This document shows positions 1 through 64,000 of a DNA stretch of 64,000 nucleotides, one piece after another (the stretch's first letter is position 1; each line of letters opens with the position of its first letter). The notes under the pieces are model-generated. The model saw only the letters and a list, made by a program, of their open reading frames with translations. It was not told where the DNA came from and did not search any database. The stretch covers positions 186,001-250,000 of the forward strand of contig NZ_CP013355.1 in assembly GCF_001543325.1 (NCBI RefSeq), read 5' to 3'. The position numbers and the translations under genes are program-made. The stretch is from Lutibacter profundi (GTDB lineage Bacteria > Bacteroidota > Bacteroidia > Flavobacteriales > Flavobacteriaceae).

Positions 1-417
1 TACTCAGGATTGTTATCAACTATAAAAACTACGAATAAAATAACCAATGTATTGGCAAGTATCTTTGCTTCTGAAAACGAATTAGATAATTGCATTTTAC
101 TCAATGAAAAAAAGCACATTGTTGAAGTAATAAATGGGAATATTTTTTTAGTTAAAGGAAATGTAATTAAAACACCCCCAATTTCAGAGGGCTGTATTAA
201 AGGTGTTTGCAGAAAAAAAATTATTGAAATTATAGCAACAACGCATAAATATAAATTGGAAGAAACAGCAATTTCTCCTTTTGAACTTTTAAAAGCTGAT
301 GAAGTTTTTATTACAAATGCAATTATTGGAATACAGCCTGTAACAGTTTACAAAAAATGTAATTTTACAACGCAAGTTTCAAAAGAATTGGCAATTGAGT
401 TCGCTAAATTAATTTAG
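1..417 (+). CDS. pabC: Aminotransferase class IV, aminodeoxychorismate lyase-like (partial, 5' end outside window)
   Basis: The reading frame is open from the left edge (it begins Y-S-G-L), so the N-terminus lies outside the window. The visible 138 residues match the C-terminal half of fold-IV PLP enzymes: a strand and turn ending EVINGNIFLV, the stretch TPPISEGCIKGVCR that lines the cofactor phosphate in this family, and the ADEVFITNAIIGIQPV segment. 4-Amino-4-deoxychorismate lyase makes p-aminobenzoate for folate. A branched-chain or D-amino-acid aminotransferase cannot be excluded from this part alone, but the adjacency to yqgE fits PabC-like genes in flavobacteria. The stop codon overlaps the end of the convergent yqgE by 9 bp. 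Confidence 0.75.
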   Translation, partial: YSGLLSTIKTTNKITNVLASIFASENELDNCILLNEKKHIVEVINGNIFLVKGNVIKTPPISEGCIKGVCRKKIIEIIATTHKYKLEETAISPFELLKADEVFITNAIIGIQPVTVYKKCNFTTQVSKELAIEFAKLI

Positions 418-966
418 TTCAGGATTTTTAGGCGCATTCGCCCAAATTTGGTATTCGCCTCCAAACTTTAATAATTGATTTTTCCACAAATCATTACTTT
501 TCACAGTAAATAAATTGGGGTATTTATTATCAACAACAATCCATGTAGATTCCTTAAGTTCATCGTTTAATTGAGAAACGGACCAGCCTGAGTAACCTAA
601 GAAAAACCGTATATCAGTAGATTTTATAGTTTTATCATTTAATAATTTAGAGAGTATGTCAAAGTCACCACCCCAGTAAATATCTTTGTCTATTTTTATA
701 CTGTTTGGAATTAGATGTGGTAGTTTATGAATAAAATATAAATTTTCCTGTTCAACAGGACCACCACTATAAATAGTAAAATCACACTTAATTGTTGGAA
801 TTAAATCACTTAAAACAAATTCAGTAACTTTATTTAAAATAAACCCAACGTATCCATCTTCATTGTGTTCAGTTAAATAAACAACCGACCTATTAAACGC
901 TCTATCGTTTAATATTGATGGTTCTGACACTAGTAATCTTCCTTTTGAGGGATTCAATTCTATCAT
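409..966 (-). CDS. YqgE/AlgH family protein
   Basis: A 185-residue protein of the usual length for the YqgE/AlgH (DUF179) family. It starts with the family signature KGRLLVSEPSILNDRAFNRS and continues with VVYLTEHNEDGYVGFILNK, then the YSGGPVEQENLYFIH block. No signal peptide or membrane segment is seen. The family has no firmly established biochemical activity; AlgH has been linked to alginate regulation in Pseudomonas, but that role should not be carried over. It is convergent with the pabC-like gene, overlapping its end, and lies downstream of HU, separated from it by a clear terminator. Confidence 0.92.
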   Translation of the reverse strand: MIELNPSKGRLLVSEPSILNDRAFNRSVVYLTEHNEDGYVGFILNKVTEFVLSDLIPTIKCDFTIYSGGPVEQENLYFIHKLPHLIPNSIKIDKDIYWGGDFDILSKLLNDKTIKSTDIRFFLGYSGWSVSQLNDELKESTWIVVDNKYPNLFTVKSNDLWKNQLLKFGGEYQIWANAPKNPELN

Positions 967-1005
967 AAATTTTCACTTATTTATCTAAATATAGTAGAAA
1001 TATAT

Positions 1006-1039
1006 CAAAAAAAAAAACTCTCTAAAATTTTAGAGAGTT
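1006..1039 (-). terminator. Rho-independent terminator of the HU gene
   Basis: A perfect palindrome (AACTCTCTAAAA/TTTTAGAGAGTT, 1016-1039) is followed on the minus strand by an 11-nt T run (plus-strand A run at 1007-1017). It lies 30 bp past the HU stop codon and just upstream of yqgE, so it separates the two transcripts. Confidence 0.85.
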
Positions 1040-1069
1040 TTAAGGTAATAAGAAGTTATTCTTATATGG

Positions 1070-1342
1070 TTAATTTACAGCGTTGCTGAATCCAGCACCA
1101 GCTTTAAATTTAACAACATTTTTTGCTGCAATTTCAATACTTTTTCCAGTTTGAGGGTTTCTTCCAGTTCTAGCTGCTCTTTTAGAGATAGACCAAGTTC
1201 CCCATCCTACTAATGCAACTTTACCACCTTTTTTAAGAGTTTCAGTTACATTTTCTGTTAATGATTCTAGAGCTGCTTTTGCTGCTGCTTTTGTGATACC
1301 AGCATCAGCTGCCATTGCATCAATTAAATCTGATTTGTTCAT
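1070..1342 (-). CDS. HU family DNA-binding protein
   Basis: A 90-residue histone-like protein beginning [20 protein letters not shown], with the beta-arm consensus [14 protein letters not shown] (residues ~60-74) that clamps and bends DNA. Length and both motifs are standard for HU dimers of the nucleoid. The gene is a single transcription unit with its own promoter upstream and a strong terminator downstream. Codons are well chosen (many GCT, GGT, AAA), as expected of an abundant protein. IHF-type subunits are longer at the N-terminus, so HU is the better call. Confidence 0.97.
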
Positions 1343-1395
1343 AATCTAAATTTTTAAATTAATTGGTTAAACATATTTTGCTATTAAAAGCTTAA

Positions 1396-1424
1396 CAAAG
1401 TTATACGGAATAAGGGCTTATGCA
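1396..1424 (-). promoter_or_regulatory. Bacteroidota-type promoter of the HU gene
   Basis: On the minus strand there is a -7 element TAACTTTG (plus 1396-1403), matching TAnnTTTG, with a TTG -33 element (plus 1422-1424) 18 bp upstream of it. It lies about 55 bp ahead of the HU start codon. Confidence 0.6.
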
Positions 1425-1530
1425 AGTTTTAACAAGGAAAAATGACTTTTTTGTTGATAAATGATACTAAATGTTAATAACCTCGTGTGTTTTTATTAAA
1501 AAAAGCTTGAAGCCCTTTAAAATATTGGCT

Positions 1531-2475
1531 TTATTGTAATATTGCATTTTTATGAAATGTAAAACCGTTTAGTAGGCTTTTAGTATCCATTTTCCGTTTG
1601 CCAGATAGTTGTAAACTTTTAATAATAATAAATCCTTTTTCTACGGCAACCTTAATTTCACTCTTTGTACTTAGTATTGTTCCAAATTTGTAATCATGTG
1701 TGGCAACTTCTTTTTCTATATCATAAATTTTTACTTTAATTTTTTCGTTGTTATTTATAAGCATTGTCCAAGCTGTTGGGTATGGGTTTAAACCTCTTAT
1801 CAAGTTGTAAATTGTAGTTAATGGTTCAGCCCAATTAATTTTACAAGTTTCCGTATATATTTTTGGTGCTAATTTGCTTTCAATTTTTAATTGTTTTTGT
1901 GTATTCACTTTATTTTGTTGAATTTGAGAAACTGTTTCAACTACCAATTTACTTCCAATGTGCATTAATTTATTGTGTAGTTGCCCAACTGTTTCATCAT
2001 TATCAATGGCAACTTCTTTCTGTAAAATAATATTTCCAGTATCAATATTTTCATCGATAAAAAATGTGGTGACACCTGTTTTTGTTTCTCCATTAATTAT
2101 AGCCCAGTGAATTGGGGCTGCACCTCTGTAATTAGGCAGTAATGATGCATGCAAGTTAAATGTTCCATATTTAGGTAATTGCCAAACTACTTTTGGTAAC
2201 ATTCTAAATGCTACTACTATTTGTAAATTAGCATTTAAACGTTGTAGTTTATCTATAAACTCTTCACTTTTAAGGTTTGTAGGTTGTAAAATTGTGAGGT
2301 TTTGCTTTAAAGCATACTTTTTTACAGCAGATTCTTGTATTTTTCTCCCTCTACCAGCAGGTTTATCTGCAGCGGTTATAACTCCAACAATATTAAACTT
2401 TGCAATAATTAACGCTTCCAAAATTGCAACAGCAAAATCGGGTGTTCCCATAAATACAATTCTCAAATCTCTCAT
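1531..2475 (-). CDS. fmt: Methionyl-tRNA formyltransferase
   Basis: A 314-residue enzyme that formylates initiator Met-tRNA using 10-formyl-tetrahydrofolate. It begins RIVFMGTPDFAVAILEAL, the family's N-terminal strand. The formyl-transferase core follows, with the catalytic region LHASLLPNYRGAAPIHWAI (conserved Asn and His) and the downstream TGVTTFFIDENIDTG block, then the C-terminal tRNA-binding domain. Length is normal. Its ATG shares a base pair with the recQ stop (TAATG), so translation is probably coupled to recQ. Confidence 0.97.
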   Translation of the reverse strand: MRDLRIVFMGTPDFAVAILEALIIAKFNIVGVITAADKPAGRGRKIQESAVKKYALKQNLTILQPTNLKSEEFIDKLQRLNANLQIVVAFRMLPKVVWQLPKYGTFNLHASLLPNYRGAAPIHWAIINGETKTGVTTFFIDENIDTGNIILQKEVAIDNDETVGQLHNKLMHIGSKLVVETVSQIQQNKVNTQKQLKIESKLAPKIYTETCKINWAEPLTTIYNLIRGLNPYPTAWTMLINNNEKIKVKIYDIEKEVATHDYKFGTILSTKSEIKVAVEKGFIIIKSLQLSGKRKMDTKSLLNGFTFHKNAILQ

Positions 2476-4370
2476 TAAACGTTTAATTTAAATTTATTTT
2501 GCGAAGTTATTGTTATTTTATTTTTTTCTAATAGTATTTTTAATGAATCTAAAATATTACTTTCTGGATGGTTTAAAAAAGTTGCTAGTTCTTGAGAAGA
2601 GTATGGTTGTTTTTTTAAAGCGGTTATAATATGTTCAAGTATAATTGGAGAGAGGTTGCCAGTTTCTTCTTTTGCTAAACAGTTATCACAAGTTCCGCAA
2701 GGTTTTATTAGAGTTTCATTAAAATAGGAAAGTAATTGGATATTTCTACAAGTTTTAGAGTCTTCTATATAAGAAATTACAGCTTTAAGTTTCTCAAGTT
2801 TTAAATTATTTTGTTGCTCAATATTTTTTGAAATAGCATTTATGGTATGTTTATCATCTCTTGGAACTAAAAATGATAATTTAGAAGTTGTATTTTTATA
2901 GTTATAATTTACAATACCATTTGTGTGCAATTCATTTAATTGTTTAACAATGTTATTTTTTGTACAATTTAATTTCTTTGAAAGCGTATATTCGTTAATT
3001 ATGGTGTAATGGTCAAAAATACCACCGTAACTTCTTAAAATTAATTTAATCAATTTACTTTTAGATGGTTTTAGGTTTATGTAATCAAAAACTTTTGAAT
3101 TACTTACCAAGAATTTAAGAGTAGACTTTTTGTTGTAATTTTCATCTAAAAGTAAAATGTTTTCTCTTTCTAAAACCTTAATAGCATTGTAGGTTTGCAA
3201 TAATTTTAATGTATAGGTATGACAAAATTCTTGTAACGAAAAATCAAAAAGTTTAGAAGGTGTTTCTCCTATTGCAATTGCATAATATTGATTTAGATGG
3301 TGGTATATGTTTTTTACAATTTTTGTTGAAGCTAAATTTGCTATAAATCTTGTTGAAGTATCAAATAAATTAGATTTGTTTGTTAGAAGTATTGAATAGG
3401 CTGTTTTATCATCTCTTCCTGCTCTCCCGGCTTCCTGAATAAAGTTTTCTAGACTATTAGGAATGTTAATATGAATTACGGCTCTTACATTGGGTTTGTC
3501 AATACCCATTCCAAATGCATTAGTGGCAACCATTATTGGAGTTTCATTTTTCATCCATTTTGTATAAGCAATATTCTTTTGTGTAGATGATAAGCCTCCA
3601 TGGTAAAAGCTACTTTTAAAATTGTTTTTCAATAAAAAATCACAAACTTCTTTTGTTTGTTTTCTGCTATTTGTATAAATGATTAGAGATGCATTTATTT
3701 TGCGTACTATTTGAAGTGTTTTACCATAAATATCTTCGGTGGTTATTACATTATAATGTAAATTATTTCGCTGAAAAGATTTTTTGAATAATAATGCATT
3801 GTCAATTTCTAAGTTTTGCTGAATATCATCTAATACCTTTTGTGTAGCAGTAGCAGTTAAGGCCATAAAAATGGCATTGGGTTGTAACTCCTTTAAAATT
3901 TTTAATTGTAGGTATGAAGGTCTAAAATCGTGTCCCCACTCCGAAATACAATGCGCTTCATCTATAGCAATAATAGCAACTTTTAACTGCTTTATTTTTT
4001 CCTGAATTAATGCTGATTGTAATTTTTCGGGTGATAAATATAAAAATTTAAAATCTCCAAAGCGTAAATTATCAAAAGCAGTAATAATTTGATCTTGGTT
4101 TAATTGAGAAGTCAATGCAATGGCTTTAATATTTTTCTTTTTTAAGCTGTTAACTTGATCTTGAATTAATGCGATTAAAGGAGAAATTACAATGCAAACA
4201 CCATCTAAAAGCATTGTAGGAATTTGATAACAAAGAGATTTTCCACCACCTGTTGGTAATAATACGATGCTATTTCTTCTAGCTAATGTTGATTCAATAA
4301 TTTTCTTTTGAGGATACTTAAACTGAGAATAACCCCAATAATTTTTTAGTATTTTAAGAGGTGTACTCAT
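2475..4370 (-). CDS. recQ: ATP-dependent DNA helicase RecQ
   Basis: A 631-residue superfamily 2 helicase with motif I LPTGGGKSLCYQIP (~38-51), the DEAH box IDEAHCISEWGHDFRP, motif III ALTATAT, motif VI region QEAGRAGRDDKTA, and the RecQ zinc cluster in the C-terminal half (CRN...KPCGTCDNC). A winged-helix RQC-like region follows. I see no clear HRDC domain; the C-terminus ends in a short winged-helix-like tail (YSSQELATFLNHPES). The role is unwinding recombination and replication intermediates. It sits between the small ATPase gene and fmt with TAATG overlaps at both ends, so all three are one transcript. Confidence 0.96.
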   Translation of the reverse strand: MSTPLKILKNYWGYSQFKYPQKKIIESTLARRNSIVLLPTGGGKSLCYQIPTMLLDGVCIVISPLIALIQDQVNSLKKKNIKAIALTSQLNQDQIITAFDNLRFGDFKFLYLSPEKLQSALIQEKIKQLKVAIIAIDEAHCISEWGHDFRPSYLQLKILKELQPNAIFMALTATATQKVLDDIQQNLEIDNALLFKKSFQRNNLHYNVITTEDIYGKTLQIVRKINASLIIYTNSRKQTKEVCDFLLKNNFKSSFYHGGLSSTQKNIAYTKWMKNETPIMVATNAFGMGIDKPNVRAVIHINIPNSLENFIQEAGRAGRDDKTAYSILLTNKSNLFDTSTRFIANLASTKIVKNIYHHLNQYYAIAIGETPSKLFDFSLQEFCHTYTLKLLQTYNAIKVLERENILLLDENYNKKSTLKFLVSNSKVFDYINLKPSKSKLIKLILRSYGGIFDHYTIINEYTLSKKLNCTKNNIVKQLNELHTNGIVNYNYKNTTSKLSFLVPRDDKHTINAISKNIEQQNNLKLEKLKAVISYIEDSKTCRNIQLLSYFNETLIKPCGTCDNCLAKEETGNLSPIILEHIITALKKQPYSSQELATFLNHPESNILDSLKILLEKNKITITSQNKFKLNV

Positions 4371-4903
4371 TATTTAATACACGCTAAAATAAAATTTGTT
4401 CTATCTTCAATACTACCAGTAGGTACTTCAATAATGTTATAGTTTAATTCGCTATATGTACGTTCCAAATGATTGTGAATAGCTAAAGCTTGTTCAAAAT
4501 TTTCATAACGCACGTTGTCTGAAATATAAATTTCTTCCCAAGGAGGCATTAAAAAAATATAATTATATCTATAAAGGTTACTTTTAGTAACATATGAACT
4601 AGGATAATCAACACTCATATAATTCATATATGCGTGAACATCTGGGATTCCTCTGTCAAAAAAAACAAATTTTTCATTTTTTTTCTCAGCCTCAATATAT
4701 TGGTTTACACGCCCTTCCAATAATAATTCACTAAATATCAAAGGATTTGTTAAAAATAGTTGTTCGGTTCCTTTTCTCCTAGCATTTAGGGTAACCTCTC
4801 TAGAAATTTCTGTCATACACATAAAATTGCGTTTAATTAACTCTTCAATAACGGTAGTTTTTCCAGTTCCAGGTCCTCCTGTGATAACTATTTTTTGTTG
4901 CAT
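4370..4903 (-). CDS. AAA_28-type P-loop ATPase/kinase
   Basis: A 177-residue protein with a Walker A motif ITGGPGTGKTTVIEEL at residues 7-22, followed by FMCMTEISREV and FFDRGIPDVHAYM. This arrangement is typical of AAA_28 nucleotide-binding proteins, which resemble small kinases. The substrate is unknown. It is the promoter-proximal gene of the ATPase-recQ-fmt operon, and its TAA stop overlaps the recQ ATG. No signal peptide is seen, so it is cytoplasmic. The kinase-like DRG motif suggests phosphoryl transfer rather than a remodelling ATPase, but that is inference. Confidence 0.85.
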   Translation of the reverse strand: MQQKIVITGGPGTGKTTVIEELIKRNFMCMTEISREVTLNARRKGTEQLFLTNPLIFSELLLEGRVNQYIEAEKKNEKFVFFDRGIPDVHAYMNYMSVDYPSSYVTKSNLYRYNYIFLMPPWEEIYISDNVRYENFEQALAIHNHLERTYSELNYNIIEVPTGSIEDRTNFILACIK

Positions 4904-4989
4904 AGTGCAAAAATAAATTATTCAGTAAATTATACTAGAAATATTGATGTAATTTTGTCATATTAATATTAACAATGCTAAGATGGTAT

Positions 4990-4997
4990 TATATTTG
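4990..4997 (+). promoter_or_regulatory. -7 element for the DUF493 gene
   Basis: TATATTTG matches TAnnTTTG and lies 22 bp ahead of the DUF493 start codon, in the gap between two divergent genes. No -33 TTG at a good distance is seen. Confidence 0.5.
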
Positions 4998-5019
4998 AAC
5001 AGATAATTTAAAAAGTAAT

Positions 5020-5301
5020 ATGGATAAAAAAGATCAATTTTATAAAAAATTAAAAAAAAAATTAAAGGAAGACACTACATTTCCAACAAAATATCTCTTT
5101 AAATTTATAGTTCCTGCTAAAGAGGATTTAATTAAAGAAGTTGAAGATATTTTTGATTATACGGGTGCTGTAATTACAAAAAAATCTTCTAAAACCGGAA
5201 AATACACAAGTTTATCAGTACTTGTAATTATGAAAAAAGCAGATGATATTATTATAAAATACAAAGAGGCTGAAAAAGTGGAAGGCATTATTTCTTTGTG
5301 A
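5020..5301 (+). CDS. DUF493 (UPF0250, YbeD-like) family protein
   Basis: A 93-residue cytoplasmic protein with the DUF493 pattern: FPTKYLFKFIVPA near residue 22, a short helix, and a C-terminal strand KYTSLSVLVIMKKADDII. The fold is a small ferredoxin-like alpha/beta domain in known relatives. Function in Bacteroidota is unknown. It is transcribed alone, divergent from the ATPase-recQ-fmt operon, and about 100 bp upstream of the periplasmic PPIase cluster. Confidence 0.85.
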   Translation: MDKKDQFYKKLKKKLKEDTTFPTKYLFKFIVPAKEDLIKEVEDIFDYTGAVITKKSSKTGKYTSLSVLVIMKKADDIIIKYKEAEKVEGIISL

Positions 5302-5403
5302 TTACTTTAACACGATTAAAAAAAATATAAAATATATTGCATCGTTTTAGAATAAATAGGAATTTAGCACTTTTTATTATTTTAGCAACAAAATAAGTAT
5401 TTT

Positions 5404-6990
5404 ATGAAGCCCAAATATGTACTTGTAACATTACTTTTTATAGTTCTTAAAACTTTTTCACAGGAAAGTAAAAAAGTGTTATTTACTATTGATAATGAAC
5501 CTTTTTACACACAAGAATTTTTAAATGTTTATAAAAAAAATTTAAAGATAGTTGATAATTCTAAAACAGATATTCAAAAATATTTACAGCTATTTATCAA
5601 CTATAAACTAAAAGTTAAAGAAGCTAAATTTTTAGGCCTTGATACAATTCAAGCGTTTAAAAATGAATTGAAAAAATATAAAGAGACTTTAATTTTACCG
5701 TATTTAAAGGACAAGGATGTTACAAAAAAATTAGTAAAAGAGGCTTATAGTAGGTTAAAAAAAGAGGTAAACGTTAGTCATATCTTAATTCCTTTAAAAC
5801 CTTCGGCTTTACCTAAAGATACTGTAGAAGTTTATAACACTTTAATAGAAGCTCGAAATTTAATTATTGAAGGAAATGACTTTGCTAAAATAGCAAAGCG
5901 TTACTCAAAAGACCCAACAGTTCAACAAAATGGAGGGGAAATAGGCTATTTTACTGTATTACAAATGGTTTATCCATTTGAAAATAAAGCATTTTTGACT
6001 CCTGTAGGGCAAGTTTCAATGCCTTTTAAAACAAAGTTTGGATATCATATTTTAAAAGTAAACGCTATTAGAGACTCTAGAGGAGAGGTTGAAGTTGCAC
6101 ATATAATGTTTAAAAAAAATAATGTTAATGCAAAAAAATTAATAGACTCAATTTATAATGAATTGTTAAATAAAAATGGCAGTTTTTCTGAAATAGCTAA
6201 AAAGGTATCTGAAGATAGAACAAGTGCAATGAATGGAGGGAAACTAAATAAATTTGGTTCAGGAAAAATGATTAAAAATTTTGCCAATGTTGCTTTTTCT
6301 ATAAAAAATGAAGGTGATATATCAAAGCCATTTCAAACTCAATTTGGATGGCATATTATAAAGTTATTGAAGAAATATCCACTTAAAAATTTTGAAGAAC
6401 TAAAAGATAAATTAACAAAAGAAGTTGAGAAAGATGAACGCTCAAATTTAATAGATAAATCGGTTGTCAAGAAACTTTTTGAACAGTACAATGTGGTTGT
6501 TAATAATAAAGCACTTCAACAGTTTGAAGTAGATGATTGGAAAACCAATTCAGAAAAATTTAAACAAATAATTTTATCAATAAATGGGAAAAATATTTTT
6601 CAACAAAAATTTATAAATTACTTAAAATCATACATCTTTAAGTCTCCTAAAGAGGTATTTATAAACTTTGAAGAACAAGAAGTACTTAATTATTACAAAG
6701 AACATTTAGAGTTCTCTAATCCTGATTTTGCGAATACATATAAAGAATTTAAAGAAGGATTGCTTATTTTCGATTTATTGGATAAACAAGTTTGGGAAAA
6801 GGCAAAAGACAGTACAGGTCTTTTGCGCTATTTTAATTTAAATAAAAGTACAAAATACAATCATAAAAAACTAAGTAACATAAAAAGTACTGTAATTTCA
6901 GATTATCAAAATTATTTAGAAATTGCAATGGTAAAAAAACTTCATAAAAAATATGAGGTTAAAATTAATAAATTAGAAAAAAAAGATTAA
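5404..6990 (+). CDS. Periplasmic peptidyl-prolyl isomerase with two PpiC domains (SurA/PpiD-like)
   Basis: A 528-residue exported protein. The signal peptide is KPKYVLVTLLFIVLKTFSQ. Two parvulin (rotamase) domains follow: the first starts VNVSHILIPLK (~125) and ends FGYHILKVN, the second starts VEVAHIMFKKN (~230) and ends FGWHIIKLLKK. A long C-terminal helical region resembles the SurA/PpiD chaperone part. It probably folds outer-membrane proteins. It is the first gene of a run of three related folding factors followed by MoxR, all on the plus strand with short gaps. Confidence 0.9.
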   Translation: MKPKYVLVTLLFIVLKTFSQESKKVLFTIDNEPFYTQEFLNVYKKNLKIVDNSKTDIQKYLQLFINYKLKVKEAKFLGLDTIQAFKNELKKYKETLILPYLKDKDVTKKLVKEAYSRLKKEVNVSHILIPLKPSALPKDTVEVYNTLIEARNLIIEGNDFAKIAKRYSKDPTVQQNGGEIGYFTVLQMVYPFENKAFLTPVGQVSMPFKTKFGYHILKVNAIRDSRGEVEVAHIMFKKNNVNAKKLIDSIYNELLNKNGSFSEIAKKVSEDRTSAMNGGKLNKFGSGKMIKNFANVAFSIKNEGDISKPFQTQFGWHIIKLLKKYPLKNFEELKDKLTKEVEKDERSNLIDKSVVKKLFEQYNVVVNNKALQQFEVDDWKTNSEKFKQIILSINGKNIFQQKFINYLKSYIFKSPKEVFINFEEQEVLNYYKEHLEFSNPDFANTYKEFKEGLLIFDLLDKQVWEKAKDSTGLLRYFNLNKSTKYNHKKLSNIKSTVISDYQNYLEIAMVKKLHKKYEVKINKLEKKD

Positions 6991-7009
6991 AAAATTAAAT
7001 TTTTAAAAT

Positions 7010-7867
7010 TTGGAAAAATATAAATATAGCTTTTTAATAGCAATTGTTTTAGTATTGCAATCATGTAATTATTTTACAATTAAAAATGATACACGCCAAC
7101 CTGTTGCTCGTGTAAATAACACATATTTATATAAAGATGATTTAAAAAATATTATTGCTACGAAAGATCTTAGTAAACAGGATAGTACTTTATTAATTAA
7201 TAATTTTATTAATAATTGGATTAAACAACAATTATTATTGTCTAAAGCTCAAATAAATTTAGAAAATAAAACTGATAAATTTGAAGAACTTGTTAAAAAA
7301 TATAGAGAAGATTTATTTATAAATTCATACAAAGAAGCAGTTGTAAAACAATATTTAAATACTAAAATAACAGATGATGATATTGATAAATTCTATACTA
7401 AAAATAATCAAAATTTTAAACTTAATGAAGAATTGCTAAGACTTAAGTATATTAAAATTGGAAAAAATATTCTAAATAAAAAAGAGTTGATAAAATTATT
7501 TAAGTCCACAAAAAAAGAAGATTTAGACAGCTTAAAATCAAAAGAACTTTTTTTCAAATCATATCATTTAAACGATTCAATATGGGTAAAATATAGTGAC
7601 CTGATTACCAAAGTACCAATTTTGAAAACGGAACAAAAAAACCAATTGTTAAAAAAAGGTAATTTTATTCAAAAAGAAGATTCATTAAGCCTATATTTGG
7701 TGACTATTAAAAAGGTGTTAAAAAGAAATGAAACAGCACCTAAAAGTTATGTAACACCTACAATTAAACAAATGATTTTACATCAAAGAAAACTATTATT
7801 ATTGAGAAACATTGAAGAAACACTGATTGATGATGCAACAAAAAAACAACAATTTGAAATTTATTAA
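7010..7867 (+). CDS. SurA-N-like periplasmic lipoprotein (no PpiC domain seen), TTG start
   Basis: A 285-residue lipoprotein starting at TTG. An in-frame stop lies just upstream (7004-7006) and no ATG precedes the signal sequence, so TTG is the only start that keeps the lipoprotein signal (IAIVLVLQSC, lipobox LQSC, Cys at 19). After the Cys comes a SurA_N-like start, PVARVNNTYLYKDDL, and a helical domain rich in Lys, Leu and Glu. No parvulin HxL/GxH signature is visible, so it is probably a chaperone without isomerase activity. It is flanked by two PpiC genes; the next start follows its stop by one base. Confidence 0.8.
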   Translation: MEKYKYSFLIAIVLVLQSCNYFTIKNDTRQPVARVNNTYLYKDDLKNIIATKDLSKQDSTLLINNFINNWIKQQLLLSKAQINLENKTDKFEELVKKYREDLFINSYKEAVVKQYLNTKITDDDIDKFYTKNNQNFKLNEELLRLKYIKIGKNILNKKELIKLFKSTKKEDLDSLKSKELFFKSYHLNDSIWVKYSDLITKVPILKTEQKNQLLKKGNFIQKEDSLSLYLVTIKKVLKRNETAPKSYVTPTIKQMILHQRKLLLLRNIEETLIDDATKKQQFEIY

Positions 7868-7868
7868 A

Positions 7869-9257
7869 ATGAAACAACACCTAACTATAATTACTTTTTT
7901 GCTATTTTTTATAGGATTGAATGCACAAGATAGCTTAAAAGTAGAAAGTAATATAAATAAGAGGATAAAAATAGATGGAGTAGCTGTAGTTGTTGGTAAA
8001 AATATAGTGTTAGATTCTGACATTGATAAATTTAAAAAAGAGTTACAACAGCGTACTGAAGGAAAGATAGACATTTCAAATTGTGAAATGCTTGAAGAAC
8101 TTATGATACAAAAATTAATAGCACACCATGCGGTGGTTGATAGTATTGTAGCTTCTGATGTTGAAGTAAATTCTGAAGTTGAACGTAATATTTCATATTT
8201 TAAACAGCAATTAGGTTCTATTGAAAAAGTAGTTAAAATGTACGGTTTTAATGATGAAGAAGATTTGAGGAAAGAATTATTTGATATTCAAAAAGAGCAA
8301 ATTTTAATTAGAAAAGAGCGCGAAAGTATTACTGAAAAAGTTGATGTAACTCCTGAAGAAGTTAGAACGTATTATAGTAATTTAGAAAAAGATAATAGCT
8401 TGCCTGAATTTAGTGCAGAAATTGAATTGGCACAAATTGTTAAAATAATAAAACCATCTGAAGAAGAAACCAATAGAGTTATAAATAAATTAAAGCAAAT
8501 AAAAAAAGAAATAGAAGATGGTTATAGCTTTAGGCTTAAAGCTATTATAAACTCTGACGACCCTGCTGTTTCAGGAAATGGACCAGGCGCTGGAGGGAAA
8601 TATACTATAACACGTGAGGCTAATTTTATAAAAGAGTTTAAAGAAGTTGCGTTTAGTTTAGATGAAGGTGAAATTTCTGACCCTTTTGAGTCGGGTTTTG
8701 GATTTCATATTATTCAAGTTGAAAAAATTAAAGGTCAAGAGCGAGACGTGCGGCATATATTAATTCAGCCAAAAATTAGTGAAGCGGAATTAAAATCCTC
8801 TAAAGATGAATTAGAAAAAATTAGAGAACAAATTTTAAAAGGAGAAATTACTTTTGAGGAAGCAGTATTAAAATATTCTGAGGATACAGAAACTAAAAAC
8901 AATAAAGGGCTTATTTTAAACCCTCAAACGAATGACACTAAATTTAATTTAACACGTATGGATCCTACTTTATACGGTAGGGTTAGTAATTTAAAAGAAG
9001 GAGAAATTACACATGCTTTTTATGATGAAATTAGAGGTGAATCAAAAATGTTTAAAATAATTTTACTAAAGAGTAAAGAAGAAGCTCACAAAGCAAGCTT
9101 TACGAAGGATTACGAAAAAATTCAACAATTAACATTGCAGAAAAAGAAAGAAGAAACTGTTGAAAAATGGGCGAAAGATAAAATTGTTGATACCTATATT
9201 AAAATAAATAAGGACTTTAAAAAATGCGATTTTAAAAATAATTGGAAAAAAGAATAA
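7869..9257 (+). CDS. Periplasmic peptidyl-prolyl isomerase, SurA-like
   Basis: I place the start at ATG 7869, not at the in-frame ATG 42 bp earlier inside the previous gene. From 7869 the protein begins with a clean signal peptide KQHLTIITFLLFFIGLNAQ, and it starts one base after the upstream stop. About 462 residues: an N-terminal SurA-like domain beginning DGVAVVVGKNIVLDSDID, one parvulin domain ending FGFHIIQVEK, then a second, more degenerate one starting VRHILIQPK. This is the SurA layout (N-domain plus two PPIase domains) for outer-membrane protein biogenesis. Its stop overlaps the following moxR start. Confidence 0.9.
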   Translation: MKQHLTIITFLLFFIGLNAQDSLKVESNINKRIKIDGVAVVVGKNIVLDSDIDKFKKELQQRTEGKIDISNCEMLEELMIQKLIAHHAVVDSIVASDVEVNSEVERNISYFKQQLGSIEKVVKMYGFNDEEDLRKELFDIQKEQILIRKERESITEKVDVTPEEVRTYYSNLEKDNSLPEFSAEIELAQIVKIIKPSEEETNRVINKLKQIKKEIEDGYSFRLKAIINSDDPAVSGNGPGAGGKYTITREANFIKEFKEVAFSLDEGEISDPFESGFGFHIIQVEKIKGQERDVRHILIQPKISEAELKSSKDELEKIREQILKGEITFEEAVLKYSEDTETKNNKGLILNPQTNDTKFNLTRMDPTLYGRVSNLKEGEITHAFYDEIRGESKMFKIILLKSKEEAHKASFTKDYEKIQQLTLQKKKEETVEKWAKDKIVDTYIKINKDFKKCDFKNNWKKE

Positions 9258-10213
9258 TGATGTCTGACGTTGCTGCATTAAAAGAACTGGTTATAAAATA
9301 CAAATCTTTAAAGCAAGAAATTGCCAAAGTGATTATTGGTCAAGATGAAGCTATAAACCATATTTTATTATCAATTTTAAGTGGAGGTCATTCTCTTTTA
9401 ATAGGTGTACCTGGTTTGGCTAAAACCTTAATTGTTCATACAATTTCTGAAGCATTAGGGCTTGATTTTAAAAGAATACAATTTACACCAGATTTAATGC
9501 CTTCAGATATTTTAGGAAGTGAAATTTTAGACGAATCCAATCATTTTAAATTTATAAAAGGGCCTATATTTAGTAATATTATTTTAGCCGATGAAATTAA
9601 TAGGACTCCACCAAAAACACAAGCAGCTTTATTAGAAGCTATGCAAGAACGCACTGTTACAATTGCGGGGCATCATTATAAATTAGCACAACCTTTTTTT
9701 GTGTTGGCAACTCAAAATCCAATTGAACAAGAAGGAACATATCCTTTACCAGAAGCTCAATTAGATAGGTTTATGTTTTCAATAAATTTAGAATATCCAA
9801 GTTTTATTGAAGAAGTAAATGTAGTTAAAAGCACCACAAATGATGAAACACCAGTTATAAATGCTCTATTATCGGCACAAGAAATTTCAAATTTCCAACA
9901 TTTAATTAGGAGAATACCTGTAGCAGATAATGTGATAGAATATGCTGTAAAATTAGTGTCTAAAACTCGTCCAAATTCTGAAAATTCACCTGAAATTGTG
10001 AATAACTATATAGATTGGGGAGCAGGGCCAAGAGCTTCTCAAAATCTAATTTTAGGAGCAAAAGCAAATGCGGCAGTAAACGGCAAATTTTCACCAGATA
10101 TTGAGGATGTACAAGCAATTGCTTTTTCTATTTTAAAACATAGAATTGTTAAAAATTACAAAGCAGAAGCTGAAGGTATTTCAGAAAAGCAACTCATTGA
10201 AGCTTTGTTTTAA
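9257..10213 (+). CDS. MoxR-family AAA+ ATPase
   Basis: An AAA_3 ATPase of about 319 residues. The Walker A GVPGLAKT, Walker B ILADEINRTPPKTQAALLEA, and the sensor region FVLATQNPIEQEGTYPLPEA are textbook MoxR. ATG 9257 overlaps the previous stop (TAATG); the adjacent ATG at 9260 (MSDVAALKEL) is equally possible, while the TTG at 9242 is unlikely. MoxR proteins act as chaperones that help load metals or activate von Willebrand-factor-domain partners. No vWA gene is adjacent, which is somewhat unusual; the gene downstream (rsmD) is on the other strand. Confidence 0.92.
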   Translation: MMSDVAALKELVIKYKSLKQEIAKVIIGQDEAINHILLSILSGGHSLLIGVPGLAKTLIVHTISEALGLDFKRIQFTPDLMPSDILGSEILDESNHFKFIKGPIFSNIILADEINRTPPKTQAALLEAMQERTVTIAGHHYKLAQPFFVLATQNPIEQEGTYPLPEAQLDRFMFSINLEYPSFIEEVNVVKSTTNDETPVINALLSAQEISNFQHLIRRIPVADNVIEYAVKLVSKTRPNSENSPEIVNNYIDWGAGPRASQNLILGAKANAAVNGKFSPDIEDVQAIAFSILKHRIVKNYKAEAEGISEKQLIEALF

Positions 10214-10221
10214 TATTTATT

Positions 10222-10758
10222 TTATATTTCAAAAAAACTAAACATATTTCCTCCGTACCTTTTTGAATAACTAAAAAGACTGTGATTTTCTAATGAGGTT
10301 TGCTTAGAGTGTTCAATTATTAAAACACCATTTTCGTTCAATAAATTATTATCAAAAACTAAATCAATAATTTTTTCAAATAAATGATCTTCAAACTTAT
10401 AAGGAGGATCAGCAAAAATAATATCAAACGTTGTATTTGTGTTTTCTAAAAATTTATAAGCATCACTTTTGAAAGTATTGATATTTAAATCTAGTTCCTT
10501 AGAAATCAAATTAATATATTTTATACAACCGTAGTGAGCATCAACTGCTGTAATGTTTTTTGTTCCTCTTGAGCCAAATTCAAAGCTTATATTTCCAGTT
10601 CCAGAAAATAAATCTAAAACCACTACCTCATTTAGGTAATAAGAGTTATTTAAAATGTTAAATAAAGCCTCTTTTGCCATGTCTGTTGTTGGTCTTACCG
10701 GTAAATTTTTAGGGGCGTGTAAACGCTTACTTTTATGTATTCCAGAAATAATGCGCAT
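10222..10758 (-). CDS. rsmD: 16S rRNA (guanine-966-N2)-methyltransferase
   Basis: A 178-residue class I SAM methyltransferase. It starts MRIISGIHKSKRLHAPK as in RsmD, has the SAM-binding loop VLDLFSGTGNISFEFGSRG and the catalytic N-methylation motif ADPPY. It methylates G966 of 16S rRNA in the assembled small subunit. Three bases separate it from the upstream DUF3822 gene, so they share a transcript. It is convergent with moxR, with an 8-bp gap. Confidence 0.95.
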   Translation of the reverse strand: MRIISGIHKSKRLHAPKNLPVRPTTDMAKEALFNILNNSYYLNEVVVLDLFSGTGNISFEFGSRGTKNITAVDAHYGCIKYINLISKELDLNINTFKSDAYKFLENTNTTFDIIFADPPYKFEDHLFEKIIDLVFDNNLLNENGVLIIEHSKQTSLENHSLFSYSKRYGGNMFSFFEI

Positions 10759-10761
10759 TGG

Positions 10762-11604
10762 CTATATTTGATTTAGTATTGTAAAATGTGAGTGGGGAGA
10801 GATATCTTTAAGTATTGAAGGAAAATTAGCAGGTGAATAAAAGGTTATATTTCTGATATATTGATATAAAATATTGTAAATATCAGAGTTCTTTTCAATA
10901 TCACCCAATAGTACTAATTTAAATTCTTCAGGGTTAAAGTTTAATTGCTCTGCAATAAATAGGATGTAGTATATAAAATCTTCTTTGGTTTTAAAATAAA
11001 ATGAATTAAATAATTCTAATTTTTTATTATTAAAAATAATTACATCAAAGTTGGATTTGGTAACATTTATAAAAAAAATGACTTCTTCTGTATTTTTATA
11101 AACATTTAGTAACTTTTCGATAAGAATTGTTGAAGCGTGTTTATAAATAAATGTCCCATATTTATCTAGCAAAAAATTATTGATATTAACAAAGGGGATA
11201 TATACATTTATAATTTCAGAATTAGTTATTTTGTCATAAGTAACAAAATCATTTTCAAGTACTTTAATTGTATGTTGTAAATAACTTTCTAATTTATTTT
11301 TATCGAAAAAAGGCTGAGGAACTTGGGTAACTAAATTGTTGTGGTGTGTAACACTTACAGAATGATATTTTTCTTGAAGTAGAGTTTCTTGCTCAAATAT
11401 TTCTTCAATTAATGCTAAATGCTTGTATGGAGAAATAGATGTATCATCAAATTCGTAGGTATTAAAAGCACCTATTTCTTTTTGAATTTTGTTGTAAATA
11501 CAAAAAGAAAATCCATCCAAACTAAGTTGGATGGATAAATGATTTTCTTGTAGATTTTTTAAATCTATCTTGTTATTCTTTATTTTGATTATCTTCTTTA
11601 TCAT
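10762..11604 (-). CDS. DUF3822 family protein
   Basis: About 280 residues if started at the ATG at 11604 (MIKKIIKIKNNK), which I prefer to the upstream in-frame ATG at 11631 deep inside the previous gene. The sequence begins with LSIQLSLDGFSFCIYN and has EKLLNVYKNTEEVIFFINVT then FDVIIFNNKKLELFNSF, strand patterns reminiscent of an actin/PilM-like ASKHA fold. That fold assignment is my inference; the family has no known function. It overlaps the preceding membrane-protein gene by about 30 bp, implying coupled translation, and is followed by rsmD. Confidence 0.8.
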   Translation of the reverse strand: MIKKIIKIKNNKIDLKNLQENHLSIQLSLDGFSFCIYNKIQKEIGAFNTYEFDDTSISPYKHLALIEEIFEQETLLQEKYHSVSVTHHNNLVTQVPQPFFDKNKLESYLQHTIKVLENDFVTYDKITNSEIINVYIPFVNINNFLLDKYGTFIYKHASTILIEKLLNVYKNTEEVIFFINVTKSNFDVIIFNNKKLELFNSFYFKTKEDFIYYILFIAEQLNFNPEEFKLVLLGDIEKNSDIYNILYQYIRNITFYSPANFPSILKDISPHSHFTILNQI

Positions 11605-12304
11605 AAAAAGGAGGCCAGTTTCCGTCTTCACTTACTTCATTTAAAGAGCCAATTCTAATAAATGCACCCCTAATTTCTTCACCACCAATTGCTTCTCTTT
11701 CTTGTGCAATTAAATTTTTGTCCATTCCTTTTAAAATTAAAGCTTTGTCAACTTTCACTTCAAATACTGGGGCTTTAATACCTGCTATTTTTTCAACTTC
11801 ACCAACTTCAATTTTAAATTTTTGGTCAGTGCCAGGTATTTGGAGCATATTTTTGTAATCTCTTCCTGTAAACTGAATTTTCACATCTTCATATCCAATA
11901 GTGTCAACAACTCTTTCTTCTATTTCTTTAGTTATTCCTCCACTAAGGTGAATGGTTTTAGGCACGTTTTTAGTTTGTGTTAAGGCAAATTTTGCAGTAT
12001 CAATAAACTTAATTAATCCTTCACCATCAGCAGTGTATTTGCCAGTTACTTTTTTATAAGCAACTTCAGCATCACGGATAATTTTTAAGTTTTTAATCAC
12101 TTTAGCATACCTAATTTTTTTAGCTTTGTTAAACTGAACAGGTTTTTGAATTTCAAAATTAATTTTATAAACTAAAAGTGCTGCCAAGGCAATTAGTATG
12201 ATTGAAATAATCCAATGAAGTTTTCTTGGAATATAATTAACAATGGCATAAGCTAAAAAACCAGTAACAATAATACCAGCTATTATAATTAAAAATGTTA
12301 TCAT
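11573..12304 (-). CDS. Inner-membrane protein with two N-terminal TM helices (pseudopilin-like motif), function unknown
   Basis: I take the ATG at 12304 (MITFLIIIAGIIVTGFLAYA); the upstream ATG at 12331 adds a poorly hydrophobic stretch. About 243 residues: two transmembrane helices (~2-22 and ~28-47), then a soluble part. The soluble part contains KNLKIIRDAEVAYKKVTGKY followed by TADGEGLIKFID, which resembles the alpha1-C/loop region of type II secretion and type IV pilus pseudopilins. The role is not known. It is the first gene of a three-gene unit with DUF3822 and rsmD; the gene pair overlaps. Confidence 0.7.
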   Translation of the reverse strand: MITFLIIIAGIIVTGFLAYAIVNYIPRKLHWIISIILIALAALLVYKINFEIQKPVQFNKAKKIRYAKVIKNLKIIRDAEVAYKKVTGKYTADGEGLIKFIDTAKFALTQTKNVPKTIHLSGGITKEIEERVVDTIGYEDVKIQFTGRDYKNMLQIPGTDQKFKIEVGEVEKIAGIKAPVFEVKVDKALILKGMDKNLIAQEREAIGGEEIRGAFIRIGSLNEVSEDGNWPPFYDKEDNQNKE

Positions 12305-12381
12305 TTGTATTTTATTTATGTGTGTACGCAAATCTACAAATTTTTTTTAATGAGAAAAATTTTTCTGCATAAATCAATTTG

Positions 12382-12389
12382 TATATTTG
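12382..12389 (+). promoter_or_regulatory. -7 element upstream of the helicase gene
   Basis: TATATTTG (TAnnTTTG type), 15 bp ahead of the helicase start codon, in the 100-bp gap between two divergent genes. Confidence 0.5.
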
Positions 12390-12404
12390 AATTTTATTTA
12401 AAAT

Positions 12405-13832
12405 ATGATAAAAACGGCACTAGAATTTTATAATGATATTATTGACAAGTTTCCATTTGAACCTACAATTTCACAAGATGTATTACTTGAAAAACTCTCA
12501 AAATTTATTTTTGAAGACAAAAAGGGTACGTTATTTTTAATTAAAGGATATGCTGGAACTGGTAAAACAACTTCAATTAGTACTGTAGTTAATAATTTAT
12601 GGAGAGCCAATAAAAAAGCAGTATTACTCGCCCCTACAGGTAGAGCTGCTAAAGTTATTTCAGGATATTCTAACAGGCAAGCTTTTACAATCCATAAAAA
12701 AATATATCATCCACGAAAAAATAAATCTGGTGGAGTAGACTTTGTATTGCAAACAAATAAGCATACAAACACAATATTTATTGTTGATGAAGCCTCTATG
12801 ATTCCAGATTCTCCTTCAGGAACTAAACTTTTTGAAAATAACTCATTATTAGATGATTTAATCTCTTACGTATACTCTGGGGTACATTGTAAACTAATAT
12901 TAATAGGTGATACGGCACAATTACCACCAGTAAAACTTGATATTAGTCCGGCTTTAGATGTACATAAATTGACATTAAATTACCAGAAAGATGTCACAGA
13001 AATTGAATTGGATGAAGTTATGCGCCAGCATAAAGACTCAGGAATTTTGATTAATGCAACTCAACTTCGTTTAATTTTGAAGAATAACGGATTTAGTAAT
13101 TTTCAATTTCAATTAGGTTTTCCAGATATAATTAGACTTATTGATGGTTATGAAATTGAAGACGCTATAAATACAGCTTATGATAATATTGGAGTGGAAG
13201 ACACCACTTTTATAGTACGATCAAATAAACGAGCGAATCTGTACAACCAACAAATTAGAAGTAAAATTAGAGGACAAGAAAATGAAATTTCAACAGGAGA
13301 TTATATTATGGTTGTTAAAAACAATTATTATTGGCTAAAAGATACAAGTGAAGCAGGCTTTATTGCCAATGGAGATATTTGTGAAATTTTAGAAATTTTT
13401 AATATAAAGGAGTTGTATGGTTTTAGATTTGCTGAAGTTAAAATTCGTATGATTGATTATCCCAATCAAAAACCTTTTGAAACGGTACTTTTATTAGATA
13501 CTATAAATTCAGAATCTCCATCGCTTTCTTATAATGATTCTAATAGACTGTACCAAGAAGTAGCAAAAGATTTTGCTCATGAAAAATCAAAATACAAACA
13601 ATTACTAGCAATTAAAAAAAGTAAGTACTTTAACGCACTACAAGTTAAATTCTCGTATGCAGTTACTTGCCATAAATCACAGGGAGGACAATGGAAAAAT
13701 GTTTTTATAGAGCAACCGTATTTGCCTGAAGGTCAGAATATTGAATATTTAAGGTGGCTATATACAGCCATTACAAGAGCACAAGAAAAAGTATTTTTAA
13801 TAGGTTTTAAAGATGATTTTTTTGTAGATTAG
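12405..13832 (+). CDS. Superfamily 1 DNA helicase, RecD/Dda-like (AAA_30 + UvrD_C_2)
   Basis: A 475-residue helicase with a Walker A GYAGTGKTTS (48-57), motif Ia LLAPTGRAAKVIS, Walker B IFIVDEASMI, motif III LIGDTAQLPPV, and a C-terminal UvrD_C_2 block AVTCHKSQGGQWKNVFIEQP plus RWLYTAITRAQEKVFLIG. These identify an SF1B (RecD-like, 5'-3') helicase. It lacks RecD2's long N-terminal helix-hairpin-helix region, so it is closer to Dda-like short forms. Probable role is in repair or replication restart. It stands alone between a divergent operon and convergent YbaB. Confidence 0.9.
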   Translation: MIKTALEFYNDIIDKFPFEPTISQDVLLEKLSKFIFEDKKGTLFLIKGYAGTGKTTSISTVVNNLWRANKKAVLLAPTGRAAKVISGYSNRQAFTIHKKIYHPRKNKSGGVDFVLQTNKHTNTIFIVDEASMIPDSPSGTKLFENNSLLDDLISYVYSGVHCKLILIGDTAQLPPVKLDISPALDVHKLTLNYQKDVTEIELDEVMRQHKDSGILINATQLRLILKNNGFSNFQFQLGFPDIIRLIDGYEIEDAINTAYDNIGVEDTTFIVRSNKRANLYNQQIRSKIRGQENEISTGDYIMVVKNNYYWLKDTSEAGFIANGDICEILEIFNIKELYGFRFAEVKIRMIDYPNQKPFETVLLLDTINSESPSLSYNDSNRLYQEVAKDFAHEKSKYKQLLAIKKSKYFNALQVKFSYAVTCHKSQGGQWKNVFIEQPYLPEGQNIEYLRWLYTAITRAQEKVFLIGFKDDFFVD

Positions 13833-13839
13833 TTTAAAA

Positions 13840-14160
13840 CTAGTCAAGTAAATCTAACCCAGGAATATTTGGCATTCCATTTTTAGCGGCTTGAGCAAGT
13901 TCATTTTCACGTATTTCACTTGCTTTTTGTAACGATTTATTGAGCGCAATAATCAAATAATCTTCAATTTCCTCCCTATCTTTTAGGTTTTCAGAAATTG
14001 AAATATTTTTAATAATTCCATTGGCAGTAACAGTAACTTTTATGTTGCCGTTACCAGCTTCATCATCAATTAAAACCGTATCTAAGCGTTTTTTAGTTTC
14101 TTCAATTTTTACCTGAGCTTCTTTAAGCTTTGTCATCATTTCCGATAAGTCTCCAAACAT
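13840..14160 (-). CDS. YbaB/EbfC family nucleoid-associated protein
   Basis: A 106-residue protein beginning MFGDLSEMMTKLKEAQVKIE and containing the family's NGNIKVTVTANGIIKNISI strand region and the ALNKSLQKASEI helix. Dimers of YbaB/EbfC bind DNA. In many bacteria it is next to dnaX or recR; here it is beside a helicase and a peptidase, so genomic context adds little. The gene is divergent from the oligopeptidase B gene, and their -7 elements abut. Confidence 0.92.
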   Translation of the reverse strand: MFGDLSEMMTKLKEAQVKIEETKKRLDTVLIDDEAGNGNIKVTVTANGIIKNISISENLKDREEIEDYLIIALNKSLQKASEIRENELAQAAKNGMPNIPGLDLLD

Positions 14161-14189
14161 TTTAGTATAAATTTAATCTAATTCAATGG

Positions 14190-14206
14190 CAAATATAGTA
14201 CTTTTG
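14190..14206. promoter_or_regulatory. Back-to-back divergent -7 elements (ybaB and oligopeptidase B)
   Basis: On the minus strand TATATTTG (plus 14190-14197) serves the YbaB gene; on the plus strand TACTTTTG (14199-14206) serves the peptidase gene. The two boxes lie one base apart, so polymerase binding at one should exclude the other. Confidence 0.55.
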
Positions 14207-14228
14207 CCGACTAGAGAAATTATTTAAA

Positions 14229-16307
14229 ATGATAGAGAATAATATTGAGCCACCAAAAGCTGAAAAGATTGAAAAAAGGTTGAAGATTCATGGTGATGTA
14301 AGAATTGATAATTATTATTGGTTAAACGAAAGAGAAAACCCTAAAGTTATTGATTATTTAAAGGCTGAAAATTCATATTATGATACAATAACTGCGAATA
14401 CAAAGCAATTTCAGGAAGAGTTATATAAAGAAATGAAATCTCGTATTAAAGAAGACGATGAGTCAGTTCCTTATAAGAAAAATGGATTTTATTACCTAAC
14501 GCGATTTAAAAAGGGGAAACAGTATCCTATTTATGCTCGTAAAAAGAAAACCTTAAAAGCTAAGGAAGAAATTATGTTTGACGTTAATGAAATGGCTAAA
14601 AAACATAGCTATTACAGGCTTTCAGGCTTGTCTGTAAGTCCAAATAATGAATTAATTTCTTTTGGGGTTGACACAGTTAGTCGAAGACAATTTACATTGC
14701 AGTTTAAGAATTTAACGACAGGAGAATTATATCCTGAAAAAATTGAAAACACTACGGGTAATGCAGCTTGGGCAAGCGATAATAAAACGGTTTTTTATAC
14801 ACAAAAAAATTCAGAAACTTTACGCAGTGAAAAAGTATTTAAACATATTTTAGGTACAGATCCTTCTACAGATGTTGAAGTGTATTTTGAAGAAGATGAG
14901 GCATTTAGCACCTATGTTTATAGAACTAAATCTGATAAGTATATTATCATTGGTTCGCATAGTACGGTTTCTACAGAATATCGTATTTTAGAAGCTGAAA
15001 ACCCAACAGGAGAATTTAGGGTATTTCAACCTAGAGAACGTAATTTAGAATATAATATAGCACATTATGGAGATTATTTTTATATACTTACCAATAAAGA
15101 TGGAGCAACAAATTTTAAATTAATGAAAACTCCTGAAAAGGAAACCTTCAAAAAAAATTGGATTGATGTTATCTCGCATAGAGAAGATGTTTTACTAGAA
15201 GACATTTCTATTTTTAAAAACTTTTTAGTACTTGAAGAGCGTATAAATGGGTTAAATAAGATTCGAGTTATACGTTGGGATGATTCTGAAGATTATTACT
15301 TACCATTTGAAGAAGAAACATATTCTGCAGGCGTATATTTCAATCCAGAATTTGATACAAACGTAATCCGTTATGGATACAATTCAATGACTACTCCAAG
15401 TTCTGTGATAGATTTTAACATGGTAACTAAAACAAAAGAAATCAAAAAAGAACAGCAGGTTTTAGGAGGAAAATTCGATAAAAATAATTATAAAAGTGAA
15501 CGTTTGTGGGCAACAGCCATTGATGGAACTAAAATTCCAATATCGTTAGTTTATCATAAAAATACACCATTAACAACAAATACACCCTTACTTTTATACG
15601 GTTATGGCTCATATGGGCACACTATAGATGCAGGGTTTAGTTCAACTCGCTTAAGTTTGTTAGATAGAGGGTTTGTTTTTGCAATTGCACATGTAAGAGG
15701 AAGTGAATATTTAGGTAGAAAGTGGTATGAAGACGGCAAACTATTAAAGAAAAAAAACACATTCTCCGATTTTATTGCTAGTGCAAAATTTTTAATAAAA
15801 ATACAATATACATCAAAAGAACATTTGTATGCAAGTGGAGGTTCAGCAGGTGGGTTATTAATGGGGGCTATTATTAATATGAATCCTGAATTGTTTCATG
15901 GAGTTTTGGCTTCTGTTCCTTTTGTTGATGTTCTTACTACAATGTTAGATGATAGTATTCCTTTAACTACAGGAGAATACGATGAATGGGGAAATCCAAA
16001 TGAAAAAGAGTATTATGATTATATAAAATCTTACTCACCATATGATAATGTTTCTAAACAAAAATATCCAAATTTATTAATTACTACAGGTTTAAATGAT
16101 TCTCAAGTGCAGTATTTTGAGCCTGCAAAGTGGATAGCTAAATTACGCGAATTAAAAACTGATAAAAATATTTTAGTAATGCATACAAATATGGAAGCCG
16201 GTCATGGTGGAGCCTCAGGAAGATTTGAAGCGTTAAAAGAGGTAGCTAGAGATTATAGTTTTATTCTAGATTTAGAAGGTTACATAAGTTTTAAAAAAAA
16301 TTATTAA
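14229..16307 (+). CDS. S9 family oligopeptidase B-like serine peptidase
   Basis: A 692-residue prolyl-oligopeptidase-family enzyme. The N-terminal beta-propeller begins near HGDVRIDNYYWLNERENP. The alpha/beta-hydrolase domain holds the nucleophile in GGSAGG (Ser539), an Asp in TGLNDSQVQY (Asp624) and a His in EAGHGGASGR (His659), completing the triad. EAGHGG and the overall length (about 690) fit oligopeptidase B, which cuts after basic residues, rather than true prolyl oligopeptidase. No signal peptide is seen, so it is cytoplasmic. It is monocistronic. Confidence 0.93.
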   Translation: MIENNIEPPKAEKIEKRLKIHGDVRIDNYYWLNERENPKVIDYLKAENSYYDTITANTKQFQEELYKEMKSRIKEDDESVPYKKNGFYYLTRFKKGKQYPIYARKKKTLKAKEEIMFDVNEMAKKHSYYRLSGLSVSPNNELISFGVDTVSRRQFTLQFKNLTTGELYPEKIENTTGNAAWASDNKTVFYTQKNSETLRSEKVFKHILGTDPSTDVEVYFEEDEAFSTYVYRTKSDKYIIIGSHSTVSTEYRILEAENPTGEFRVFQPRERNLEYNIAHYGDYFYILTNKDGATNFKLMKTPEKETFKKNWIDVISHREDVLLEDISIFKNFLVLEERINGLNKIRVIRWDDSEDYYLPFEEETYSAGVYFNPEFDTNVIRYGYNSMTTPSSVIDFNMVTKTKEIKKEQQVLGGKFDKNNYKSERLWATAIDGTKIPISLVYHKNTPLTTNTPLLLYGYGSYGHTIDAGFSSTRLSLLDRGFVFAIAHVRGSEYLGRKWYEDGKLLKKKNTFSDFIASAKFLIKIQYTSKEHLYASGGSAGGLLMGAIINMNPELFHGVLASVPFVDVLTTMLDDSIPLTTGEYDEWGNPNEKEYYDYIKSYSPYDNVSKQKYPNLLITTGLNDSQVQYFEPAKWIAKLRELKTDKNILVMHTNMEAGHGGASGRFEALKEVARDYSFILDLEGYISFKKNY

Positions 16308-16378
16308 ATTTGCATGTTATTGATTTTTATAGATAACAAATTTACGGAATTACTATAGTTAGAATTAAACTCTAAAAA

Positions 16379-17416
16379 ATGACACAAAATACAGGTATAA
16401 GTAACAATATTTTAGACCTTATTGGTAACACTCCTCTAATCAAATTAAATAAAATCACAAAAAATCTTATTGGTAACTTTTATGTAAAGTATGAAGGTTT
16501 TAACCCTGGTCATTCTATGAAAGATAGAATTGCTATACATATCATAGAAGAAGCAGAAAGGCAGGGATTATTAAAAAAAGGGAGTACTATTATTGAAACA
16601 ACTTCAGGTAATACAGGTTTTAGTATTGCATTAGTAAGTATAATTAAAGGATATAAATGCATACTTGCAGTTAACTCTAAAGCTTCAGCAGGCAAAATTA
16701 ATATGCTTAAAGCTATGGGAGCAAAAGTATATGTTTGTCCGGCGCATGTGAATGCAGATGACCCTCGTTCATATTACGAAGTCGCAAAAAGACTTCATAG
16801 AGAAACGGCAAATTCAGTATATATTAATCAATATTTCAATAAGTTAAATGGAGATGCGCATTATCATTCAACAGGTCCAGAAATATGGAATCAAACTAAT
16901 GGAGAAGTAACACATATAGTTGCAGCAAGTGGTACGGGAGGAACAATTTCAGGTGTATCTAAATATTTAAAAGAACAAAATCCAGCCATTAAAACTTTAG
17001 GTGTTGATGCCTTTGGTTCAATTTTAAAGAAATTTCATGAAACAAGAGAATTTGATAAAAATGAAATATATCCATACAGAATTGAAGGTTTAGGTAAAAA
17101 TTTAATTCCTACGGCAACCGATTTTGATGTAATTGATGTTTTTGAAAAAGTGACAGATGAAGCTGCAGCCCATAGAGCCAGGGAATTAGCATTAACAGAA
17201 GGCTTATTTACAGGGTATACAAGTGGAGCAGTGGTGCAAGCAACATTACAATATGCTGAAAAGGGATATTTTGATAAAAACTCAAAAGTAGTTTTAATTT
17301 TACCAGACCATGGATCGCGTTATATGGAAAAAATTTATAGTGATGACTGGATGCGAGACCAAGGATTTTTTGATACTCAAAAACAGGCCCATGAAGTTGT
17401 TGAATATATTAAATAG
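16379..17416 (+). CDS. PLP-dependent cysteine synthase / cystathionine beta-synthase-like enzyme (possible cysteate synthase)
   Basis: A 345-residue fold-type II PLP enzyme. It has [12 protein letters not shown], the PLP lysine in [11 protein letters not shown] (Lys48), the TTSGNTGFS loop, the phosphate loop [10 protein letters not shown], and a C-terminal block [18 protein letters not shown] that is closer to cystathionine beta-synthase than to CysK. The substrate cannot be read from the sequence. The next gene is a serine-palmitoyltransferase-like enzyme; in flavobacteria, PLP cysteate synthase and a cysteate fatty acyltransferase make the sulfonolipid capnine, so cysteate synthase is a serious alternative. 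A terminator separates the two genes. Confidence 0.88.
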
Positions 17417-17437
17417 GAAATCATAAAAATAATTATA

Positions 17438-17471
17438 AAGAGGCTAAAATTTATTTTTAGTCTTTTTTTTT
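17438..17471 (+). terminator. Terminator after the cysteine-synthase-like gene
   Basis: The stem AAGAGGCTAAAA / TTTTAGTCTTT (with two G-U pairs) is followed by a run of T at 17462-17471. It lies 21 bp past the stop codon. Confidence 0.6.
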
Positions 17472-17483
17472 GTTCAACTATCA

Positions 17484-17515
17484 TTTGAATAGCAAAAAAA
17501 AATTACCGTACTTTG
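17484..17515 (+). promoter_or_regulatory. Probable promoter of the alpha-oxoamine synthase gene
   Basis: A TTTG (17484-17487) lies 21 bp upstream of TACTTTG (17509-17515), a shortened form of the TAnnTTTG element. The gap after the upstream terminator supports separate transcription. Confidence 0.4.
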
Positions 17516-17567
17516 CAATCTCATTGAATGTAAGTAAAATATTACATTTTGCCCAAAATAATTAATA

Positions 17568-18812
17568 ATGAAAGATTTATTTGAAAGAATAGTAAAAGAT
17601 AAAGGTCCACTTGGAAAATGGGCAAAACAAGCTGAAGGATATTATGTTTTTCCAAAATTAGAAGGAGAAATTTCAAACAGAATGAAGTTCAATGGGAAAG
17701 AGGTTATCACATGGAGCATTAATGATTATTTAGGGTTGGCAAATCATCCTGAGGTAAGAAAAGTAGATGCAGAAGCGGCTAAAGAATATGGTATGGCATA
17801 TCCTATGGGTGCTAGAATGATGTCGGGTCACACAAAATTTCATGAACAACTTGAGCAAGAATTAGCAGATTTTGAAGAAAAAGAGGCTGCTTATTTGGTG
17901 AATTTCGGATACCAAGGAATGGTATCAGCTATTGATGCTTTGGTAAGTAAAAATGATGTTATTGTTTATGATATGGATGCACATGCCTGTATTATTGATG
18001 GTGTTAGATTACATCCAGGAAAGCGTTTTACTTTTAAGCATAATGATATTGACAGTTTAGAAAAAAATCTACAAAGAGCAACCAAAATAGCCGAGGAACA
18101 CAATGGAGGAATTTTAGTTATTTCTGAAGGTGTTTTTGGTATGCGTGGCGAGCAAGGAAAACTAAAAGAGATTATTGATTTAAAAAAAGAATATAACTTT
18201 AGATTATTAGTTGATGATGCACACGGTTTTGGAACACTAGGAAAAGAGGGTAGAGGTACGGGGTTTGAACAGGGAGTTCAAGACGGAATAGATGTTTATT
18301 TTGCAACATTTGCAAAATCGATGGCAGGAATAGGTGCTTTTTTTGCTGCAGATAAAGATATAATTCAATATTTACAATATAATATGCGTTCTCAAATGTT
18401 TGCAAAATCTCTACCAATGCCAATGGTAAAAGGAGCTTTAAAGCGTTTGGATATGCTAAGAACAATGCCAGAATTAAAAGAAAAGCTTTGGGAAAACGTG
18501 AATGCACTTCAAAATGGATTAAAAGATAATGGATTTGATATTGGGAAAACAAATACCTGTGTTACTCCAGTATTTTTAGAAGGTGATATTCCAGAAGCAA
18601 TGGCAATGGTAAATGATTTAAGGGAAAACCATGGCATATTTTGCTCAATTGTTGTTTATCCTGTAATCCCAAAAGGAATGATTCTTTTAAGACTAATACC
18701 AACAACATCACATACATTGGAAGATGTAGAGATAACTATTGAATCCTTTTCAGCAATTAGAACTAAACTTGAAAAAGGTATATATAAACGTATTGCAGCC
18801 ACTATGGTTTAG
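17568..18812 (+). CDS. Alpha-oxoamine synthase (serine palmitoyltransferase / cysteate fatty-acyltransferase type)
   Basis: A 414-residue fold-type I PLP enzyme. It has ITWSINDYLGLANHPEVRK, the region MSGHTKFHEQLEQELADFEE, DDAHGFGTLG, and the PLP lysine in FATFAKSMAG (Lys250). Members condense an amino acid with an acyl thioester to give a 3-keto long-chain base. Serine gives sphingolipids, cysteate gives sulfonolipids such as capnine, glycine gives aminoketobutyrate. KBL- and BioF-type alternatives are less likely because no bio or tdh genes are adjacent. A fold-II cysteine-synthase-like gene directly upstream favours the sulfonolipid reading. Confidence 0.85.
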   Translation: MKDLFERIVKDKGPLGKWAKQAEGYYVFPKLEGEISNRMKFNGKEVITWSINDYLGLANHPEVRKVDAEAAKEYGMAYPMGARMMSGHTKFHEQLEQELADFEEKEAAYLVNFGYQGMVSAIDALVSKNDVIVYDMDAHACIIDGVRLHPGKRFTFKHNDIDSLEKNLQRATKIAEEHNGGILVISEGVFGMRGEQGKLKEIIDLKKEYNFRLLVDDAHGFGTLGKEGRGTGFEQGVQDGIDVYFATFAKSMAGIGAFFAADKDIIQYLQYNMRSQMFAKSLPMPMVKGALKRLDMLRTMPELKEKLWENVNALQNGLKDNGFDIGKTNTCVTPVFLEGDIPEAMAMVNDLRENHGIFCSIVVYPVIPKGMILLRLIPTTSHTLEDVEITIESFSAIRTKLEKGIYKRIAATMV

Positions 18813-18897
18813 TTGCTATAAAATATAAAAAGAGGTCGTCTAAAAAGTAATTTTTAGGCGATTTTTTTTTATAATATGTACCATTCGTCTTTTAAGA

Positions 18898-19240
18898 ATT
18901 TCCTTGAAATGGATCCTGAACAAGGAGTGATCAATGCTAGTTTGTTAACAAAATTCAGAAAGTTACGTTTAACAGATTCGTATCTGTTAAACCTTTAAAT
19001 AGGAAAAACGGTTGTAATTGCTATTGACAATGGTATTGTTCGTTCAAGATCCATCATAGTTGATGCCGCACATTCATTATCTAGAATCAAATCCATTTTC
19101 AGCAGTTCAGGTATTAAAAGAGCGTTCAAAACTACTGCGCAAAGCAATTTATGATGCATATGGAATTGAAAATATGCAAATGTAAGGAGCAATCGCATTA
19201 TTTACAGTAAACTTAAAAAGAATTCTGAAATTACAAGTAT
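18898..19240 (+). pseudogene. IS1182 family transposase remnant
   Basis: Conserved pieces appear in different frames. The first is DPEQGVINASLLTKFRKLR (from 18912). The second, after a stop, is GKTVVIAIDNGIVRSRSIIV. The third, after a frameshift, is QVLKERSKLLRKAIYDAYG, and then ALFTVNLKRILKL. These match the DUF4372/DDE-type IS1182 transposases, but the gene lacks most of its length and has stops, so it is inactive. Confidence 0.7.
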
Positions 19241-19344
19241 AGCATAGAAACTAAACTAAACTAAATGATGGCTTAATAGAACCTGTAATCACTCCTTAAC
19301 GTTGCTAAAAGACATCATAATTTAAAAAATAAAAAGTCTTGAAT

Positions 19345-19391
19345 AACAAAAGCGATTAAATAAAAGTTAATTTTATTTAATCGCTTTTGTT
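19345..19391. terminator. Perfect 21-bp inverted repeat (likely bidirectional terminator of the amidohydrolase operon)
   Basis: Arms AACAAAAGCGATTAAATAAAA and its exact complement enclose a 5-nt loop. It lies about 60 bp past the amidohydrolase stop on the minus strand and inside the IS remnant. The stem is AT-rich and lacks a long T run, so termination is likely but not certain. Confidence 0.45.
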
Positions 19392-19450
19392 AAATGTTGA
19401 AAAAGAATTGCTTTTTCAGTGTCCTCCTTTTCAGACAGCCTCTTTTATTC

Positions 19451-20749
19451 TTATTGTAAACCATATTTCTTAGAATATTTTTCCCATAATTTGGTTTGAT
19501 GTGTTTCAAGGTTAATTTTTCTACCTTGAATAAAGGCATTTGTAAGCACATTTGTCCTCATATCCAATGCATCACCTTCAGAAATAAATAGTGTAGCATC
19601 TTTGCCAACTTCTAGAGATCCAACAATAGCATCAATTCCTAAAATCTTGGCAGCATTTAAGGTAATTAGCTTTAATGCTTCTTCTTTATTTAATCCATAA
19701 GCAGCGTAGGTTCCTGCGTAAAAAGGTAAATTTCTAGCGCTCATTCGTTCCATACTTCCTTCCATGCCAATAGCAACGGTAATTCCTTTATCAACTAAAA
19801 GTTTTGCAGATCTATAGGGTAAATCATAATCAGAATCATTGCTCTTTGGCACTCTATGGGCTCTTTCTAAAATTACAGGAATATTATTTTTAACTAGTAA
19901 ATCTGCAATTTTGTAGGCGTCATTTCCATGAACAATTACAATATTATTGATTCCTGCTTTTTTTATAAAATGTATAGCATCTGTAATTTCTTGAACGCCA
20001 CTTGCATGTATGTACATTTTTTTTTCTCCATTGAATAGCCCTTCCATAGCTTCAAAAGGAATATTTTTAGGGTTTCTTTTGGTTTTTAAATACCTTTTAG
20101 AATTTGCAATAAACGAAGTTATTTTTTTTACATTAGTTGCATATTCTTTATCAGGTTTGGCTCCAGGATCTTCACCAAGCCACCATTTTCCATAGGTAAA
20201 ACTTTGCGGCCAGTTGATATGGATTCCATCATTAACCTTTAGGGCAGCATCTTCCCAGTTCCAAGCGTCAAACTGAACAATTGAAGAAGTCCCAGACATA
20301 GTACCACCTCTAGGTGTAATTTGCCCCATCAATACACCGTTTGGTCGCATACTTTCAACTACTTTAGATTCGCTGTTGTATGCTATTAAACTTCTTATAT
20401 GAGGATTCATAGCGCCTACTTCATCATAATCTAACGTGGCTCTAACAGCATCAATTTCTCCTAAACCTAACGACGTATTTGCAACAATAAAACCAGGGTA
20501 AACATGTTTTCCCTTAGCATTTATAATGTTTCCTAAACGAGTAATTTTTGTGTTTGCGCTTCCTACAAATTGTAGCTTTCCATTAGAAAACATGATAAGT
20601 GAATTTTCAATTACTTCTCCATTTCCTATATGTGCTGTAGCGCCCTCTATGCTATAATCTGTAGTTTGTTTAGGAGCTGGTGTTTGTTGTGCTATAATTT
20701 TTCCAATTATAAATAAGAAAATGAAACTATATATATATTGTTTTTTCAT
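19451..20749 (-). CDS. Exported amidohydrolase-family protein lacking the usual HxH metal site
   Basis: A 432-residue protein with signal peptide KQYIYSFIFLFIIGKIIAQ. It shows the amidohydrolase layout: beta-sandwich start YSIEGATAHIGNGEVIENSL, barrel, then the C-terminal TLNAAKILGIDAIVGSLEVGKDATLFI. At the position of the usual metal-binding HxH it reads PGFIVANTSLG, with no histidines. An MYIHASGVQEI histidine and HGND remain. It may be inactive or use a single metal site. It is separated by 11 bp from the upstream 989-residue amidohydrolase and probably works with it. Confidence 0.82.
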   Translation of the reverse strand: MKKQYIYSFIFLFIIGKIIAQQTPAPKQTTDYSIEGATAHIGNGEVIENSLIMFSNGKLQFVGSANTKITRLGNIINAKGKHVYPGFIVANTSLGLGEIDAVRATLDYDEVGAMNPHIRSLIAYNSESKVVESMRPNGVLMGQITPRGGTMSGTSSIVQFDAWNWEDAALKVNDGIHINWPQSFTYGKWWLGEDPGAKPDKEYATNVKKITSFIANSKRYLKTKRNPKNIPFEAMEGLFNGEKKMYIHASGVQEITDAIHFIKKAGINNIVIVHGNDAYKIADLLVKNNIPVILERAHRVPKSNDSDYDLPYRSAKLLVDKGITVAIGMEGSMERMSARNLPFYAGTYAAYGLNKEEALKLITLNAAKILGIDAIVGSLEVGKDATLFISEGDALDMRTNVLTNAFIQGRKINLETHQTKLWEKYSKKYGLQ

Positions 20750-20760
20750 AATTTTAGTTT

Positions 20761-23730
20761 TTAGTATTCTAATACGGTGTCACAGTGAAAATTAATGGTT
20801 GCTTTCTTTTTAGGTGATTGAACGGGGTTTCCATTAATTTTTTCATTAAGCATCATATTAATTAATGTATTGCGTTCTTTTTGGATAGATTTTCTCAATG
20901 CTAAATCTTTTTGAATATCAAAATATATTGTACCATTAATAATTGTTTTTTCAGCTTTGGCATAAATGGATAATGGGTTATCACTCCATAAAACCAAATC
21001 AGCATCTTTTCCAACTTTTATACTTCCAACTTTATCATCAATATGTAATAGTTTAGCAGGGTTTAAGGTTACAAATTTCCATGCTTCTTGTTCGCTTACA
21101 CCTCCGTATTTAATAGTTTTGGCGGCTTCTTGATTTAATCTTCTAGACATTTCGGCATCATCAGAATTAATTGCTACTGTAATTCCCATGTTGTGTAATA
21201 TAGCAGCATTGTATGGTATTGCGTCATTCACTTCATATTTATAAGCCCACCAATCTGAGAATGTTGAAGCGCCTACACCGTGTTGCCTCATTTTGTCAGC
21301 TACTTTATAACCTTCTAAAATGTGTGTAAAAGTATTTATTTTGAAATTGAATTTTTCGGCAACTTTCATTAACATATTAATTTCACTTTGTACGTAAGAA
21401 TGACAAGAAATAAAGCGTTCTTTATTTAAAATTTCTGCTAATGTTTCTAGTTCTACGTCTTTTCTATAAGGTTTCCCCGTTTTTTTTAAATCATCGTACT
21501 CTTTTGCTCTTTGGAAATAATCTAGATACACTTGTTCAACACCCATTCTAGTTTGAGGAAATCTAACGGTATTATTACTTCCCCAATTAGATTGTTTAAC
21601 GTTTTCACCCAATGCAAATTTGATAAATTTAGGACTATTTTTATAAAGCATATTGCTAGCAGTTTCGCCCCATTTTAATTTAATAATAGCTGAACGGCCA
21701 CCAATAGGATTTGCTGAACCATGTAATATTTGAACGGTAGTTACTCCACCTGCTAAATTTCTGTAAATTTTAATATCATCAGGGTTTATAACATCTTCAA
21801 TAGTTACTTCAGCAGAAGAATTTTGCCCAGCTTCATTAATAGCAACAGCTGCAATATGTGTATGTTCATCTATAATTCCAGCAGTTAAATATTTTCCAGT
21901 ACCATCAATAATTTTTGCGCTTCCTGCATGTAACTTTTTACCTATTTTAGAAATTTTACCGTTTTTTATTAAAACATCTGTATTCTGTAATATCCCTTCC
22001 TTTTCACTTGTCCAAACGGTTGCATTCTTAATTAATATAGTTTCTTGTTTCGCTCTTTTTGCAAAACCAAAAGCAGTGTTTGGAAAGGTTATAGGCATTA
22101 AAGAAAGTTTAGAAGCTTCTTTTTCTTTTTCTTTTTTCTTCTTTTCTGAAGGTTGTTTTATAGCTTTCCATTTGAATTCTTTGCCGCTAACATCAACACT
22201 TGTTCCATTTAAATCATTAGATGCATTATTAATTCTGCCAACCAGCCTAGTAAATTTTGGAGAGTCTTTGGTTTCATTAATTGTGATAGTTAACCAATTA
22301 TTAGTATAAGATATTTTAGATTTTATTTTTAGACTATCTTTTTTTATTGAGCTTGTTAACTTCCTCTCTTTACCTGTAATAGATAAAAGATATTTTTCAT
22401 TATTTAAAGATAAGGTATAGTTTCCTGTAATATCTTTAATATTCATATCATTTATTACATTTTTACTTCCTTGAACCCAATTTTCATAAGTTATAGTTTT
22501 AGGTTCAAATATTTCTCCTGAAGTAATTAAAAAATTAGCATAGCGTCCTTTTTGTAGCGTTCCTATTTCATTAGATTTTCTTAAAATTGTGGCAGGAACT
22601 GTAGTTAATGCTTCTAAAGCAACGGTTTTATCTAAGCCAAATTTAATGGCTTTTTGAAGATTTTTATTAAAATTAGCAATTGATTTCAATTTATGAGTGG
22701 TGATTGAAAAACGAACACCATTTTTTTGCAATACACTTAAGTTTGCAGGTTCCTGATTCCATTTACGCATATCACTTACATCAATTTTACTTGCAAAATA
22801 TGGATTGCTAACATCGTATGCTTTACGAAAGTTGATGGGGATTATAAAAGTAGCATTTGTAGCTTTTATTTCTTCAATATCTTCATATTCATTACCTCCT
22901 CCAACAATTACGTATTGAACACCAAATTGGTCACCAATTTTATCAGCTCTTAAATCATTTTGTTTCCCGCCGGCATCAAAAATTTGAACTAATTTTTTAT
23001 TTCTATTAAAGGCATCTAATGCTAAATCGTTGTTTTTTGAAAGTCCCTTAGCATACCATTCAGCATCTAAATATACTTGACGAAGTAAAGCCATAGCACC
23101 CATTAAAGAATTAGGATATACCTGTTTTGATTTAGAGCTTTTTTGAAAAGATAAGTATTGGGCAGACTTATTGTCTATAATTATGTTACTACTAGAAGGA
23201 TTTGAATTTAAAGAAATTAAAAGTCCGTTTCCTCTTACAATACCATCTTGTAAATGAGTATTTACAACACCAAACCCAGCTTTTAAAAGTTCTTTAGCTT
23301 TGCTTTTATCAAATTTAAAAATAGTAATAGGGTTCGTATCTGGTCTAATGTGGTCGTTCCAATAATAACCTTTTCTTTGGGCATCGTACTGAGGTTTACT
23401 GTTTCGTGAATTAGGCTTCCTTTTAGGTTTAGAAATTCCAAAACTTGCATAAACATCAATAAATGAAGGATAAATATACTTACCGTTTAAATTTATAATT
23501 TCTGCTCCTTTAGGTATTGTAACAGCTAATCCTACATGGAGAACTTTACCGTCTTTTATAAGTAGCGTTCCTTTGTTTATAATTTGTGAAGGAGTAACAT
23601 AAATTGTGGCATTTGTAAAAGCAATAGTTGTATTAGCTTTGGTTTTAACACCCGTATTATTGGGAAAATATTCCTGAGAATTGATAACAATAGAAAATAG
23701 GAAAATTATTAAAATAATTGATTTTTTCAT
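20761..23730 (-). CDS. Exported tandem amidohydrolase (two modules, N-terminal module degenerate)
   Basis: A 989-residue exported protein (signal KKSIILIIFLFSIVINSQ). Two amidohydrolase-like modules are in series. The N-terminal one (~30-430) reads YPSFIDVYASFG where HxH is expected, so it has lost its metal ligands. The C-terminal one (~560-960) keeps IIDEHTHIAAVA, the HSYVQSEI and THILEGYKV histidines and the INSDDAEM aspartate. A linker (~430-560) is rich in Lys and Ser. It could be an imidazolonepropionase- or dipeptidase-like hydrolase; the substrate is unknown. It heads a two-gene operon with the 432-residue paralogue. Confidence 0.85.
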   Translation of the reverse strand: MKKSIILIIFLFSIVINSQEYFPNNTGVKTKANTTIAFTNATIYVTPSQIINKGTLLIKDGKVLHVGLAVTIPKGAEIINLNGKYIYPSFIDVYASFGISKPKRKPNSRNSKPQYDAQRKGYYWNDHIRPDTNPITIFKFDKSKAKELLKAGFGVVNTHLQDGIVRGNGLLISLNSNPSSSNIIIDNKSAQYLSFQKSSKSKQVYPNSLMGAMALLRQVYLDAEWYAKGLSKNNDLALDAFNRNKKLVQIFDAGGKQNDLRADKIGDQFGVQYVIVGGGNEYEDIEEIKATNATFIIPINFRKAYDVSNPYFASKIDVSDMRKWNQEPANLSVLQKNGVRFSITTHKLKSIANFNKNLQKAIKFGLDKTVALEALTTVPATILRKSNEIGTLQKGRYANFLITSGEIFEPKTITYENWVQGSKNVINDMNIKDITGNYTLSLNNEKYLLSITGKERKLTSSIKKDSLKIKSKISYTNNWLTITINETKDSPKFTRLVGRINNASNDLNGTSVDVSGKEFKWKAIKQPSEKKKKEKEKEASKLSLMPITFPNTAFGFAKRAKQETILIKNATVWTSEKEGILQNTDVLIKNGKISKIGKKLHAGSAKIIDGTGKYLTAGIIDEHTHIAAVAINEAGQNSSAEVTIEDVINPDDIKIYRNLAGGVTTVQILHGSANPIGGRSAIIKLKWGETASNMLYKNSPKFIKFALGENVKQSNWGSNNTVRFPQTRMGVEQVYLDYFQRAKEYDDLKKTGKPYRKDVELETLAEILNKERFISCHSYVQSEINMLMKVAEKFNFKINTFTHILEGYKVADKMRQHGVGASTFSDWWAYKYEVNDAIPYNAAILHNMGITVAINSDDAEMSRRLNQEAAKTIKYGGVSEQEAWKFVTLNPAKLLHIDDKVGSIKVGKDADLVLWSDNPLSIYAKAEKTIINGTIYFDIQKDLALRKSIQKERNTLINMMLNEKINGNPVQSPKKKATINFHCDTVLEY

Positions 23731-23818
23731 TCTAATTAGTTTGGTTTATAATGGTAAATATAATTTTTTGTTTAAAGTATTTTAACTTTTATATTTTTTT
23801 AACAAAAAATTAAGAAAC

Positions 23819-24916
23819 TTATAAGCTCAAATTAGCTGGGTAAGTGTTTTTTTTAGCTTTGTAGTAATTTATTAAAAGAGATACCATTTTATTGTATTCT
23901 TTCATTCCGGCTTTTTGTTTATTGGCTTTCAAAAAGGAATCGTAAAAACCTTTAAAATATTTTTCAGACCAGTTTTGATATGCTATCCAAAAATCCTGAC
24001 TCTGCTTTATATCTTTCAATATTCCTTTATTAATTCCTTTTTTTAGCATTTCATACTGTTCAGGATTCGTTCTGTAAATTTCAGATAAGCAATAACGTAA
24101 TGCCATTAAGTAACCCGAGTAATTATAAAAAGAATCATTAGAATAAATTGCAGCTAAATAACCTATAAAATTAGCTTCACTTTCTGAGGCAAAACCTATT
24201 TGATGTGCAACCTCATGGCATACAGTTGCAGGATAGTTGTTTTTTGGAATTAAAGCATTTATTTGAGCTTCATTTGTAAATGGATTTATATAGCCAGCGA
24301 ATCCCATATAAGTTAGGGGTAAGCTAAATAAAGAGTGTTTTAAAGATGGGTTTTCAAATTTGAATTGTGGATATTTTATTTGTAATTTATGATAAGCTAA
24401 TGGTGATTTTTCTTCAATTTTTTGTTTATTTAAAGGGTTCTGCACTATAACAGTATCGTTATTGGTAATTAAAATTTGCGCTTTATTTGTTTTTAAAATT
24501 AGTGTTTTAGTAAAATGGATTAGTTCATTTGTAGTGTAATTGGTTTTTTCTAAATTCAACGTTTTAAATAAAGGCTGTCTAAAATAGTTTAAAGCCCAAT
24601 TGAAATGAAAAAAGAAAAATAGAACTGAAATAAGCGCACCTGTTTTAAATAAAGTATTTTTGAAATTAATTTTTTTTGTTTTTAATGTTATAAAAATACT
24701 TTTTAACACAAAAATACCAAGCGTTAAATATAAAATATCACCAATTGAAATAGGAACCCATCCAAAAATAATTCTTAAAAATTTAGAGATGTATATGTAT
24801 AAACCATTTGAATAATATTTTTCAATTACACTAGGGTATTGCGCTATAATTTGAATAAAAGCCCACTGCATAATAAGTAAAATGGTAAGTATTTTATATA
24901 CCTTTAGTTGTTTCAT
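23819..24916 (-). CDS. DUF3810 family membrane protein with HEVAH zinc-protease motif
   Basis: A 365-residue protein. Three or four N-terminal transmembrane segments are followed by a soluble domain with VCHEVAHQIGFASESEANFI: His234, Glu235, His238 and a later Glu form a gluzincin-type metal site. The family is common in Bacteroidota and its substrate is unknown. It is probably an inner-membrane metallopeptidase. It is transcribed alone, with about 90 bp to the amidohydrolase gene downstream. Confidence 0.85.
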   Translation of the reverse strand: MKQLKVYKILTILLIMQWAFIQIIAQYPSVIEKYYSNGLYIYISKFLRIIFGWVPISIGDILYLTLGIFVLKSIFITLKTKKINFKNTLFKTGALISVLFFFFHFNWALNYFRQPLFKTLNLEKTNYTTNELIHFTKTLILKTNKAQILITNNDTVIVQNPLNKQKIEEKSPLAYHKLQIKYPQFKFENPSLKHSLFSLPLTYMGFAGYINPFTNEAQINALIPKNNYPATVCHEVAHQIGFASESEANFIGYLAAIYSNDSFYNYSGYLMALRYCLSEIYRTNPEQYEMLKKGINKGILKDIKQSQDFWIAYQNWSEKYFKGFYDSFLKANKQKAGMKEYNKMVSLLINYYKAKKNTYPANLSL

Positions 24917-25044
24917 AATTCAAAAATAGGAAATATATAATGAGAAAGAGTCGTTTAAATAGTTATTAACAAAATTGATACTTGTGAACAAAACATGTGT
25001 AAAAATAAAATTGTAATTTAAAGAGACAATTAAGTTTAAAAAAT

Positions 25045-25052
25045 TACATTTG
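25045..25052 (+). promoter_or_regulatory. -7 element upstream of dnaB
   Basis: TACATTTG fits TAnnTTTG. It lies about 70 bp ahead of the dnaB GTG in a 207-bp gap with no other gene signal. No clear -33 element was seen. Confidence 0.45.
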
Positions 25053-25123
25053 TTTAATCAAGAACTTTCATAGTTTTCCTTAAATAAAATATCGATTTAA
25101 ATTCAAAACAAAGTAGTAGTAGC

Positions 25124-26647
25124 GTGAAAAATTTACAACCAATTCAATCCAGAAAAATCAAAAAAAACACAGTAATTAGTCTTGAAAAAGGTAAAATACC
25201 TCCACAAGCCATTGATTTAGAGGAAGCTGTATTGGGAGCGATGATGATTGATAAAAAAGGTGTTGATGACGTAATTGATATTTTGCATTCTGAAGTTTTT
25301 TACAAAGAATCACATCAGTTAATTTACGAAGCTATACATACATTATTTAATAATACAGAACCTATAGATTTATTATCGGTAGCAAATCAATTGCGAAAAA
25401 CAGAAAATTTAGATGCCGCTGGAGGTGATTTCTATTTAGTAGGATTAACACAAAAAGTAGCTTCTTCTGCGCATATAGAATTTCATGCACGTATTATTCT
25501 CCAAAAATTTATTCAACGAAAATTAATTACAATTTCTTCTGAAATTATTGAAGAAGCTTATGATGAAACCATTGATGTTTTTGATTTGTTAGATGATGCT
25601 GAATCAAAACTGTTTGAAGTAACTCAGGGGAACTTAAAAAAAGGTTCTGAAGCTGCAGAAGGATTGGTAAAACAAGCTCTTGATAAAATTCAGGAAATTT
25701 CTAATAAAGAAGGTATGAGTGGTGTAGCAACAGGTTTTACTCGTTTAGATGAGTTAACCTCAGGTTGGCAACCTTCAGATTTAGTAATTATAGCCGCTCG
25801 TCCAGGTATGGGTAAAACTGCTTTTGTGATGTCAATGGCAAAGAATATGGCAATAGACTTTGAGATTCCTGTTGCTATTTTTTCATTAGAAATGTCTTCT
25901 GTACAGTTAATAACACGTATGATTTCAAGTGAAACCGGAATTTCATCAGGAAAATTAAGAAAAGGAAATTTAGAACCACATGAATGGGAGCAATTAAATG
26001 TGAAGGTTAAAAACTTAACAAAAGCACCTATTTTTATTGATGATACACCTTCTTTATCTATTTTTGATTTAAGAGCAAAATCGCGCCGTTTAGCTTCACA
26101 ACATGGAATTAAAATTATTATTATAGATTATTTGCAATTAATGACAACAGGAACTTCTCAAAAAGGAGGAGGAAATCGCGAACAAGAAATTTCTATGATT
26201 TCAAGAAATTTAAAAGCCTTAGCAAAAGAATTGGCTATACCAGTTATAGCACTTTCCCAATTGTCGCGTGCTGTAGAAACTCGTGGAGGAAATAAACGGC
26301 CACTTTTATCAGATTTACGTGAGTCAGGTGCTATTGAGCAAGATGCAGATATTGTTTCATTTATATATCGTCCAGAATATTATGGGCTTACAGAATGGGA
26401 TGATGAAGAAAGAACACCCTGCGAAGGACAAGCCGAATTTATAGTTGCGAAACACAGAAATGGAGGTTTAGAAAATGTAAAATTGAAATTTACAGGTCAT
26501 TTAGCTCAATTTAGTAACTTAGATGAGGATTTTGGTAGTGAATTTCAATCGAAAATGAATGTTTCAACTTCAGAGACTGTTTTGCCAAGTGCAGAAGAAG
26601 CTTTTGGATCGCATGATAATTTAGAAAATGATGGAGTTCCATTCTAA
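25124..26647 (+). CDS. dnaB: Replicative DNA helicase DnaB, GTG start
   Basis: A 507-residue hexameric helicase. The N-terminal DnaB domain contains PPQAIDLEEAVLGAMMIDKK, as in other flavobacteria. The RecA-like C-terminal domain has Walker A ARPGMGKTAFVM, the Walker B region IIIIDYLQLM, and SDLRESGAIEQDADIV. The start is GTG: an upstream ATG is absent and starting later would cut the conserved N-terminus. The C-terminal tail ends in an acidic stretch. An exported GATase-like gene follows 9 bp later, probably on the same transcript. Confidence 0.97.
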   Translation: MKNLQPIQSRKIKKNTVISLEKGKIPPQAIDLEEAVLGAMMIDKKGVDDVIDILHSEVFYKESHQLIYEAIHTLFNNTEPIDLLSVANQLRKTENLDAAGGDFYLVGLTQKVASSAHIEFHARIILQKFIQRKLITISSEIIEEAYDETIDVFDLLDDAESKLFEVTQGNLKKGSEAAEGLVKQALDKIQEISNKEGMSGVATGFTRLDELTSGWQPSDLVIIAARPGMGKTAFVMSMAKNMAIDFEIPVAIFSLEMSSVQLITRMISSETGISSGKLRKGNLEPHEWEQLNVKVKNLTKAPIFIDDTPSLSIFDLRAKSRRLASQHGIKIIIIDYLQLMTTGTSQKGGGNREQEISMISRNLKALAKELAIPVIALSQLSRAVETRGGNKRPLLSDLRESGAIEQDADIVSFIYRPEYYGLTEWDDEERTPCEGQAEFIVAKHRNGGLENVKLKFTGHLAQFSNLDEDFGSEFQSKMNVSTSETVLPSAEEAFGSHDNLENDGVPF

Positions 26648-26656
26648 AAGCTAAAA

Positions 26657-27922
26657 ATGCAAACATTGATAAAAATAATAATTGCTTATTTAATTTTTTT
26701 CACACATTCAGTATATGCATCGTTCATATTAATACCTATGGATGCCGTAACACAAACCAATCATTTAAAAGCTTACGGTATCACTTATTGGTCTTTACAA
26801 CAGGGAAATAAAGTTCAATGGTTATTAAATTATGAAGGAGGCTCTTTTTTATTAGAAGATAATGAAGCTACAAGAAATGAATGTAAAATTAGAGGAGTAA
26901 CTTTTCAAGTAATTTCAGATACACAAGCAATACAAATTTTAGAAAAAATAAGTAGTCCTTCACAAAATATGGATGCTATTATTTTAGAAAAAGCACCAAA
27001 AATTGCCGTGTACTCCCCCAAAAGTAAATTACCTTGGGATGATGCTGTTACTTTAGTTTTAACCTATGCTGAAATTCCTTTTGATGTAATTTATGATGAA
27101 GATGTTTTAGATGAGAAGCTATTGTTCTATGAATGGTTACATTTGCATCACGAAGACTTTACGGGTCAATACGGTCGTTTTTATGGAGCATACAGAAGAG
27201 CTCCTTGGTATATTGAACAAAAGAAAGAGGCTGAAGAACTAGCGTTTAAACTTGGTTATTCTAAGGTGTCACAAGAAAAATTAGCTGTAGCTCTAAAAAT
27301 TAGAGATTTTGTTGTGGGCGGTGGTTTTATGTTTGCAATGTGTTCAGCAACAGATAGTTTTGATATTGCATTGGCAGCGGAAGGAGTTGATATTTGTGAG
27401 AGTATGTTTGATGGAGATCCTTCAGAGTTAGATTATCAACAAAAAATAAATTTCAATAAAACATTTGCCTTTAAAAATTTTAAATTAGTTAGAAACCCTG
27501 TGGTGTACGAGTTTTCATCAATTGATATGACTAGTAAGAGAAAAATTAAAAGAACGAATGATTATTTTTCATTACAAGAATATTCTGCTAAATGGGATCC
27601 AATTCCTACAATGTTATGCCAAAATCATACGCAACTCATAAAAGGTTTTATGGGGCAAACAACGTCTTTTGATAGAATAACTGTAAAATCAAATGTTCTT
27701 GTTATGGGCGAAAATAAATCAAATAAAGAGGCTCGTTATATTCATGGCGTAAAAGGAAAAGGAATGTTTACCTTTTATGGAGGTCATGACCCAGAAGATT
27801 ATCAACATAGAATAGGTGATTTAAAAACGGAACTAGATTTACATCCTAATTCACCGGGTTATAGATTAATTCTAAATAATGTTCTATTCCCAGCAGCCAA
27901 AAAGAAAAAACAAAAAACATAA
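26657..27922 (+). CDS. Exported glutamine-amidotransferase-like protein (often misnamed asparagine synthetase B)
   Basis: A 421-residue protein with signal peptide QTLIKIIIAYLIFFTHSVYA. There is no asparagine synthetase domain: no N-terminal Cys2 nucleophile and no SGGxDS ATP-pyrophosphatase motif. Instead GGGFMFAMCSATDSFDIAL resembles the nucleophile elbow of class I glutamine amidotransferase/ThuA-like folds, with Cys in the MCSATD turn. GVKGKGMFTFYGGHDPEDY follows and supplies a possible His. The role is unknown and extracytoplasmic. It follows dnaB by 9 bp. Confidence 0.78.
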   Translation: MQTLIKIIIAYLIFFTHSVYASFILIPMDAVTQTNHLKAYGITYWSLQQGNKVQWLLNYEGGSFLLEDNEATRNECKIRGVTFQVISDTQAIQILEKISSPSQNMDAIILEKAPKIAVYSPKSKLPWDDAVTLVLTYAEIPFDVIYDEDVLDEKLLFYEWLHLHHEDFTGQYGRFYGAYRRAPWYIEQKKEAEELAFKLGYSKVSQEKLAVALKIRDFVVGGGFMFAMCSATDSFDIALAAEGVDICESMFDGDPSELDYQQKINFNKTFAFKNFKLVRNPVVYEFSSIDMTSKRKIKRTNDYFSLQEYSAKWDPIPTMLCQNHTQLIKGFMGQTTSFDRITVKSNVLVMGENKSNKEARYIHGVKGKGMFTFYGGHDPEDYQHRIGDLKTELDLHPNSPGYRLILNNVLFPAAKKKKQKT

Positions 27923-27964
27923 TTTTACTGATATATACTTCAAAAATTTTATTTAAAAATTTTA

Positions 27965-27994
27965 TTGTTTCAAACTTCAAAAACACTATTTTTG
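27965..27994 (+). promoter_or_regulatory. Promoter of the transketolase N-subunit gene
   Basis: TTG at 27965-27967, then TATTTTTG at 27987-27994 with a 19-bp spacer, a good match to the Bacteroidota -33/-7 pattern. Confidence 0.6.
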
Positions 27995-28016
27995 CTTTCA
28001 TAAAATAAAAAAAGAA

Positions 28017-28862
28017 ATGTCAAACACACAACAATTACAAGATTTTGTACAACAAGTAAGAAGAGATATTGTGAGAATGGTACACGCTGTACAATCAGGT
28101 CATCCAGGTGGCTCACTGGGATGTGCAGAATTTCTTACGGTTCTTTACCAAGATGTTATGGATTATTCAACGAATTTTAAAATGGACGGTAAAAATGAGG
28201 ATTTGTTCTTTTTATCTAATGGACATATTTCACCTGTTTATTATAGTGTTTTGGCTAGAAGTGGTTTTTTTCCAGTAAAAGAATTGGCAACGTTTAGAAA
28301 AATAGGAACACGTTTACAAGGACACCCAACTACACATGAAGGTTTGCCAGGTATAAGAATTGCTTCAGGTTCATTAGGACAAGGAATGAGTGTTGCAATT
28401 GGAGCTGCTCAAGCAAAGAAATTAAATGGAGATAATAAGTTGATATATTCATTGCACGGAGATGGTGAATTAGAAGAAGGTCAAATTTGGGAAGCTGTAA
28501 TGTATGCTGCAGGGAAAAATGTAGATAATTTTATTGCAACAATAGATTATAACCATCAACAAATAGACGGTTCTACTGATGATGTTATGCCTTTAGGTGA
28601 TTTAAGAGCTAAATTTGAAGCTTTTGGATGGATAGTGTTAGAAGTAAAAAAAGGAAATGATGTAGAAAGTATTAAAAATGGATTAGCAGAAGCTAAATCA
28701 CTCACCGGTAATGGGAAACCAGTTTGCGTGTTATTATACACAGAAATGGGAAATGGAATAGATTTTATGATGCATACCCATGCTTGGCACGGAAAACCAC
28801 CTAGTGATGCTCAGTTAGAAGACGCTTTAAGTCAAAACCCAGAGACTTTGGGAGACTATTAA
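28017..28862 (+). CDS. Transketolase N-terminal subunit
   Basis: A 281-residue protein matching the thiamine-diphosphate-binding half of transketolase: HAVQSGHPGGSLGCAEFLTV, HPTTHEGLPGI, ASGSLGQGMSVAIGAA and the ThDP/Mg motif GDGELEEGQIWEA ... DYNHQQIDG. It lacks the pyrimidine-binding and C-terminal domains, as in split archaeal-type transketolases where a partner of about 310 residues completes the enzyme. In many flavobacteria the partner gene is next; here a terminator and then bshA follow, so the partner must be elsewhere or lost. Confidence 0.93.
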   Translation: MSNTQQLQDFVQQVRRDIVRMVHAVQSGHPGGSLGCAEFLTVLYQDVMDYSTNFKMDGKNEDLFFLSNGHISPVYYSVLARSGFFPVKELATFRKIGTRLQGHPTTHEGLPGIRIASGSLGQGMSVAIGAAQAKKLNGDNKLIYSLHGDGELEEGQIWEAVMYAAGKNVDNFIATIDYNHQQIDGSTDDVMPLGDLRAKFEAFGWIVLEVKKGNDVESIKNGLAEAKSLTGNGKPVCVLLYTEMGNGIDFMMHTHAWHGKPPSDAQLEDALSQNPETLGDY

Positions 28863-28866
28863 AATA

Positions 28867-28895
28867 CGAATCCTGCTATCTGCAGGATTTTTTTT
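28867..28895 (+). terminator. Terminator after the transketolase subunit gene
   Basis: The stem AATCCTGC/GCAGGATT (28869-28889, 5-nt loop) is followed by T residues 28888-28895. It sits 6 bp past the stop. Confidence 0.85.
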
Positions 28896-28941
28896 GTGAA
28901 TTAATTATGAATTTTGATTCTAAAAAGTGTTAGATTCCTTT

Positions 28942-28949
28942 TATATTTG
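28942..28949 (+). promoter_or_regulatory. -7 element upstream of bshA
   Basis: TATATTTG, 22 bp ahead of the bshA start. A TTTTG at 28912-28916 is a possible -33 element but the spacing (25 bp) is long. Confidence 0.5.
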
Positions 28950-28971
28950 TGTTCGTTCAAAAAAATATTAA

Positions 28972-30105
28972 ATGAAAATAGGTATTGTTTGTTACCCAAC
29001 ATTTGGAGGTAGTGGAGTTGTTGCAACTGAATTAGGGATGGCTTTAGCAGAAAGAGGCCATCATGTACATTTTATAACCTATAAGCAACCTGTTCGACTA
29101 GATTTTATTTCTAAAGACATTCATTTTCATGAAGTTTTTGTTGAAGAATATTCTTTATTTCATTTTCAACCTTATGAATTGGCTTTATCAAGTAAAATGG
29201 TTGAAGTTGTAAAAGAGTATGATTTAGAAATTTTACATGTACATTATGCAATTCCACATGCATATGCTGCTTATATGGCAAAGCAAATGTTAAAACAAAA
29301 AGGGATTGACGTTAAAGTAGTAACAACGTTGCATGGTACTGATATTACACTTGTTGGAAGCCATCCAAACTATAAGTCAGCTGTAGAATTTAGTATTAAT
29401 AATTCTGATGTAGTAACCACAGTATCAAATAGTTTACGAGAAGATACATTGCGTTTGTTTAATATTACAAAAGAAATTAAAGTAATCTATAATTTTATAG
29501 ATTTTGAGCAATATCCGGAAATAGGTGATGAAGAATGTTTAAGACATACCATAGCAAATGATAATGAACGGATTATAACCCATATTAGTAATTTGCGCCC
29601 CGTAAAAAGAGCTTCAGATGTTATAAAAATATTTTATAAAATTCAGAAGGAAATTCCTTCAAAATTATTAATTGTAGGAGAAGGACCAGATAGAGAAAGT
29701 ATTGAATGTCAAGCCAAAGAGTTGGGAATACTAGAAAAAATACTTTTTATGGGAAATAGTAACGAAGTAAATAAATTACTTTGTTATTCTGATTTGTTCT
29801 TATTACCCTCAGAAACAGAAAGTTTTGGTTTAGCGGCTTTAGAAGCAATGGCTGCCAGAACACCAGTTATTTCTACAAATTCAGGTGGTTTACCAGAAGT
29901 AAATATTAATGGGGTTACAGGATTTTTGAGTGATGTTGGTGATACAGATGATATGGCTAAAAATGGTATATATATATTAAAAGATTTTGACAGGCTTCAA
30001 CAATTTAAACAAAATGCATTAAACCAAGCCAAAAAGTTTAGTTTAGAGAATATTTTACCAGATTATAAAGAGGTTTATAGAGAAGTAATAGCAGGTTGTT
30101 GTTAA
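28972..30105 (+). CDS. bshA: N-acetyl-alpha-D-glucosaminyl L-malate synthase BshA
   Basis: A 377-residue GT-B family 4 glycosyltransferase. The N-terminus KIGIVCYPTFGGSGVVATEL and ATLHGTDIT-like THLHG region (TLHGTDITLVGSHPNY) are characteristic of BshA, which joins UDP-GlcNAc to L-malate in the first step of bacillithiol synthesis. The donor-binding motif SETESFGLAALEAMA is present. The last ~25 codons are duplicated downstream at 33362-33440; this copy is the intact one. The stop codon is immediately followed by an RHS gene fragment. Confidence 0.96.
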   Translation: MKIGIVCYPTFGGSGVVATELGMALAERGHHVHFITYKQPVRLDFISKDIHFHEVFVEEYSLFHFQPYELALSSKMVEVVKEYDLEILHVHYAIPHAYAAYMAKQMLKQKGIDVKVVTTLHGTDITLVGSHPNYKSAVEFSINNSDVVTTVSNSLREDTLRLFNITKEIKVIYNFIDFEQYPEIGDEECLRHTIANDNERIITHISNLRPVKRASDVIKIFYKIQKEIPSKLLIVGEGPDRESIECQAKELGILEKILFMGNSNEVNKLLCYSDLFLLPSETESFGLAALEAMAARTPVISTNSGGLPEVNINGVTGFLSDVGDTDDMAKNGIYILKDFDRLQQFKQNALNQAKKFSLENILPDYKEVYREVIAGCC

Positions 30106-30109
30106 AAAT
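30031..30109 (+). repeat. Left copy of the bshA 3'-end direct repeat
   Basis: The last ~75 bp of bshA. It matches 33362-33440 (about 80% by eye; the right copy has an extra T that shifts the frame and several substitutions). It marks the left border of the accessory island. Confidence 0.85.
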
Positions 30110-31696
30110 GGAAATATTCAGCATTTAAACAGAAATGGTTATACCAATATAGAAGAGACTGATTTTGGTGTAATGGATAATTTGAGCTATAATTATTTAC
30201 CTAATAGTAATCAATTACTTAGCGTAGATGAAAATGATTCATTTGCCAAAGATGTTGGGTTTAAAGAAACAACTACAGGAAATGATTATTCCTACGATGA
30301 CAATGGCAACTTGATAACAGACGCCAACAAAGGCATTATTAATATAAGCTACAACCATTTAAATTTACCAAGCCAAGTTACTTTTGCAGCAGAAAAATAT
30401 ATTGATTACATTTACGATGCAACTGGAGTAAAATTACAAAAAATTGTGACCGATACTGGAAATAGCACAAAAACCAACTACGCAGGTAATTATATATATG
30501 AAGAGGCAGCTGGAATAGAAGAACTAAAGTTCTTTAACCAACCCGAAGGATATGTGGAACCTGATGGAAATGGTGGTTTTGAATACATCTACCAATACAA
30601 AGACCACTTAGGAAATATCAGATTGTCATACTCCGATGCTGATGGCAATGGATCTATTAACGCTGCTACTGAAATTGTAGAAGAAAATAATTACTATCCT
30701 TTTGGTTTAAAGCACAAAGGGTACAATAATGTTGTGAATGGTACGGAAAACATGTATAAAACATTTCAAGGACAAGAGATAAATGAAGAACTTGGTTTAA
30801 ATTGGTTATCATTTAAATGGAGAAATCACGACCCAGCAATTGGAAGATTTATGTCTGTTGACCCACTTGCAGAACAGTACAGTTATCAATTTCCGTATAA
30901 TTTTGCTGAAAATAGAGTTATTGATGGTTTTGAATTAGAAGGATTAGAATGGGTTGATGTTGATGGAGCTTGGGAATATCAAGGTTATACTCAAGTTGAA
31001 GCAGGAAGTCCATTATTTTTTGCTCCTGAAGGTTCTTCTCCTGTTGCATCTTGGACGAGTCAAGAGGTAGCTGAAGGTTATCCAGTTGGAATAGGTGCTT
31101 TAGTTGAAACTTTAAATATTGGCGGTCCTGATGGCACAATCGAACAATTTCAAGCAAATACTAGTGGAATGGTAGAACTTCCGTATAGTGGAACCGAACA
31201 AACAGGATTAGGATCTTCGGGTACATACTCGATAGACGGTCATACAGTTTACGGTTATTATAACAGAAATGATGTGACTGGAGTTGTTAATGACCAATGG
31301 GGAACTGTTGAGAGTGTATCAAATATGATTAATGCAATTACTGAATTTGACATACAAACTTTGCTAAGTAATCCAATACAAATTGGAGATATGAGGTCGC
31401 CTACTAATGGTAGGGTAAATTTAAGTCCAGGGGCTATGCATCACGGAGATAACGGCGCTTTTGACATTAGATTGCTTGGAGTTAATGGAGGGCTTCCAGG
31501 CGGCTCATTAATAAACGATGCTGCTTTTAGTACACAAAACACACAACTTTTTATTAATGCTTTGGGTAATAATGGTTTTAGTCGTTTCTTAATTGGTCCG
31601 AATGCTGTTCCTAATTTAAATAATAGTGGAGGAATTAATGTTAGAAATGGAGGAAATGGACATAATAATCATCATCACGTAGATAATAGAAATTAA
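30104..31696 (+). CDS. 5'-truncated RHS repeat protein with LAS-type metallopeptidase-like C-terminal domain
   Basis: RHS homology begins directly after the bshA stop (frame reads NGNIQHLNRNGYTN from 30107) with no start codon until ATG 30173, which gives 507 residues. YD-repeats and the RHS core follow: YQYKDHLGNIRLSYSD, NNYYPFGLKHKGYN, and the closing GRFMSVDPLAEQYSYQFPYN motif at ~230. After this (~260) the sequence becomes a variable tip. Near its end come HHGDNGAFDIR (His424, Asp431) and the terminal GHNNHHHVD (His500-502). H-x6-D plus H-x-H is the metal site of LAS enzymes (M15, MepA, hedgehog), suggesting a peptidoglycan peptidase toxin. Whether this truncated gene is expressed is uncertain. 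Confidence 0.75.
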   Translation, partial: KNGNIQHLNRNGYTNIEETDFGVMDNLSYNYLPNSNQLLSVDENDSFAKDVGFKETTTGNDYSYDDNGNLITDANKGIINISYNHLNLPSQVTFAAEKYIDYIYDATGVKLQKIVTDTGNSTKTNYAGNYIYEEAAGIEELKFFNQPEGYVEPDGNGGFEYIYQYKDHLGNIRLSYSDADGNGSINAATEIVEENNYYPFGLKHKGYNNVVNGTENMYKTFQGQEINEELGLNWLSFKWRNHDPAIGRFMSVDPLAEQYSYQFPYNFAENRVIDGFELEGLEWVDVDGAWEYQGYTQVEAGSPLFFAPEGSSPVASWTSQEVAEGYPVGIGALVETLNIGGPDGTIEQFQANTSGMVELPYSGTEQTGLGSSGTYSIDGHTVYGYYNRNDVTGVVNDQWGTVESVSNMINAITEFDIQTLLSNPIQIGDMRSPTNGRVNLSPGAMHHGDNGAFDIRLLGVNGGLPGGSLINDAAFSTQNTQLFINALGNNGFSRFLIGPNAVPNLNNSGGINVRNGGNGHNNHHHVDNRN

Positions 31697-31702
31697 GAAA
31701 AA

Positions 31703-32290
31703 ATGAAATATTTATATATAATTACTTTGCTTACAATGTTTTCTTGTGCAAACAAAAAAGAGAAAACAGTAAATGAAATAGGAGGTAACGATGAGTTAAA
31801 AACAATTTTAGAAAAAAAGCAAGAGCCACAAAGTACTTTTTATAACAATGACAAAAATTTAAAGACTTTTGACTTTAATCAATTGCCTTTATCAAAAACA
31901 TCAATAAATGATAACTTAAAATTTAGAATTGAAGATAATTTAAAAAATGAGGTGTTAAAAAAAGATTACTATTATAATCTCATTAATTACAGTAATCTCA
32001 TCGAGAACAAAGAATTTAAAGTGTTTACAGTTTTAGGAGGCTATGACTACTATACAAATGTCATATTACTAACTACGAACATAGAAAGAGATTCCTTGAT
32101 TGATTATAAAATTATTGCATCAGTTATGGGTGATGCAGATAATATAACTGAAATTAGTACAATATTTTTAGACTCAATTACTTTTGAAGTCACTAATAAT
32201 AAAAAAAGATTGACTAAAAATGACGGTTTTAAAATTTTAGATACAAGTAGTAAAATATATAAAATAACTACTAACGGACAAATAAAATAA
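31703..32290 (+). CDS. Lipoprotein, candidate immunity protein for the RHS tip
   Basis: A 195-residue lipoprotein starting 7 bp after the RHS stop. The signal is KYLYIITLLTMFSC (lipobox MFSC, Cys at 15), so it is anchored outside the cytoplasm. The mature part is rich in Asn, Lys, Thr and Ile and resembles no family I know. Polymorphic-toxin immunity genes normally lie directly after the toxin. A periplasmic lipoprotein suits a toxin acting on the cell wall. The function is inference from position and localisation only. Confidence 0.65.
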   Translation: MKYLYIITLLTMFSCANKKEKTVNEIGGNDELKTILEKKQEPQSTFYNNDKNLKTFDFNQLPLSKTSINDNLKFRIEDNLKNEVLKKDYYYNLINYSNLIENKEFKVFTVLGGYDYYTNVILLTTNIERDSLIDYKIIASVMGDADNITEISTIFLDSITFEVTNNKKRLTKNDGFKILDTSSKIYKITTNGQIK

Positions 32291-32500
32291 TGAATAAGAA
32301 CCACCTTTAAAGAGATAGTTTTTTATGCCCTAAAGCGAAGCAACATTTTTAGAAAAGAAATCCTTAAACTTGGTTTTGGTAAGTATACGATCAATATATA
32401 GCTGTGCATCGTAACACAATTTCCGCCGAAAAATACTTGCAATACGATTTAGAAAACCTGTACGAAATCGGCAACAACTTTCACCTGATTAGTTAAATAT
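32291..32500 (+). pseudogene. Decayed 3' fragment of an unidentified gene
   Basis: Two pieces of plausible coding sequence in different frames: SNIFRKEILKLGFGKYTINI (stop at about 32398) and then HRNTISAEKYLQYDLENLYE ending FHLIS and a stop near 32494. A hairpin follows directly, as at the end of a real gene. I do not recognise the family. Confidence 0.35.
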
Positions 32501-32505
32501 ATAAT

Positions 32506-32535
32506 AAAAAGTACTTAATCAAGTGCTTTTTATTA
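32506..32535 (+). terminator. Hairpin ahead of the toxin-antitoxin operon (terminator or operator)
   Basis: AAAAAGTACTT (32506-32516) and AAGTGCTTTTT (32521-32531) pair with one G-U, 4-nt loop, followed by T-rich sequence. It ends the decayed gene upstream and abuts the yefM -7 element, so it could also be an operator. Confidence 0.5.
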
Positions 32536-32541
32536 TATTTG
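32534..32541 (+). promoter_or_regulatory. -7 element of the yefM-yoeB operon
   Basis: TATATTTG, only 4 bp before the yefM ATG, so the transcript would be almost leaderless. It overlaps the T-rich side of the hairpin above. Confidence 0.5.
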
Positions 32542-32545
32542 CAAT

Positions 32546-32794
32546 ATGGAAACAGTTAATTATACAGACTTTCGTTCAAATCTAAAGCATTGGTTTGATA
32601 AAGTAGTCAATGATGTAAGCGATATCATTATCAAGCGTAAAAGCGGTAAAGACCTTGTTTTAATATCATTAGATGAATACAACTCATTAAAGGAAACTAC
32701 ATATTTACTAACAGGAAAAAATAGAGATATTTTATTAAACTCTATCAAAGAACTGGAAGCAGATAAAGGTGTTCAAAAAGACTTAATAGAATAA
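32546..32794 (+). CDS. yefM: YefM/Phd family antitoxin
   Basis: An 82-residue protein with the Phd/YefM N-terminal fold: TVNYTDFRSNLKHWFDKVVN followed by DIIIKRKSGKDLVLISLDEYNSLKET, then a flexible acidic C-terminus that neutralises the toxin. Such antitoxins bind their own promoter. The stop codon abuts the yoeB ATG, the classic antitoxin-toxin order. It lies inside the bshA-flanked island, where an addiction pair would help retain the DNA. Confidence 0.93.
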   Translation: METVNYTDFRSNLKHWFDKVVNDVSDIIIKRKSGKDLVLISLDEYNSLKETTYLLTGKNRDILLNSIKELEADKGVQKDLIE

Positions 32795-33055
32795 ATGAAA
32801 TTAACTTGGTCTACTTCTTCTTGGGAAGATTATTTGTATTGGCAGAAAGTCGATAAGAAAATAGTAATACGAATTAACGAACTCATTAAAAGCTGTATAC
32901 GAACACCTTTTGAAGGTATAGGAAAACCAGAAGCTTTAAAGGGAGATTTACGAGGTTATTGGTCAAGGCGAATAACATCAGAACATCGATTGGTTTACAA
33001 ATACGATAATGAACAAATCTTGATAGCAGCTTGTCGTTATCATTATGGAAAATAA
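32795..33055 (+). CDS. yoeB: Txe/YoeB family mRNA interferase toxin
   Basis: An 86-residue RelE-fold ribosome-dependent endonuclease. The catalytic residues fall at the same numbers as in E. coli YoeB: Glu46 (GKPEALKG), Arg65 (EHRLVYKY), His83 and Tyr84 (CRYHYGK). GYWSRRI is also conserved. All catalytic residues are intact, so the toxin should be active and held by yefM. Confidence 0.95.
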   Translation: MKLTWSTSSWEDYLYWQKVDKKIVIRINELIKSCIRTPFEGIGKPEALKGDLRGYWSRRITSEHRLVYKYDNEQILIAACRYHYGK

Positions 33056-33126
33056 ATCCCTCCCCGCTCCCGAACGATTGCATTGTGTTCTAAATTACTT
33101 AAATTAAAAAGCCGTATTTTTATCTT

Positions 33127-33372
33127 ATGAGTAGAAACTATAAATTTCATAATCCTGAAGGGCTTTATTTTGTAAATTTTGCTGTGGTAGATTGGTTAAA
33201 TGTTTTTACGGACCACACAAAAGGATTTGTGCGGCAGCATTGTGGAATAAAAGGTGTAGCTAAAAGTTCTTTCAAAGCTAGTGATGCCTTTTCTAGAGGT
33301 GGAGCAGGTAAAGTTGCTAATTTATTCGTTAGGCTTATTCAAAATTTAATGACATCTACACAAAAAGTTTAG
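33127..33372 (+). pseudogene. IS200-like (REP-associated, RAYT) transposase head fused to unrelated tail
   Basis: The first ~28 residues, MSRNYKFHNPEGLYFVNFAV, are typical of Y1/RAYT transposases. After WLNVFT the family sequence stops and an unrelated tail continues to a stop inside the right bshA repeat. The HUH motif and catalytic Tyr are absent, so it is inactive. Confidence 0.6.
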
Positions 33373-33440
33373 CTTAGAGAATATTTCACCAGATTATAAA
33401 GAGGTTTTATAGAAAATTAATATGGGTTTTTGTTAAGAAT
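33362..33440 (+). repeat. Right copy of the bshA 3'-end direct repeat (decayed)
   Basis: Aligns to 30031-30109 over ~79 bp, e.g. CCAGATTATAAAGAGG is identical in both. One extra T after GAGG and several changes destroy the frame. It ends inside the aroB stop region and marks the right border of the island. Confidence 0.85.
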
Positions 33441-34500
33441 TATAATAATCTAATGCTTTAACTATTAACTCTTTTTCAACATTACAATCGAGTTTAAATT
33501 TCTCAAAATTAGTTAGTAGCACAAAATTTACCTGTCCGTTAATATTTTTTTTATCGTGTATTAATAGTTCTATAATTGCATCATAATCAGAAGGATTTAT
33601 ACTAACCTTATTATAAATTGAAAGCAATATTTTTTTAATATTTTCTAATTCTTTAGAAGGAAAATTTAATAAAATCTTAGAAATATAAGTTTCTGTTATC
33701 ATTCCAATAGCAATAGCTTCTCCATGTGTTAAGTTTTCTTTGTCTTTACATTCTAAAAAGTATGATTCAATGGCATGACCTAAAGTATGTCCGAAATTTA
33801 AAACTTTACGCAATCCAGCTTCTTTAGGATCTTTAATGGTTATTTCGTTTTTAATTTGGATAGAACGGTAAATCAATGTATTTAAATCGTTTAAATTAAA
33901 GTCTTTACGTGTTTTTATAGTATTCCAAACCTTAATATCGTAGGTAAGTCCGTATTTGATAATTTCTGCCAATCCTGAACGTAATTCACGCTTAGGAAGT
34001 GTTTCTAAATAACGGAAATCTATAAGTACCATTTCCGGATTAGAAAACAACCCAATTTGGTTTTTTAAAACACCAAGATCTACACCTGTTTTTCCTCCAA
34101 CAGAAGCATCAACCATACTTAATAAAGTTGTAGGAATATTAATAAAAGCAATACCTCGTTTAAAAGTTGAGGCTACAAAACCACCTAAATCTGTTATTAC
34201 ACCTCCGCCTAAATTTATCATTAAACTTTTTCGGTCCGCACCTAATTCGGTTAATGCATTCCAAACGCCAGAACAAGTCTCTAAGTTCTTATTTTCTTCA
34301 CCAGATTCAATTTCAATTATCTCAATAGTTATAGATGTGCTAAGTTCTTGTAACAAAATAGGTAAACAATGAGTATTTGTATTTTCATCAACTAAAACAA
34401 ATACCGTAGAAGGTTTATAAGTTAAGATATACTCATTCAATTTAGAGTAAGCATCATTTTGAAAATTTACGTAATAATTATTGGATAAAATAGGTTTCAT
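33433..34500 (-). CDS. aroB: 3-dehydroquinate synthase
   Basis: About 355 residues from the ATG at 34500 (MKPILSNNYYV), preferred over an in-frame ATG 21 bp upstream. It has the NAD-binding GGGVITDLGGFVASTFKRGI, the DASVGGKTGVD segment, and the metal ligands in LNFGHTLGHAIE and HGEAIAIGM. The enzyme makes dehydroquinate in the shikimate pathway. It is convergent with the island, and its last codons overlap the right bshA repeat, suggesting that before the insertion bshA and aroB were convergent neighbours. Confidence 0.96.
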   Translation of the reverse strand: MKPILSNNYYVNFQNDAYSKLNEYILTYKPSTVFVLVDENTNTHCLPILLQELSTSITIEIIEIESGEENKNLETCSGVWNALTELGADRKSLMINLGGGVITDLGGFVASTFKRGIAFINIPTTLLSMVDASVGGKTGVDLGVLKNQIGLFSNPEMVLIDFRYLETLPKRELRSGLAEIIKYGLTYDIKVWNTIKTRKDFNLNDLNTLIYRSIQIKNEITIKDPKEAGLRKVLNFGHTLGHAIESYFLECKDKENLTHGEAIAIGMITETYISKILLNFPSKELENIKKILLSIYNKVSINPSDYDAIIELLIHDKKNINGQVNFVLLTNFEKFKLDCNVEKELIVKALDYYNS

Positions 34501-34560
34501 TTTGGTTAAAATTTGGTGCAAAATAAGAAGAAAATAGTGAATAAATAAACTCTTTGTAAG

Positions 34561-34568
34561 TATCTTTG
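34561..34568 (+). promoter_or_regulatory. -7 element upstream of proline dehydrogenase
   Basis: TATCTTTG, 16 bp ahead of the start codon, in the gap divergent from aroB. Confidence 0.55.
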
Positions 34569-34584
34569 TAAAAATGAATTTATC

Positions 34585-35751
34585 ATGGAAAAATTATTTG
34601 ATAATACGGAAGTAGCATTTGCCTTAAAATCTAATTCAGAACTAGATAGAGCTTTTTATTTATTTGAAATGATAAAGAGAGAACCTCTTGTAAAAATAGG
34701 TACTGCTGTAACTAAATTTGCAATTAAAACACATTTACCTGTTGAAGGAATTATTAGAGCAACTGTATTTGATCATTTTTGTGGAGGTGTAACTGAAAAA
34801 GATTGTATGCCAACAATTGATAAAATGTTTACCAAAAACGTACACTCTGTATTAGATTATTCAGCAGAAGGAAAAGAGGTTGAAGAACAATTTGATTTGG
34901 CAATGGAAAAAACCCTAAATACAATTAAATTTGGTAAAGAAAAAGAGAGTTTGCCTTTTGCAGTTTTTAAGCCAACAGGTTTTGGTAAATTTAAACTTTA
35001 TCAAAAAATTACAGAAGGAATTGATTTAGATGCTCATGAAATAGTAGAGTGGAAGCGCATTAAAGAAAGATATGATACAGTGAGTAAAGCCGCTTATGAA
35101 GCAGATATACCTTTATTAATTGATGCTGAAGAAACTTGGATGCAAACAGCAGCTGATGATTTGATAGAAGAAATGATGAAAAAATACAATAGAAAAAAAG
35201 CTATTGTATTTGGAACGTTACAGTTATATCGCTGGGATAGATTAGATTATCTTAAAAAACTACACAAAAGAGCTAAAGAACAAGGTTTTTATATAGGAAT
35301 GAAGTTAGTTCGTGGCGCTTATATGGAAAAAGAGCGAGAACGTGCTGCTAAATATGGTTATAAAGATCCTATTTGTGTTGATAAAGCTGCAACCGATAAA
35401 ATGTATAATGATGTTTTAAACTATATGATTGAAAATATTGACGATATGTCCATTTTTTCAGGATCACATAATGAAGAAAGTGCTTATTTATTAATGGATT
35501 TAATTAAAAAACATCAATTAGCCAAAGATGATAAAAGAATATGGTTTGGGCAATTGTACGGAATGAGCGATCATATTAGTTATAATTTAGCAAAAGAAGG
35601 ATATAATGTAGCAAAATACTTACCTTTTGGTCCCGTTAGAGATGTTATGCCATACTTAATTAGGCGTGCAGAAGAAAATACTTCTGTTGCAGGGCAAACA
35701 AATAGAGAACTTGAGTTATTGAAACGAGAGCGTGAGAGACGTAAAATATAA
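34585..35751 (+). CDS. Proline dehydrogenase
   Basis: A 388-residue FAD-dependent proline dehydrogenase with the (beta/alpha)8 domain: LLIDAEETWMQTAADDL, TLQLYRWDRLDYL, KLVRGAYMEKERERAAKYG, and the C-terminal EGYNVAKYLPFGPVRDVMPY and IRRAEENTSVAGQ that bind substrate and FAD. It oxidises proline to pyrroline-5-carboxylate; it is the monofunctional form, not the long PutA. It is transcribed alone, ending in the hairpin of the IS1182-end element. Confidence 0.95.
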   Translation: MEKLFDNTEVAFALKSNSELDRAFYLFEMIKREPLVKIGTAVTKFAIKTHLPVEGIIRATVFDHFCGGVTEKDCMPTIDKMFTKNVHSVLDYSAEGKEVEEQFDLAMEKTLNTIKFGKEKESLPFAVFKPTGFGKFKLYQKITEGIDLDAHEIVEWKRIKERYDTVSKAAYEADIPLLIDAEETWMQTAADDLIEEMMKKYNRKKAIVFGTLQLYRWDRLDYLKKLHKRAKEQGFYIGMKLVRGAYMEKERERAAKYGYKDPICVDKAATDKMYNDVLNYMIENIDDMSIFSGSHNEESAYLLMDLIKKHQLAKDDKRIWFGQLYGMSDHISYNLAKEGYNVAKYLPFGPVRDVMPYLIRRAEENTSVAGQTNRELELLKRERERRKI

Positions 35752-35758
35752 TTTAACT

Positions 35759-35895
35759 AAAAGGAGGTCGTCTAAAAAGTAATTTTTAGGCGATTTTTTT
35801 TTTGTACTATTTATCATTCAATTTTTTATATTAATTTTAAATTTAAAACTGAAATAAGAAAAAAAGCAAGCCCTCTTTTCAAACAGCCTCTTTTT
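35759..35895. mobile_element. Short IS1182-end (MITE-like) element
   Basis: About 137 bp. The left 40 bp (GGAGGTCGTCTAAAAAGTAA onward, a hairpin with a T10 run) is almost identical to the left end of the element at 18828. The right end TTTCAAACAGCCTCTTTT matches its right end. No coding content. It lies between convergent proline dehydrogenase and crp/fnr genes and can terminate transcription. Confidence 0.7.
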
Positions 35896-35910
35896 TATTG
35901 ATAAATAATA

Positions 35911-36597
35911 CTAATATCCTTGAGATAAATTTTTAAGAGCATTTTTATTCAAGACTTTAATTTTTTTGCCAATCAAATCAATAATTCCATCTTTTTTTAA
36001 GTTAGATAATAATCTAATAGCCGATTCAGTAGCTGTTCCAATTGTATTTGCAATTTCTTCTCTAGTTAAAACAACATCAATACAACCCTCATTATCTTGT
36101 CCAAAAATTTCTTCTAAATTAAGTAATGTTTCTGCTAATCTATCTTTTACAGGTTTTTGAGCCATTTGAGAAACCAAGGTATTGGCTTCATTTAATTGGT
36201 GAGATATGTTTTTCATTAAATTTAAAGAAAATTGAGGATTTTCTCTAATAGTTTCTAAAATATCACCTTTCGGAATAAAACAAACACGCATGTCTTCCAA
36301 TGCTGTACAATTTAATCCTACAGGTTCATCACTTAAAATAGATCGTTGTCCTAAAATATCTCCTCCTTTAATAAATTTTATAATTTGTTCTTTACCATTT
36401 GTATTTAATTTAGTCAGCTTACATTTGCCATCTCTAATGCAATACAATCCGTTTATGGCATTTCCTTCGGTCATTAAATTTTCACCTTTTTTAATCATCA
36501 AGGAAGTTTTATGTTCTGAAAACCTCTGTAATTCTTCTTGTGTTAGTGTTTTTATAGCATTAAAACTCTTAATAATACAATGTGAACAGTCCGCCAT
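35911..36597 (-). CDS. Crp/Fnr family transcriptional regulator
   Basis: A 228-residue regulator: cyclic-nucleotide-like beta-roll (RDGKCKLTKLNTNGKEQI, IKGGDILGQRSIL), then a winged helix with recognition helix TREEIANTIGTATESAIRLL. It has a Cys pair at the N-terminus (CSHC, residues 4-7) and further Cys in the beta-roll, so an FNR-like iron-sulphur sensor is possible but not shown. The recognition helix keeps the Glu and Arg of Fnr-type proteins but not the Ser between them, so the binding site cannot be predicted. It is divergent from the cbb3 oxidase locus, which it probably controls. Confidence 0.9.
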   Translation of the reverse strand: MADCSHCIIKSFNAIKTLTQEELQRFSEHKTSLMIKKGENLMTEGNAINGLYCIRDGKCKLTKLNTNGKEQIIKFIKGGDILGQRSILSDEPVGLNCTALEDMRVCFIPKGDILETIRENPQFSLNLMKNISHQLNEANTLVSQMAQKPVKDRLAETLLNLEEIFGQDNEGCIDVVLTREEIANTIGTATESAIRLLSNLKKDGIIDLIGKKIKVLNKNALKNLSQGY

Positions 36598-36631
36598 GTT
36601 AAATTAATTTATACTTAGTAGTAAATAAGTG

Positions 36632-36639
36632 CAAATGTA
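36632..36639 (-). promoter_or_regulatory. -7 element of the crp/fnr gene
   Basis: On the minus strand TACATTTG (plus CAAATGTA), 35 bp ahead of the start. A short inverted repeat ATTCAT/ATGAAT lies nearby at about 36666-36684 in the shared gap. Confidence 0.45.
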
Positions 36640-36711
36640 CAAAATTTAATGATATTTGTAATTTCATTCATAATAAATGAATAGTTTTGTGATGATTTTT
36701 TTTAAAAGAAT

Positions 36712-39081
36712 ATGAGTTTAAATAGTTGTTATCATTGTGGAACAGATTGCGGTAAAAAACCAATACTTTTTAACGATAAAAAATTTTGTTGCAATGGTTG
36801 TAAAACGGTTTATGAAATATTAAATGTAAACGAGTTAAATTGTTATTACGATTTACAATCTACACCAGGAACAGTTCCTGCTGAAATTAAAGGGAAATAT
36901 AATTATTTAGAAAATGATGATATTATTGAAAAACTTTTAGAATTTAATGATGGAGAAACATCAGTTGTTGAGTTTTATATACCAAGTATACATTGTAGTT
37001 CTTGTATTTGGGTATTAGAAAATTTAGATAAGTTAAATGATGGGGTTTCTAATTCTATGGTAAATTTCCCTGAAAAAACACTACGAATTACTTTTAAAAA
37101 TAGAGAAACAAATTTAAAACAACTTGTTGAATTAATAACTTCCATAGGTTATGAACCTTATATAAGTTTAGAAGATGCAGAGGCTAAAAAGAGTAAAGTT
37201 GATAAAAAATTAATTTATCAAGTATCAATTGCCGCATTTGCTTTTGGAAATATTATGTTGTTATCATTTCCAGAGTATTTTGCAGTACAAGAGTTTTGGT
37301 TAAATAAATACAAACCAATGTTTAGATGGTTAATGTTTATAATGTCAATTCCAGTTGTATTTTATTCAGCAAAAGATTATTTCATATCTGCCTATAAAGG
37401 AATTAAGCATAGAATTTTAAATATAGATGTTCCTATTGCATTAGGAATTTCGGTGTTATTTTTAAGGAGCTCTATTGAAATTATATTTGATATAGGCTCT
37501 GGTTTTTTTGATAGTTTAACAGGGTTGATTTTCTTTTTATTATTAGGAAAAGTTTTTCAACAAAAAACCTATAATTTTTTATCTTTTGAACGAGATTATA
37601 AATCATATTTTCCAATAGCCGTTACTAAAATTATAGATGGTATAGAAAAAAATATTCCAGTAAAAGATATTGAGAAAGGAGATAGGCTTTTAATTAGAAA
37701 TGAAGAATTAATTCCAGTTGATGGAATACTAATTAATGGAAATGCATCAATTGATTATAGTTTTGTAACTGGGGAATCAATCCCTGTAATGAAAAAATCT
37801 GGAGATAAGTTATTTGCAGGAGGAAAGCAAACGGCAGGAGCTATTGAAATGGAAGTTATCAGTACAATGTCTCAAAGCTATTTAACACAATTATGGAGTA
37901 ATGATATATTTAATAAGAAGAATGAAATAAGCATAAAAAATATTACAGATTCTATCAGCAAATATTTTACAATAGCCATATTAACAATCGCTTTTTTTGC
38001 AGGCATTTTTTGGTATTATTATAATTCATCTATGGCTTTTAATGTTGTAACTGCAGTGTTAATTATTGCTTGCCCCTGTGCATTGGCATTATCGGCACCT
38101 TTTGCAATTGGCAATATGTTGAGAATTTTTGGTTATAACAAATTCTATTTAAAAAATGCTGAAACCATTGAGAACATATCAAAAATAACAACCATCATTT
38201 TTGATAAAACAGGTACAATTACATCTAATGATAAAGCTCAAATTATTTATGAAGGCGATAAATTGAAGACTGCAGAAGTAAGAGCAATTAAAAGTGTATT
38301 AAGAGCTTCAAATCACCCATTGAGTAGGTTATTGTATGAACATATAAAAGAAGAAACCTTAGAAAAAGAGTTGATAAATTTTGAAGAAGTATTAGGTAGT
38401 GGAATAAAAGCCACAATTAACAATATGAGTATAAAATTAGGTTCAGCTAATTTTGTTGGGGAAAAATCACTAAAAATAAATGAAACGGCTATATATATAA
38501 CAATTAATAACAAATTTAAAGGATATTTCATATTTAAGAATAGTTATAGAAAAGGGATGAAAGAGGTTTTTGAAACACTTTCAAAAACATATAAATTAAT
38601 TATTCTATCAGGAGATAATGAGGGTGAAAAATCTTATTTAGAAAAATTATTACCTAAAAACACCCAATTTGAATTTAACCAAAAACCTGAAAATAAATTA
38701 GAATATATTAAGATACTTCAAGAAAAAGGAGAAAAAGTAATGATGATAGGAGACGGGCTTAATGATGCAGGGGCATTAGCACAAAGTAATGTTGGAATTG
38801 CTATTTCTGAGGATGTAAATGTGTTTTCTCCAGCTTGTGATGCAATTTTAGATGCAAAACTTTTCAACAAATTACCTGAGTTTTTAACACTTTCTATTCA
38901 AACAATTTCAGTAATAAAAGTAAGTTTTATAATATCATTCTTTTATAATACTGTAGGTATGTACTTTGCTTTAACAGGGCAATTAGAACCCGTTGTAGCT
39001 GCAATTTTAATGCCTTTAAGTTCAATATCTATAGTTGTTTTTGTAACCATTATTACCAATTGGATTTCAAGAAAGTTATAA
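36712..39081 (+). CDS. ccoI: CcoI/FixI copper-translocating P-type ATPase
   Basis: A 789-residue P1B ATPase. The N-terminus has a Cys-rich metal site (CYHC, CCNGC) as in CcoI, then an HMA domain with CSSC (95-98), six or more transmembrane helices, the CPC motif IIACPCALAL (Cys454, Cys456), the phosphorylation site DKTGT (Asp498), and GDGLNDAGAL. It exports copper to the periplasm for the cbb3 oxidase CuB centre. It leads the ccoISNOQP series; the next gene has a separate promoter. Confidence 0.95.
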   Translation: MSLNSCYHCGTDCGKKPILFNDKKFCCNGCKTVYEILNVNELNCYYDLQSTPGTVPAEIKGKYNYLENDDIIEKLLEFNDGETSVVEFYIPSIHCSSCIWVLENLDKLNDGVSNSMVNFPEKTLRITFKNRETNLKQLVELITSIGYEPYISLEDAEAKKSKVDKKLIYQVSIAAFAFGNIMLLSFPEYFAVQEFWLNKYKPMFRWLMFIMSIPVVFYSAKDYFISAYKGIKHRILNIDVPIALGISVLFLRSSIEIIFDIGSGFFDSLTGLIFFLLLGKVFQQKTYNFLSFERDYKSYFPIAVTKIIDGIEKNIPVKDIEKGDRLLIRNEELIPVDGILINGNASIDYSFVTGESIPVMKKSGDKLFAGGKQTAGAIEMEVISTMSQSYLTQLWSNDIFNKKNEISIKNITDSISKYFTIAILTIAFFAGIFWYYYNSSMAFNVVTAVLIIACPCALALSAPFAIGNMLRIFGYNKFYLKNAETIENISKITTIIFDKTGTITSNDKAQIIYEGDKLKTAEVRAIKSVLRASNHPLSRLLYEHIKEETLEKELINFEEVLGSGIKATINNMSIKLGSANFVGEKSLKINETAIYITINNKFKGYFIFKNSYRKGMKEVFETLSKTYKLIILSGDNEGEKSYLEKLLPKNTQFEFNQKPENKLEYIKILQEKGEKVMMIGDGLNDAGALAQSNVGIAISEDVNVFSPACDAILDAKLFNKLPEFLTLSIQTISVIKVSFIISFFYNTVGMYFALTGQLEPVVAAILMPLSSISIVVFVTIITNWISRKL

Positions 39082-39154
39082 ATTGGCAGACTAATATTAG
39101 AGTTGAGAATTTTATAAAGTGATAAATGTCATATTATATGTTTAATTTTAGATT

Positions 39155-39173
39155 TATATTTGACCCAAATCAA
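39155..39173 (+). promoter_or_regulatory. -7 element and overlapping FNR-like palindrome upstream of ccoS
   Basis: TATATTTG (39155-39162) is a -7 element. Overlapping it is TTGAC-CCAA-ATCAA (39160-39173), one mismatch from the FNR consensus TTGAT-N4-ATCAA. It is placed at the transcription start, where binding would repress rather than activate, so its role is uncertain. Confidence 0.45.
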
Positions 39174-39195
39174 AAAGAAAACTAGTAACTAAAAA

Positions 39196-39396
39196 ATGGA
39201 AGTAGTCTACATAACAATAGGCGTTAGTATTGTTGTCGCTATATTGTTTTTCATTGCATTTATTAAATCGGTTAAATCTGGGCAGTATGAAGATACTTAT
39301 ACCCCTTCAGTACGTATGTTATTTGATGATGAATTAGTTTCAGAAAAAAAGAGAAAGAACAAAGTGAATATAAAAATAAATAATTTAAACAATTAA
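39196..39396 (+). CDS. ccoS: cbb3-type cytochrome oxidase assembly protein CcoS
   Basis: A 66-residue protein with one transmembrane helix (YITIGVSIVVAILFFIAFI) followed by the CcoS motif SGQYEDTYTPSVRMLFDDE, where FDDE is diagnostic. It is needed to insert cofactors into the oxidase. It lies 11 bp ahead of ccoNO. Confidence 0.93.
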   Translation: MEVVYITIGVSIVVAILFFIAFIKSVKSGQYEDTYTPSVRMLFDDELVSEKKRKNKVNIKINNLNN

Positions 39397-39406
39397 TCAA
39401 ACAAGT

Positions 39407-41578
39407 ATGGAAAAAGAACAGTTTTATTATGATAATAAAATCGTAAAAATGTTTCTTTGGGCTACAATTCTATGGGGAATTGTAGGGATGTTAGTAGGGC
39501 TTACAGTAGCCTTACTTTTTGTTTACCCGGGACTATTAGAATTTGCTGGAGCCGATAATGCAATCTCTTGGTTAAGTTTTGGGCGTTTACGCCCATTGCA
39601 CACCAATGCAGTTATTTTTGCTTTTGTTGGTAATGGAATCTTTCTAGGAGTATATTATTCAACCCAAAGATTATTAAAAGCAAGAATGTTTAATGATGTT
39701 TTAAGTCGAATTCATTTTTGGGGATGGCAGGCCATTATTGTAGCTGCAGCAATAACATTACCACTAGGGTTTACCTCAACTAAAGAATATGCAGAGTTAG
39801 AATGGCCAATTGATATAGCAGTTGTTTTAATATGGGTTATTTTTGGTATTAACTTAATTGGAACTATTTTAAAAAGAAGACAACGCCATATTTATGTCGC
39901 AATATGGTTTTATATAGCTACAGTGGTAACAATTGCTGTTCTTTATATTTTCAATAATTTAGAATTGCCAGTAACTGCATTTAAAAGTTACTCAGTGTAT
40001 GCAGGTGTTCAAGATGCAATGGTACAATGGTGGTATGGACATAATGCTGTAGCATTTTTCCTAACTACTCCAATTTTAGGATTAATGTACTATTTTGTTC
40101 CTAAAGTAGCTAATAGACCTGTTTATTCTTATAGATTATCTATAATTCACTTTTGGACATTAATATTTCTATATATTTGGGCAGGCCCTCACCATTTACT
40201 TTATACAGCATTACCTGAATGGGCACAAAATTTAGGTACAGTATTTTCCGTAATGTTAATTTTCCCATCCTGGGGAGGAATGATTAATGGTTTGTTGACC
40301 TTACGTGGAGCTTGGGATAAGGTTCGTGAGGATCCAGTATTAAAATTCTTTGTGGTAGCAATTACAGGTTATGGTATGGCTACATTTGAAGGGCCAATGT
40401 TATCCTTTAAAAATGTAAATGCTATAGGTCACTATACTGATTGGATTGTTGGTCATGTTCATATAGGAGCTTTAGCTTGGAATGGATTTATGATTGCTGG
40501 GATTGTTTATTGGCTGGCAACTAAATTATGGAAAACAGAATTATACTCTACCAAATTAGCCAATATTCACTTTTGGATTGGCACACTTGGAATTTTATTT
40601 TACGCTATTCCATTGTATGTAGCTGGATTTACACAAGCATTTATGTGGAAACAATTCAATCCTGATGGCACCTTAGTTTATGGTAACTTTTTAGAAACAG
40701 TAACTCAAGTAATTCCAATGTATGCAATGCGTGCCATTGGTGGTACATTGTATTTAACAGGTTTTATTTTATTAGCATATAATGTTATTAAAACAGCCAA
40801 AGCAGGTTCAACAGTTGAAGATGAGTTGGCAGAAGCTATGCCTTTGAAAAAAATTAGTGGACAACGAATTGCAGGAGAAGGTTGGCACACCTGGTTAGAA
40901 AGAAGAACAGTATTATTTACTATTCTAACTACTGTGGCAATTTTAATAGGAGGATTGGTTGAAATTGTTCCTTTAATTTTAGTAAAATCAAATATTCCAA
41001 CAATATCAAGCGTTAAACCTTATACTCCTTTAGAATTAGAAGGGAGAGATATATACATGCGTGAAGGGTGTAATAATTGTCATTCTCAAATGATACGTCC
41101 TTTCCGTTCAGAAGTTGAGCGTTATGGAGAATACTCAAAAGCAGGAGAATTTGTATATGACCATCCATTCTTATGGGGGTCTCGTAGAACTGGACCAGAT
41201 GTACATAGAATTGGAGGTAAATACAACGATAATTGGCATTTTAATCATATGCTAGATCCTCGTTCTACATCACCAGGCTCAATTATGCCACGTTATTCAT
41301 GGATAATTAAAGATAATTTGAATGCATCGGATATAGAAGCTAAAATGAGAGGCTTAGTAAAATTAGGAGTCCCTTATAGCGAAGAAGAAATTAAGAATGC
41401 TAAGCAAAGTATTTTAGCTCAAGCAAAAAAAATTGAAAATAATTTAAGACAAGATCCAGAATTTGTAAAAAATTATGGAAATAGTAATATTCAAAATAAA
41501 GAAATTGTAGCTTTAATTGCTTATTTACAACGTCTAGGAACTGATATTAAAGCATCAAATAAAACAGCATTAAAATAA
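39407..41578 (+). CDS. ccoN: Fused CcoN-CcoO subunit of cbb3 cytochrome c oxidase
   Basis: A 723-residue fusion of catalytic CcoN and monoheme CcoO, the standard form in Bacteroidota. The CcoN part has twelve or so transmembrane helices with heme/CuB histidines in WWYGHNAVAFFL, AGPHHLLY and GHVHIGALAWN. The CcoO part (~470-723) is anchored by one helix and has a c-type heme site CNNCH (555-559), with a Met ligand likely in the later MPRYSW. It reduces oxygen with high affinity at low oxygen. It is followed by ccoQ and ccoP. Confidence 0.97.
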   Translation: MEKEQFYYDNKIVKMFLWATILWGIVGMLVGLTVALLFVYPGLLEFAGADNAISWLSFGRLRPLHTNAVIFAFVGNGIFLGVYYSTQRLLKARMFNDVLSRIHFWGWQAIIVAAAITLPLGFTSTKEYAELEWPIDIAVVLIWVIFGINLIGTILKRRQRHIYVAIWFYIATVVTIAVLYIFNNLELPVTAFKSYSVYAGVQDAMVQWWYGHNAVAFFLTTPILGLMYYFVPKVANRPVYSYRLSIIHFWTLIFLYIWAGPHHLLYTALPEWAQNLGTVFSVMLIFPSWGGMINGLLTLRGAWDKVREDPVLKFFVVAITGYGMATFEGPMLSFKNVNAIGHYTDWIVGHVHIGALAWNGFMIAGIVYWLATKLWKTELYSTKLANIHFWIGTLGILFYAIPLYVAGFTQAFMWKQFNPDGTLVYGNFLETVTQVIPMYAMRAIGGTLYLTGFILLAYNVIKTAKAGSTVEDELAEAMPLKKISGQRIAGEGWHTWLERRTVLFTILTTVAILIGGLVEIVPLILVKSNIPTISSVKPYTPLELEGRDIYMREGCNNCHSQMIRPFRSEVERYGEYSKAGEFVYDHPFLWGSRRTGPDVHRIGGKYNDNWHFNHMLDPRSTSPGSIMPRYSWIIKDNLNASDIEAKMRGLVKLGVPYSEEEIKNAKQSILAQAKKIENNLRQDPEFVKNYGNSNIQNKEIVALIAYLQRLGTDIKASNKTALK

Positions 41579-41584
41579 CTAGTT

Positions 41585-41782
41585 ATGTTAAAATTTATAT
41601 CGCATAATTTTGATGGTATGGATGGAATTGAAATATATCCCATTATTTCATTATTACTCTTTTTTATAGTTTTTATTACAATGTTTATTATTGTTATAAA
41701 ACTTCCTAAAAATAAAATTGATGAAATAAGCCAATTACCTTTAGAAAACGATACTAACAGTAAAGAAAATAATCATGAATAA
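41585..41782 (+). CDS. ccoQ: CcoQ-like small subunit of cbb3 oxidase
   Basis: A 65-residue protein with one transmembrane helix (IISLLLFFIVFITMFIIVI), 6 bp after ccoNO and overlapping the start of ccoP by 8 bp. Length, position and single helix fit CcoQ/FixQ, a stabilising subunit. The sequence is poorly conserved in this family, so position carries most weight. Confidence 0.8.
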   Translation: MLKFISHNFDGMDGIEIYPIISLLLFFIVFITMFIIVIKLPKNKIDEISQLPLENDTNSKENNHE

Positions 41783-42422
41783 AAATTCAGAAAATATATC
41801 GGGTTGGAAAAGATTTATGAAATCTTTAACCAAAGCTCATGAATTGGGAACCGAAGAAGATATAATGCTAGACCATGATTACGACGGCATTAGAGAGCTT
41901 GATAATGTACTTCCACCTTGGTGGTTGTACGGGTTTTATATTACCATTGTAATTAGTATATTTTATTATACTCAAGTATTTTATAATTCAGAAAAATATA
42001 GTCAAGCTAAAGAATATGCAGCTGAGCTAGCTCAGGGAAAAGCTGAAGTAGAACAATATAAAAAAGACCATCCAGAATTATTTGATGATGCTAACATTGT
42101 GGCTTTCACTGATGCTGAAAATATTGCAAAAGGAAAAGAGTTATTTAGTTCTAAAACTTGCTCTGCTTGCCATTTAGCTGATTTGGGAGGTAGTATAGGT
42201 CCCAACTTAACAGACAACCACTGGATTTTAGGTGGAGGTGTAAAAAACATATACAATACCATATCAAAAGGAGGAAGACCAGGTAAAGGTATGATACCTT
42301 GGGAATCTACTATATCCAGAGAAGAAAGAATACAGTTAGCAAGTTATATTATTTCAATGCAAGGAACAAAACCAGCAACCCCAAAACCTGCGCAGGGAGA
42401 TATAATTTGGCCAGAAGAATAA
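41775..42422 (+). CDS. ccoP: Monoheme CcoP subunit of cbb3 oxidase
   Basis: A 215-residue cytochrome c. The N-terminus holds the CcoP motif ELDNVLPPWWLYGFYITIV (transmembrane), then one heme site CSACH (129-133) and a Met ligand in GKGMIPWES. Proteobacterial CcoP has two heme sites; this has one. It probably accepts electrons from a soluble cytochrome or bc1-type complex. Its start overlaps ccoQ, and a strong terminator follows. Confidence 0.93.
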   Translation: MNKNSENISGWKRFMKSLTKAHELGTEEDIMLDHDYDGIRELDNVLPPWWLYGFYITIVISIFYYTQVFYNSEKYSQAKEYAAELAQGKAEVEQYKKDHPELFDDANIVAFTDAENIAKGKELFSSKTCSACHLADLGGSIGPNLTDNHWILGGGVKNIYNTISKGGRPGKGMIPWESTISREERIQLASYIISMQGTKPATPKPAQGDIIWPEE

Positions 42423-42433
42423 TATTTAAAAGA

Positions 42434-42463
42434 TTAGCCCTCAATTGAGGGCTAAGTTTTTTG
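42434..42463 (+). terminator. Terminator after ccoP
   Basis: Perfect palindrome TTAGCCCTCAATTGAGGGCTAA (split here as TTAGCCCTC/GAGGGCTAA, 42434-42455) followed by a T run. It ends the ccoSNOQP transcript. Confidence 0.85.
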
Positions 42464-42521
42464 ATTTTTTTAGTTAGTAGTAATTAGGCTGTTTTTAATT
42501 TTTTGTCACATTTGTATCTAT

Positions 42522-42548
42522 ATGATTGTTTATTAAATCATAAATTTG
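42522..42548 (+). promoter_or_regulatory. -7 element with adjacent inverted repeat upstream of ccoG
   Basis: TAAATTTG (42541-42548) is the -7 element. Directly ahead, ATGATT-N8-AATCAT (42522-42541) is an inverted repeat that could be an operator. It is not a canonical FNR box. Confidence 0.4.
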
Positions 42549-42591
42549 CATACTACATAAAATTATTAAAAACAGCCTTATTTATTTAAGT

Positions 42592-44007
42592 ATGAAACAA
42601 CAAGAAAAAGAGAAGTTTAGAGATTCTATAGGTACAATAAGTGAAAGTGGGAAAAGAAATTTTATATTTCCAAAAAAACCTAAAGGTAAATTTTATAATT
42701 ACAGAACCTATGTTAGTTGGGTACTTTTAGCTTTTTTGGTTTCTGCTCCATTTATTAAAATTAAAGGGAATCAATTTTTATTGTTTAATGTTTTTGAAAG
42801 AAAATTTAATATTTTTGGTTATCCCTTTTGGCCACAAGATTTTTATTTATTAGTTATTTCAATGCTTGTTAGCGTTGTATTTATAATACTATTTACGGTG
42901 GTTTTTGGTAGAATATTTTGTGGATGGATGTGCCCACAAACTATTTTTATGGAAATGGTATTTAGAAAAGTAGAGTACTTAATAGAAGGAGACCGATCCA
43001 AACAAATTAAATTAGATAAACAAGAGTGGAATGCTGAGAAAATTAGAAAACGTCTTTTAAAATGGGTTATTTTCTTTATAATATCATTTCTTATTGCAAA
43101 CATATTTTTAGCATACTTTGTTGGTTCTGATAAAGTATTGGGTTACATCTCTGAAGGGCCAGAGCAACACATAAGTACCCTTTTAAAACTTTTAGCTTTT
43201 ACGGCAGTTTTTTATTTTATTTTTGCTTGGTTTAGAGAGCAAGTTTGTATAATTGTTTGCCCTTATGGAAGGTTACAAGGAGTGTTGTTAGATAATAAAT
43301 CTATTAATGTAGCCTATGATTTTGTTAGAGGAGAAGCTGAAAATGGCAGGAAACCATTGCGTAAAAATGAAGATAGAGAAGAACTTGGTGTTGGAGATTG
43401 TATAGACTGTAAACAGTGTGTACAAGTATGTCCAACAGGAATTGACATAAGAAATGGAACACAATTAGAATGTATAAATTGTACTGCCTGTATTGATGCA
43501 TGTGACGCTATGATGGATAATGTTGGATTTGAAAGAGGGCTTATTCGTTATGCCTCAGAAGATAACATTGAGAAAAAAGAAAAGTTTAAGTTTAATGCAC
43601 GTTTAATAGCTTATTCAACAGTATTAATAGTTTTAATAGGAGTGTTCTTAACAATGTTATTTTTAAGAACTGATGTGGAAGCAACAGTACTAAGACTACC
43701 GGGGCAAACTTTTCAAAGTACAAATACCACAATAAAGAATGTATACACTATTAAGTTAATTAATAAAACAACAGAAGATTTTGAAAATGTTGAAGTTAAA
43801 TTGATATCTCATAAAGGAAAAATTGATTTGGTAGGAGGTAACCTAAATGTTAAAAAGCAAGGGTTAAAAGAAGGAACATTATTTATTGAGATTGATAAAA
43901 AAGATTTAACTTCGTCAAAAGAAAAATTAAAAATAGGAATTTATTACAAGGGTAAATTGGTTGCAACTACCAGAACTAATTTCACAGGTCCACTAAAAAT
44001 TAATTAA
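42592..44007 (+). CDS. ccoG: cbb3 oxidase accessory protein CcoG (ferredoxin-type)
   Basis: A 471-residue membrane protein: several transmembrane helices, FCGWMCPQTIFME and VCIIVCPYGRLQGVL Cys motifs, two 4Fe-4S clusters (CIDCKQCVQVCPTGID and CINCTACIDACDAM), and a C-terminal FixG Ig-like domain. CcoG reduces Cu(II) for oxidase assembly. It starts a second transcript (ccoG-ccoH-SafE-like) after the ccoP terminator. Confidence 0.95.
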   Translation: MKQQEKEKFRDSIGTISESGKRNFIFPKKPKGKFYNYRTYVSWVLLAFLVSAPFIKIKGNQFLLFNVFERKFNIFGYPFWPQDFYLLVISMLVSVVFIILFTVVFGRIFCGWMCPQTIFMEMVFRKVEYLIEGDRSKQIKLDKQEWNAEKIRKRLLKWVIFFIISFLIANIFLAYFVGSDKVLGYISEGPEQHISTLLKLLAFTAVFYFIFAWFREQVCIIVCPYGRLQGVLLDNKSINVAYDFVRGEAENGRKPLRKNEDREELGVGDCIDCKQCVQVCPTGIDIRNGTQLECINCTACIDACDAMMDNVGFERGLIRYASEDNIEKKEKFKFNARLIAYSTVLIVLIGVFLTMLFLRTDVEATVLRLPGQTFQSTNTTIKNVYTIKLINKTTEDFENVEVKLISHKGKIDLVGGNLNVKKQGLKEGTLFIEIDKKDLTSSKEKLKIGIYYKGKLVATTRTNFTGPLKIN

Positions 44008-44018
44008 AAAAAATGATG

Positions 44019-44061
44019 TAGTATCATTTTTAATTAAAAAAAATAATTTTAAATGATACTA
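44019..44061. other. Inverted repeat between ccoG and ccoH
   Basis: TAGTATCATTT (44019-44029) and AAATGATACTA (44051-44061), 21-nt spacer. No T run follows on the plus strand, so it is more likely an RNA-stability or processing hairpin than a terminator. Confidence 0.4.
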
Positions 44062-44083
44062 TACTTAAAAACAATTATGTTAT

Positions 44084-44542
44084 ATGCAAGTAAAATTTAA
44101 AATAAGCTGGCCAACAGGAATTATTATAGCAATTATATCTTTTGTAATTTTTATACTATCATTCGTTTATAAAGCTACATTTATACCTGCTTATGATCAT
44201 CACTTGGTTTCAGATGATTATTATAAAGATGAACTTAATTATCAGCAAGAGATTGATAACCAAAATAGAGGGGCTAAATTAAAAGAGAATGTCACCATTA
44301 AAAAGGAAGCTTCAGGATTAACCATTTATTTTCCTTCAGAATTTGAACCAACACAAATTTCTGGAACTATATATTTTCAAAGACCATCAAATGATAAAAT
44401 AGATTTTAACTTACCTATTAAATTAATCACAAATAAATATCTTTTGACCGATAAAAATTTAGTTGAAGGTAGGTGGAATGTTAAAATTGAATGGACTGTA
44501 AATAAAAATACTTATTTGTTTAAAGAAAAAATAATGTACTAA
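44084..44542 (+). CDS. ccoH: CcoH/FixH family protein
   Basis: A 152-residue protein with one N-terminal transmembrane helix (WPTGIIIAIISFVIFILSFV) and a periplasmic domain starting LVSDDYYKDELNYQQEID, the FixH motif. It is needed for stable cbb3 assembly. It lies 76 bp after ccoG, separated by a hairpin, and 1 bp before the next gene. Confidence 0.9.
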   Translation: MQVKFKISWPTGIIIAIISFVIFILSFVYKATFIPAYDHHLVSDDYYKDELNYQQEIDNQNRGAKLKENVTIKKEASGLTIYFPSEFEPTQISGTIYFQRPSNDKIDFNLPIKLITNKYLLTDKNLVEGRWNVKIEWTVNKNTYLFKEKIMY

Positions 44543-44543
44543 T

Positions 44544-45266
44544 ATGCTTTGGACAGCACTTGTTTTAGGTTTAGCAGGAAGTTTTCATTGTATAGGTATG
44601 TGCGGACCAATAGCCTTCGTTTTACCTGTAGATAGATCATCCAAATCTACACTATTTATTCAAGTGTTTTTATACCACTTAGGAAGATTGTTAAGCTATT
44701 CTTTAATAGGGTTGCTATTCGGATTTGTTGGAAAAGGGCTTTACTTAGCCGGTTTTCAGCAACGCTTGTCAATTTTAATGGGAGTAATTATGATTGCTTT
44801 GGTGATTATTCCAGTAACAATTTTTAATAAATACAATTTTTCAAAACCACTCTATAGTTTAATAGGTCAGGTTAAATATAAATTAGGACTTTATTTGAAC
44901 AAAAAATCGAATAAAGCACTATTTTCAATAGGCTTTTTTAATGGGTTTTTACCTTGTGGCCTCGTTTATATGGCATTAATAGGCTCAATTTCTACAGGAA
45001 ATGAAATTCAAGGTGTGTTTTATATGTTTTTATTTGGTTTGGGAACAATTCCTATGATGACAGCTGCTGTGTTATTAGGAAACTTTGTAAATGTATCTTT
45101 AAGAGTGAAAATTCAAAAAGTAATTCCTGTTTTTGTTGTAATTATTGGATTATTGTTTATTTTGCGTGGATTAGGATTGGGAATACCATATATTTCTCCA
45201 TCTGATGCCAAGTTGCAACTATCAAATAATCCAGCGAATTGTATAACAATTGAAAACAATGAATAA
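44544..45266 (+). CDS. SafE/DsbD_2-like membrane protein, cbb3-associated
   Basis: A 240-residue protein with about six transmembrane helices and two Cys motifs, GSFHCIGMCGP (~12-22) and LPCGLVYM (~135). The family (sulfite exporter TauE/SafE or UreH/DsbD_2-like) sits at the end of cbb3 loci in Bacteroidota and is likely to move copper or reductant for oxidase assembly rather than sulfite. Its stop overlaps the ppk2 start (TAATG). Confidence 0.85.
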   Translation: MLWTALVLGLAGSFHCIGMCGPIAFVLPVDRSSKSTLFIQVFLYHLGRLLSYSLIGLLFGFVGKGLYLAGFQQRLSILMGVIMIALVIIPVTIFNKYNFSKPLYSLIGQVKYKLGLYLNKKSNKALFSIGFFNGFLPCGLVYMALIGSISTGNEIQGVFYMFLFGLGTIPMMTAAVLLGNFVNVSLRVKIQKVIPVFVVIIGLLFILRGLGLGIPYISPSDAKLQLSNNPANCITIENNE

Positions 45267-46122
45267 TGGAAGAAACGCCAAAACTTACTATTGACGATTT
45301 TAATAAAGCTACTTCTAATAATGAGCTTTTACAAATAATTAAACAAAAAATATTCCAACTGATAAGGTAAATAAAAGAATATTTTATGAAGAAGAATTAC
45401 GCCGTTTACAAATTGAGTTGGTTAAACTACAACAATGGATTTCAAAAAATAACAAACGTGTTTCTATTATTTTTGAAGGAAGAGATGCCGCTGGAAAAGG
45501 TGGTAATATACGTAGATTTACAGAGCATTTAAATCCCAGATCAATGCGTGTAGTTGCATTAACTAAGCCAACAAATGTTGAACGAGGCCAATGGTACTTT
45601 AGACGTTATATTAAAAAATTACCCAATCCAGGAGAAATTATTTTTTTTGATAGAAGTTGGTATAACAGAGCTGTTGTTGAGCCAGTTATGAGTTTTTGTA
45701 CTGAAGATCAATATCAAAAATTTATGGTTCAAGTTCCTGAATTTGAGCATATGTTATATGAAGATGGTATGACTATAATTAAATTTTGGTTTTCTATCTC
45801 AAAAGAAGAACAATTAACACGCTTTAATGCCCGTTTAGAAACTCCTTTAAAACGTTGGAAATTTAGCCCTGTTGATAAAAAAGGGCAAGAACTTTGGGAT
45901 ACTTATAGTTATTACAAAGAACAAATGTTTAGTAAAACGCATACAAGTTATAGCCCTTGGATTATTGTAAGGGCTAATGACAAAAAAATTGCACGTTTAG
46001 AGTCTATAAGGTACGTCTTATCACAATTTAATTATGATGGCAAAGAGGAAGCGTCAACTTCATTATTTCCAGATCCTAATGTGATTACAAGGTATTATCG
46101 TTCATCAAACCAAATAGATTAA
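45266..46122 (+). CDS. Polyphosphate kinase 2 family protein (first copy, frameshifted by one missing A)
   Basis: The true start is ATG 45266, overlapping the previous stop. The frame MEETPKLTIDDFNKATSN breaks at an A6 run (45345-45350) and stops at 45370. Adding one A joins it to RIFYEEELRRLQIELVKLQQ and the kinase core with Walker A FEGRDAAGKGG and FFDRSWYNRAVVEP, giving about 285 residues, normal for PPK2. It uses polyphosphate to phosphorylate nucleotides. Sequencing error is the simplest explanation for the break; otherwise it makes only a short or TTG-started product. Confidence 0.85.
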
Positions 46123-46124
46123 TT

Positions 46125-46918
46125 ATGCACGAAGAATATATTTTAACAAAGGAAGATGTAGAAATTTTAAATACCAATAAGGGATTAACTGCGCTATTAT
46201 CTAAAGAGCCATACAATCTAGAAAAAGCAGTTAGATATGTTAAATATGAAAAAAATTAAAAAAATTACAAGTTGAATTAATAAGATTGCAATCTTGGGCA
46301 ATAGATGAAAATGAACGTATAATAGTAATTTTCGAAGGAAGAGATGCTGCAGGAAAAGGTGGTGCAATTAGAAGAACTATTGAAAGAATGAATCCACGTC
46401 ATCTTCGTATTGTAGCATTGCCAAAACCAACTGAAGATGAGCAATCTCAATGGTATTTTCAACGATATGTTAGACAGTTCCCAAAAGCTGGAGAAATTGT
46501 GTTTTTTGATAGAAGTTGGTATAATAGAGCAGTTGTAGAACCAGTGAATGATTTTTGTACTCAAGAAGAGTACGATATTTTCATGAATCAAGTAAATGAT
46601 TTTGAACGTATGATTACAGAATCTGGTATACGATTGGTGAAAATTTATATGTCAATTTCAAAAAAAGAACAAGCCAAACGTTTTGATGAGATTAAAAGAG
46701 ACCCTCTAAAACAATGGAAAATGACGGCTGTAGATGAAAGAGCACAAGAATTATGGGATCTTTATACAAAATATAAGAATTTAATGTTTGAAAAAACAAT
46801 AGAGGGTGCTAATGTTCCTTGGAAAATAATTAGAGCTAATAGAAAAACTTTTGCAAGGGTTGCTGCCATAAACCATCTATTAAGCAGTATACCATATGAT
46901 AAAAATAAAAAAATATAA
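46125..46918 (+). CDS. Polyphosphate kinase 2 family protein (second copy, frameshifted by one missing A)
   Basis: It starts at ATG 46125, 2 bp after the first copy. MHEEYILTKEDVEILNTN runs to an A7 run (46249-46255) and stops at 46259. Adding one A restores KKLKKLQVELIRLQSWAID and the core FEGRDAAGKGGAIRRTIE and FFDRSWYNRAVVEPVND, about 264 residues. The two copies are clearly paralogues but differ throughout, so they may prefer different nucleotides (mono- versus diphosphates). Confidence 0.85.
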
Positions 46919-46928
46919 ATACATTTTA

Positions 46929-46968
46929 AGCATAAAAAAACTCAAAATATTTTGAGTTTTTTTATGCT
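46929..46968. terminator. Bidirectional terminator between ppk2 and secA
   Basis: A perfect 40-bp palindrome centred on CTCAAAATATTTTGAG with A7 and T7 runs on either side. It ends both the ppk2 (plus) and secA (minus) transcripts. Confidence 0.9.
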
Positions 46969-46972
46969 AAAT

Positions 46973-49900
46973 CTATTCTTCAACAAGTACCCAATCTCCT
47001 TTTTGAATTAGAGGTATTGCTTGTTTGTATTTTAGAGATTTATTCTCACCACTCATCACATGCTTTATTGTAACTCGTTCATTTCTACCAATTTTACGTT
47101 CTGTACGAACAATGGTTTCAACAATTTGTGGCTGTTGTGTTTGATTGGTTTGTGTAGTTTCAGTTTGACTATGATATTCTTCTTTACTTAAATGAACTTT
47201 ATCTCTTTTTTGTTCTTTTGCTTGAGAAACCTGACTGGAATCTTGAGAAGGTAGTTCTCCTTTAAATAAGAAAGATAATACATCTTTGTTTATCGTATCA
47301 AGCATACTGTTGAATAATTCAAACGATTCAAATTTATAAATTAAAAGGGGATCTTTTTGTTCGTAAGTTGCGTTTTGAACAGATTGTTTTAATTCATCCA
47401 TTTGGCGTAAGTGGTCTTTCCAAGTATCATCAATAATTGCCAATGTTATGTTTTTCTCAAAATCGGTTACCAATCCTTTCCCTTCAGATTCATAAGCTTC
47501 CTTTAAGTTTGTAACAACTTTAAGTTCTTTTGTGCCATCGGTAAAAGGAACAACAATTCGTTCATATTTATCACCTTGATTTTCATAAACATCCTTAATA
47601 ACAGGATATGCAGCTTTAGCACTACGCTCTAATTTTTCTTTATAATGTTTATAAACTACGTCAAAAAGTTTATCCGTAAGCTCTTGTTCAGATAAGGCTT
47701 TAAATTCATCTTCAGTAAAAGGAGAACTTGTTGAAGAAAAACGAATTAATTCAAATTCAAAATTTTGATAATCATCTGCAAGTTTATTTTCTCTAATTAG
47801 TAAATTGCAGGTATCATAAACCATATTAACAATATCAACCTGTAAACGGTCTCCATATAATGCATGGCGACGACGTTTGTAAACAACCTCACGCTGAGAA
47901 TTCATAACATCATCATATTCTAATAATCTTTTACGAACCCCAAAGTTATTTTCTTCTACCTTCTGTTGTGCTCTTTCTATAGATTTGGTAATCATAGAAT
48001 GTTGAATTACTTCTCCATCTTTTAACCCCATCCTATCCATCATTTTTGCAATTCGTTCTGAACCAAATAAACGCATAAGATTATCTTCAAGCGATACATA
48101 GAATTGAGAGGAACCAGGGTCTCCTTGACGACCAGCACGACCACGTAATTGCCTGTCAACACGGCGAGAATCATGGCGTTCTGTACCAATAATTGCTAAA
48201 CCACCTGCCGCTTTTACTTCATCAGATAATTTGATGTCAGTTCCCCGACCAGCCATATTAGTTGCAATGGTAACTATACCTGCATTTCCTGCTTCAGCGA
48301 CAATATCAGCTTCTTTTTTATGGAGTTTTGCATTTAAGACATTGTGGTTGATTTTTCGAATACCAAGCATTTTACCCAATAATTCTGATATTTCTACAGA
48401 TGTTGTACCAACTAGTACTGGACGACCTTGGTTTACCAAGTTCACTATTTCATCTATTACAGCGTTGTATTTTTCACGTTTGGTTTTGTAAATTAAATCT
48501 TCTTTATCATCACGTATTAGAGGCACATTAGTTGGGATTTCTATAACATCTAATTTATAAATATCCCAAAACTCACCTGCTTCAGTAATGGCTGTACCTG
48601 TCATACCAGCAAGTTTTCGGTACATTCTAAAATAGTTTTGAAGAGTTACAGTGGCATAAGTTTGAGTGGCATCTTCAATCTTTACATTTTCTTTAGCTTC
48701 AATTGCTTGATGCAAACCATCAGAATAACGACGCCCTTCCATAATACGTCCAGTTTGCTCATCAACTATCTTAATTTTATCATCCATAATAACATATTCA
48801 ATATCTTTTTCAAATAAAGTATATGCTTTTAATAGTTGATTCATTGTGTGTATGCGCTCACTTTTTATGCTATAGTCACGGTATAATTCTTCTTTTTTTC
48901 TAATTATTTCTTCAGGACTATTATTTTCATTTTCTATTTTTCCAATTTCAGTGCTTAAATCTGGTAAAATAAAGAAGTTATCATCTCCATTGTCTCCTGA
49001 TAAAAAATTAATTCCTTTATCGGTTAACTCTATCGAGTTATTTTTTTCATCTATTACAAAATATAACTCCTCGTCAATTTTTGGCATTTCACGATTGTTA
49101 TCTTGCATATAATGATTTTCAGTTTTTTGCAAGAGTTGTTTGATACCTTCTTGACTTAAAAACTTAATTAATGCTTTACTTTTAGGTAATCCTCTAAAAA
49201 CACGGAGTAGTAAAAAACCACCATCTTTCGTATTTCCTTCTTTAATTAGTTTTTTTACTTCAACCAACACACCTGTAAGATAATTGCGTTGTGTAGAAAC
49301 AAGGCTGTCTACAACGGGTTTTAGTTCGTTAAATTCATGACGATCAGCATTTGCAGTTGCACCAGAAATAATTAATGGTGTACGTGCATCATCTATTAAA
49401 ACAGAATCAACTTCATCTACAATGGCATAGTTATGTGGTCTTTGTACAAGGTCATTAGGAGAATGAGCCATATTATCTCGCAAATAATCAAATCCAAATT
49501 CATTGTTTGTTCCGTATGTAATATCTGAATTGTAGGCTTTTTTTCTTGCATCAGAATTTGGTTGATGATGATCTATACAATCTACACTTAAACCGTGAAA
49601 TTCAAATATTGGCCCCATCCAAGCAGCGTCACGCTTAGCTAAGTAATCATTTACAGTTACAACATGAACACCATTTCCGGTTAAGGCATTTAAATAAATG
49701 GGTAATGTAGAAACTAATGTTTTACCCTCACCAGTCATCATTTCGGCTATTTTACCTTGGTGTAATACAGAACCACCAATAAGTTGTACATCGTAATGTA
49801 CCATATCCCATGTAACTTTTTTTCCTTGTGCATCCCAAGTATTTGACCAAATAGCTTTATCATTATCTAAAGTAATATTTTCTTTTATTGAAGAAAGTTC

Positions 49901-50311
49901 TCTATCAAAGGGAGTTGCTGTTACAGTAATAGTTTCATTGTCATTAAATCGTTTTGCAGTTTCTTTAACTACTGCAAAAGCTTCTGGCGTAATTTCATCT
50001 AATATTTTTTCTGAAGCCTTATACAATTCATCTTTTAAAGTATCTATTTCTGAATATATTTCTTCTTTTCTATCTACGTTTGCAGTACGTGCTTCTTCTT
50101 CTAAACTCTTAATTTTTGAAGTATATTCTTTTGTGGCATCAGCTATTTTTTGCTTAAAAATAAATGTTTTTTCACGCAATTGGTCATTTGTTAAATTTGA
50201 TATTTCTTCTTCAAAATATTTAACTTTATTAACAATTGGTTGAAGTATTTTTAAGTCTTTCTTTTTTTTGTCTCCAACAAATATTTTAAGAACTGAATTT
50301 ATAATACTCAT
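46973..50311 (-). CDS. secA: Preprotein translocase subunit SecA
   Basis: A 1,112-residue ATPase motor, long as in other Bacteroidota. It has [17 protein letters not shown], Walker [43 protein letters not shown], and [20 protein letters not shown]. Insertions in the nucleotide-binding region (about 340-450) account for the extra length. The C-terminus lacks a zinc-binding Cys cluster. It drives Sec export, including the many signal-peptide proteins encoded nearby. Confidence 0.98.
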
Positions 50312-50445
50312 AGTTTACTGTGTCAATTTTTAGGGATTACTCTCTTTTTAAGTGTAATCGTATTTAGTTATTTTATTTATAAGCGAATTTAAAATATTTT
50401 AATTTTAAAAGCCCTAAAATATGTTTAAAATATAGTTAATTAACC

Positions 50446-50474
50446 AAAAAAAAGTCTCAGTAGAGACTTTTTTT
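50446..50474 (-). terminator. Terminator of the DUF2795 gene
   Basis: AAAAAAAAGTCT/AGACTTTTTTT with a 6-nt loop, 14 bp past the DUF2795 stop on the minus strand; the plus-strand A run gives the T run. Confidence 0.75.
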
Positions 50475-50487
50475 GAATTTTGTTTTT

Positions 50488-50709
50488 TTAATATTCATCT
50501 TCATTCCAGAGATAATCATCTTCAGAAGGATAATCTGGCCAAATTTCAATTATTGATTCAAAATTTTCATCTTCATCTTCAACTTCTTGAAGATTTTCTA
50601 CAACTTCCAAAGGAGCTCCTGTTCTAATTGCATAATCAATTAGTTCGTCTTTTGTCGCTGGCCAAGGTGCATCTGCTAAATAAGATGCTAATTCTAGTGT
50701 CCAATACAT
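50488..50709 (-). CDS. DUF2795 domain-containing protein
   Basis: A 73-residue acidic protein with the DUF2795 pattern YWTLELASYLADAPWPATKDEL and IDYAIRTGAPLEVVENLQEV, then an Asp/Glu-rich tail with several Trp and Tyr. No function is known. It lies upstream of secA and downstream of the cobalamin adenosyltransferase gene, each with separate signals. Confidence 0.85.
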   Translation of the reverse strand: MYWTLELASYLADAPWPATKDELIDYAIRTGAPLEVVENLQEVEDEDENFESIIEIWPDYPSEDDYLWNEDEY

Positions 50710-50797
50710 ACGTTTCTCGTATTAAATTTTTGCAAAAATAATTTTTTTACTCAAATAGTCAAGTTTTTTATTACTTTTTTTTTGTATTTGAAAGAAC

Positions 50798-51373
50798 TTA
50801 TTTTATTTTCTCAGGAATCCAACGTATTTCTTGAGCGTTATTGTCAATTGTCAATTTTCGTGCCAGTACAAAAAGATAGTCAGAAAGTCTATTTAAATAG
50901 ATCAATATATCTTCCTCAACATAACTTTCATCACTTAATTGTGTGGCTATACGCTCAGCTCTTCTACAGATACAACGTGCAATGTGACAGAATGACACTG
51001 TTGTGTGCCCACCAGGTAAAATAAAATGAGTCATCTTTGGTAAAATTTCATTCATAGCATCAATTTCATTCTCTAGAAGTATTACAGATGTATTATTTAT
51101 TTTTGAGATATTTAGGCGCTCTTTACCATTTTTTAAAATTTTCTTTTCAGAAGGTGTTGCCAACATAGCACCCAAAGTAAAAAGTTCGTGTTGAATTTTC
51201 AATAAAATAGTTGAAGTGTTTTTATCTATTTTTTGATCCCGAATGAGTCCAATATATGAATTTAATTCATCAACGGTTCCGTATGCTTCAATTCTTAAAT
51301 GATATTTTGGAACTCGATTTCCTCCAAAAAGAGAGGTTTTTCCTTTATCACCAGTTTTTGTATAAATTTTCAT
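50798..51373 (-). CDS. Cob(I)yrinic acid a,c-diamide adenosyltransferase (PduO-type)
   Basis: A 191-residue trimeric ATR. It starts KIYTKTGDKGKTSLFGGNRV (ATP-binding loop) and has DELNSYIGLIRDQ and the SFCHIARCICRRAERIA motif. It makes adenosylcobalamin from cobalamin and ATP. No cobalamin-dependent enzyme is adjacent. It is followed by DUF2795 and preceded, 27 bp away, by a methyltransferase on the same strand. Confidence 0.94.
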   Translation of the reverse strand: MKIYTKTGDKGKTSLFGGNRVPKYHLRIEAYGTVDELNSYIGLIRDQKIDKNTSTILLKIQHELFTLGAMLATPSEKKILKNGKERLNISKINNTSVILLENEIDAMNEILPKMTHFILPGGHTTVSFCHIARCICRRAERIATQLSDESYVEEDILIYLNRLSDYLFVLARKLTIDNNAQEIRWIPEKIK

Positions 51374-51400
51374 AAAGTAAATTTAATAATTTATTGTTTG

Positions 51401-52183
51401 CTAAACTCTAATTTTAAAATGTTGTTTTATCTGTTCTTTTCTAAAAAAGACAATTCCCCAAAAAAAAGTATCAATTGTAACAGTTACTTTTGGGTGGTTT
51501 TTTATTAAAAGCCATGCCTCCTGCATTTCTTTAGACCAATTTATATCATCGAAAATAAAGATAGAGTTATTATGCGCAGTTTTTAAACACAAATTAAAAT
51601 ATTGAAGTGTAGCTTCTTTTTGATGGTTGCCATCAAAATAAATCAAGTCAAATTTAGTTTTAGTTGTAATTGGGGTTAAAGTATCTTTAAAATTTCCAAC
51701 GTATAAGTTAATATTTTTTAATTTAAAAGTGTCAAATAAATCTTGTGCAACAGCAGCCGTATTAGCACATCCTTCAAGTGTATTAATAGTGGCATTGGGA
51801 TTTCCTATACTTAAAATGGCAGTACTCAATCCTACAGAAGTTCCAATTTCTAAAATATTTTGAGGCTTAAAATAGTTGAGTAATCTTAATAAAAGGAGAC
51901 CTTTTTTATTGTTAATACCAGCTATTTTTGCAATGTCAGAAATTTTTCTTTTATTATTTTTAAAAACTTTAGAACCACTTCCAAAATCTGTAATAGTTAT
52001 TGTTTGATGGTTTTTGTATAGCCATTGTTTGATGGAATTAAATGCATTAACTTTTGAAAGATTTGTTTTGTGATAAAAGCACTTTGTTACTAAATTGTAC
52101 ACGAAAGGAGAATGTACACCATGTTGATTTGTTGATTTAAGTAAAAAAGTTATGAATGCCTTAATTTTATACCACATATTCAC
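51401..52183 (-). CDS. Class I SAM-dependent O-methyltransferase
   Basis: A 260-residue methyltransferase with an N-terminal FLLKSTNQHGVHSPFVYNLV segment, SAM-binding ILEIGTSVGLSTAILSIG, acidic turn DLIYFDGNHQKEATLQYF, and IFIFDDINWSKEM. It resembles catechol/caffeoyl-CoA-type O-methyltransferases. The substrate is unknown. The second in-frame Met (MWYKIK) is an alternative start. It probably shares a transcript with the adenosyltransferase gene. Confidence 0.85.
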   Translation of the reverse strand: MNMWYKIKAFITFLLKSTNQHGVHSPFVYNLVTKCFYHKTNLSKVNAFNSIKQWLYKNHQTITITDFGSGSKVFKNNKRKISDIAKIAGINNKKGLLLLRLLNYFKPQNILEIGTSVGLSTAILSIGNPNATINTLEGCANTAAVAQDLFDTFKLKNINLYVGNFKDTLTPITTKTKFDLIYFDGNHQKEATLQYFNLCLKTAHNNSIFIFDDINWSKEMQEAWLLIKNHPKVTVTIDTFFWGIVFFRKEQIKQHFKIRV

Positions 52184-52238
52184 CTAATTATTTAATGCGA
52201 AAATAATAGAAAAATTATTTTAATACGCTATTTAAAAT

Positions 52239-52246
52239 TATATTTG
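52239..52246 (+). promoter_or_regulatory. -7 element of the wza-wzc operon
   Basis: TATATTTG, 21 bp ahead of the wza ATG at 52268. Confidence 0.55.
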
Positions 52247-52267
52247 CCTTACCCTCAATTAAATTAT

Positions 52268-53047
52268 ATGAAGAAACTTTTTTTATACATGTTATTTTTA
52301 AGTTGTTTATCTTCCTGTGTAACAACAAAACAAATGACTTATTTTCAAGGAGAACCAGTTAAGAAATCTGATATTTACAAATTAAATAATGAACCTTATC
52401 GCTTACAGATAAATGATGTTTTGTATATTGATATTAAGGCTGCTAACCCTGAAATAGTATTGTTATTTAAGAATCAAACGGTAAATACTACAACTTTAAA
52501 TGGAGGAGAAGGGCTGTATTTTTCTGGCTATACTATTGATAGGCATGGAAACATAAGAATACCGTACATTGGAGATTTAAATGTATTAGGATATACAGAA
52601 AATGAAGTGAGAGCAAAAATTGAAATTGAATTAAGTAAATTCTTAAAAAATCCTAATTTAGTTTTTGTTACGGTTAAATTAGCAGGTATAAGGTTTGTTG
52701 TTACAGGTGAAGTAGGCTCTCCAGGGACTATTAATTTAACTCAAAATCAGGTTTCTATTATTGATGCCATTGCAAATGCAGGAGAAATTACGCCATTAGG
52801 AAATAGAGAAAATGTAGCTTTAATACGAAAAACCTTAGATGGCGTAAAAAAGTATAAATTAGATCTTACAAATATGGCGGTTTTTGAATCTGAAAATTTT
52901 TACATACAACCCAATGATATTATTTATGTAGCACCTTTGAAACAAAAATCTTGGGGAACAGGAACCACAGGGTTACAAACTTTCTCAACGATTCTAACTG
53001 TTTTGTCGTTTGTTATAAGTTCTGTATTATTAGTTAAAAATTTATAA
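52268..53047 (+). CDS. Polysaccharide export outer-membrane lipoprotein (Wza-like)
   Basis: I choose ATG 52268 so that the protein begins KKLFLYMLFLSCLSSC, a lipoprotein signal with lipobox LSSC; the upstream TTG at 52244 lies in the -7 element. About 259 residues. Poly_export domain: EPYRLQINDVLYIDIKAANP, GYTIDRHGNIRIPYIG; SLBB-type repeat VVTGEVGSPGTINL; C-terminal hydrophobic helix. It forms the export channel for exopolysaccharide or capsule. The kinase partner wzc follows 10 bp later. No glycosyltransferase genes are adjacent. Confidence 0.93.
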   Translation: MKKLFLYMLFLSCLSSCVTTKQMTYFQGEPVKKSDIYKLNNEPYRLQINDVLYIDIKAANPEIVLLFKNQTVNTTTLNGGEGLYFSGYTIDRHGNIRIPYIGDLNVLGYTENEVRAKIEIELSKFLKNPNLVFVTVKLAGIRFVVTGEVGSPGTINLTQNQVSIIDAIANAGEITPLGNRENVALIRKTLDGVKKYKLDLTNMAVFESENFYIQPNDIIYVAPLKQKSWGTGTTGLQTFSTILTVLSFVISSVLLVKNL

Positions 53048-53057
53048 TGATTTATAT

Positions 53058-55504
53058 ATGGAAAGTAAATTCAAGCTTATTGAAAATCCGGCTGAACATA
53101 TTTCAGATATTAAAGATTATATATTTCGAATAATATCAAATTGGAAATGGTTTTTGTTTACCATTCCAATTGCTCTTGCCATTGCTTATTATTTTAATAT
53201 TTCTACTCAGAAAATTTATGGTTTAAGTACTACAATTGTAGTGAAAGAAAAACAAAATCCACTTTTTTCATCAGGTACTAATATTGCTTTTAATTGGGGA
53301 GGTGTTAGCGATAAAGTAGAATCAATTAGAAAAACATTAATTTCAAGAACTCATAATGAAAAAGTAGTAAATGAATTACAATTTTATATAGACTATTTCA
53401 AAGAAGGACGTTTTAGAAAAGAAGACGTTTATGGAAAAACACCTTTTGAGATTAAACTACAACCAAATCAATACCAATTATTAAATACACTTATTAAAAT
53501 TGACTTTATTGATGACAAAAATTTCACATTATCTGTTGAATTTAGAAAGGATATAAATTATAAACTACTTAACTATAAAGATGAAACGTATAAAGAGTTT
53601 AATTTTGACAAACAAAATTTTTCTAAAACTTTTTCAGTAGGAGAATATATAAATTTACCGTTTTTAAAAGCAGAAATAACAGTAAAAAATAAGTTAAATA
53701 CAATTAAAAACAGCACCTATTATATCCAATTAAATTCAATTAACGCTGCTACCAAAAAGTACCAAAATATTAGGGCTAAAGGATTAACAGGAACTTCTTT
53801 AGTCGAAATATCTTTAACAGGTCCAAATAAAAATAGAATAGTAGACTTTTTAAATAAAACTGTTGAAGTTTTGGCTAAAGATGAATTGGAGCAAAAAACA
53901 AATTATGCGTATAGTACAAAAGAATTTATTGATGCACAGTTTAAAAATACTTCAGATAGTTTAAAATTAATAGAAGATAATATAGGGAAATTTAAGCAAC
54001 AAAATGCCATTTATGATTTGTCAGCCCAAGGGGTTGAAATTTTTTCCCAAACAACTGGTTTAGATAAGATTCAGAAAAAATTAATAGATAGAATTGAGTA
54101 TTTTGAAAATTTAGAAACGTATATCAAAGCAAATTCTAATTACATAAAAATACCAGCTCCAGCAATTATTAATATAGAAGATGTTTCTATTGCTTCAATG
54201 GTGGGTAAATTAACAGAATTATCTATTAAAAAAGAGAAATTAGCAAAAGAGGTAACTTCTAATCATCCCTCATTAAAACTTCTTAATGAAGAGATTGAAA
54301 CAGCTAGAAATGTTTTATTAGAAAATATATCATCACTAAAAAACGCGACTAATGTTAGTTTAATAAATAGTAAAAAAAGATTAAATACATATAATTATCA
54401 GTTAAATAAGCTACCAAAAAAAGAACAGAAATTATTAAATTTTCAACGAAAATATACATTGACAGAATCTAACTATGTTTTTTTGATGCAAAAACGTTAC
54501 GAAGCTGATATTGCAATTGCTGCAACGGTTTCAGATATATCAGTTCTAGATTCGGCAAAAGATACAGGCCAAGGATATATTTTGCCAAGAAAATCGTTTA
54601 ACTATATGATAGCTTTGCTGCTTGGTATTATACTGCCACTTTTTGTTATTATAGCTAAAGAAGTATTAGATAGCAAAATTTATATGGTTGAAGACATTGA
54701 AAGAATTTCACCAATTCCAATTTTAGGAGTTGTAGGGAAAAATGAAGCCGAGAATAATTTAGCCGTATTTTTAAGGCCAAAATCAACTGTTGCTGAATCT
54801 TTTAGAGCCTTACGATCAAACATTCAATTTTTGTTTGGAAGAGAATTAAAAGATAAGTCTAAAACTATTATTGTAACCTCATCAGTTAGTGGAGAAGGTA
54901 AAACATTTGTATCAATTAACTTAGCCACCGTTTTTGCTTTAGGTGGTAAAAAACAATATTAGTTGGATTAGATTTACGTAAACCTAAAATATTTGGAGAT
55001 TTTGAAATTTCAAATGATAAAGGTGTTGTTAACTATTTAATTGCTGAAGCAGATAAAGAAAGTATTATACAGCATACCAAAGTACCTAATTTAGATGTAA
55101 TAACGGCTGGTCCACTTCCCCCAAATCCTTCAGAATTGTTAATTAGCTCTGCAATAGATGAGTTAATTAATAGTTTAAAAGAAGAGTATGATTATATTAT
55201 TTTAGACACGCCCCCAATAGGTTTAGTTAGTGATGCAATTGAACTACTAAAATATGCAGATTCAACAATTTACGTTTTAAGGCAAGCATATTCTCAAAAA
55301 GGAATGTTAAAAATGATTAACGACAAATATATAAAACAAGAGATTTCAAATTTAAGTATTGTATTGAATGATTTTAAAGTGAAATCAAAATACGGCTACG
55401 GTTATGGTTATGGCTACGGTTACGGCTATGGAAAATATTCGAATGGTTACCATGAAAATGAAAAGAAATCTTTTTTAAGTCAAATATTTAAAAGAAATAA
55501 ATAA
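53058..55504 (+). CDS. Tyrosine-protein kinase/chain-length regulator Wzc-like (frameshifted by one missing A)
   Basis: The frame runs to a stop at 54962, just after an A6 run (54948-54953); adding one A continues into TILVGLDLRKPKIFG and the rest, giving about 815 residues. Layout: N-terminal Wzz domain with transmembrane helix (~30-50), long coiled coil, second helix (~510-530), and BY-kinase domain with Walker A SSVSGEGKTFVSINL, Walker A' VGLDLRKPK and Walker B YIILDTPP. The tail is rich in Tyr, KYGYGYGYGYGYGYGK, the likely autophosphorylation cluster. It regulates polysaccharide polymerisation and export. Confidence 0.9.
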
Positions 55505-55505
55505 A

Positions 55506-56741
55506 TTAAACTTTTAGCCCTTCAATAAAAACTTGATCTATTTGGTGATTTCCAAATGAATATGGAATAAAACCATAGCTTGGTATTTTTTTTGTCAATA
55601 TAAAATTTGCTTTTTTTCCACGGCAAATACTTCCGTGTGTTTTTTCTAGCCCCATAGCATAAGCACCATTAATTGTTGCGGCATTTATTGCTTCTTCAGG
55701 GGTTAATTTCATTTTTATACAAGCTGTAGAAACTACAAAGTTCATATTACCAGACGGGGTTGAACCTGGATTATAATCTGTTGCAAGAGCTAAAGGCAAC
55801 CCCGCATTAATTATTTTGCGTGCAGGAGTATATGGTATACTCAAAAAATAGGAGCAAGATGGTAGAGCCACTGGCATTGTTTTTGAGTTTTTTAAAACTT
55901 CAATATCTTCAGCTCTCATTTCCTCTAAATGATCTACAGATAGTGCATTGTATTTAACTCCTATTTGGACTCCTCCTATTGCCGTAAACTGATTGACATG
56001 TATTTTAGGAATTAATCCAAACTTTTCCCCAGCTTTCAATAAACGTTCAGTATCTTCCACTGAAAAATATCCTGTTTCGCAAAAAGCATCAATAAATTCA
56101 GCTAAATTTTCTTTAGCAACAATTGGTAAAATTTCTTGAATTACAGTATCTAAATAACCACTTTTATTATTTTTAAATTCAATAGGTAATGCATGAGCAC
56201 CTAAAAATGTAGCTTTTATTGCAATAGGGTAATTCTTATTCAACTTTTTTATTACTCGTAGCATTTTTAATTCAGCCTCTTTAGTTAAACCATACCCCGA
56301 TTTAATTTCAACAGCACCCGTTCCTAATTGCATTATTTCTTCAATACGTATGGCCGATTGCTTATATAAATTATCTTCTGAAATAACCTGTAATTTTTTA
56401 GCGGAATTTAAAATTCCTCCACCATTATTGGCAATTTCCTCATAACTGAGTCCGTTAATTCTATCAATAAATTCTTGTTCTCTATTATCTGCATAAACAA
56501 TATGTGTATGGCTATCGCACCAAGTTGGAAGCACAATTTTTTCTGAAGCATCAACAACATTATCAATGGGAATACTCTTAAAATCTTTCATTTCACCAAA
56601 ATCTTTAATTAGATCATTTTCAATCAACAAAAAGGCATTTTTAATAGTAGGTAAAATTTTCATTTCTTTCCCTGAAACCATATTTTTTGGAGTTTCTTCA
56701 ACTTGTACTAACTCTTTAATATTACGAATTAAGGTTATCAT
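55506..56741 (-). CDS. hutI: Imidazolonepropionase
   Basis: A 411-residue amidohydrolase matching HutI: metal motif WCDSHTHIVYADNREQEF, NGGGILNSAKK, GTGAVEIKSGYGL, FLGAHALP, IHVNQFTAIGG, and ALATDYNPGSTPSGNM. It opens the ring of imidazolonepropionate in histidine degradation. No other hut gene is next to it in this window. Its end abuts the convergent wzc stop by 1 bp. Confidence 0.96.
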   Translation of the reverse strand: MITLIRNIKELVQVEETPKNMVSGKEMKILPTIKNAFLLIENDLIKDFGEMKDFKSIPIDNVVDASEKIVLPTWCDSHTHIVYADNREQEFIDRINGLSYEEIANNGGGILNSAKKLQVISEDNLYKQSAIRIEEIMQLGTGAVEIKSGYGLTKEAELKMLRVIKKLNKNYPIAIKATFLGAHALPIEFKNNKSGYLDTVIQEILPIVAKENLAEFIDAFCETGYFSVEDTERLLKAGEKFGLIPKIHVNQFTAIGGVQIGVKYNALSVDHLEEMRAEDIEVLKNSKTMPVALPSCSYFLSIPYTPARKIINAGLPLALATDYNPGSTPSGNMNFVVSTACIKMKLTPEEAINAATINGAYAMGLEKTHGSICRGKKANFILTKKIPSYGFIPYSFGNHQIDQVFIEGLKV

Positions 56742-56762
56742 ATTTTAATAAAATTAAGTATT

Positions 56763-56770
56763 CAAAGATA
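56763..56770 (-). promoter_or_regulatory. -7 element of hutI
   Basis: On the minus strand TATCTTTG (plus CAAAGATA), 21 bp ahead of the hutI start. Confidence 0.5.
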
Positions 56771-56872
56771 CAGATATTTTTATTGAGATTTAATTGCCTT
56801 TATACGATAACGATTTAGTAATTCAAGTTGTTATTTTAATATAATTTAAGAGGTCATAAAACAATATTAAAG

Positions 56873-56880
56873 TATCTTTG
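56873..56880 (+). promoter_or_regulatory. -7 element of pta-ackA
   Basis: TATCTTTG, 15 bp ahead of the pta ATG; the same octamer as used by hutI and proline dehydrogenase. Confidence 0.5.
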
Positions 56881-56895
56881 TAAAAAAATAAAATA

Positions 56896-58989
56896 ATGAA
56901 TAAAGCTATATATATTGCAACTAGCGAGGCTAATAGTGGCAAATCTATTGTTGCATTAGGACTGATGAGAATGTTGCTAGGTAAAACAGCAAAAGTAGGT
57001 TACTTTAGACCTATAATTAACGATGTTAAAAAAGGGAAAAAAGACAATCATATCAATACAATAATTTCACATTTTGAATTAGATATTGATCCGTGTGAAG
57101 CATTTGCTTTTACGCGTTCAGAGTTTATAGATAAGCGTAACAGAGGTGAAGAAGGAGAAATAATTGATACTATTATTGAAAAATATAAGGAATTAGAAGA
57201 GAAAAATGATTTTATGTTGGTAGAAGGAACTGATTTTTCAAGTGAAACTGCAGCCATAGAGTTAGATGCGAATATTTTAATAGCTAAAAATTTAGGAATA
57301 CCAGTAATTATAGTATCAAGTGGAGTAGGTAAAACATTAGAGGAGTTTATTAATGGGTTGCATTTAGCATACGATTCATTTAGAGAAAAAGAGGTAGAAG
57401 TAATAGCTGTTATAGCCAATAAAGTTCAAGAAAAAAATATTGAATTGGTAAAAAATCGTGTTAACAAAAATTTACCTAAAAGTGTTTTGGTTAATGCCAT
57501 TCCAATAATTCCATCGTTAATAAATCCAACAATAAAAGAAATTGCAAAAGCTATTGGTGCTAAAATTTTATTAGGTAAAGAACATATAAATAACCAAACA
57601 GCTAGTTTTAAAGTTGGAGCAATGCAGCTAAGAAATTATTTAACCCATTTAGAAGAAAATTGTTTGATAATTACACCTGGAGATAGGGCTGATATTATTT
57701 TAGGAGCTTTACAAGCCAATATTTCATCAAATTATCCAGCTATTTCAGGGATTGTTTTAACGGGTGGAATTATACCTGACGAGCCAATTGTAAAACTAAT
57801 AAATGGTTTACCTCAAATAGTTCCAATATTGTCTGTTAAACAGGGAACTTTTGATGTGGCTAATAAAATTGGAGCCGTTCGTTCACATATGTATGCCAAG
57901 AATAAACAAAAAATAATTACATCTTTAAATACATTTGATAAATATGTTGATGTAGATCAATTAAATGATAAATTAATTACATTCAAAAAAGAAGGAATTA
58001 CTCCAAGAATGTTTCAATATGCATTATTAAAAAGAGCAAAAAAACAACGCAAACATATTGTTTTACCTGAAGGAAATGACGATAGAATAATTACCGCAGC
58101 AGCAAGATTAATAGCTATGGATATTGTAGATATAACGGTTTTAGGTGATTATGATAAAATTGCAAATAAAATAATTCGTTTGGGGTTAAAAGTTGATATA
58201 GATAAATTTAATATTGTTAATCCGGTAAAATCTGAATATTACAAAGAATTTATAAATACATTATTTGAATTAAGAAAAAATAAAGGAATTACTATGGCTA
58301 TGGCTGAAGATATGATGGGTGATGTTTCCTATTTTGGAACAATGATGGTTTATAAAGGTTTAGCTGATGGAATGGTGTCTGGAGCTGCGCATACAACACA
58401 ACATACAATTAGACCAGCGTTACAGTTTATTAGAACAAAACCAGGCGTAACTGTAGTTTCCTCAATCTTTTTTATGTGTTTAGAAGACAGAGTTTCTGTT
58501 TTTGGTGATTGTGCAATTAACCCAAATCCAAATGCCGAGCAATTGGCAGAAATTGCTATTTCTTCTGCTGATTCAAGCATTAATTTTGGAATAGATCCAA
58601 AAATAGCAATGCTTTCATACTCTTCAGGAGCTTCAGGAAAAGGAGCAGATGTTGATATTGTAAGAAAAGCAACTGAAATTATCAAAGAAAAAAGACCAGA
58701 TTTAAAAGTAGAAGGTCCAATACAATATGATGCTGCCGTTGATGCAACTATAGGTAAAAGTAAATTGCCAGATTCAGAAGTTGCAGGACAAGCAAATGTA
58801 TTGATTTTCCCAGATTTAAATACGGGTAATAATACATATAAAGCAGTACAGCGAGAAACAGGAGCACTCGCAATTGGACCAATGTTACAAGGGCTAAATA
58901 AGCCAGTAAATGATTTAAGTAGAGGTTGCACAGTAGATGATATTTTTAATACTGTAGTTTTAACAGCAATACAAGCACAAGGGATTTAA
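56896..58989 (+). CDS. pta: Phosphate acetyltransferase
   Basis: A 697-residue long-form Pta: N-terminal P-loop-like AAA_26 domain (IATSEANSGKSIVALGLMRM), central DRTGG domain (~220-330), and C-terminal PTA_PTB domain with MVSGAAHTTQHTIRPALQ and SYSSGASGKGADVDIV. It interconverts acetyl-CoA and acetyl phosphate. One base separates its stop from the ackA start. Confidence 0.96.
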   Translation: MNKAIYIATSEANSGKSIVALGLMRMLLGKTAKVGYFRPIINDVKKGKKDNHINTIISHFELDIDPCEAFAFTRSEFIDKRNRGEEGEIIDTIIEKYKELEEKNDFMLVEGTDFSSETAAIELDANILIAKNLGIPVIIVSSGVGKTLEEFINGLHLAYDSFREKEVEVIAVIANKVQEKNIELVKNRVNKNLPKSVLVNAIPIIPSLINPTIKEIAKAIGAKILLGKEHINNQTASFKVGAMQLRNYLTHLEENCLIITPGDRADIILGALQANISSNYPAISGIVLTGGIIPDEPIVKLINGLPQIVPILSVKQGTFDVANKIGAVRSHMYAKNKQKIITSLNTFDKYVDVDQLNDKLITFKKEGITPRMFQYALLKRAKKQRKHIVLPEGNDDRIITAAARLIAMDIVDITVLGDYDKIANKIIRLGLKVDIDKFNIVNPVKSEYYKEFINTLFELRKNKGITMAMAEDMMGDVSYFGTMMVYKGLADGMVSGAAHTTQHTIRPALQFIRTKPGVTVVSSIFFMCLEDRVSVFGDCAINPNPNAEQLAEIAISSADSSINFGIDPKIAMLSYSSGASGKGADVDIVRKATEIIKEKRPDLKVEGPIQYDAAVDATIGKSKLPDSEVAGQANVLIFPDLNTGNNTYKAVQRETGALAIGPMLQGLNKPVNDLSRGCTVDDIFNTVVLTAIQAQGI

Positions 58990-58990
58990 A

Positions 58991-60175
58991 ATGAAAATAT
59001 TAGTTATAAACTCGGGGAGTTCTTCAATTAAATATCAATTATTTAATATGCCACAAGAAGATGTAATTTGTTCAGGATTGGTAGAAAGAATAGGTTTGAA
59101 TAATGCCGAAATTCACTATAAATCGACCGCAAATAACATTGATGAGATTACGGATATTCCAAACCATAAAATTGGTTTAGAAAAAATTGTAAACCTACTG
59201 TTAGATGCGAATACAGGAGTATTAAAATCTACTTCAGAAATTGAAGCAGTTGGGCACAGGGTTGTTCACGGTGGAAGTACTTTTTCCAATACAACTATAA
59301 TTAACAAAGAAGTAAAAGATAAAATTAAAACACTATTTTCTTTAGCACCACAGCATAATCCTGCAAACTATGAGGGTATTGTAGTTGCAGAAAAAATGTT
59401 TCCAAAAGCAATACAAATAGCCGTTTTTGATACCGCTTTTCATCAAACTATACCAGTAGAAGCCTATAAATATGCGATACCTACTAAATTTTTTGATGAA
59501 GAACATATTAGACTGTATGGTTTTCACGGTACAAGTCATAAATATGTTTCAGAAAAAGCAATTGATTATTTAGGAATTGCTAATTCAAAAATAATAACAA
59601 TTCACCTTGGAAATGGTTGTAGTATGACTGCTATTAAAAATGGTAAAAGTATTGACCATTCTCTTGGTTTTGGCCCTGTAACTGGACTTATAATGGGAAG
59701 TAGAAGTGGAGATATTGACCATGCCATTATTTTTTATTTGGTAAATAGTTTGGGTTATAAATTAGACGAGGTAAATAGTTTGCTTCAGAAAGAAAGTGGT
59801 ATGTTAGGTTTAACAGGTTTTAGCGATTTACGAGATATTGAGGCTGAGGCTAGTAAAGGAAACAAAAACTGTCAGCTAGCCTTAGATATGAATGCATACC
59901 GTATTAAAAAATACATAGGTTCTTATGCAGCTGCAATGAATGGATTAGATGCCATAGTGTTTACTGCTGGAATTGGAGAAAACTCTGATGTAATTCGAAA
60001 ATTGGTTTGTACTCATATGGAATATCTAGGTATTGAGTTAGATGCTGAAAAAAATAACGTTAGAGCTAAAAAAATTACTGAAATTCATAAAAAGAATTCA
60101 AAAACTAAGATTTTAATAATTCCAACAAATGAAGAAGTAGAAATAGCAAAACAGTCATATCAATTAATGAAATGA
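58991..60175 (+). CDS. ackA: Acetate kinase
   Basis: A 394-residue ASKHA kinase. It begins KILVINSGSSSIKYQLFNM, has VGHRVVHGGSTFSN, VFDTAFHQTIP, GFHGTSHKYVSEKAI, and GPVTGLIMGSRSGDID. With pta it makes ATP from acetyl-CoA through acetyl phosphate. It ends just before an IS1182-end element whose arms can terminate transcription. Confidence 0.97.
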   Translation: MKILVINSGSSSIKYQLFNMPQEDVICSGLVERIGLNNAEIHYKSTANNIDEITDIPNHKIGLEKIVNLLLDANTGVLKSTSEIEAVGHRVVHGGSTFSNTTIINKEVKDKIKTLFSLAPQHNPANYEGIVVAEKMFPKAIQIAVFDTAFHQTIPVEAYKYAIPTKFFDEEHIRLYGFHGTSHKYVSEKAIDYLGIANSKIITIHLGNGCSMTAIKNGKSIDHSLGFGPVTGLIMGSRSGDIDHAIIFYLVNSLGYKLDEVNSLLQKESGMLGLTGFSDLRDIEAEASKGNKNCQLALDMNAYRIKKYIGSYAAAMNGLDAIVFTAGIGENSDVIRKLVCTHMEYLGIELDAEKNNVRAKKITEIHKKNSKTKILIIPTNEEVEIAKQSYQLMK

Positions 60176-60203
60176 CATATTATTTAGGCAAAACTTATAA
60201 AAC

Positions 60204-60342
60204 AAAAGAGGCTGTCTAAGAAGTGTCATTCTGAATGTAAATGAAGAATCTATTTGAAATTAAACACTTATATATCAAGATGTTGAGATTTTTCACTTTG
60301 TTCAAAATGACAAGTATAATTGCTTTTCAGACAGCCTCTTTT
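60204..60342. mobile_element. IS1182-end (MITE-like) element with nested Bacteroidota palindrome
   Basis: 139 bp with perfect 14-bp inverted ends AAAAGAGGCTGTCT (60204-60217) and its complement (60329-60342). Inside is an imperfect inverted repeat starting GTCATTCTGAATG (60225) and matching the inverse at 60286-60311, of the sort found scattered in Bacteroidota genomes. It lies between convergent ackA and fumC. Confidence 0.75.
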
Positions 60343-60360
60343 GTTTCGTTTAAGTGAAAT

Positions 60361-61758
60361 TTATTTTAATGAGCCAATCATATCTTCAGGTTTAACCCAT
60401 TCGTCATATTGTTCAGCAGTTAAGTAGCCCAAATTAACAGCTTCTTCTTTTAAGGTTGTTCCATTGGTGTGAGCGGTATTTGCAATTTCAGCAGCTTTGT
60501 AATAGCCAATTTTTGGGTTTAAAGCAGTAACCAACATCAATGAATTGTTTAAAAGTTCAGTTATTCGTTCGTTATTTACCTTGATACCAACAGCACAATT
60601 ATCATTAAAACTTACACAAGCATCGCCTAGTAAACGAGCAGATTGTAAAAAATTAGCAGCCATCAAAGGTTTAAATACATTTAATTCAAAGTGACCCTGA
60701 GTTCCTCCAATAGTAATTGTAACATCGTTACCCATTACTTGAGCAGCAACCATGGTTAATGCTTCTGCCTGTGTAGGGTTAACTTTTCCAGGCATAATAG
60801 AGCTTCCCGGTTCATTAGCAGGTAAAATTAATTCTCCAATACCTGAACGTGGACCAGAGGCCATCATTCGAATATCGTGGGCTATTTTGTTAAGAGATAC
60901 AGCTAGTTGTTTTAAAGCGCCATGGCTTTCAACAATGGCATCATGAGCGGCCAATGCTTCAAATTTATTTTCAGCGGTTACAAATGGTAATCCTGTGAAT
61001 TCAGCTATTTTTTTAGCAACCAATACATCATATCCTTTAGGCGTATTTAAGCCCGTTCCAACTGCAGTTCCTCCCAAGGCTAATTCAGCTAAATGAGGTA
61101 ATGTATTTTTTAAGGCTTTTAACCCATGAGCTAATTGAGATGCATAACCAGAAAATTCTTGACCTACAGTTAAAGGTGTAGCATCCATTAAATGTGTTCT
61201 ACCAATTTTAACAACATCTTTAAATTCAATGGATTTAGCAACAAATGTTTTTTGTAGTTTTTCAATTCCTGGAATAGTAGTTTCTATTAACATTTTATAA
61301 CTAGCAATATGCATGCCAGTTGGGAAAGTATCATTACTAGATTGTGATTTATTTACATCGTCATTAGGTTGAATTACTTTTTCTCCTTCTCCAATAACCC
61401 TTCCTGCTATTTCTTGTGCACGATTTGCAATAACTTCATTGGTGTTCATATTACTTTGTGTGCCAGAGCCGGTTTGCCATATTACTAACGGAAACTGATC
61501 ATCTAATTTACCATCTAAAATTTCATCACAAACTTTTGAAATTAAATCTCTTTTATCTTTTGATAATACACCTAAATCACAGTTTGCATGGGCAGCAGCT
61601 TTCTTTAAATATGCAAATCCATAAATAATTTCTAATGGCATGGAAGCTGAAGGGCCAATTTTAAAATTATGTTTTGAGCGTTCTGTTTGGGCACCCCAAT
61701 ATTTATTGGCAGGAACTTCAACGTTTCCCATAGTGTCTTTTTCAATTCTATATTTCAT
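60361..61758 (-). CDS. fumC: Class II fumarate hydratase
   Basis: A 465-residue fumarase/aspartase family enzyme: [56 protein letters not shown], and the catalytic loop [17 protein letters not shown]. It hydrates fumarate to malate in the TCA cycle. The signature and length fit FumC rather than aspartase or argininosuccinate lyase. It is transcribed alone. Confidence 0.96.
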
Positions 61759-61907
61759 AATATTAAGTTTATCTAAATTACTGATTTACAAAGTTACTAA
61801 TTATGATTTTTTAGCTTACCAAAGTTGCTATTTTTTTTTAAGTTAATAAGTGAGAAAAGTCACCTTTAAAAAAATAAAAAGTTATGTGATAAATTAAAAA
61901 TAAATAG

Positions 61908-61915
61908 TATTTTTG
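61908..61915 (+). promoter_or_regulatory. -7 element of the small membrane protein gene
   Basis: TATTTTTG, 31 bp ahead of the ATG at 61947. Confidence 0.45.
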
Positions 61916-61946
61916 TAAAAATAACAAAAAGTAATAATCAAAAGTT

Positions 61947-62117
61947 ATGGATTTATCTCAATTTTCAGGTTTTTTAATTTTCTTAGGCATTTTTACAATG
62001 GGTTTTTGGTTGATGCTATTTATGCTAATGTTTGTTGTCCCTTATTGGTTAGTGGGATATTTTAGAGAGGCTTGGAAATATAGAAAAGAAGGAAAACTAG
62101 AAGTGAAAGAGGAGTAG
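61947..62117 (+). CDS. Small single-TM membrane protein, unknown function
   Basis: A 56-residue protein: short N-terminus, a hydrophobic stretch of about 30 residues (FLIFLGIFTMGFWLMLFMLM onward), then WLVGYFREAWKYRKEGKLEV and an acidic end. It has its own -7 element and lies alone in a gap between two minus-strand genes. I do not recognise a family. Codon use and a clean frame support a real gene. Confidence 0.6.
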   Translation: MDLSQFSGFLIFLGIFTMGFWLMLFMLMFVVPYWLVGYFREAWKYRKEGKLEVKEE

Positions 62118-62182
62118 TCTCTTTTACATAATAAAATTATAAGATTAAGAGTAGCTAAATTTTGGCTGCTCTTTTTATTGCA

Positions 62183-62521
62183 CTATAAAATGGTTTTTAT
62201 AATCTCAGGAGGTCTACCAATAACAGCTTTCCCATTATTAATTACTATGGGTCTTTCTATAAGTTTAGGATGGTTAACCATTGCCTCAATAATTTCGTTA
62301 TCAGTTAATGTTTTTCCTTTGTAATTTTCTTTCCAAATAGCTTCATTTTTTCTAACTAAATCAATTGGTTTTATACCTAACAATTTAATTAATTCAGTCA
62401 ATTCTTCTTTTGCAAAAGGTTTATCTAAATATTTAATAACTTCAAAAGGATTTTTTGAATCTTCTAAAATAGCTAAACCTTGACGGCTTTTGCTACAACG
62501 CGGATTGTGGTATATTTTCAT
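62183..62521 (-). CDS. ArsC family (arsenate reductase/Spx-like) protein
   Basis: A 112-residue thioredoxin-fold protein with a single catalytic Cys in YHNPRCSKSRQGL (Cys9) and the C-terminal block LIERPIVINNGKAVIGRPPE typical of glutaredoxin-coupled ArsC/YfgD proteins. It may reduce arsenate, but there is no arsenic operon nearby, so a general thiol role is as likely. Its start lies 12 bp beyond the stop of the barrel protein gene. Confidence 0.88.
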   Translation of the reverse strand: MKIYHNPRCSKSRQGLAILEDSKNPFEVIKYLDKPFAKEELTELIKLLGIKPIDLVRKNEAIWKENYKGKTLTDNEIIEAMVNHPKLIERPIVINNGKAVIGRPPEIIKTIL

Positions 62522-62533
62522 AAAAAATAACTA

Positions 62534-64000
62534 TTAAAATTTGGTTTTGCTTTCTTCTTCTTTCTTATTAAAATTAATTTTTCTGTCCTGTTTATGTTGA
62601 TTAAATCTGTATGTGAAAGAAGCTAAAATGGTTGGGTACTTATTTCTGATATATACATCAGAAGTGTAATTTGTATGAAATCTAGTACGTTTTGTTATAG
62701 AGGAATTAAAAATATCACTAGAGGTAATAGCAATGGTAGCATTTTTATCAAAAATATCTTTGCTAATTGCAACATTAGCGTATGTATATGCCTGTCTGGT
62801 TGAAACTGGTCCTCTTGATATTAACGTGTGCACTACCTTGGTTTGAAAATTAAACCAATTAGGAATTTTTAGTTGTGTTAACAGACTAAAATTAGCATTG
62901 ACATTGGAAAAATTAAAATCTTGTATAATTGTTTTATTGGCTAAATTAACAATTTCAAATATACCAGACTGATCAAAGTATTGAATACTTGTATTGGCTG
63001 TGAAATTAATTACTTTTGAGAGATTATAAATAGCTGTAAAATTAGCTACGGTATAGTTTAGCTTACCTAAATTAACTATAGTAGTTATTAATTTATCAAC
63101 TCCATTAATTTGCTCACCTGTTTTATAGGTAACATTTTGCCAAAAATCTGTATAAATTGAGTGAGAGAGGGCAGATTGAAAAATTATTTTTTTACCGTAA
63201 TAGGTATAAGTTAATTGAACATTATTTTGATAAAAAGGATTTAAATCTTCATTGCCAATAAAGCTAATCGTTTCACTAATTTTTTGTTCATAAGGTTGCA
63301 ACTGATAGTAGCTAGGAACTGTATAGTTTCTATTTAAGGTTAAGCTTATGTTTTTAGAATCTGAGATGTTATAATTTAAAGATAAATATGGAAATAAGTT
63401 ATTGAATTTTTTATTTTGTACAGTATTCAAATACTCATAATTAATTTTGTAAGTTAAAAATTCAGCTCTTAATTCAAATCCAACATACATTTTTTTGAAT
63501 TGTTTTTCATAACTCGCAAAAAATGCATGGTTGGTGTCTGTAAAATCTATAAGTTTACTGGCATTTGGTTCAATATATTCAAAGGGAGTTGAGCCAAAAA
63601 GACCTTCGTAGCCAATTTCATAACTATCGTTTTTATTTATAGGATTTGTATAGGTAATTTTAGTATTGGTATTTTTTAGGGTGTTAAGTATATTAAAATC
63701 TTCATCTAAAAAATTAGCATTTGTATTGGTAAACTTATTTATAAATATTTCTTTATCAATACTGTAAGTTATAAAAGCGGTAAGTTTTTGTCCTTCTTTT
63801 GAAAAATTATGTTCATAATCAACAACAAATTCAATAATTTCATTATTAAAACTACCATCATTTTTCCTAGTATTGTTAGCTATTAAATTTTTTGTAGCAT
63901 CAAAAATACTTGAAAAAGTTTTGGCGTAATTTTTTGAGTCAATATTTGTATAATTAACAGTAGTAGTTAATGTGCTTTTTTTAGATAGGTAAAATTCTAA
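62534..64000 (-). CDS. Outer-membrane beta-barrel/TonB-receptor-type protein (partial, N-terminus outside window)
   Basis: The frame is open to the right edge with no stop; the ATG at 63490 is internal, since barrel sequence continues upstream (e.g. GYEGLFGSTPFEYIEPN). The visible 488 residues are alternating beta-strands with Tyr/Asn-rich turns (NLFPYLSLNYNISDSKNISL, LNRNYTVPSYYQLQPYE) of the OMP_b-brl_3 family. The C-terminus has a basic tail after the final strand. It is probably a nutrient-uptake receptor; the substrate is unknown. Confidence 0.85.
   Translation of the reverse strand, partial: LEFYLSKKSTLTTTVNYTNIDSKNYAKTFSSIFDATKNLIANNTRKNDGSFNNEIIEFVVDYEHNFSKEGQKLTAFITYSIDKEIFINKFTNTNANFLDEDFNILNTLKNTNTKITYTNPINKNDSYEIGYEGLFGSTPFEYIEPNASKLIDFTDTNHAFFASYEKQFKKMYVGFELRAEFLTYKINYEYLNTVQNKKFNNLFPYLSLNYNISDSKNISLTLNRNYTVPSYYQLQPYEQKISETISFIGNEDLNPFYQNNVQLTYTYYGKKIIFQSALSHSIYTDFWQNVTYKTGEQINGVDKLITTIVNLGKLNYTVANFTAIYNLSKVINFTANTSIQYFDQSGIFEIVNLANKTIIQDFNFSNVNANFSLLTQLKIPNWFNFQTKVVHTLISRGPVSTRQAYTYANVAISKDIFDKNATIAITSSDIFNSSITKRTRFHTNYTSDVYIRNKYPTILASFTYRFNQHKQDRKINFNKKEEESKTKF

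Follow-up and report, generated by a model that had tools for sequence, protein, structure and literature searches.

Does the variable C-terminus of an RHS protein encoded by Lutibacter profundi attack the cell wall, and does the lipoprotein encoded directly downstream protect the producer from it? A preliminary description made from the DNA sequence had proposed both, on the basis of a LAS-type metal-site signature in this C-terminal tip. In an attempt to answer the question, we analyzed the two genes within the window, by which we mean the whole stretch of 64,000 nt (contig NZ_CP013355.1, positions 186,001 to 250,000), together with their relatives in other genomes (Table 1). Both ORFs exist as described, although the spacing between them is 6 nt rather than 7. 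We consider it probable that tip and lipoprotein form an effector-immunity module, composed of a MepA-like zinc peptidase toxin and an immunity lipoprotein, which is an orphan in the window.

Table 1. Features of the locus, in coordinates of the window.
Feature	Position	Strand	Basis
Direct repeat, 5′ copy, within the end of bshA	30011..30076	+	
RHS coding sequence 5′ of the first ATG	30104..30172	+	Likeness to Aquimarina RHS (by eye)
Islet: RHS fragment, lipoprotein, YefM-YoeB, 81-aa ORF	30106..33432	.	Missing in 11/11 genus relatives compared
RHS gene, 5′-truncated, 507 codons (507 aa)	30173..31696	+	ORF scan and TIGR03696 core
Toxin domain, residues 282-507, proposed MepA/M74-like LAS metallopeptidase	31016..31696	+	
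I-G-D-M motif, residues 404-407 (E. coli MepA IGDM, residues 95-98)	31382..31393	+	
His423 and His424, the latter as candidate first zinc ligand (MepA His113)	31439..31444	+	Invariant in 3/3; H-x6-D spacing
Asp431, candidate second zinc ligand (MepA Asp120)	31463..31465	+	
His497-x-x-His500-x-His502 (MepA His206-x-x-His209-x-His211), with His502 as candidate third zinc ligand	31661..31678	+	
Putative immunity lipoprotein (195 aa), with Cys15 of its lipobox (FSC) at 31745-31747	31703..32290	+	
YefM-YoeB type II toxin-antitoxin pair in the islet	32546-33055		Pfam E 6.8e-16 and 1.2e-39
81-aa ORF, 3′ edge of the islet	33127-33372		No Pfam match
Direct repeat, 3′ copy, decayed second bshA end directly before aroB	33342..33407	+	

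The RHS gene and its islet between bshA and aroB

The window RHS protein has an Rhs-associated core (TIGR03696) at residues 174-250, which scored 34.4 bits against a cut-off of 32.5, and its variable C-terminus lies after this core, as in RHS polymorphic toxins. Residues 1-504 are 58.9% identical to the final portion of a 1774-aa RHS protein of Aquimarina, in which the tip follows a signal-like start, stretches of Ig_7, DUF6443, and RHS, and the core scored 31.9 bits, slightly below the TIGR03696 cut-off. Upstream of the first ATG of the window gene the frame reads KNGNIQHLNRNGYTNIEETDFGVM, vs. MGNITQLQRTGHTNEAATTFGMM in the Aquimarina protein, and by eye this likeness reaches the bshA stop codon. 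All that the window retains, immediately 3′ of bshA, is the last ~530 codons of the RHS gene. The protein begins at an internal Met, and the N-terminal part for export or delivery is absent, including the signal peptide (by eye), DUF6443, and the greater part of the RHS shell present in the Aquimarina relative. This 5′ truncation is additional to what the preliminary description reported. A search of the genome (2.97 Mb, one contig) gave no further RHS core; one for DUF6443 gave 0 matches, as did its controls.

The truncated gene is part of a 3.3-kb islet that is absent from the bshA loci of all 11 genus relatives compared (38 genus genomes, including that of L. profundi, were searched, and 12 bshA loci were taken, one of them its own). 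In these relatives, bshA is followed by a convergent aroB, with a gap of at most 5 nt in 8 of 11 and of 128, 169, and 1,115 nt in the remaining three. Since copies of the bshA 3′ end flank the islet on both sides (a direct repeat of 66 nt with 83% identity, whose final ~46 nt contain 2 mismatches), we read it as an element inserted at the end of bshA, as if leaving an att-like repeat. Either an integrase or homologous recombination may have brought this about; in a scan of five islet ORFs, there was no match to an integrase family. The 81-aa ORF may, as a guess, be a broken mobile-element gene. At this junction, another genus member (G788, L015 228-1103) carries an insert of a different kind, 1.1 kb long and with a 291-aa ORF, and the bshA-aroB spot may therefore be insertion-prone.

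It is quite possible, if somewhat doubtful, that the locus is debris, i.e., a decaying RHS fragment without function that carries the lipoprotein as a passenger, which would be compatible with a MepA-like toxin as ancestor. Truncation at the bshA stop codon, a start without a signal peptide (by eye), a genome search that gave no other RHS core, and the duplicated gene end all suit such decay, as does the empty DUF6443 search, though its controls were empty as well. Against it, all 507 codons of the RHS ORF are open, the six proposed site residues are retained, and the lipoprotein is full-length with its lipobox kept. As for the effector-immunity module that we favor, delivery by the window gene is unlikely, and the module is therefore considered an orphan. 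Of the cell-wall toxin proposed previously, the LAS-type signature and the toxin-immunity pairing are supported, whereas a working weapon at this locus is not, given the truncation and a genome search that gave no other RHS core.

Relatives of the tip

All searches together recovered three members of the tip family. It had been suggested that the tip be sought on other carriers, and two such cases were found: the Aquimarina RHS protein (genome G808, L004), whose tip is 64-66% identical to that of the window, and a 279-aa stand-alone protein from another family of the same order (G1148, L104), which corresponds to the tip with 37-40% identity. The tip gene of G1148 lies 3 nt upstream of the gene for a 211-aa lipoprotein, and the pair is located downstream of a VgrG-like fragment and upstream of DUF4280 (E 1.9e-18), described as a PAAR-like T6SS family (PMC5014421). 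The upstream fragment matched DUF2345 only, with 18.3 bits against a cut-off of 30.7; it had no NCBIfam match, and no VgrG was among its PDB matches. Between the lipoprotein gene and DUF4280 there is also a 128-aa ORF (L104 2246-2632) with a signal-like start and no Pfam match, part of which resembles, by eye, a stretch of the VgrG-like fragment.

The Aquimarina genome contains 16 RHS-core matches (L019-L034) with many differing tips. One of these stretches holds the known tip, two end after 12 and 19 codons, and the window-type tip is absent from the other 13. Four of the core matches on contig C16 fall within 6.5 kb.

Whole-genome searches with the tip matched 1 of 397 genomes of the family (its own), 2 of 395 of the phylum (its own and G487, the latter chance on inspection), 3 of 66 around Aquimarina (G808, which is true, and two chance matches) and, in the order, 89 of 395 with E values of 1 or below, of which its own and G1148 are true; no relative was found among the 8 inspected of the 87 remaining order matches. 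Assembled genome contigs yielded one locus (69 stretches matched a pattern), and viral contigs, plasmids, and phages yielded none, one plasmid row at E 0.4 being taken as chance. The window tip and lipoprotein gave nothing beyond chance-level rows in Pfam, NCBIfam, and PADLOC. In PHROGs, there was no match for the window tip and two weak rows for the third tip, to families without an assigned function (E 0.008 and 0.036). A PDB sequence search with the tip gave no convincing relative. As far as Pfam, NCBIfam, PADLOC, and PHROGs are concerned, the earlier view that the tip and immunity families are unnamed holds; the class of MepA-like T6SS effectors has, however, already been published.

Conserved residues of the tip and likeness to MepA

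The His424-x6-Asp431 motif and the terminal GHNNHHHVD are both present as claimed. On motif alone, the window tip is unremarkable: with an M15 two-motif matrix, 117 of 3000 shuffles of the tip scored equally well, and at least 9 of 674 unrelated pieces outscored it. The motif is raised above chance by the conservation of the site residues in two relatives. Asp431 and His423, 424, 497, 500, and 502 are invariant across the three tips (66 of 226 columns are invariant), while the only other two His, 357 and 501, differ. The LAS arrangement of H-x6-D followed by a later H-x-H (His424/Asp431, His500/His502) is accordingly found in 3/3. Lack of conservation in homologues had been named as evidence that would speak against the proposal, and the proposed site residues proved to be kept in every member.

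The motifs of the tip core occur in the order seen in MepA (peptidase M74, PF03411; E. coli structures 1tzp and 1u10), namely IGDM-x2-P-x2-G, H-x6-D-I, [ST]R[FI] (TRI in MepA), and H-x-x-H-x-H-V, with the GD motif and equivalents of MepA His113, Asp120, His206, His209, and His211 all found. His113 pairs with His424 by hhalign, but with the neighboring His423 by MAFFT. The tips differ from MepA in that its cysteines are missing, in having an N-terminal region with insertions, and in sitting on weapon carriers with an adjoining lipoprotein gene. A purpose-built MepA HMM gave the tips E values of 0.033, 0.29, and 6.4, none of them significant (MepA sequences were taken from 7 of 28 plasmid records and from K-12). 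Likeness to the PF03411 profile is not significant, the tip being absent from the Pfam listing up to E 10, in a search where HMMER filters discard most weak matches.

Structure prediction and a structural search, along the lines of the check proposed with the preliminary description, gave MepA, one of the enzymes it had named, as the best structural match of the tip model (AlphaFold, 226 residues, 3 rows); Foldseek of the model against PDB and viral structures gave no match at E ≤ 0.001. A 176-residue model with 2 rows was dropped (pLDDT 28.6). Because the model used is low-confidence at the proposed metal site, the site geometry is unconfirmed, so that the suggested LAS zinc ligands are backed by residue conservation and by the match to MepA, but not by geometry.

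It is rather unlikely that the tip is a LAS peptidase of M15 type (a D-Ala-D-Ala peptidase or L-Ala-D-Glu endopeptidase) and not MepA-like. M15_3 (PF08291) has in common with the tip the Arg-x15-His-x6-Asp spacing and the third-ligand His. With MAFFT, Arg408, His424, Asp431, and His502 align with the Arg, His, Asp, and His of M15_3, a coincidence of four residues that 2 of 300 shuffles reproduce, although 13 of 300 reach the alignment score; the Arg-x15-His spacing of the tip also occurs in 4 of 6 M15_3 proteins. The two-block M15 score was reached by 10 of 2000 shuffles, but the first block alone by 276 of 2000, and at least 8 of 908 unrelated pieces outscore the tip family on both blocks. 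In hhalign, M15_3 (6 of 7 loci used, L044 left out) and M15_4 (15 of 17 used, L049 and L058 left out) scored 16.0 and 15.9, not below the 15.0 of MepA in a comparison where two MepA rows (L107, L109) were in the wrong frame; the later MepA alignments and HMM used corrected rows. Those alignments to M15_3 and M15_4 span only 14 and 37 columns. The M15_3 profile is missing from the listing for the tip up to E 10, with hhalign E values of 0.29 and 0.1, and the IGDM and H-x-x-H-x-H-V pattern, which belongs to MepA, is lacking in the M15_3 members examined. No M15 chain was among the structural matches listed, an absence that excludes nothing.

RHS tips are most often nucleases, and the tip could be a non-LAS metal-dependent toxin of such a kind whose motif, being within reach of shuffles and in a domain that no family HMM detects, resembles the LAS site by chance. 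This is unlikely in view of the co-linear MepA likeness across the core and the top structural match, and the lipoprotein partner found in 3/3 loci suits a periplasmic target, not a cytoplasmic one. An HNH-type nuclease was weighed by eye only, and M23 (lysostaphin type, H-x3-D) was ruled out by eye because its first spacing does not fit.

The lipoprotein partner and the proposed module

A related lipoprotein gene lies 3′ of the tip in all three loci, with gaps of 3 to 12 nt and on three different carriers. The window lipoprotein is 49% identical to its Aquimarina counterpart, and the lipobox Cys is present, by eye, in all three proteins (Cys15, 15, and 16). Because the third-locus lipoprotein is related to the other two (hhalign E 3.9e-4), the pair is held in three settings, and the constant order of tip and lipoprotein supports the toxin-immunity pairing proposed for them, with the gene that travels downstream of the tip as the putative immunity gene. 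A lipoprotein profile search of the order matched 12 of 395 genomes, with its own genome true; the 6 examined of the 11 other matches, all weak, were confined to the signal peptide or N-terminal part. These partial matches, along with the abundance of lipoproteins in this group, could be taken to mean that the lipoprotein lies beside the tip by chance and has no link with it, which is very improbable given the recurrence of a related gene on three carriers.

In the effector-immunity module that we propose, the RHS tip (residues 282-507) would be a MepA-like zinc peptidase (M74, LAS group), with His424, Asp431, and His502 as candidate zinc ligands and His497 and His500 within the site. MepA itself is zinc-dependent and cleaves the D-Ala-mDAP bond (PMC6403190). 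Delivered to the periplasm of a rival, the tip would cut peptidoglycan peptide crosslinks, while the lipoprotein, anchored in the producer envelope, would block the enzyme where it acts. The module would move among carriers, being found in Aquimarina on an RHS protein exported by Sec and in another Flavobacteriales family as apparent VgrG/PAAR-type spike cargo. The order of the pair, its conservation, the truncation, and the islet are observed; fold, metal binding, substrate, immunity, and lack of delivery follow by inference.

MepA-like domains have been reported in 13 WHIX T6SS proteins (PMC12135965, table 2), and in one case a t0735 homologue lies downstream of a MepA-related gene (PMC7400221). 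In these systems a MepA-like enzyme serves as an antibacterial T6SS effector or is positioned like one, as proposed for the tip; an RHS carrier or Bacteroidota locus is unmentioned in the available portions of these accounts, which were set against the tip by description, not by sequence. Wall-attacking RHS tips with another enzyme have already been published (PMC3482391, section 18), and Imm65 with Tox-JAB-1 is a precedent for lipoprotein immunity (PMC3482391). The systems of that 2012 account share with ours a wall-targeting RHS tip, an extracytoplasmic immunity protein and, in one case, a lipoprotein immunity protein, but their enzyme fold and immunity family are unlike the tip and the window lipoprotein. 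Its available text contains 0 occurrences of "carboxypeptidase," "LAS," and "VanY," and its metallopeptidase section gives zincin-like families. No report of a MepA-like RHS tip with a lipoprotein immunity family was found in the available text of the literature searched. While the MepA-like effector class is already known, the combination of such an enzyme with an RHS carrier and a lipoprotein immunity family, not seen in that literature, would be the new part.

The present value of the module in the window most likely lies in its immunity gene, or there is none. Immunity against neighbors is a plausible reason for keeping it, with decay as the alternative. We put forward, as a possible but doubtful extension, that a rare MepA-derived toxin domain and its own lipoprotein immunity family move as one cassette between Sec-exported RHS proteins and a T6SS-type spike in Flavobacteriales, and that the orphan window copy, stripped of delivery, persists as a defense islet against neighbors with the full weapon. 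The claim is specific and its chemistry testable, with named ligands, a named reaction, and a named protector. If true, it would add a MepA-like wall-cutting class, with a lipoprotein immunity family, to RHS tips and Bacteroidota spike cargo, and the occurrence of a single toxin-immunity cassette in three settings, with a truncated copy among them, bears on how orphan modules originate and on whether immunity is what they are retained for.
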